From a virus, in the IMG/VR virus record IMGVR_UViG_3300025687_000373, positions 1-21,879 of that record: 21,879 bases of DNA, one strand, 5' to 3'. Numbering within the stretch: the first letter of the stretch is position 1; each line of letters opens with the position of its first letter. Shown here one piece after another: positions 1 to 21,879 of the stretch. The position numbers and the translations under genes were made by a program. The notes beneath the pieces are model-generated. The model worked only from the letters and a program-made list of their open reading frames with translations. It had not been told where the DNA came from and made no database searches.

Positions 1-986
1 TAGTGATTGGGGATGATTTGGAAAACGAGGATTTGACAGCCAATCCTGACAGAAGGCTCAAATTTAGGCAGTGGTTTTATGGCGCTCTTTTACCTGTTGG
101 TAGTGATCATTGTTTGTTCAGGATTGTGGGCACAGTGTTACATCTGGACTCCTTGCTTGAAAGACTTCTCACAGACAGTACGTGGGTATCTAAACGATAC
201 CAAGCACACAACGAAGACTTTTCTGAAATACTATGGCCAGAAAAGTTTCCCAAAGAACGTTTACAACTTATACAGAAAGGTTATGCAGAGCAGGGTTTTC
301 CAGAGGGGTATTACCAAGAATACTTGAATGTACCTATTGATCCTAATACAGCCTATTTCAAAAAATCTGATTTGTTGGCTATGGAAGAGGATGATTTTGA
401 TAAACCTAAAACCTACTATTCAGCTATAGACTTTGCCATATCTAAAGCAGAACGAGCAGATAGGACAGTAACAGGTGCTGTTGGAGTTGATAGTGAAGGC
501 ATATTGTATGTAGAAGATGTCCGTATAGGTAGATGGGACAGTAAGGAGATTATTGATGAGATGTTCTCTGTACAGAAACGATATAAGCCTGACCTATACA
601 CTACAGAACGGGGTATGATTGAAAAGGCTATTGGTCCCTATCTACATGATGAGATGTTTAAGAGAGGTACGTTTCTCAATCTAAATCCTGAAACTCCCAC
701 CAAAGATAAGGAGCAACGCGCTAGAAGTATCCAGGGACGAATGAGGGCAGGTGGTGTGAGATTTGATAAGAATGCCTCTTGGTATCCTGAATTAGAACAA
801 GAGATGCTTACATTCCCTAAAGGGAAACATGACGACATTGTAGATTTTCTAGCCTGGATAGGCTTAACTCTTGATAAACACATCCCTGCCCAAACAGTAT
901 TGGAATTAGAAGAAGAAGCTTGGGAAGAGGAATGGCACACTTCTGGGTATGCCGATGAAGGCAGATCAGCAATAACAGGCTATTAA
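1..986 (+). CDS. terL: Terminase large subunit, 3' part (5' end outside window)
   Basis: This is the DNA-packaging motor and nuclease that feeds phage DNA through the portal. The frame is open from the window edge. The GTG at base 3 is not a believable start, because the protein opens in mid-domain with VIGDDLEN, which looks like the Walker B strand of the ATPase. A coupling-motif segment GTVLH follows at about residues 43-47, counting from the GTG. The C-terminal RNase H-like nuclease domain shows the expected acidic residues: D143 in AIDFA, E202 in TTERG, and D277/D278/D281 in KHDDIVD. Walker A must lie upstream of the window. The stop is 5 bases before the portal start, the usual terminase-portal order. 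The function is secure; the full length is unknown. Confidence 0.93.
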   Translation, partial: VIGDDLENEDLTANPDRRLKFRQWFYGALLPVGSDHCLFRIVGTVLHLDSLLERLLTDSTWVSKRYQAHNEDFSEILWPEKFPKERLQLIQKGYAEQGFPEGYYQEYLNVPIDPNTAYFKKSDLLAMEEDDFDKPKTYYSAIDFAISKAERADRTVTGAVGVDSEGILYVEDVRIGRWDSKEIIDEMFSVQKRYKPDLYTTERGMIEKAIGPYLHDEMFKRGTFLNLNPETPTKDKEQRARSIQGRMRAGGVRFDKNASWYPELEQEMLTFPKGKHDDIVDFLAWIGLTLDKHIPAQTVLELEEEAWEEEWHTSGYADEGRSAITGY

Positions 987-991
987 TACAT

Positions 992-2881
992 ATGAAAATA
1001 GAAGACATTATAGACAATGTAAATATTGCTGAAGATTTAGACAGCACCACCCTCAATGACATCTCTAGTAAAGTTATGCGTGGTTATGAGCGAGATTTAG
1101 AGTCTCGTTCTACATGGATTGAGAATAATGATAGGTGGATGAAACTCGCCTCTCAAGTAATGGAGAAGAAAAACTATCCGTGGGAAAACGCTAGTAATGT
1201 TAAATACCCTCTTCTTACCACTGCTGCTATTCAGTTCCATGCTCGTGCATACCCTGCTTTGGTTCCAAATACTAACGTAGTAAAAGCTAAGGTGATAGGT
1301 TTTGATTCTTCAGGGGAGAAACAAGATAGTGCTATCCGTGTATCTAGGTATATGGACTATCAAGTGCTCCATCAAATGAAGCATTGGGATGAGGAGATGG
1401 ACAGACTTCTCATGACCCTACCAATTATTGGGTGTGTATTTAAGAAAACCTATTACTCTCCTTCTGACAATCGTAATGTGTCAGAGATGATTCTTCCAAA
1501 GCATTTGGTTGTTAATTATTGGACTAAGAATTTAGAAGACTCCTATAGAATTACGCACATTCTAGAAGCTAGTAGAAACACTGTTGTACAGCGTATTAGG
1601 GAAGGCTTGTATAAAGATTGTGATTTGGGAGATGCTAAAGTTTCTAAACACAATCATCGTAGCACTAGTGATGAGACAGCAGGCACCACTCCTACAGATG
1701 ATGAGTCTGTTCCGTACACACTACTTGAACAACACACCTATCTTGATTTAGATGAAGATGGTTATGAAGAGCCTTATATCATAACGTGTGAAGAGAACTC
1801 TGGGGAAGTATTACGAATTGTAGCAAACTACACTGAGGAAGACGTAACCTACAACGATAGTGGGGATGTATCCTCAATAAAAGGTTTTGAACATTTCACT
1901 AAGTTTTCTTTCATTCCTAATCCTGATGGTGGTTTCTATGATGTAGGTTTTGGTATTCTTCTTGGTCCTATTAATGAAGCAGCCAACACAATGATTAACC
2001 TACTCACTGACTCTGGCACACTTTCTAATCTTCAGAGTGGCTATCTTGGTAGAGGTATTAAGCTAAAGAAAGGGCAAGAAAGATTTACTCCAGGAGAGTG
2101 GAAACAGATTAATGTTTCTGGGGATGATTTGAGAAAAAGCATTCTCCCTCTTCCTGTTAGAGAACCTAGTAATGTATTATTTCAATTGTTAGGTACTCTA
2201 TTAGATAGTGGACAAAGACTAGCTTCCACTACAGACATGATGGTTGGGGAGAATCCAGGACAGAATCAGAAAGCTTCTACTACAATGGCTGTTTTAGAAC
2301 AAGGTATGAAGGTGTTTACAGCCATCTATAAGCGTATTCACAGAAGCCTTGGAAAAGAGTTTAACAAACTGTTTGAACTTAATGTAGAGAATCCTGATCC
2401 AGAAGCCTATCAAAATATTTTAGACTTGCCTGATGATATTGACATATACGCTGTATATAAACATGATCATAATAAAGCTAGGCTGGACATCCTTCCTTCA
2501 GCAGATCCTAGTATTGTATCAGAGGCACAGAGGCTTGCTAAAGCACAAGCATTGGTAGAATTGATTCCTTTGGGAGTTAACCAACAAGAAGCTTTAGTAC
2601 GTATGCTAGAAGCGCAAGAGCAGCCTAATGTAGAGAAACTTCTTGAACCAGTTCCACAAGGACCAGATCCAGAACTTGAGTTGAAGAATAAAGAGCTTGA
2701 TATTAAGAGTTCTGTAGAGAATAGGAAACTTGATATTAAAGAAGCCGAGCTTGGATTAAATCTCCGAGACAAGGCGGAGAAGAATCGTCAAACTGAGCGT
2801 AAGCTAGGTACTGACGAATTAAAGGTAATAAACGATATGATGAAGAGTGAGCAAAACTATGTCAGAAGCTCTAATAGGTAG
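992..2881 (+). CDS. Portal protein
   Basis: A 629-aa protein directly after the terminase, with the size and layout of a podovirus-type portal. Portals form the dodecameric ring at one capsid vertex through which DNA enters and leaves. The middle (about residues 300-480) has portal-like text, including GFGILLGPINEAANTMINLL and a long helical stretch after VGENPGQNQKASTTMA that suggests the tunnel and crown helices. The last 80 residues are charged and helical with a repeated LDIK element, likely a coiled-coil barrel. The SD before ATG 992 is weak, so it is probably expressed from the terminase transcript. Its end overlaps the next gene by 23 bases. I recognise the family from sequence style and position. 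Confidence 0.9.
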   Translation: MKIEDIIDNVNIAEDLDSTTLNDISSKVMRGYERDLESRSTWIENNDRWMKLASQVMEKKNYPWENASNVKYPLLTTAAIQFHARAYPALVPNTNVVKAKVIGFDSSGEKQDSAIRVSRYMDYQVLHQMKHWDEEMDRLLMTLPIIGCVFKKTYYSPSDNRNVSEMILPKHLVVNYWTKNLEDSYRITHILEASRNTVVQRIREGLYKDCDLGDAKVSKHNHRSTSDETAGTTPTDDESVPYTLLEQHTYLDLDEDGYEEPYIITCEENSGEVLRIVANYTEEDVTYNDSGDVSSIKGFEHFTKFSFIPNPDGGFYDVGFGILLGPINEAANTMINLLTDSGTLSNLQSGYLGRGIKLKKGQERFTPGEWKQINVSGDDLRKSILPLPVREPSNVLFQLLGTLLDSGQRLASTTDMMVGENPGQNQKASTTMAVLEQGMKVFTAIYKRIHRSLGKEFNKLFELNVENPDPEAYQNILDLPDDIDIYAVYKHDHNKARLDILPSADPSIVSEAQRLAKAQALVELIPLGVNQQEALVRMLEAQEQPNVEKLLEPVPQGPDPELELKNKELDIKSSVENRKLDIKEAELGLNLRDKAEKNRQTERKLGTDELKVINDMMKSEQNYVRSSNR

Positions 2882-3071
2882 AGTATTAGAGAGTATCGCT
2901 AGAACAAAGCACGACATCAAAGATAATTGGGCTGCAGGAAATTATACTGAAGAGACAGTAGAGGGCACTGCACAACAGAATGCTAAAGCTATAGGTAGAT
3001 ACCAAGCCCTTGAGGATGTCGAAGATTTAATAGAAGAACTCAAAAAGGAGTGGGAAGACGATAATGAGTAA
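2859..3071 (+). CDS. Small acidic helical protein of unknown function
   Basis: A 70-aa protein starting MSEALIGRVL and ending in an acidic helical tail (IEELKKEWEDDNE). I chose ATG 2859 over the in-frame GTG 2847 because a purine-rich SD-like stretch (GAAGAGTGAG) sits at the right distance before 2859. It overlaps the portal end by 23 bases and the co-chaperonin start by 8 bases, so it is probably translationally coupled on both sides. It looks entirely alpha-helical, with no Cys, signal peptide or membrane segment. Small helical proteins between portal and scaffold are common in phages and rarely characterised. I do not assign a function. Confidence 0.7.
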   Translation: MSEALIGRVLESIARTKHDIKDNWAAGNYTEETVEGTAQQNAKAIGRYQALEDVEDLIEELKKEWEDDNE

Positions 3072-3372
3072 TATTTATCCAGCAGGATATAGAGTATTGA
3101 TTCGTCCAGATGAGCTTGAGGAAGTTTCTGAGGGGGGTATCATAATTAAGTATGCAGACGAGCGTATTGCTAAAGCCGCAACTACTACTGGTGTTGTTGT
3201 AGCTATTGGTAGAGAAGCTTTTGGACAACACAATGGTAACACACCTTGGGTAGAAAAGGGTGATAAAGTTTACTATGCAAAGTATAGTGGTAAGATTGTA
3301 CAAGATCCAGGCACTAAAGAAGAGATGCTCATTGTAAATGATGAGGATATAATTGGTATCATCCAAGAGTAA
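3064..3372 (+). CDS. GroES-like co-chaperonin (Cpn10 fold)
   Basis: A 102-aa protein that follows the GroES pattern along its whole length. It opens with YPAGYRVLIRPDE (compare the GroES DRVLVK strand). EEVSEGGIIIKY at about residues 19-30 matches the mobile loop, whose hydrophobic tripeptide (here III) contacts GroEL. Then come GVVVAIGREAF, a dome-region insert, WVEKGDKVYYAKYSG (compare GDKVLFGKYAG) and a C-terminal strand DEDIIGIIQE. GroES is about 97 aa, so the length fits. By analogy with T4 gp31, which replaces GroES for capsid folding, I infer that it works with host GroEL to fold the capsid protein. Its place between portal and scaffold supports this. It overlaps the previous gene by 8 bases. 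Confidence 0.85.
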   Translation: MSNIYPAGYRVLIRPDELEEVSEGGIIIKYADERIAKAATTTGVVVAIGREAFGQHNGNTPWVEKGDKVYYAKYSGKIVQDPGTKEEMLIVNDEDIIGIIQE

Positions 3373-3385
3373 AGAGGAAATAAAG

Positions 3386-4216
3386 ATGAGTGAAGTAGCA
3401 GAAGTACAAGTAGAAGACGTAGAGACAGAAGAGCTGGAATACACTGAAGAAGAATCGCGCGCAATGGAGCACGGGTGGAGTCCCAAGGATCAGTGGAAAG
3501 GTGATCCAGATGATTGGGTAAATGCCCGTAGTTTTATTAAGCGTGGGGAACTCTTTGGAAAAATTCGTTCTCTTGAGCGTGATAGAGACTCAATGCGACA
3601 GGAGTTTAAACAAGCTACCTCAGCAATGAGAGACATTCTCAAGAAAACTAAGGAAACTGAATACAACAGAGCGGTAAAGGAACTTAAAGAGCGTAAACGC
3701 ACTGCCCTTGAAGAGGGTGAAGTTGCTGCTGTAATGGGTATTGATGATGATATTGCAGAATTAACAACCACTCACCAACGTGATGTGGCGGAAATGACTG
3801 CTATAGAGCATTCTTTACCTACTCCAGCACAACCCTCTCAAGAGTTTATTCAGTGGAGAGATAGAAATACATGGTATGATGATGATCCTACAATGCGTAT
3901 AACGGCTGATAATATCGGTGTACGCTTAGCTCAGGAAACTCCTAATGCCAGTTTAACGGATATTTTCAAAGAGGTTGATAAACATATTCGTAAGGTGTAT
4001 CCAGAAAGATTTGGCAATAAGCCAAGAGTTTCTAAAGTGAATGATGGAGATACCCGCACCCCGTCTACCCGAGGTAGTGGAGGTAAAAGTAAGTATAGTG
4101 TTCGTGATCTAAATGCTGAACAGCGTGACATTATGAACACAATGGTTAAGAGTGGGGTCATGACCCAGGAAGATTATATTAATGAGTTGGCCAATATTGG
4201 CGAGATTGGGAGCTAA
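3386..4216 (+). CDS. Scaffold / capsid assembly protein (likely)
   Basis: A 276-aa protein two genes upstream of the decoration-capsid pair, the usual place of a scaffold. I chose ATG 3386 because AGAGG lies about 8 bases before it; the longer frame opening with TTG at 3353 would overlap the co-chaperonin and lacks an SD. The N terminus is very acidic (residues 1-28). GWSPKDQWKGDPDDWVNA follows, a motif seen in many phage scaffold-like proteins. Residues 58-131 are highly charged and helical and look like a coiled coil. The tail (about 215-276) has a basic Gly/Ser linker and a short helix, as expected of a scaffold that docks on capsid subunits. The assignment rests on position and architecture, not on a catalytic motif. 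Confidence 0.75.
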   Translation: MSEVAEVQVEDVETEELEYTEEESRAMEHGWSPKDQWKGDPDDWVNARSFIKRGELFGKIRSLERDRDSMRQEFKQATSAMRDILKKTKETEYNRAVKELKERKRTALEEGEVAAVMGIDDDIAELTTTHQRDVAEMTAIEHSLPTPAQPSQEFIQWRDRNTWYDDDPTMRITADNIGVRLAQETPNASLTDIFKEVDKHIRKVYPERFGNKPRVSKVNDGDTRTPSTRGSGGKSKYSVRDLNAEQRDIMNTMVKSGVMTQEDYINELANIGEIGS

Positions 4217-4219
4217 AAG

Positions 4220-4627
4220 ATGACTAATCGTAGAAATGCAGCAAGCACTGATCGTGAAACTGTTCGCGTACCTGTATCAGGTAATCGCGATGTTTTGACA
4301 GTAAAAGGCAAAGAAGATGGTTATGTATATCGGTGGGTAAATGATACTGATGATCGACTGTATAAATTTGAACAGGCCGGTTATGAGCATGTTGACCACG
4401 ATGTTAAGGTTGGAATTTCCTCAGTGAATAAAGGGAATTCTGTAGGCAAAACTGTTTCTAAAAATGTTGGTAAAGGTACTACTTCACACCTCATGCGCAT
4501 TAAGCAGGAATGGTATGACGAAGACCAAAATGCTAAACAAAAACAGATTTCTGAAACAGAAGCTGTAATGAAACGACAACTAAATAGTGGGATTGATGGG
4601 CAATACGGCAAAGTTAAGATTGAATAA
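4220..4627 (+). CDS. Conserved-looking head-module protein of unknown function
   Basis: A 135-aa, basic, hydrophilic protein starting 3 bases after the scaffold stop. The centre has YVYRWVNDTDDRLYKFEQAG followed by a Tyr/Glu-rich turn, and the C-terminal half is charged and helical (LMRIKQEWYDEDQNAKQKQ). I see no signal peptide, membrane span or metal site. Proteins with the RWVND...F..AGY text occur between scaffold and capsid genes of other phages, so a minor virion or assembly role is likely, but none is established here. The next gene begins about 50 bases later behind its own strong SD. Confidence 0.7.
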   Translation: MTNRRNAASTDRETVRVPVSGNRDVLTVKGKEDGYVYRWVNDTDDRLYKFEQAGYEHVDHDVKVGISSVNKGNSVGKTVSKNVGKGTTSHLMRIKQEWYDEDQNAKQKQISETEAVMKRQLNSGIDGQYGKVKIE

Positions 4628-4678
4628 TCCTTTGTATGCCTTGTCCCACACTTTTAATATTTCTTAGGAGAAATGAGT

Positions 4679-5236
4679 ATGGCTAATGTAGATCGCCCTC
4701 GTGGGGCACGGCCTATTAATAGGGATGGTAGTCCTTATAGTGGTTCTCTTCGTAAAATGCAAGTGGATTCGTCTAATGCCACTGCTATCTTTCGAGGGGA
4801 TTTTGTAGCTCAGGAGGCTGACGGAAATGTCACTCCAGCTACTGCTGGCACTACTAATGTAATTGCTGGCGTATGTGTAGGTGTTGTAGTGGACAGGGCT
4901 GTGGCTGCTACTGAGCATCCAGGATATCTTCCTGCAACAACTGCTGGGTATATTCTCGTAGCTCCGGCTGAGAGTTGTTACTTCGCCATCCAAGAAGATG
5001 GTACAGGTAGTGCTGCTAATCGTGGTGCTACAGCTAACTTCGTAGCAGGTGCAGGTTCTGCCACTACAGGTGTTTCTGGCCATGAGTTAGACACTTCAGA
5101 GGTAGATCAGGATGCTGCTGACCAACTTAAATTAGTTGAGAAAGTTGATAGTCCTGATAATGACTATGGTCTGAATTGTGAGTGGATTGTACAGATTAAT
5201 CTACCACAACACAGTGTACGCACTGCCGGAATCTAA
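4679..5236 (+). CDS. Head decoration-like protein
   Basis: A 185-aa protein immediately before the major capsid gene. Two in-frame ATGs exist, at 4673 and 4679. AGGAG at 4666-4670 is only 2 bases from the first but 8 from the second, so 4679 (MANVDRPRG) is preferred. The sequence is rich in Ala, Gly, Thr and Val and predicted beta, with the order RGDFVAQEADGNV, an Ala/Val strand block and a C-terminal WIVQINLPQH strand. This style and position match small capsid-stabilising (decoration or cement) proteins, which bind the outer capsid lattice after expansion. The stop is 12 bases before the capsid start and overlaps the capsid gene's AAGGAG, so the pair is probably co-translated. Confidence 0.65.
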   Translation: MANVDRPRGARPINRDGSPYSGSLRKMQVDSSNATAIFRGDFVAQEADGNVTPATAGTTNVIAGVCVGVVVDRAVAATEHPGYLPATTAGYILVAPAESCYFAIQEDGTGSAANRGATANFVAGAGSATTGVSGHELDTSEVDQDAADQLKLVEKVDSPDNDYGLNCEWIVQINLPQHSVRTAGI

Positions 5237-5248
5237 GGAGAATAACAT

Positions 5249-6160
5249 ATGAGTACACCTATTACTACTGGTAGCTGGGGTAAAGCCCTATGGCCAGGAA
5301 TTAACGCTTGGTACGGCAAAGCTTACGCTGAGCATAAAGAAGAGTTTCCAGCATTATTTGACACCTTTCGCTCTCGACGTAAGTTTGAAGAGGACGTAGG
5401 CACCACTAGTTTTGGTCTAGCGGCTGTGCAGCCAGAAGGTAGCTCGGTAGCTTACGATAGTGAGTCTCAGGGTTTCGTAACCCGCTACACGCACGTAACG
5501 TATGGTTTGGGTTTCATCATCACTAAGGAGATGATGGAAGACGATCTGTATGATATCGTTGGTGAGCGTCGTTCCAAGGCTCTGGCATTCTCTATGCGTC
5601 AGACTAAGGAAACTGTAGCAGCTAACGTCTATAACCGAGCATTCACTGCTGCTTATGCAGGTGGTGACGGTAAAGAGATGTGTGCTACGGATCATCCGAA
5701 CGTAGCTGGTGGCACTTGGTCAAACGAGCTTACTACTGCTGCTGATCTGTCTGAGGCTTCTCTTGAGCAGGCATGTATTGACATCATGAAGTTCACCAAT
5801 GACCGTGGTCTAAAGATTAGCGTAATGCCTGAGAAGCTCATTATCACTCCTGATAATGTCTTTGAAGCAGAGCGTATTCTGATGTCCACTCAGCGTGTTG
5901 GTACTGCTGATAACGATATCAATGCTCTCAACGCTATGGGCAAGTTCCGTGATGTTGTAGTGAATCACTACCTGACTGATGCTGATGCATGGTTTATCCG
6001 TACTAACGCACCTGATGGTATGAAGCACTTCATCCGGGCTGAGGATTCGTTTGATATGGATAACGATTTCGATACCGATAACGCTAAGTTTAAGGCTCGT
6101 GCTCGCTACTCATTTGGATGGACTGATCCGCGTGGAATCTTTGGTTCTCCTGGAGCTTAG
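5249..6160 (+). CDS. Major capsid protein (HK97 fold)
   Basis: A 303-aa shell subunit. AAGGAG at 5235-5240 is 8 bases before ATG 5249. Typical capsid features follow: an N-terminal arm, an E-loop-like region (FEEDVGTTSFG...VQPEG) at about residues 48-75, the ITKEMMEDDLY helix region, a P-domain-like helix DLSEASLEQACIDIMKF, the strand PEKLIITPDNVFEAERIL at about 194-211, and RYSFGWTDPRGIFGS at the end. Arginine codons are unusual for this genome: all 17 are CGN (11 CGT) and none is AGA/AGG, unlike neighbouring genes. That fits selection for very high expression. It is followed by a hairpin region, and the only long non-coding gap among the head genes. Confidence is high. Confidence 0.92.
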   Translation: MSTPITTGSWGKALWPGINAWYGKAYAEHKEEFPALFDTFRSRRKFEEDVGTTSFGLAAVQPEGSSVAYDSESQGFVTRYTHVTYGLGFIITKEMMEDDLYDIVGERRSKALAFSMRQTKETVAANVYNRAFTAAYAGGDGKEMCATDHPNVAGGTWSNELTTAADLSEASLEQACIDIMKFTNDRGLKISVMPEKLIITPDNVFEAERILMSTQRVGTADNDINALNAMGKFRDVVVNHYLTDADAWFIRTNAPDGMKHFIRAEDSFDMDNDFDTDNAKFKARARYSFGWTDPRGIFGSPGA

Positions 6161-6181
6161 TAAATATAAGTAGGTGATATA

Positions 6182-6217
6182 TCCCTCCCTCGTAGCTGGG
6201 GGAGGGAGTTGACTCCC
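6182..6217 (+). other. Overlapping, mutually exclusive hairpins after the capsid gene
   Basis: TCCCTCCC (6182-6189) pairs exactly with GGGAGGGA (6200-6207), extendable by two more pairs to a 6-base loop. A second hairpin, GGGAG-TTGA-CTCCC (6204-6217), shares bases 6204-6207 with the first stem, so both cannot form together. No T-run follows, so this is not a standard intrinsic terminator. It lies in the 80-base gap between capsid and the next gene. A role in mRNA 3'-end protection, processing or weak attenuation of the capsid message is inference. Confidence 0.45.
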
Positions 6218-6240
6218 TGACAAGGGAAGGAATAAATAAT

Positions 6241-6726
6241 ATGGCTGCAAATGAAAGTACAAAATACACCCATTTTTCTAATATAGAGATTGGTACATCT
6301 AGTGGTGGCGGTGGTTTAAAAGTAGCAGGTGTTCAGCAGAATTTAGGCTCTGCTGAAACTGTAACCGGAGTTACTACGCTTACCACTGCTGACAATGGCA
6401 AAACCTTTTACCTAAACGCTGCTGCTGGAGCTACTATCACGCTCCCTGCTGTAGCTTCTTCTGCTGGCGTAAGTTTCAAGTTTGTTGTGGCTGCTACATT
6501 TGCTACCACCAATTGGATTGTTGCTTCTGCTGAAGGAGACAACATTGATGGATCAATTGAGGTAGCAGGCGCTGTTGTTGTAGCTGGGGCAGAAGATCAA
6601 ATTAACTTTGTAGCGACTGCTGAAGCCCTTGGTGATCATGTAGTTCTTCATAGTGATGGTACTCAGTGGTTTGTGCATGGTATGGCTGCACTTACTGGTG
6701 GTATCACAGCAACTGATCCTGCATAA
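6241..6726 (+). CDS. Decoration- or head-fibre-like structural protein
   Basis: A 161-aa protein with GGAAGG about 10 bases before ATG 6241. It is Ala/Gly/Thr/Val-rich and predicted all-beta. VTGVTTLTTADNGKTFYLN followed by ATITLPAV and later DGTQWFVHG is text I associate with small phage surface proteins, including capsid decorations and base domains of fibres. No enzyme motif is visible. It follows the capsid gene and is closed by a strong terminator, so capsid and this protein may form the highly expressed end of the head transcript. Surface decoration of the head is the best inference; a fibre base is the alternative. Confidence 0.6.
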   Translation: MAANESTKYTHFSNIEIGTSSGGGGLKVAGVQQNLGSAETVTGVTTLTTADNGKTFYLNAAAGATITLPAVASSAGVSFKFVVAATFATTNWIVASAEGDNIDGSIEVAGAVVVAGAEDQINFVATAEALGDHVVLHSDGTQWFVHGMAALTGGITATDPA

Positions 6727-6733
6727 CTTTAAC

Positions 6734-6755
6734 GGGGGCTTCGGCCCCCTATTAT
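6734..6755 (+). terminator. Intrinsic terminator with UUCG tetraloop
   Basis: GGGGGC-TTCG-GCCCCC (6734-6749) is a perfect 6-bp GC stem closed by the very stable UUCG loop, followed by TATTATTATATATT. It begins 7 bases after the stop of the 161-aa protein. The following tract is A/T-rich but not a pure T-run, so partial read-through to downstream tail genes is plausible. Confidence 0.8.
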
Positions 6756-6763
6756 TATATATT

Positions 6764-7018
6764 ATGGTAACATACTCTAATTTTTATCCTTATGAATCTA
6801 CTTTAGATGGTGACACATCTATTGCATTCCCATTGCCAATTAAACGCATACAACTTACGAATGATAGTGGTGTTCATGCTCTAAAGTTTAGGTTTCAACC
6901 TACGGAAACTTATGGCACCATTCTTCCTAAAGAATCTGTGAGTATTGATGTAACAGTTAGGACTATATATTTATCAACAGATGGGTTAGTTGAATATCGT
7001 ATTTGGGGTATGGGATAA
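6764..7018 (+). CDS. Small beta-rich protein of unknown function
   Basis: An 84-aa protein, MVTYSNFYPYESTLDG to RIWGMG. I chose ATG 6764 because upstream in-frame starts (for example at 6653) would force translation through the previous gene and the terminator stem in the wrong frame. There is no SD: the bases just before the ATG are the A/T tail of the terminator. The product is polar with alternating hydrophobics (IKRIQLTNDSG, VSIDVTVRTIYLS), consistent with a small beta-sandwich. The stop abuts the GTG start of the next gene with no spacer. A minor virion role is likely from position only. Confidence 0.6.
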   Translation: MVTYSNFYPYESTLDGDTSIAFPLPIKRIQLTNDSGVHALKFRFQPTETYGTILPKESVSIDVTVRTIYLSTDGLVEYRIWGMG

Positions 7019-8182
7019 GTGAGAACACAGCAACTACATGAAAAAACTACCACACAATCTGACTTTGGTCATGATGCTTGGGGAAGAAACAAAGTAATAC
7101 ATGATGTATCATTGCTACACGGTATGTTTACATATAGCATACCTTCTGTGGTTTGGTATGAAATGTTAGATGATGTAGAACAAACTACAATAACCCATTC
7201 TGTATCTACTGATGGTAAATTAGTAATAACTTCAAACAATCTTAATCAAAAAGTACAATTAAGAACTTTCAGAAACCCCCGTTATGAACCTAATAGGGGG
7301 CAGCTATATTCTACTTCTGTTATACTTCCTAATAGTACAAATGCAGGGCAACGTAGTTGGGGAGTGTTTACTAAGGAAAACGGGACAGGATTTAGATTAA
7401 AGAGTGATGGGAATTTATATGCTTGGCGCAGAACAACTGTTAACTCTGTAACTACTGATATTGAGGAAGTTATATCTATACCCTCTAATATTGATATAGA
7501 GAAAGGCAATATATATGATATACAACACCAATGGCGAGGGGTAGGAGACTACTTCTTCTATATAAATGGGCAGTTGGTACACACATTCAATCTTATAGGC
7601 ACTCTTACAGAATTAAGCATATCTAATCCTGCAATACCCATTGCTTGGGAGTGTATTGATCAGGGAGATGCGGTAGCAATACATGCTGGATGTGTTGATG
7701 TTACTTCTGAAGGTGGTGTGGGAAACGGTAAGATATATGGAGCTATTGTTGCAACAGACGTAGCTCTATCAGGAACATCACAACCAGCATTAATAGTTAG
7801 AAATAAAGACTTGGTTAATTCTTTAATTAACACTAGGGATGTTGAAGCCCTAACAGCAGTGTTTAGTTCTGATACAAGATGTACGGCAGAAGTGTGGGCA
7901 ACTAGGGATGACACAGCTATCACACTTAATGGGGACACTTTCACGAACTATGGAGAGGGACATTTAGAATATCTAATTCCCACTAATGCTACTTTTGACA
8001 CGGCAAAGGCTGTGCAAACTTATGCGGCCAAGACTCCTGCTAATAGCACTGTAGAAACAAGTGCTGTATACCAAGGAGTATCTGAAATAATCCAAACTCC
8101 AGGGGATATATTTATATTTTCTTTTACAGCTACTCCAAATATTGCAGCCTCTGTTACTTATGAATTTGCTGAAGCAATCTAA
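7019..8182 (+). CDS. Lectin-like / fibre-associated virion protein (putative)
   Basis: A 387-aa protein starting at GTG 7019, directly after the preceding TAA. The next in-frame ATG is about 100 bases on and would cut the opening segment MRTQQLHEKTTT. The central part (about residues 80-230) reads like a concanavalin/LamG-type beta-sandwich: RSWGVFTKENGTGFRLKSDG, then WRGVGDYFFYINGQLVHTF, then IAWECIDQG. Such domains bind sugars or form fibre heads. The C-terminal third is Thr/Ala-rich and predicted beta. No catalytic residues can be named. It sits between head decoration and tailspike genes, so an accessory adhesion or head-fibre protein is inferred. Of 15 arginine codons, 11 are AGA/AGG. 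Confidence 0.6.
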   Translation: MRTQQLHEKTTTQSDFGHDAWGRNKVIHDVSLLHGMFTYSIPSVVWYEMLDDVEQTTITHSVSTDGKLVITSNNLNQKVQLRTFRNPRYEPNRGQLYSTSVILPNSTNAGQRSWGVFTKENGTGFRLKSDGNLYAWRRTTVNSVTTDIEEVISIPSNIDIEKGNIYDIQHQWRGVGDYFFYINGQLVHTFNLIGTLTELSISNPAIPIAWECIDQGDAVAIHAGCVDVTSEGGVGNGKIYGAIVATDVALSGTSQPALIVRNKDLVNSLINTRDVEALTAVFSSDTRCTAEVWATRDDTAITLNGDTFTNYGEGHLEYLIPTNATFDTAKAVQTYAAKTPANSTVETSAVYQGVSEIIQTPGDIFIFSFTATPNIAASVTYEFAEAI

Positions 8183-8200
8183 TTTATTATAGGAAATGTT

Positions 8201-8485
8201 ATGAAACCAACTTGTGTATCACTTGGGGAACAAACCTCAGACGGCATCTTATTTAATGGGAAGTCTCTTCTTGCTGGGGTTCTTGTCATCACTGATGGTT
8301 CTAATCCAGCAACTGTTATTTTATATGACAATACTGCAGCATCTGGTAAAAAGCTATTTGAAGCTGTAGTAGCTGGGGCTAGTAATGCAGCATTATTTAT
8401 GTTTGACACTCACGTTCAAGCTGAGAACGGTATTTATCTTGACATTGGGGGCACAGGAGCTTCCTGTATAGTGTATAGGGGCTAA
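8201..8485 (+). CDS. Small beta-strand protein upstream of tailspike
   Basis: A 94-aa protein with AGGA about 8 bases before ATG 8201. It has alternating strands and turns: LLAGVLVITDGSNPATVILYDN, a Lys/Leu segment, then FDTHVQAENGIYLDIGG and a final ASCIVYRG strand. I associate this text with small proteins found beside tailspike or fibre genes in several phages, but I know of no defined activity. It has one Cys, no signal peptide and no membrane span. The stop precedes the next gene by one base, so translation is probably coupled. It may be a joint, chaperone or decoration protein for the receptor-binding complex. Confidence 0.6.
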   Translation: MKPTCVSLGEQTSDGILFNGKSLLAGVLVITDGSNPATVILYDNTAASGKKLFEAVVAGASNAALFMFDTHVQAENGIYLDIGGTGASCIVYRG

Positions 8486-8486
8486 T

Positions 8487-8828
8487 ATGTCCAAGAAACT
8501 CTCATATATACCAGGAGATCATTGGGTTGTTTGCCAACGCTCTGGAAAAGTTATACGTTCTTCTGAGGCTAAGAGAGAGTGGACTGGTCTTATTGTAGCG
8601 CCAGAATATTGGGAACCAAGACACCCACAAGATTTTGTTAGAGTGCGTGCTGAGAATACAGCGGCTAAGGGACTTGTAAATCCCGAACCAACAGATACAT
8701 TTATAACTGGATTCTGCACTACTAGAAGTGCTGTAGCAGGGGTAGCAATCACTGGATGCGCTATAGTAGGATTAGATCCAGAGTATAATGAAATCCCAAC
8801 AGGAACATTTAATAGTAATACATTATGA
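8487..8828 (+). CDS. Zinc-ribbon-derived phage protein with lost cysteines and a pentad-repeat tail
   Basis: A 113-aa protein. Residues 11-52 (DHWVVCQRSGKVIRSSEA ... WEPRHPQDFVR) match a phage family I recall as having two CxxC knuckles before the EPRHPQDFVR signature. Here only C16 remains: S19, A38 and Y41 stand where cysteines would be, so a normal four-Cys zinc site cannot form. Residues 82-97 are three pentads A-V-A-G-V, A-I-T-G-C, A-I-V-G-L plus D. Nearly the same block occurs in the next, 49-aa gene. The stop overlaps that gene's start as ATGA. The role is unknown; its place suggests assembly or attachment of the tailspike. Confidence 0.7.
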   Translation: MSKKLSYIPGDHWVVCQRSGKVIRSSEAKREWTGLIVAPEYWEPRHPQDFVRVRAENTAAKGLVNPEPTDTFITGFCTTRSAVAGVAITGCAIVGLDPEYNEIPTGTFNSNTL

Positions 8829-8974
8829 ATTTGTATTCAAAAGTTTTTTCTTCTGTGGCTGGTGTTGGTGTGTGTGGATATGCCCATACCAGTGTCACAA
8901 TATGTAGTATTGATATTAACAAAGCTGTTGCTGGCATAGCAGTAGCTGGTACAGCAATAGCGGGAATAGAATAA
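8825..8974 (+). CDS. 49-aa pentad-repeat protein
   Basis: A very short gene supported by its junctions. ATG 8825 overlaps the previous stop as ATGA, and its TAA (8972-8974) overlaps the tailspike start as TAATG. The whole product can be read in five-residue units: SVAGV GVCGY AHTSV TICSI, a short break, then AVAGI AVAGT AIAGI E. The last block copies the pattern of residues 82-97 of the upstream 113-aa protein. A-[VI]-x-G-x pentads suggest a small beta-solenoid or a tightly packed glycine-alanine structure; a membrane peptide is the alternative because of the hydrophobicity. Function unknown. Without the coupled start and stop I would not have called it. Confidence 0.6.
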   Translation: MNLYSKVFSSVAGVGVCGYAHTSVTICSIDINKAVAGIAVAGTAIAGIE

Positions 8975-10809
8975 TGGCAACAACTACTTTTGTAGATAAA
9001 GAAACTGTAATTGAGGCAGATTGGTTAAATGATGTTGATGAGCATGTGTATGATCAAACTACTGGTCTACATACGGCGGCTAATATCACTAATGTACCCT
9101 CTGGAAATTTAGCAGCTACTGATGTACAAAGTGCTCTAAATGAGTTACAGACGGGGATAGATGGTGCAGCAACCTATGAGGCTTTAGATAGTGCTGGAGA
9201 TGTAGGCTTTGCCTCTTCTCAAGTACCAGAAGGAGCCAAAGTAGTTCGTAATCTTGCAACTGTTGCAGCTATGGTTGCAGAAACTGGAGTGGTTGTTGGA
9301 GACTATGTGTCAGTACAAGACTATGCTTCTGGAACTACTTCTGGAGTATTATTCTTTAAAGCTGTTACTGCGGCTACAGGAACCGCTGACGGCGGATCAT
9401 ACATAGACTCGACTGGTTCATCAGTACAGTTCAAACAGAATTTCCCATCTGTCATTAGTGTTAAGATGTTTGGTGCTACTGGAGACGGAACTACTGATGA
9501 CACTACTGCCTTGCAAGCATCACTAGATTACGTGCATGCTTCTACCATCGGCGGGTTATACGTTCCAGCAGGAACATATCTTACAGGTAAACTAGAATGG
9601 CCTGGAAACAACATCACACTTCGCGGGGCAGGGTCAGCGTATTCATATAATACGTCAGCCACTCCACGGTCAATTCTCAAAGCTAAGGCTGCTACAACCA
9701 TCGTGCTTGATCTTGTTCAGACTGGGACGGCTGAAGATAGAACAGGGAATCACATTGTTGATATAGGAGTTGATGGTAATTCTATTGCCGCTGTTGGTAT
9801 TGACGTTGCTGGATCAAATGTACTCGAGCAATGCCGTGTGAAAGGTTGTACCACAGCAGGGGTACGTCTATCTAATTATACGAACGGCACTCGGATTGTT
9901 CGATGTGGCCTCAATTCAAATAGTGGATGGGGTATTCAAGTAGAGGGTAGCTCGACTACCACCTATTCAGTTACTGATACAAATACTAGCCTGAATACTG
10001 CAGGTGGTATAAATATTCAAGGTGGTGTGTTAGTCAATTTTAAGAACGTAATTTCAGAATCTAACACTGGTCCAGGATTACGCATTTACAAACCAAACAC
10101 GCACACTAATGCTTTTGAAGGATTCACCTTTGATAACTGTTGGTTTGAGGATAATGCTAGTGCCTCTCCATATTTCACAATAGTGATTGATGCAGATACT
10201 GCTGATCCAGATGCAGGCCCACAAAGAATTTCTTTCAATCAATGTCGGACCACAGCCTCAGCAGCAACTAGAAAGTACGCAAATCTGAATGTAGGTCGTT
10301 GGGTTGAATTTAATAAATGCCAGTTTGATAACTCGACTGAAGCAAATGCTGTAACAATGAGCAGCAACATGCACTACGTCTCTTTTATTGAGTCAACTCA
10401 AGCTACAGGTTCTGATGGTCTTACAGCTACCCAAGTGGATAATGCAATAGCACAAGGCACGAATTGTTGGTGGCATGATCCTGGAGTAAAGCGAGTTGTT
10501 GGTGCTGGGTCTCCTGCAGCCGGCTTTACCAACTCGTGGGTAAATTATGGCAGTGGCTTCGTCCCTGCTGCGTATTGGTTTGATAGAGATGGCCGCATAT
10601 GTATAGAAGGGGTGGTAAAAACAGGCACCCCACCTGCTTCCATATTCACCCTTCCAACAGGATATCGTCCATCATATAACTATGCGTTTGCTCAGGATGC
10701 TGCTGGATCGCATAGCCTTTTATATGTAAACTCTGATGGAACAATTGTACCTAATGTTGGTTCTACAAGTTTCCAGAGTATAGATGGTATTTGTATAGCC
10801 AAGGGGTGA
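8974..10809 (+). CDS. Tailspike, pectate-lyase-like beta-helix
   Basis: A 611-aa receptor-binding protein. Residues 1-30 (TTFVDKETVIEADWLNDVDEHVYD) match the attachment segment common at the start of podovirus tail fibres. Residues 37-63 contain the NLAATDVQSALNEL motif that often marks a trimer-forming neck. From about 160, VISVKMFGATGDGTTDDT and GGLYVPAGTYLTG are the classic opening of the pectate_lyase_3 right-handed beta-helix, which continues with repeated short strands to about 480. Residues 540-611 (GRICIEGVVKTG ... FTLPTGYRPSYN) form a separate C-terminal domain. Such spikes bind and often depolymerise surface polysaccharide; catalytic acids cannot be picked by eye. Arginine codons (13 of 17 CGN) differ from the AGR-rich 387-aa gene upstream, consistent with exchange of the receptor-binding part. 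Confidence 0.85.
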   Translation: MATTTFVDKETVIEADWLNDVDEHVYDQTTGLHTAANITNVPSGNLAATDVQSALNELQTGIDGAATYEALDSAGDVGFASSQVPEGAKVVRNLATVAAMVAETGVVVGDYVSVQDYASGTTSGVLFFKAVTAATGTADGGSYIDSTGSSVQFKQNFPSVISVKMFGATGDGTTDDTTALQASLDYVHASTIGGLYVPAGTYLTGKLEWPGNNITLRGAGSAYSYNTSATPRSILKAKAATTIVLDLVQTGTAEDRTGNHIVDIGVDGNSIAAVGIDVAGSNVLEQCRVKGCTTAGVRLSNYTNGTRIVRCGLNSNSGWGIQVEGSSTTTYSVTDTNTSLNTAGGINIQGGVLVNFKNVISESNTGPGLRIYKPNTHTNAFEGFTFDNCWFEDNASASPYFTIVIDADTADPDAGPQRISFNQCRTTASAATRKYANLNVGRWVEFNKCQFDNSTEANAVTMSSNMHYVSFIESTQATGSDGLTATQVDNAIAQGTNCWWHDPGVKRVVGAGSPAAGFTNSWVNYGSGFVPAAYWFDRDGRICIEGVVKTGTPPASIFTLPTGYRPSYNYAFAQDAAGSHSLLYVNSDGTIVPNVGSTSFQSIDGICIAKG

Positions 10810-10813
10810 TGAT

Positions 10814-11749
10814 ATGAGCACGTCAGGCAGCATTAATTTCTCTGTAAATAGAGATGATCTAATTACAGAGGCTCTTGAACATATAGGAGTGCTGGCAGAG
10901 GGAGATAGCCCTACAGCAGCGCAATTAACCTCGTGTGCTCGCACTCTGAATATGATGGTGAAGAGTTGGCAGACAGATAATTTGCATCTCCATGCTATTA
11001 AGAGAGCTTACCTCTTTCTTGCTAAGAACACGCATGAATACTCTCTATCTAGTAGTGGTGATAATTATACGTATTCATATGTTAAGACGCAGATAGCTGC
11101 AGCAGCTTCTAGTGGTGATAGCACAATCTCTGTGGATAGCATCACAGGCATTAGTAATGCAGATTATATTGGTATAGAGCTTGACGATGGTACTTTGCAG
11201 TGGACTACTGTCAATGGTGCTCCATCTGGATCTACTATCCCTCTAACAGCATCTCTAACTGATGATGTAGCTGTAGACAACTATGTGTTTGCATACACTA
11301 CCAAGGCTGATAGGCCAATGGATATTGTTAAGGCTAGTGTTAGGAACACTTCTAATGTTGATGTAGCTGTAAACAATATTCTACGCAGTGAGTATGTAGA
11401 GCTGTCTAATAAAACTACAGACGGACAAGTTAGTCAAGTGTGGTACGATAGGCACGTAGGTACTGGAACATTACGCACATGGCCTGAAACTGATGACGTA
11501 ACTAATGTTCTTGTGTTGTGGGTTAAGCGTACCATAGAGGATTTTGATACTAGTACGGATGAAATTGACATGCCACAAGAGGCCTATCTTGCTGTAGTGT
11601 TTAACTTAGCAGCATTGCTGGGCTACAAGTATGGGACTCCAACTGCAATTTTAGATAGGATTAGTGCTAAAGCTATGGGATTAAAAGATACTCTAGAAGG
11701 GTATGATAGAGAGGATAGTGTAATGTTCTCTCCTGATTATAGGAATTAA
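10814..11749 (+). CDS. P22 gp4-like tail accessory factor (head-tail adaptor)
   Basis: A 311-aa protein whose N terminus (NRDDLITEALEHIGVLAEGD ... LNMMVKSWQTDN) is the helical adaptor signature of P22 gp4-type proteins, which dock on the portal ring and start tail assembly. P22 gp4 is 166 aa. The extra length includes a beta block at about residues 90-175 (STISVDSITGISNADYIGIE ... LTDDVAVDNYVFAYT) that looks like an inserted Ig-like or beta-sandwich domain. The fold then resumes with DRPMDIVKASVRN and a C-terminal helix region EAYLAVVFNLAALLGYKYG. The stop overlaps the next start as TAATG. Family assignment is good; the nature of the insert is inference. Confidence 0.82.
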   Translation: MSTSGSINFSVNRDDLITEALEHIGVLAEGDSPTAAQLTSCARTLNMMVKSWQTDNLHLHAIKRAYLFLAKNTHEYSLSSSGDNYTYSYVKTQIAAAASSGDSTISVDSITGISNADYIGIELDDGTLQWTTVNGAPSGSTIPLTASLTDDVAVDNYVFAYTTKADRPMDIVKASVRNTSNVDVAVNNILRSEYVELSNKTTDGQVSQVWYDRHVGTGTLRTWPETDDVTNVLVLWVKRTIEDFDTSTDEIDMPQEAYLAVVFNLAALLGYKYGTPTAILDRISAKAMGLKDTLEGYDREDSVMFSPDYRN

Positions 11750-13329
11750 TGATGCGTTTACCTCTTGTTGGAAATATACTAACTAGACGCGCTGATGTTG
11801 CTGTAGATCAGTTTTATAAAAATTGTTACCCAGAAACTGTTGATGAGAACAATCCTTTTGTTACAAAGCGTCCAGGATTAAAAGCTAGTTTAGCATTTAG
11901 TTCTGGAGCGGGTCGTGGGATATACAACTGGAATGGTAATCTATATTCTGTAATAGGAAACACAGTTAGGAAAGGATCTTCAGCACTATCTACTACCCTA
12001 GCCACTACCACTGGAAAAGTGTATTTTTCAGAAACTGGTGGGGGAACCCCAAAGCTTATAATTAATGATTTGACCAACCTATACATTATAGATGCTAGTG
12101 ACAATCTATATTGGCTTGTTGGAGGGGATACAACATATTCAGCTTGGGTTATGTCAACAGCATATAATTCTGGAGATAGGGTTATACCAACAGTTGAAAA
12201 TGGGTTCTTTTATAACGCAAACACAACAGGAACCTCTGACAGCAGTGAACCAACTTGGCCCACAACACTAGGAGATACTGTTGTTGATAATGGGGTTACT
12301 TGGGAATGCGCTGGGTATTACACCAATCTTCCTGATAATATGGTTAGTGGCGTATCTTTCATGGATCAGTATATATTTGTAATGGATAGTGCTGGAGCTA
12401 TATATAACACTAATGTTAATGATCCTACAACTATCACAGCCTCCGACTTCATCACAGCAGAAGATAATCCAGATGTGGGTGTTAGGGTTCACAGACATCT
12501 TAATTACATCGTAGGCTTTGGGCAATATAGTATTGAATTCTTCTATGATGCGGCTAATGCATCAGGCTCTCCATTAAGTAGGGTTAGCGAGGCAGTAAAT
12601 CATGTAGGGTGTGTAAGTGGTGATACAGTAGCCTCTATGGATAATTTTACATTATTTCTTGGTAGAGATAGAACGGGAGAGGCTAAATTATATGGTATAG
12701 AAGGTCTAGCTACTAAAATAGTTTCTACAAAAGCCGTAGATAGAATTATAAATTCTGAAGGATCAAATCTATCTGCTGCATATGGGTATGTAGTAAAATC
12801 TTCTGGGCATGTTTGGTATGTCTTAACACTCACCAGTATTGGCAAAACCCTCGTATATGATTTGATTGATAAGGTGTGGCACTCGTGGAGTTCTTATAAT
12901 GGTAGCACAGAAACATATTTCACAGGAGTAGGCTTTGCGGAAGTAGGTTCTGTGGGTTACATTCTTGATAAGGACAACGGGGACATCTATGAACTTGATG
13001 AGGCCACCTACCAGGATGCTAGTAACATCATAAAAGTACAAGGAACTACAGATATATTTGATGGTGACATCATAAAAAATAAGTTTTGTACTAGGCTAGA
13101 AGTGGTTGGAGATAGAGCTGCCTCAGCAGCTACTTTATCTATATCATGGTCAGATGATGACTATGCTACATTTAATACCCCAAGAAATGTTGATCTTAAC
13201 AGTAGAGCACTGTTAACTAGACTAGGCAAATTCCGTAGAAGGGCTTTTAGGTACACATTTGAAGAAAATCTTCCTATGCGTCTAGAAGCTTTTGATATTG
13301 AAGTTCTTCCAGGAGAGTATGGACAATAA
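11749..13329 (+). CDS. P22 gp10-like tail hub / packaged-DNA stabilisation protein
   Basis: A 526-aa protein following the gp4-like adaptor, as in P22. It opens MMRLPLVGNILTRRADVAVDQ and then YPETV...FVTKRPGL, the usual start of this family, and ends with RALLTRLGKFRRRAFRYTF, close to the conserved LGR(F)RRR tail of gp10-type hubs. It is predicted beta-propeller or beta-rich throughout. Residues about 131-191 (WVMSTAYNSGDRVIP ... EPTWPTTLGDTVVDNGVTWEC) form a self-contained module found in many phage surface proteins and appear inserted; removing it leaves about 466 aa, close to the 472 aa of P22 gp10. The protein should close the portal channel below the adaptor. It starts in a TAATGATG junction. 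Confidence 0.82.
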   Translation: MMRLPLVGNILTRRADVAVDQFYKNCYPETVDENNPFVTKRPGLKASLAFSSGAGRGIYNWNGNLYSVIGNTVRKGSSALSTTLATTTGKVYFSETGGGTPKLIINDLTNLYIIDASDNLYWLVGGDTTYSAWVMSTAYNSGDRVIPTVENGFFYNANTTGTSDSSEPTWPTTLGDTVVDNGVTWECAGYYTNLPDNMVSGVSFMDQYIFVMDSAGAIYNTNVNDPTTITASDFITAEDNPDVGVRVHRHLNYIVGFGQYSIEFFYDAANASGSPLSRVSEAVNHVGCVSGDTVASMDNFTLFLGRDRTGEAKLYGIEGLATKIVSTKAVDRIINSEGSNLSAAYGYVVKSSGHVWYVLTLTSIGKTLVYDLIDKVWHSWSSYNGSTETYFTGVGFAEVGSVGYILDKDNGDIYELDEATYQDASNIIKVQGTTDIFDGDIIKNKFCTRLEVVGDRAASAATLSISWSDDDYATFNTPRNVDLNSRALLTRLGKFRRRAFRYTFEENLPMRLEAFDIEVLPGEYGQ

Positions 13330-13802
13330 TGGCTTCCCCACCCCCTATTAATGATAATATTGGTAGTCACGCTTGGTTAGATTGGTTTAGGCAAATTGAC
13401 AGAGAGATTAGGTCGTTCTCCAGCGTAGTTTGGGGTAACATTAATTTCTCTGGGTCAAACATTACAGACATAACCACTAGAAACCACAATCAATTGCAGA
13501 GTCATGATGGAGGAACTAGTGGGCAGTATTATCACCTAACTCAGGCTCAACACACTGAAGCTACCACTTTCTTTGCTAATACTAATATAACAGGGGCAGA
13601 GGCTGAAACACTATCAAATGGGTCTAATGCAGATAGTTTGCATACACACGATGCATTAACTTTAGGAGCAGCAGAGGTAGTGTCCCCACCATCCTCTGCT
13701 TCAGATACGGGAACAGCAGGGCAAATAGCCTACGATGGCAGTTATTTTTATGTTTGTACTGCAGCTAATACTTGGTTACGGGCACCTATAGCAACATGGT
13801 AG
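13329..13802 (+). CDS. Tail protein in the position of the P22 needle (putative)
   Basis: A 157-aa protein that starts in a TAATG junction with the hub gene. Residues 14-34 (HAWLDWFRQIDREIRS) form an amphipathic helix. RNHNQLQSHDGGTSGQYYHL at about 51-70 is a phage-fibre motif, followed by AQHTEA and an Ala/Glu helical section. The C terminus (TAGQIAYDGSYFYVCTAANTWLRAPIATW) is a small beta unit also seen in fibre proteins. It occupies the slot held by the gp26 needle in P22, but it is shorter and I see no long trimeric coiled coil. A needle, plug or short fibre is therefore an inference from gene order. Confidence 0.6.
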   Translation: MASPPPINDNIGSHAWLDWFRQIDREIRSFSSVVWGNINFSGSNITDITTRNHNQLQSHDGGTSGQYYHLTQAQHTEATTFFANTNITGAEAETLSNGSNADSLHTHDALTLGAAEVVSPPSSASDTGTAGQIAYDGSYFYVCTAANTWLRAPIATW

Positions 13803-14218
13803 AAGAGTACACTTTTAAAATTATACAGCCCTATGAGGTGGAGGATTGGTGGGACAAGTGTTATAAGGCTCTCGCTAGAGCTGTAAATAGACCTACTAGC
13901 AGCCATACTATGAACAATGTGTATGACATGGCTAAAGCAAACAAACTATCAGTCTGTGTCATAATTGACAATGATTATAAGGTTGCAGCTGCTGCTACTA
14001 TACAATTAGTGCCCTATCCTAATGAAAAGATGGTACGTATCATACATCTTGGAGGATGGGAAATAAAGAAATGGGGGCCACTATTCGCAGACTCCATGCG
14101 GGAGTTGCGAATTCAAGTGGGAGCAACACAAATTGAAGCTTTTTGTAGAAAAGGTTTTGAGAGAGTGTTTAGAGAATGGGGATTTAATCCTACTCACACA
14201 ATAATGAGGGGCGCGTAA
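13796..14218 (+). CDS. GNAT-like small protein in the tail/ejection cluster
   Basis: A 140-aa protein. ATG 13796 overlaps the previous stop (ATGGTAG) and is preferred to the in-frame GTG 13772 inside the previous gene. The order of a helical N terminus, strands LSVCVIIDNDYKVAAAATIQL and MVRIIHLGGWEIKKWG, a helix and IEAFCRKGFERVFREWGFNPTHTIM resembles GNAT N-acyltransferase folds, whose last part reads like the usual xGFxxxxxxGF element. The acetyl-CoA P-loop (R/Q-x-x-G-x-G/A) is not clear, so it may be a structural relative rather than an enzyme. It lies where P22 has gene 14. The stop overlaps the next start as TAATG. Confidence 0.6.
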   Translation: MVEEYTFKIIQPYEVEDWWDKCYKALARAVNRPTSSHTMNNVYDMAKANKLSVCVIIDNDYKVAAAATIQLVPYPNEKMVRIIHLGGWEIKKWGPLFADSMRELRIQVGATQIEAFCRKGFERVFREWGFNPTHTIMRGA

Positions 14219-15498
14219 TGTTTAGAATTGGTGGTACTGAATTTGGTTTCTATCCTGCTATGGATAGTGGTGATGCTGGTGGGGGTGGTGCAGGGTTTGG
14301 TGTAGATGCTGGCAGTGCTGATATTGGAATGCCTGGAACCGATTTTGGAGGTTTCTCTGACGCAGGCATGGCCCCAGGAACAACGGGATTATCCGATTCT
14401 TTTGGTAACACTGTAGGCACTGGCTTTGGTGGTACTGTTGGGGTAGGTATCAGCGAGAGTGGTGGCACATTAGGTGTTCCTGGATCATTATCTTTCTATG
14501 GTCATGCTCCTAATATTGGCCAATCACTCTCCAATATTAATGCTACGCCAGCTACGCCATTTGGCTATGCCAGCATTAACCCTGCCATAGCCCCTGAACA
14601 AGCTAGTATGCTGGCAGAACAGACAGGGGCTTTCGGTAATTTTGGTGAGGCCGCTACTTTAGGAGCTGTGCAGTCTGTTGACCCTTCCGCTGGGCCTAGC
14701 GTGGCTACTAATATTGCTAAAGGCATAGCTGGATTTGTTAACCCCCTTGCTCCATTTGCTGTTCAGGGCATCTCTAATGCCATGAACCATATGTCTGCTG
14801 GCTATGGTATGGCCCCAGGATTTACTGGCATGGTGGGGAGCACTTTGGGTGCTGCTACAGGTATTCCAGGATTGTCTCAATTAGGGGGACAGCTTGGGGC
14901 TTCTCTTGGCATGGGTTCCCCAGGAGGAGGATTTGCAGGACAATCTGGCACTGCTGGAGGCGCTCCAGGAGGTTCTGGAGGAGTTATGGGAACAGGTATA
15001 ACCCTAATGGATTTAGTTAAAGGGGGATTGGGTGTATATCAAGCCAACCAGAATCAAAAAGCTCTACAGAGTATTGCCAACCAGCAGGCAGCTCTAGCTG
15101 ACCCATTCAGAGCACAGAGGGGAGGAGCTGTTAATGCTGCAGGAGCTTATGCTGCTGATCCTACTTCCAACCCTCTATACCAACAGAGCTTGGCAGAAGC
15201 TGAGAAAGCACTAGCACGTAAGCAAGCGGCATCTGGCAGATATTTCTCTGGAGGCGCGTTGGCAGAGGCAGGCAGGCTTCCTGCTTCTGTAATGTCAGCA
15301 TTACAGAATCAGTCTGTAGGAAACCAAGCTCAGATTGCGCAGGCCGCACAAGGTGCTCCTGCAACAGCAGCACAACTATATGGACAAAGTGCTACAGGAG
15401 CTGCTGCGGCTGATGCTAGTAAGATTGGTTCGTTCTTTGCTCCCTATAATCAGCGACAGTCTGAACAAGGTATTCTGGCTATGTTGAGAGGAGCCTAA
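14218..15498 (+). CDS. Glycine-rich internal virion (ejection) protein
   Basis: A 426-aa protein. The first 280 residues are extremely rich in Gly, Ala, Ser and Pro with low complexity, including Gly-zipper-like stretches (TLGAATGIPGLSQLGGQLGA) that could insert into a membrane. From about 280 it becomes helical: YQANQNQKALQSIANQQAAL, ADPFRAQRGG, NPLYQQSLAEAEKALARKQA, ASGRYFSGGAL. The DPFR..R...Y and NPLY...L.....R motifs are common in podovirus internal or DNA-injection proteins. I infer that it is stored in the head and ejected to help form the channel across the cell envelope. It corresponds in position to P22 gene 7. Confidence 0.7.
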   Translation: MFRIGGTEFGFYPAMDSGDAGGGGAGFGVDAGSADIGMPGTDFGGFSDAGMAPGTTGLSDSFGNTVGTGFGGTVGVGISESGGTLGVPGSLSFYGHAPNIGQSLSNINATPATPFGYASINPAIAPEQASMLAEQTGAFGNFGEAATLGAVQSVDPSAGPSVATNIAKGIAGFVNPLAPFAVQGISNAMNHMSAGYGMAPGFTGMVGSTLGAATGIPGLSQLGGQLGASLGMGSPGGGFAGQSGTAGGAPGGSGGVMGTGITLMDLVKGGLGVYQANQNQKALQSIANQQAALADPFRAQRGGAVNAAGAYAADPTSNPLYQQSLAEAEKALARKQAASGRYFSGGALAEAGRLPASVMSALQNQSVGNQAQIAQAAQGAPATAAQLYGQSATGAAAADASKIGSFFAPYNQRQSEQGILAMLRGA

Positions 15499-15499
15499 A

Positions 15500-16570
15500 A
15501 TGGCTACTAACTATCCCGTACTTCCTACACTAGAGACACAAATTAATGCTGCTAGGCAGCAGGGTATGGACCTCGGTATGCAGCAGCTAAATGCTGCTCA
15601 ACAAGCTGGTATTATCCGAGCACAGCAGCAGCAGAATGCTCTTTCTGCTGCCACTATGGAAGACAGGATAATTGAATCTAAGCTTGGGCGTATGAGAAAT
15701 GAAACTGCTATGTATTTAGAGAAGCTTAATCAAACTCCCCAAATGCAGCAAATGATGTCGCAACAAGCTATCACAGATGCAGCTAATAAACTGTCAGAGT
15801 CTAGTAAGATTAATTATCAAAATGCCATAGATGCTTTAGATCCTGCTGTAGAAACTTTTAAGAAGGGTGACGCTAGGCAAGCTATCGCCATGCTACAACA
15901 GGCTGGACAAAATCCAGCTATAGCTTCACAACTCTCTAATCCAAACAGCCCTATTGGTAAAGTTTATAGGGGGCTTATGTCAGGAAATCCTCAAAGCATG
16001 GCCCAAGCCTACTCAATGTTGAATTGGGGGAAGCAGGTGGTTGGAGCATCTTCTGCCAGAGCAGGGGAGGCTAGCAGATCTGGGGCTATATTTGAATCTA
16101 AGCTTAGACGAGAAGAGGAGGCTGCTAAACAAGCTGCTATCACTAAAAGAGAATTAGAAACGGCTAGAATAAAAGCACAAGCAGAGGCGCAAGGCAAGCC
16201 TCCTGCTGTACCCTCAGCTACGGAATTAGAGCAGGCTAAGCGATACTACAACGAGCTTACAGATCAAGGGCTGTTCACTAGCTTCAGAACTTCTGGTGCA
16301 GAGGAGCGTGTGATTAATGCTTTAGCAGAAGAGGCAAAAGCTATACAAACTAATGATAAAAATAAATCTATTAGTTTTAGAGAAGCTTTCAACCAAGCTA
16401 CACAGAAACTTGGTGTTTCTGAGGCATCTCCAACACCATCAACAATGGTAAAGTCCTCCCCCCAAGATGACTGGGTAACTAGGGCTATGCAAGCAAATCC
16501 TGGTATGAGTAGGGAAGCTATTGTAGCAGAAGGCGTGAGAATAAATAAATTACCTAGTGGATATAAGTAA
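15500..16570 (+). CDS. Coiled-coil internal virion protein (likely ejection protein)
   Basis: A 356-aa protein with GAGAGGAG just before ATG 15500. The N-terminal 120 residues are Gln/Ala-rich and helical (QGMDLGMQQLNAAQQAGII, RAQQQQNALSAATMEDRII). A second long charged helix at about 190-235 (FESKLRREEEAAKQAAITKRELETARIKAQ) looks like a coiled coil. The C terminus is a Ser/Pro linker plus a small helical unit. It has no Cys, signal peptide or clear enzyme motif. The pattern is that of podovirus internal proteins injected with the DNA, and it matches P22 gene 20 in position. The stop overlaps the next start as TAATG. Confidence 0.65.
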   Translation: MATNYPVLPTLETQINAARQQGMDLGMQQLNAAQQAGIIRAQQQQNALSAATMEDRIIESKLGRMRNETAMYLEKLNQTPQMQQMMSQQAITDAANKLSESSKINYQNAIDALDPAVETFKKGDARQAIAMLQQAGQNPAIASQLSNPNSPIGKVYRGLMSGNPQSMAQAYSMLNWGKQVVGASSARAGEASRSGAIFESKLRREEEAAKQAAITKRELETARIKAQAEAQGKPPAVPSATELEQAKRYYNELTDQGLFTSFRTSGAEERVINALAEEAKAIQTNDKNKSISFREAFNQATQKLGVSEASPTPSTMVKSSPQDDWVTRAMQANPGMSREAIVAEGVRINKLPSGYK

Positions 16571-18930
16571 TGGCTTTTATTGATCCAGATACTGTACAGA
16601 ATCCCTCTGTTGTGTCTCAAATAATGGACATCACAGAGGATGATTTCACAGCTCCCACTAATGCACCTGTATCAGCGCCTTCTCAACAAGCCTTCGTAGA
16701 CCCCGATACACAGCCTACATGGGCACAAAGGCAGATGGGGGATGTACAGGCTGTAGGGCAGACGTTAGGCTCTCTGGGGAGTGCTGCGGCCCTCTCAATA
16801 CCTGCGGCTCTACAGGCCACAGGCAATTGGTTATTGACTGGGGATGTTGAGAAGGCCAAAGAGGGTATGAACCAATGGATGAAGAAGGGCTATATGCCCT
16901 CTAATCCTTTGGCTGCACGCACTATGCAAACTATTGGTGAGGGGTATGAATATTTAGCTGAGGGTACGGAGAAACTACTTGGGCCAGAGGCACGTATGGC
17001 CACTGAGATTGGTTTAGTTGCAGCACCATTTATTAAGCTAAAGCCTACCCCATTACAGGAATATAAAGCTGTGCTGGCTAAGCCTGTAGATAGTGCACCT
17101 GTTCGTAAAGGATTTAGCTCTGATATTATAGACAGTGTAGACGTTCGCCTACTGAAGAATGCTCCTGACGTAGCAGGAAGAGTTAGGCAGATGGAAGCTG
17201 AGGGTTTGTATAAAGGGGTACAGTTTAAGAATGCTGTAGATAAGTTTGAAGCGGCTGTTAAACTTATTGAAGCGCGTAATCCTGAACTGGCTTATAGGAT
17301 TAATGATGCTTATTATCACCAACCTGTCAGAGGTAAGGGCACTAAGGGAGCAGGTATTTCTGAAGTAAGGAAGCTTATGGCTGAAGAGATAGGCCCAAAA
17401 AGAGTGTCTGAAATTCTTGAGCCTATAGAGGCTGCTTTAAGGCAGCGTGGTATAGAGATGTTAGAAGTTAATCCTAAAATGGAACTTATACCAACATCCT
17501 ATCTACCTCTTAGGGTACTGCATCCAGACAAGCTTGGCGTTAATTTAGAAGGGAAGCTTGGTAAAACTCTTCAAGAGATTGATGTAGCTGTGGCTAAGGG
17601 GGAGTTAGACCCTCATACAGCAGAGATACGAAGAACTAAAGCAATTACTTCAGGGATTGATGTTGATGTTGCTGCTAAGCAATCTGGCCATGAGAAGTCT
17701 CGTAAATACCATAAGTTGACAGATGAGCAGAAGGAGGCTTATGCCACTATACCTGACGCTCTTCGTAGGTATTTTGAAGAGACTGGTATGAGTATTGCTG
17801 AGAAGAAGTTTCTTGGTAAGGGTGATAGCTATGAGGCTGCAATAGGGGAGTTTATGCAACCATATGCCAATCATCCTAGATATACAGCTATACGAGAAGC
17901 TCTGGAAGCTAGGTTTGGACCAAATGCCCGTAGAGGGTTAGATGGTATGTGGAACAACTTAAAAGAAATTGGTTATATAGGCACCATTGCTGACGTAGCA
18001 TCTGCTATACAACAGCTCACTGATATAGCTGGAACCATGTCTAGACAAGGGTTGGCCCCCACACTAAAGAGTATTTATAAGAGTTCTGGAAGACAATCTA
18101 CGAGAAGACTTAAAGGAACTATTGAGCCAGAAGATATTGGATTTGTAGACATTATGGCTGAAATGGCTACCTCTAGGGGAGGAGTTAATAAACTTCTTGA
18201 GAAAACTCTGGGAGCATCTGGCTTTAAAATGACTGATAAGTTTGGTAAGCGTGTGCTAATCAATGCTGCTAAAGATAGATTGGTAAAGCAAGCCAAGAAT
18301 AGGCCAGACAAACTCAGAGAGGATTATTGGTGGATGGATAAGAGTGAGTTTGAACGCTTCAAAAGGGGGGTTGTTAGTGGTGACGCTACAAATAAGGACA
18401 TGCAATTTGCTCTAGTAAATGAGGTGTTGGATATTCAACCACTAACATTATCACAAATGCCTATTAAATACTTACAGATGAGGAATGGGAAGATACTATA
18501 CGCCCTCAAGACATGGGCTATTAGACAGATTAATAGATATAGAGAGGACGTTATTAAAGGTAATCCAGGGAAAGCTCTTAAATACGGTGCCGCTATTTAT
18601 TTAGCTACTGAGAGTATTGACCTATCTAAAGACGTACTAACCTCTATGATTACTGGAGTGCCTTTATCAGAGGAGGATGTAGCAGACGGAGCTATAAACA
18701 ACCTGTTAAGAATGTTCTTCATGTCCACATACGGAGCTAGTAAGTTTAAGCGTGGGGATACTCAGGGAGCCATCACTTCCTCTATATCTCCAGTACCTGC
18801 TGGTGTTGGGGTTATTAGTGATTTAGGTTTTGGTATATGGGAAACTATTACAGGAGAGGCTCCACCCTCTAAAGCTGTTAAACGTATTCCTATTGTGGGG
18901 AGAGCCGCTGGCGCTCTTATGGAGGAATAG
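16570..18930 (+). CDS. Large internal virion / ejection protein
   Basis: A 786-aa protein, the largest in the window and last of the ejection set (P22 gene 16 position). AFIDPDT at residues 2-8 recurs as AFVDPDT at 41-47. Residues 50-160 contain an Ala/Gly-rich, possibly membrane-active segment (TLGSLGSAAALSIPAALQ and ATEIGLVAAPFI). A long charged helical middle follows. About residues 630-655 (QPLTLSQMPIKYLQMRNGK and ILYALKTWAIRQINRYRED) resemble text I know from internal virion proteins and large polyvalent proteins. The C terminus is another Gly/Ala/Pro-rich hydrophobic region. I see no lysozyme active site. I infer that it is packed in the head and forms part of the DNA translocation channel. 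Confidence 0.7.
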   Translation: MAFIDPDTVQNPSVVSQIMDITEDDFTAPTNAPVSAPSQQAFVDPDTQPTWAQRQMGDVQAVGQTLGSLGSAAALSIPAALQATGNWLLTGDVEKAKEGMNQWMKKGYMPSNPLAARTMQTIGEGYEYLAEGTEKLLGPEARMATEIGLVAAPFIKLKPTPLQEYKAVLAKPVDSAPVRKGFSSDIIDSVDVRLLKNAPDVAGRVRQMEAEGLYKGVQFKNAVDKFEAAVKLIEARNPELAYRINDAYYHQPVRGKGTKGAGISEVRKLMAEEIGPKRVSEILEPIEAALRQRGIEMLEVNPKMELIPTSYLPLRVLHPDKLGVNLEGKLGKTLQEIDVAVAKGELDPHTAEIRRTKAITSGIDVDVAAKQSGHEKSRKYHKLTDEQKEAYATIPDALRRYFEETGMSIAEKKFLGKGDSYEAAIGEFMQPYANHPRYTAIREALEARFGPNARRGLDGMWNNLKEIGYIGTIADVASAIQQLTDIAGTMSRQGLAPTLKSIYKSSGRQSTRRLKGTIEPEDIGFVDIMAEMATSRGGVNKLLEKTLGASGFKMTDKFGKRVLINAAKDRLVKQAKNRPDKLREDYWWMDKSEFERFKRGVVSGDATNKDMQFALVNEVLDIQPLTLSQMPIKYLQMRNGKILYALKTWAIRQINRYREDVIKGNPGKALKYGAAIYLATESIDLSKDVLTSMITGVPLSEEDVADGAINNLLRMFFMSTYGASKFKRGDTQGAITSSISPVPAGVGVISDLGFGIWETITGEAPPSKAVKRIPIVGRAAGALMEE

Positions 18931-18932
18931 GT

Positions 18933-19145
18933 ATGACAGATGACTCTTTCAAAGAGTGGATGAGAGAAGAGATTTCTCATATTAAAGGTGAGATGGTTAC
19001 TATCCGCGCAATATCAGAAAAAAATTCCAGAACATTAACTCAAGCTCTGTGGTTTTGGAGAGGAATTAAATTTATGATTGCTATCTCATTAGCACTAATC
19101 ACTTTGAATTGGCATAACGTACTGAAGCTCTTAGGCAAGGGCTAG
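18933..19145 (+). CDS. Single-TM lysis-cluster protein (holin or accessory)
   Basis: A 70-aa protein with GGAGG 7 bases before ATG 18933. The N-terminal 35 residues are charged and helical (EWMREEISHIKGEMVTIRA). A single membrane span follows at about 45-60 (FMIAISLALITLNW) and a short basic tail ends LLGKG. The layout, a soluble helix then one TM, resembles XhlA-type membrane proteins that work with a holin. It ends 8 bases before the 3TM holin gene, which supports a lysis role. It could be a co-holin, antiholin or unrelated membrane protein; I cannot separate these by sequence. Confidence 0.6.
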   Translation: MTDDSFKEWMREEISHIKGEMVTIRAISEKNSRTLTQALWFWRGIKFMIAISLALITLNWHNVLKLLGKG

Positions 19146-19153
19146 GAGGAAAT

Positions 19154-19558
19154 ATGATAGCTGCATTGGCTACAGTATTCGGGCCAGCAATTGGAACGCT
19201 AATTGACAGGCTTGTTCCTGACAAGCATGAAGCTGAGAAAATGAAGTCTGAGATGGAGATGCAGCTTTTAAATGCTGCCAACCAAATCAACCTAGAGCAG
19301 ATTAAAACTAACCAAACTGAGGCAGCACATAGAAGTATTTTTGTAGCTGGTTGGCGACCATTTATTGGTTGGACATGCGGTGCAGGGTTTGCTTGGGCTT
19401 TTGTTGGACAACCTGTGGCCACTTGGGTGTTAGCTCTGTCTGGGTCTGAAATACTACTACCTGCACTAGACACAGCCCCACTGCTAGAGATGGCATTTGC
19501 TATGTTAGGGTTGGCTGGCATGCGTAGCTGGGAGAAGAGTAGAGGACTAACCAAATAA
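19154..19558 (+). CDS. Holin, 3TM GTA type
   Basis: A 134-aa protein with AGGAGG 6 bases before ATG 19154. It has a hydrophobic N terminus, then a charged helix (KHEAEKMKSEMEMQLLNAAN), and the family signature: QTEAAH, FVAGWRPFIGWTCGAGFAWAF, then LLEMAFAMLGLAGMRSWEKSRG. This is the pattern of the holin of 3TMs first described for gene transfer agents. Holins collect in the inner membrane and form the holes that start lysis. No endolysin is visible nearby, so it must lie elsewhere in the phage genome. It is the last plus-strand gene in the window and is followed by a terminator. Confidence 0.88.
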   Translation: MIAALATVFGPAIGTLIDRLVPDKHEAEKMKSEMEMQLLNAANQINLEQIKTNQTEAAHRSIFVAGWRPFIGWTCGAGFAWAFVGQPVATWVLALSGSEILLPALDTAPLLEMAFAMLGLAGMRSWEKSRGLTK

Positions 19559-19560
19559 CA

Positions 19561-19579
19561 AAGGGGCCACTGGCCCCTT
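19561..19579. terminator. Bidirectional terminator between convergent operons
   Basis: AAGGGGCC (19561-19568) pairs with GGCCCCTT (19572-19579) around the triloop ACT. It lies 2 bases after the holin stop and 7 bases from the end of the minus-strand secreted-protein gene. Read on the minus strand the stem is followed by TGTTATTTGG; on the plus strand by ATCTATGTTAT. Both tails are T-rich, so it probably ends transcripts from both sides. Confidence 0.8.
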
Positions 19580-19586
19580 ATCTATG

Positions 19587-19859
19587 TTATACTTTAGTCA
19601 TCTTGCATGCTGGATCAAGCCATTCCTCATGAGGTTCTTTCATTAACTCTCTAAAGAACTTAGTGGCATGTTTACTGTCTTTTAGTTTGTTTAGTGGAAT
19701 AACTACACCAACACCTTTGTGTGACATAATGACATAAGGATTGTCCTCTTCGCCATACTGTGTACAATCTATAGATATGAAGGAAAGAGGTGGGGATGCA
19801 CTAACATCCCGCATTCCTATCATCAACAGAAATGCCACTAGAATTAATATCTTCTTCAT
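19587..19859 (-). CDS. Small secreted protein of unknown function
   Basis: A 90-aa protein. ATG 19859 is preferred to an in-frame TTG at 19871 because GGAG lies 6 bases before the ATG. Residues 1-21 form a clear Sec signal peptide: MKKILILV, a hydrophobic core, and a likely cut after VSA. The mature part has only two cysteines, C32 and C85, near its two ends, so a single disulfide in the periplasm is plausible. It has no lipobox and no Pro-rich or coiled-coil region, so it does not look like a spanin. The first 59 bases overlap the end of the upstream gene in another frame. Function unknown; a periplasmic or superinfection role is only a guess. Confidence 0.65.
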   Translation of the reverse strand: MKKILILVAFLLMIGMRDVSASPPLSFISIDCTQYGEEDNPYVIMSHKGVGVVIPLNKLKDSKHATKFFRELMKEPHEEWLDPACKMTKV

Positions 19860-20007
19860 AAGCTTCTCCAAAGTTTAGCTCCAGTTGTTCTGGAACATTG
19901 TTAACTAATAGTTCTGTTGGCACTTCCTCCCAAGTTTCGGAAACATAATCATAACACATAAGCGTTCGTTCCCTTCCAGGTCTTACCACCCACTTTAGTT
20001 CAAACAT
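19801..20007 (-). CDS. Small acidic protein of unknown function
   Basis: A 68-aa protein, MFELKWVVRPGRERTLMCYDY onward. ATG 20007 has GGAGG 9 bases upstream, inside the end of the preceding gene, and overlaps that gene's stop by 8 bases. The C-terminal half is acidic (QLELNFGEAYEEDINSSG). A first part rich in aromatic residues (FELKWV, YDYVSETWEEV) could be a small beta unit. I do not recognise the family. The 3' end overlaps the secreted-protein gene by 59 bases. The good SD and the operon position make it more likely real than not. Confidence 0.55.
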   Translation of the reverse strand: MFELKWVVRPGRERTLMCYDYVSETWEEVPTELLVNNVPEQLELNFGEAYEEDINSSGISVDDRNAGC

Positions 20008-20173
20008 CCTTCAACACCTCCACTAACCAAGATAAATCCTTACCCTTCTTATCTAACAACTCCAGTACGTCAATAATATCCTCCTTACGGGCAGACAGAG
20101 TCTTTGAATCTGGACGCTTGGTGAAGAATAGTACCTCATCTGGTCTTTCTGTAGTTATATAGGGTCGGCCCAT
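20000..20173 (-). CDS. Small protein of unknown function, coupled to nrdJ
   Basis: A 57-aa protein, MGRPYITTERPDEVLFFTKR onward. ATG 20173 shares its A with the nrdJ stop (TAATG), and AAGGAG lies 8 bases upstream, inside nrdJ. I preferred this to the in-frame GTG at 20182. The second half is a charged helix (EDIIDVLELLDKKGKDLSWLVEVL). The product is soluble, with no Cys. The tight junction suggests co-translation with the reductase, but I have no evidence for a shared function. Confidence 0.6.
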   Translation of the reverse strand: MGRPYITTERPDEVLFFTKRPDSKTLSARKEDIIDVLELLDKKGKDLSWLVEVLKDV

Positions 20174-21879
20174 TATTCGCACTCCTTCTTTCCAGTAGCA
20201 GGATCGTAGAAGCAGGCTTTAGCCTCTTCTTTCTCCTCTTCCTTGGTTTCATTCAGAATACCAAACCGCTTACCAGAAGCTCTGAATGTTGTAACCCCTT
20301 TACATCCCATCTTCCAAGCTTTCATGTAAATATCCTTGAATTGATCCCATGTAACATCATCCCCAACATTAATGGTTTTAGAGCAAGCACTGTCCGTATA
20401 CTTCTGTGCCGCAGCTAGTACAGCTAAATGCTCATCAACAGTACACTCCCCAGCAGTACGTCCTTTAACTCCCCATTCCATCATTCCATAGTCTTTCACT
20501 GTTTCCCTAACTGTAATACCATCCTTCAATACATCTCTGGTGTACGAATGCGAGAATACAGGTTCGATGCCAGAAGAAATATTATCAGCACAAAGGCTAA
20601 TAGTACCAGTGGGAGCAATGCTAATAAGGTGAGAGTTCCTGATACCATTTTCCCTAATACACTGTTGTGTTTCTTCGTCCAGCGTCTTAAAAAACTCTCC
20701 ATTGCAATACTTCTCCGCATCATATAGAGGAAAAGACCCTTTCTCTTTAGCTAGCTCACTGGAGGCTATATAAGCCTCATTAGTGAGGAATTGCAACAAC
20801 TCCTCCTCAAATATAAGAAAGTCTGCGCTTCCATATTCATAGCCTAAGTATTCCAGAGCATTAGCTAGTCCGGTAACACCAAGCCCCATCCTACGTTTAT
20901 TCTTAGCCTCCTCTTCCTGCTCAGGCATGGGGTAGGGAGTGTTGTCAATGACATTATCCATAGCTCTAACTACAGCACGAATATCCCGCATAAATAACTC
21001 ATAATTAAATGCCTTATATACGCCATCATATTCTGATACATATTTAGTGAGATTGAAGCTTCCTAACAGGCAAGCCCCATTGGGTGGCAAAGGTTGCTCA
21101 CCACACGGATTTGTAGCACTAATAGTTTCACAATAGTATAGGTTGTTCATTTGGTTAATGCGGTCAAGGAACAACACCCCAGGTTCTGCCCAGTCCCACG
21201 TAGCTCTCATAAGCTTGTCATACAGCTTCTTAGCATTCACACGCTTATACACCTTACCCTCAAACGTAAGCTCAAACTCTTTGTTATTCTCTACACATTC
21301 CATAAACTCATCTGTAACACCTACAGATATATTGAAGGCGGTTAATTCTGTATCATTAGTCTTTGCTTCTATGAAGGCTTCAATGTCTGGATGATCCACA
21401 CGAAGCACCCCCATTTGAGCACCTCTACGGTTACCAGCACTAGCTACAGTTTTACACGTAGCATCAAATATCTGCATGAAGCTTATGGGACCAGACGCAG
21501 CACTGTCTAATGATACAATATGAGAACCGGAGGGTCTAATACTACTGAAGTCATACCCAATGCCTCCACCTTTCTTCATTGTTAATGCTGAATATTTAGC
21601 AACATCCATAATACCATCCATACTATCGTGTATGGTGGGGGAAACAAAGCAATTAAAAGCTGTTACATTTCTAGGACTACCTACAGCACTCTGAATACGT
21701 CCTCCAGGTAGGAATCTCTGTTCTCCTAGAATTTCTCTAACATCCTCAAAGTGCGCATCATCATCTGCTAATGTGTCTGCCACTCTTGTAGCATATTCAT
21801 CAAAAGATTCTCCTATCCCACGATATTTACGAGCATGGGTTTCTTTAGCAAACTCTGTTTTTGGCCCTTCAAACTTCAT
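20173..21879 (-). CDS. nrdJ: Class II (adenosylcobalamin-dependent) ribonucleotide reductase
   Basis: A 568-aa enzyme that makes deoxyribonucleotides for phage DNA synthesis. The key residues are visible: C77 in AFNCFVS and C270 in GACLLGS as the redox pair, and N257-P-C259-G-E261 carrying the thiyl-radical Cys with its Asn and Glu. The 259-270 spacing of 11 equals that of Thermotoga NrdJ (322-333). PTGTIS (423-428) and SSGIEP (435-440) are of the class II type, and no paired radical-transfer tyrosines of class I appear. The C terminus has C556 and C567 11 residues apart rather than a CxxC. ATG 21879 is the last codon of the window, so a longer N terminus cannot be excluded, although FLPGGR at 56-61 suggests most of it is present. 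Confidence 0.9.
   Translation of the reverse strand: MKFEGPKTEFAKETHARKYRGIGESFDEYATRVADTLADDDAHFEDVREILGEQRFLPGGRIQSAVGSPRNVTAFNCFVSPTIHDSMDGIMDVAKYSALTMKKGGGIGYDFSSIRPSGSHIVSLDSAASGPISFMQIFDATCKTVASAGNRRGAQMGVLRVDHPDIEAFIEAKTNDTELTAFNISVGVTDEFMECVENNKEFELTFEGKVYKRVNAKKLYDKLMRATWDWAEPGVLFLDRINQMNNLYYCETISATNPCGEQPLPPNGACLLGSFNLTKYVSEYDGVYKAFNYELFMRDIRAVVRAMDNVIDNTPYPMPEQEEEAKNKRRMGLGVTGLANALEYLGYEYGSADFLIFEEELLQFLTNEAYIASSELAKEKGSFPLYDAEKYCNGEFFKTLDEETQQCIRENGIRNSHLISIAPTGTISLCADNISSGIEPVFSHSYTRDVLKDGITVRETVKDYGMMEWGVKGRTAGECTVDEHLAVLAAAQKYTDSACSKTINVGDDVTWDQFKDIYMKAWKMGCKGVTTFRASGKRFGILNETKEEEKEEAKACFYDPATGKKECE

Follow-up and report, generated by a model that had tools for sequence, protein, structure and literature searches.

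Gene content of the window

The window is the whole stretch of DNA that was analysed, and its source record is a virus contig of 21,879 bases. The genes on the contig encode, in order, a large terminase, a portal, a GroES-like protein, a Mu gpT-like major capsid protein, and a structural protein. These are followed by genes for a 94-aa protein, P113, P49, a tailspike, an Ad3-like adaptor, and an Hc3/gp10-like stabilisation protein. The features of interest are listed below.

8487 to 8828, plus strand: P113, 113 aa, with a zinc-ribbon-like N-terminal domain (about residues 8-60), a C-terminal pentad block and an IPTGTF tail (ORF, relatives)
8730 to 8771, plus strand: pentad block of P113, AVAGVAITGCAIVG, residues 82-95 (alignment A3; matrix score 34.2 bits)
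8793 to 8810, plus strand: IPTGTF tail motif of P113, residues 103-108 (recurs in alignments of block-bearing relatives)
8825 to 8974, plus strand: P49, a stand-alone block ORF of 49 aa that overlaps P113 (ATGA) and the spike (TAATG) (ORF, positional parallels)
8852 to 8893, plus strand: degenerate first block of P49, SVAGVGVCGYAHTS, residues 10-23 (10.9 bits, reached by 5 of 20,000 shuffles)
8924 to 8965, plus strand: second block of P49, AVAGIAVAGTAIAG, residues 34-47 (31.9 bits, reached by 0 of 20,000 shuffles)
8974 to 10809, plus strand: tailspike, 611 aa, a pectate-lyase-like beta-helix (PF12708 over residues 161-389, E 5.9e-10; PHROG tail spike families)
8974 to 9066, plus strand: N-terminal "WLN" anchor of the spike, MATTTFVDKETVIEADWLNDVDEHVYDQTTG, which is proposed to pair with the block (conserved in alignments A4 and A8; co-occurrence; co-variation)
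10814 to 11749, plus strand: head-tail adaptor (Ad3-like), the spike's neighbour (phrog_12985, 3.4e-30; phrog_637, 7.6e-5)
11749 to 13329, plus strand: Hc3/gp10-like stabilisation protein (phrog_578, E 2.4e-56)

Other genes were identified outside this region. A GroES-like co-chaperonin (3064-3372; PF00166, E 1.2e-17) lies downstream of the portal gene. A GTA-type holin with three TM segments is found at 19154-19558 (PF11351, E 1.8e-19), and a ribonucleotide reductase large subunit, truncated by the contig end, at 20173-21879 on the minus strand (phrog_84, E 4.9e-143).

The pentad block

Two segments with a five-residue period had been reported in a first-pass annotation of the window, and their coordinates were confirmed. 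AVAGVAITGCAIVGLD makes up residues 82-97 of P113 (8730-8777), and AVAGIAVAGTAIAGIE makes up residues 34-49 of P49, up to the stop at 8974. The ATGA and TAATG junctions that were said to lock the genes together also held (8825-8828 and 8972-8976). The claim that P49 can be read as pentads almost throughout held only in part, and P49 has one strong block (34-47) and one degenerate block (10-23). The same annotation pointed out that both segments end in an acid. This is not general, as position 15 varies freely and the residues that follow the block differ among relatives. A lack of pentad conservation in related phages was named there as an outcome that would refute the idea, and the opposite was found, with the pentads conserved in relatives.

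A 14-position matrix was made from the blocks of 38 relatives, with P113's own block included and that of P49 excluded. None of 5,000 shuffles reached the P113 score and none of 20,000 reached that of the second P49 block. Thus, the block is not a product of chance. No other ORF in the window scored above 5.3 bits with this matrix, and P113 and P49 are its sole block bearers. The Hc3 protein of the window was inspected in its C-terminal sequence as well as scanned, and no block was found.

The consensus is three pentads, each A-[IV]-[AP]-[GD]-x. The number of pentads is exactly three in 106 of the 121 distinct blocks. Pentad position 4 is G or D in 91-100% and position 3 is A or P in 78-94%. 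Changes at these positions tend to be concerted. Proline at position 3 is absent from 102 blocks, present in all three pentads of 13, and in between in 6. Asp at position 4 is absent from 105 blocks and is found in three pentads of 7, two of 7, and one of 2. AIAGIAVAGIAIAG is encoded by three very different codon strings in different contigs, and selection therefore acts on the peptide.

P113 and its family

The first 75 residues of P113 belong to a large family, with at least 577 IMG/VR stretches found by profile search. This wide family was reached by profile only and not by single-sequence searches. Relatives in phage records (tblastn E 1e-11 to 4e-7) include Alcaligenes phage QDWS535. The family core is CxxCG...W.G..VC..WEPRHPQDFVR, and P113 is homologous across CxxCG...W.G..VC..WEPRHPQDF (alignment A3). 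Most relatives keep the Cys ligands. P113 has lost two of them, with Ser at position 19 and Ala at position 38, and retains Cys16. It is likely that P113 is a non-zinc member of a zinc-ribbon-like family, although this is inferred from sequence alone. For the block, the AlphaFold model of P113 has a pLDDT of only about 60, against about 95 for residues 11-40. The cysteine pattern of the relatives suggests that the confident domain is a zinc ribbon. With the P113 model as query, Foldseek found nothing below E 1, and small zinc-binding folds were among the top matches. A PDB profile search with the P113 alignment gave nothing significant and no solved relative.

The C-terminal sequence C[ST]..(S)A[IV][AP]GxAx[AP]GCA[IV][AP]G is found in about half of the deduplicated family members, often with IPxGTF after it. 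The block-bearing zinc-ribbon relatives almost always have Cys91 inside the block and Cys77 in front of it (alignment A3).

Other C-termini are present in this family. Block-less zinc-ribbon relatives share a conserved tail such as "...FLSDNEVTADDL" (L022, L030, L034, L041, L047, L078, L138, and others), which may serve to dock another partner. Zinc-ribbon relatives in L062, L066-L067, and L069-L072 have long "PAAASITYTTAAP" repeat extensions instead, and the relative in Roseobacter phage CRP-902 (L004) has "GVAGTGAIGT" repeats as its extension. L087 (7878-8478) has two tandem overlapping zinc-ribbon genes, and the block (Asp type) is in the second only. In L080 (2462-3448; also in L083), a very hydrophobic, Ser/Thr/Val-rich protein of 328 aa encoded upstream of the zinc-ribbon gene contains "NGCLAGIAVAGIAIAGSP".

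P49 and other stand-alone block ORFs

P49 occupies an interval of 145 nt; in 25 relatives the same interval is at most 33 nt, with a median of 8. The Cys-led linker CSIDINK of P49 is not pentad in form and resembles the linker that precedes the P113 block. No close relative of P49 was found in single-sequence searches of IMG/VR or in tblastn and blastn searches of phage records, and because of this no dN/dS could be obtained for the frame. There are, however, parallels to it by position in unrelated contigs. At least six tiny stand-alone block ORFs were identified, P49 included. Those of L091, L200, L438 (52 aa), L439 (86 aa), and L443 (56 aa) lie beside the spike, in the place of P49, and range from 52 to 108 aa. 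In L091 and L200, the adjoining ORF directly before the spike bears the block and the zinc-ribbon ORF does not.

It is inferred that P49 is translated and incorporated into the virion. With one good and one degenerate copy of the block, it would be a free-standing clip or adaptor that is made beside the spike. P49 could instead be a decaying remnant, left by duplication of the P113 C-terminus, that is not translated or has no role, with the P113 block alone doing the work. The lack of a close relative, the dN/dS that could not be measured, and the degenerate first block are in favor of this. Against it, P49 overlaps both neighbours through ATGA and TAATG, its second block is near consensus, analogous ORFs are at the same place in the five loci named above, and the zinc-ribbon proteins next to the L091 and L200 ORFs are without a block. 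The remnant explanation is thus considered unlikely.

Carriers of the block

A scan for the three-pentad pattern found at least 120 loci; low-complexity GC-rich frames were excluded by inspection. The same scan found the block in gp10/Hc3-like neck proteins, where it lies in a loop between "LQIQFQPGVG" and "NPQAMLRWS" and is flanked by S/T-rich linkers. This loop has three states: short (a), with the pentad block (b), and with another insert of about 45 residues (c). The blocks of the Hc3 type are mostly without Cys. L176 has its block in another Hc3 loop, has a zinc-ribbon protein without a block, and possesses the anchor. There are also proteins with two blocks in one chain, namely the zinc-ribbon relatives of L020, L024, L032, L052, and L120. 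The zinc-ribbon and gp10/Hc3-like carriers have no recognised homology to one another. The block therefore swaps carriers, being found at zinc-ribbon C-termini, in Hc3 loops, and in stand-alone ORFs. A scan of genome contigs gave only four distant loci, and lysogenic relatives added nothing.

Some further carriers were seen. In L204, L212, and L217, the block is in small or tail-type proteins, and two proteins of L217 each have a block-like segment. The L204 block (2612-2905) is just before a protein that starts with "MSFVKRNYVDGETVITASNLNDIQDAVIDLE", which resembles the WLN anchor. No clear anchor was found in the stretch examined for the carriers of L177, L183, and L217.

Co-occurrence of the block and the spike anchor

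The anchor is a spike N-terminus of the form TTFVDxxTVIxAxWLNDV, and the spike of the window bears it. Alignment A8 of the anchor was built from DNA references. A search of the PDB with the anchor profile found no chain at E up to 5, and by sequence no solved relative, such as a P22-type tailspike head-binding domain, was recognised.

The neck proteins serve as a separate test, because their block sits inside an otherwise conserved gene that is 2-5 kb from the spike. In whole-record searches, the anchor was present in 23 of 24 records with the block (b), none of 18 with the short loop (a), and none of 30 with the other insert (c). The single exception (L365) starts at the stabilisation gene, at the contig edge. 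A gene-content scan in which no partner was assumed gave the same answer. Across 28 genomes (8 b, 9 a, 11 c), the top 25-residue window for b was the anchor, with 8/8 b, 0/9 a, and 0/11 c.

The zinc-ribbon data agree. The block and the anchor are both present in 48 cases, the block only in 5, the anchor only in 3, and neither in 35. A count by adjacency, with the block and a downstream "MATTTFVDKETVIEADWLNDVDEHVYD" spike, gave 34 loci with both, 13 with the block only, 2 with the spike only, and 44 with neither (Fisher p 2.5e-12, uncorrected for kinship). For 8 of the 13 with the block only, the anchor is elsewhere in the record. As for the two with the spike only, L010 has a degenerate block, and L087 enters the count with the first of two tandem copies, of which the second bears the block. 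The association was also found in the reverse direction, starting from 80 anchors, 64 of which have a block within reach. When at least 4 kb was available on both sides of the anchor, a block was found at 30 of 33 loci, with a background of 1/24 at a weak score. One of the three well-covered anchor loci without a block has a stand-alone ORF of two pentads.

There are exceptions. No recognisable anchor was found in five block-bearing records (L075, L088, L098, L124, and L275), none of which is known to be complete. In L106 the anchor is present and no block was detected. The 14 phage-record stretches with related stabilisation proteins lacked both the WLN anchor and a convincing block. Most of the sequences are metagenomic fragments, and absence is weaker evidence here than presence. 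In addition, L136 has an anchor of a variant kind, and a weak block-like segment, GIVGIGIVGIMIVG (14.7 bits), was seen in another of its proteins.

Kinship and co-variation

Kinship was taken into account with two trees. On a tree of Hc3 proteins made with the loop removed, at least six changes of block state are counted, and in 3/3 supported independent pairs the anchor agrees with them. These pairs number only three. On the zinc-ribbon tree, which has 70 columns and poor resolution, about 11 of 15 independent pairs for block and anchor agree and 0-1 oppose.

The type of block also co-varies with the anchor. The F-[VT]..WLN spacer of the anchor is longer than nine residues with 10 of 13 proline-type blocks vs 0 of 63 others (p 3e-10); for all 63 non-proline blocks, the paired spacer is eight or nine residues. 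The proline state changes independently 8 times on the zinc-ribbon tree. The spacer shifts with it in 6-7 of these and opposes it in none. It remains possible that, with block and spike adjacent in the zinc-ribbon phages, joint inheritance or transfer explains part of the co-occurrence and of the spacer co-variation. Conservation of the block, its exchange among carriers, its co-occurrence with the anchor, the co-variation of block type and spacer, and the concerted change of the three pentads are shown by these data.

A proposed docking peptide for the spike

The block is likely to be a short, portable docking peptide that is displayed on neck-proximal proteins and holds spikes or fibres with the WLN anchor, although there is no direct evidence of binding. 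The trimeric anchor at the N-terminus of the spike would capture a disordered block peptide on a neck-proximal protein. In the simplest stoichiometry, one pentad would be bound by each chain of the trimer. Both the physical binding and this stoichiometry are inferred. The concerted Pro and Asp changes across three pentads would fit three equivalent contact sites, and tailspikes are trimers. In this phage, Hc3 has no block, the C-terminus of P113 would display it, and P49 would add copies. In related phages, the same peptide is found in the loop of the gp10/Hc3-like neck protein. In phage P22, gp10 together with gp4 forms the tail body that binds six trimeric tailspikes (PMC3741392). A block in a gp10-like loop is plausibly placed, because P22 gp10 belongs to this tailspike-binding body.

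The first-pass annotation had proposed that a small repeat module was duplicated and that it may join or stabilise the receptor-binding complex. The duplication is supported by the proteins with two blocks and by the separate ORFs next to the spike. The proposed role is largely supported by the co-occurrence and co-variation of block and anchor, with binding itself still inferred. An AlphaFold prediction was made for an artificial read-through chain of L099, in which TAA was read as Gln. This was a single chain, made only to unite block and anchor. The block had a pLDDT of about 50, the pTM was 0.29, and no docked pose was obtained.

Alternative explanations

The block could be a structural element of its own carrier, such as a motif for the stapling or folding of P113 or the neck hexamer, that never contacts the spike, with the co-occurrence due to a linked cassette. 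In the zinc-ribbon phages, the median gap between the block and spike genes is 8 nt, which would make hitchhiking easy, and the near-invariance of Cys77 and Cys91 in that family suggests a local fold or a metal or disulfide role. However, the association with the anchor (23/24 vs 0/48) persists in Hc3, where the block lies 2-5 kb from the spike. The carriers share no recognised homology, the Hc3-type blocks mostly lack Cys, and L176 has a block in Hc3, none in its zinc-ribbon protein, and the anchor. This explanation also leaves the spacer co-variation unexplained, and it is regarded as unlikely.

Two other explanations appear to be far less probable still. A membrane-active hydrophobic segment, as a short transmembrane or fusion-like peptide for DNA delivery, would suit the A/V/I/G-rich composition of many copies. 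Variants are found, however, with Pro in every pentad (AVPGYAVPGC), with Asp in every pentad (GVADVGVADC), and with Arg or Glu at the hydrophobic position (ARAGQAEAGCARAG). At about 15 residues, the block is too short for a membrane-spanning helix, and it is inserted in a loop of a soluble neck protein. A purely mechanical role, as a minimal beta-solenoid of the pentapeptide-repeat kind or an elastin-like beta-turn spring, would suit the five-residue period, and [AP]-G suits beta-turns. The pattern [IV]-[AP]-G-x-[AG] formally resembles the VPGxG pattern of elastin. Against this, the copy number is fixed at three with no extended array, there is no Pfam pentapeptide match, and the pairing with one type of anchor is not explained. 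Both explanations were set aside on the occurrence of the Pro, Asp, and Arg/Glu variants and on the fixed copy number.

Comparison with known systems

The docking-peptide reading is similar to what has been described for Klebsiella phages, whose receptor-binding proteins attach by an "anchor domain" and a "conserved peptide" (Latka et al. 2019, PMC6872550). The short N-terminal peptides of K1E, K1-5, and SP6 are cited in the same work. In that scheme, the way in which a receptor-binding protein attaches is set by short conserved peptides (down to 7-11 residues) and by N-terminal anchors, and these parts are modular and undergo horizontal exchange. The peptide of that scheme sits N-terminally on a receptor-binding protein, and the proposed site for it is the T4gp10-like domain of another receptor-binding protein. 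In contrast, the pentad block is on the virion side, at zinc-ribbon C-termini, in Hc3 loops, or in its own ORF, it consists of three pentads, and the spike anchor is a different one. General Pfam and PHROG scans, without a profile dedicated to such domains, found no T4gp10-like domain in the spike of the window. It is likely that the block adds to the principle of attachment peptides by reversing the side that the peptide is on and by exchange among unrelated carriers, with binding again inferred.

In P22, the gp10/Hc3-like protein belongs to the structure under the spikes, and the block sits in a loop of relatives of that protein. The window differs in that its Hc3 lacks the block and P113 and P49 carry it instead. 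To our knowledge, no peptide of this kind has been described for P22. Pentapeptide-repeat proteins (Pfam PF00805 and relatives) also have a five-residue period. Their consensus is A(D/N)LXX, with a central Leu or Phe, in a long solenoid array; the block has three repeats only. The Pfam pentapeptide models did not match P113, P49, or eight further proteins, and the block does not belong to this class. The literature searched gave no description of it, and most subscription journals were outside the coverage.

The fixation of spikes and fibres to the necks of short-tailed phages is known for few model phages. A motif of 15 residues and an anchor of 30 residues would predict the mode of attachment from sequence in many uncultured phages. 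The block would also explain many of the tiny or repeat-bearing "hypothetical" genes of the virion region.

A second insert in the neck loop

A bolder reading is that the block is a self-contained, horizontally mobile tag in which each pentad binds one anchor chain. Any exposed neck loop or terminus, or a mini-protein like P49, would thereby become a spike socket, and the same loop would accept at least one other tag with a matched fibre anchor. This is tentative, and at present leans slightly towards the doubtful. If it is true, the necks of short-tailed phages would use an interchangeable socket and plug code.

The second type of insert (c), "..SPYYIAPTDTLIITSDETLILGQSN..", is found in the same Hc3 loop and co-occurs with the fibre N-terminus "MGQLTFQATLGGAVNLVGPNTAST". 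Inserts b and c each have their own fibre N-terminus; therefore, the same loop seems to hold different matched tags. This alternative insert, with its different fibre anchor, suggests a general and readable socket and plug code behind the exchange of tail modules. The second insert and the MGQLTFQATLGGAVNLVGPNTAST fibre N-terminus could possibly be a second socket and plug pair. The loci with this insert are L292-L308, L315, L317, L325-L329, L335, L336, L339, and L345, together with L353, L354, L358, L360, and L361. In the gene-content scan, the MGQLTFQATLGGAVNLVGPNTAST N-terminus was the top window for c, being present in 8/11 c genomes vs 0/17 others.
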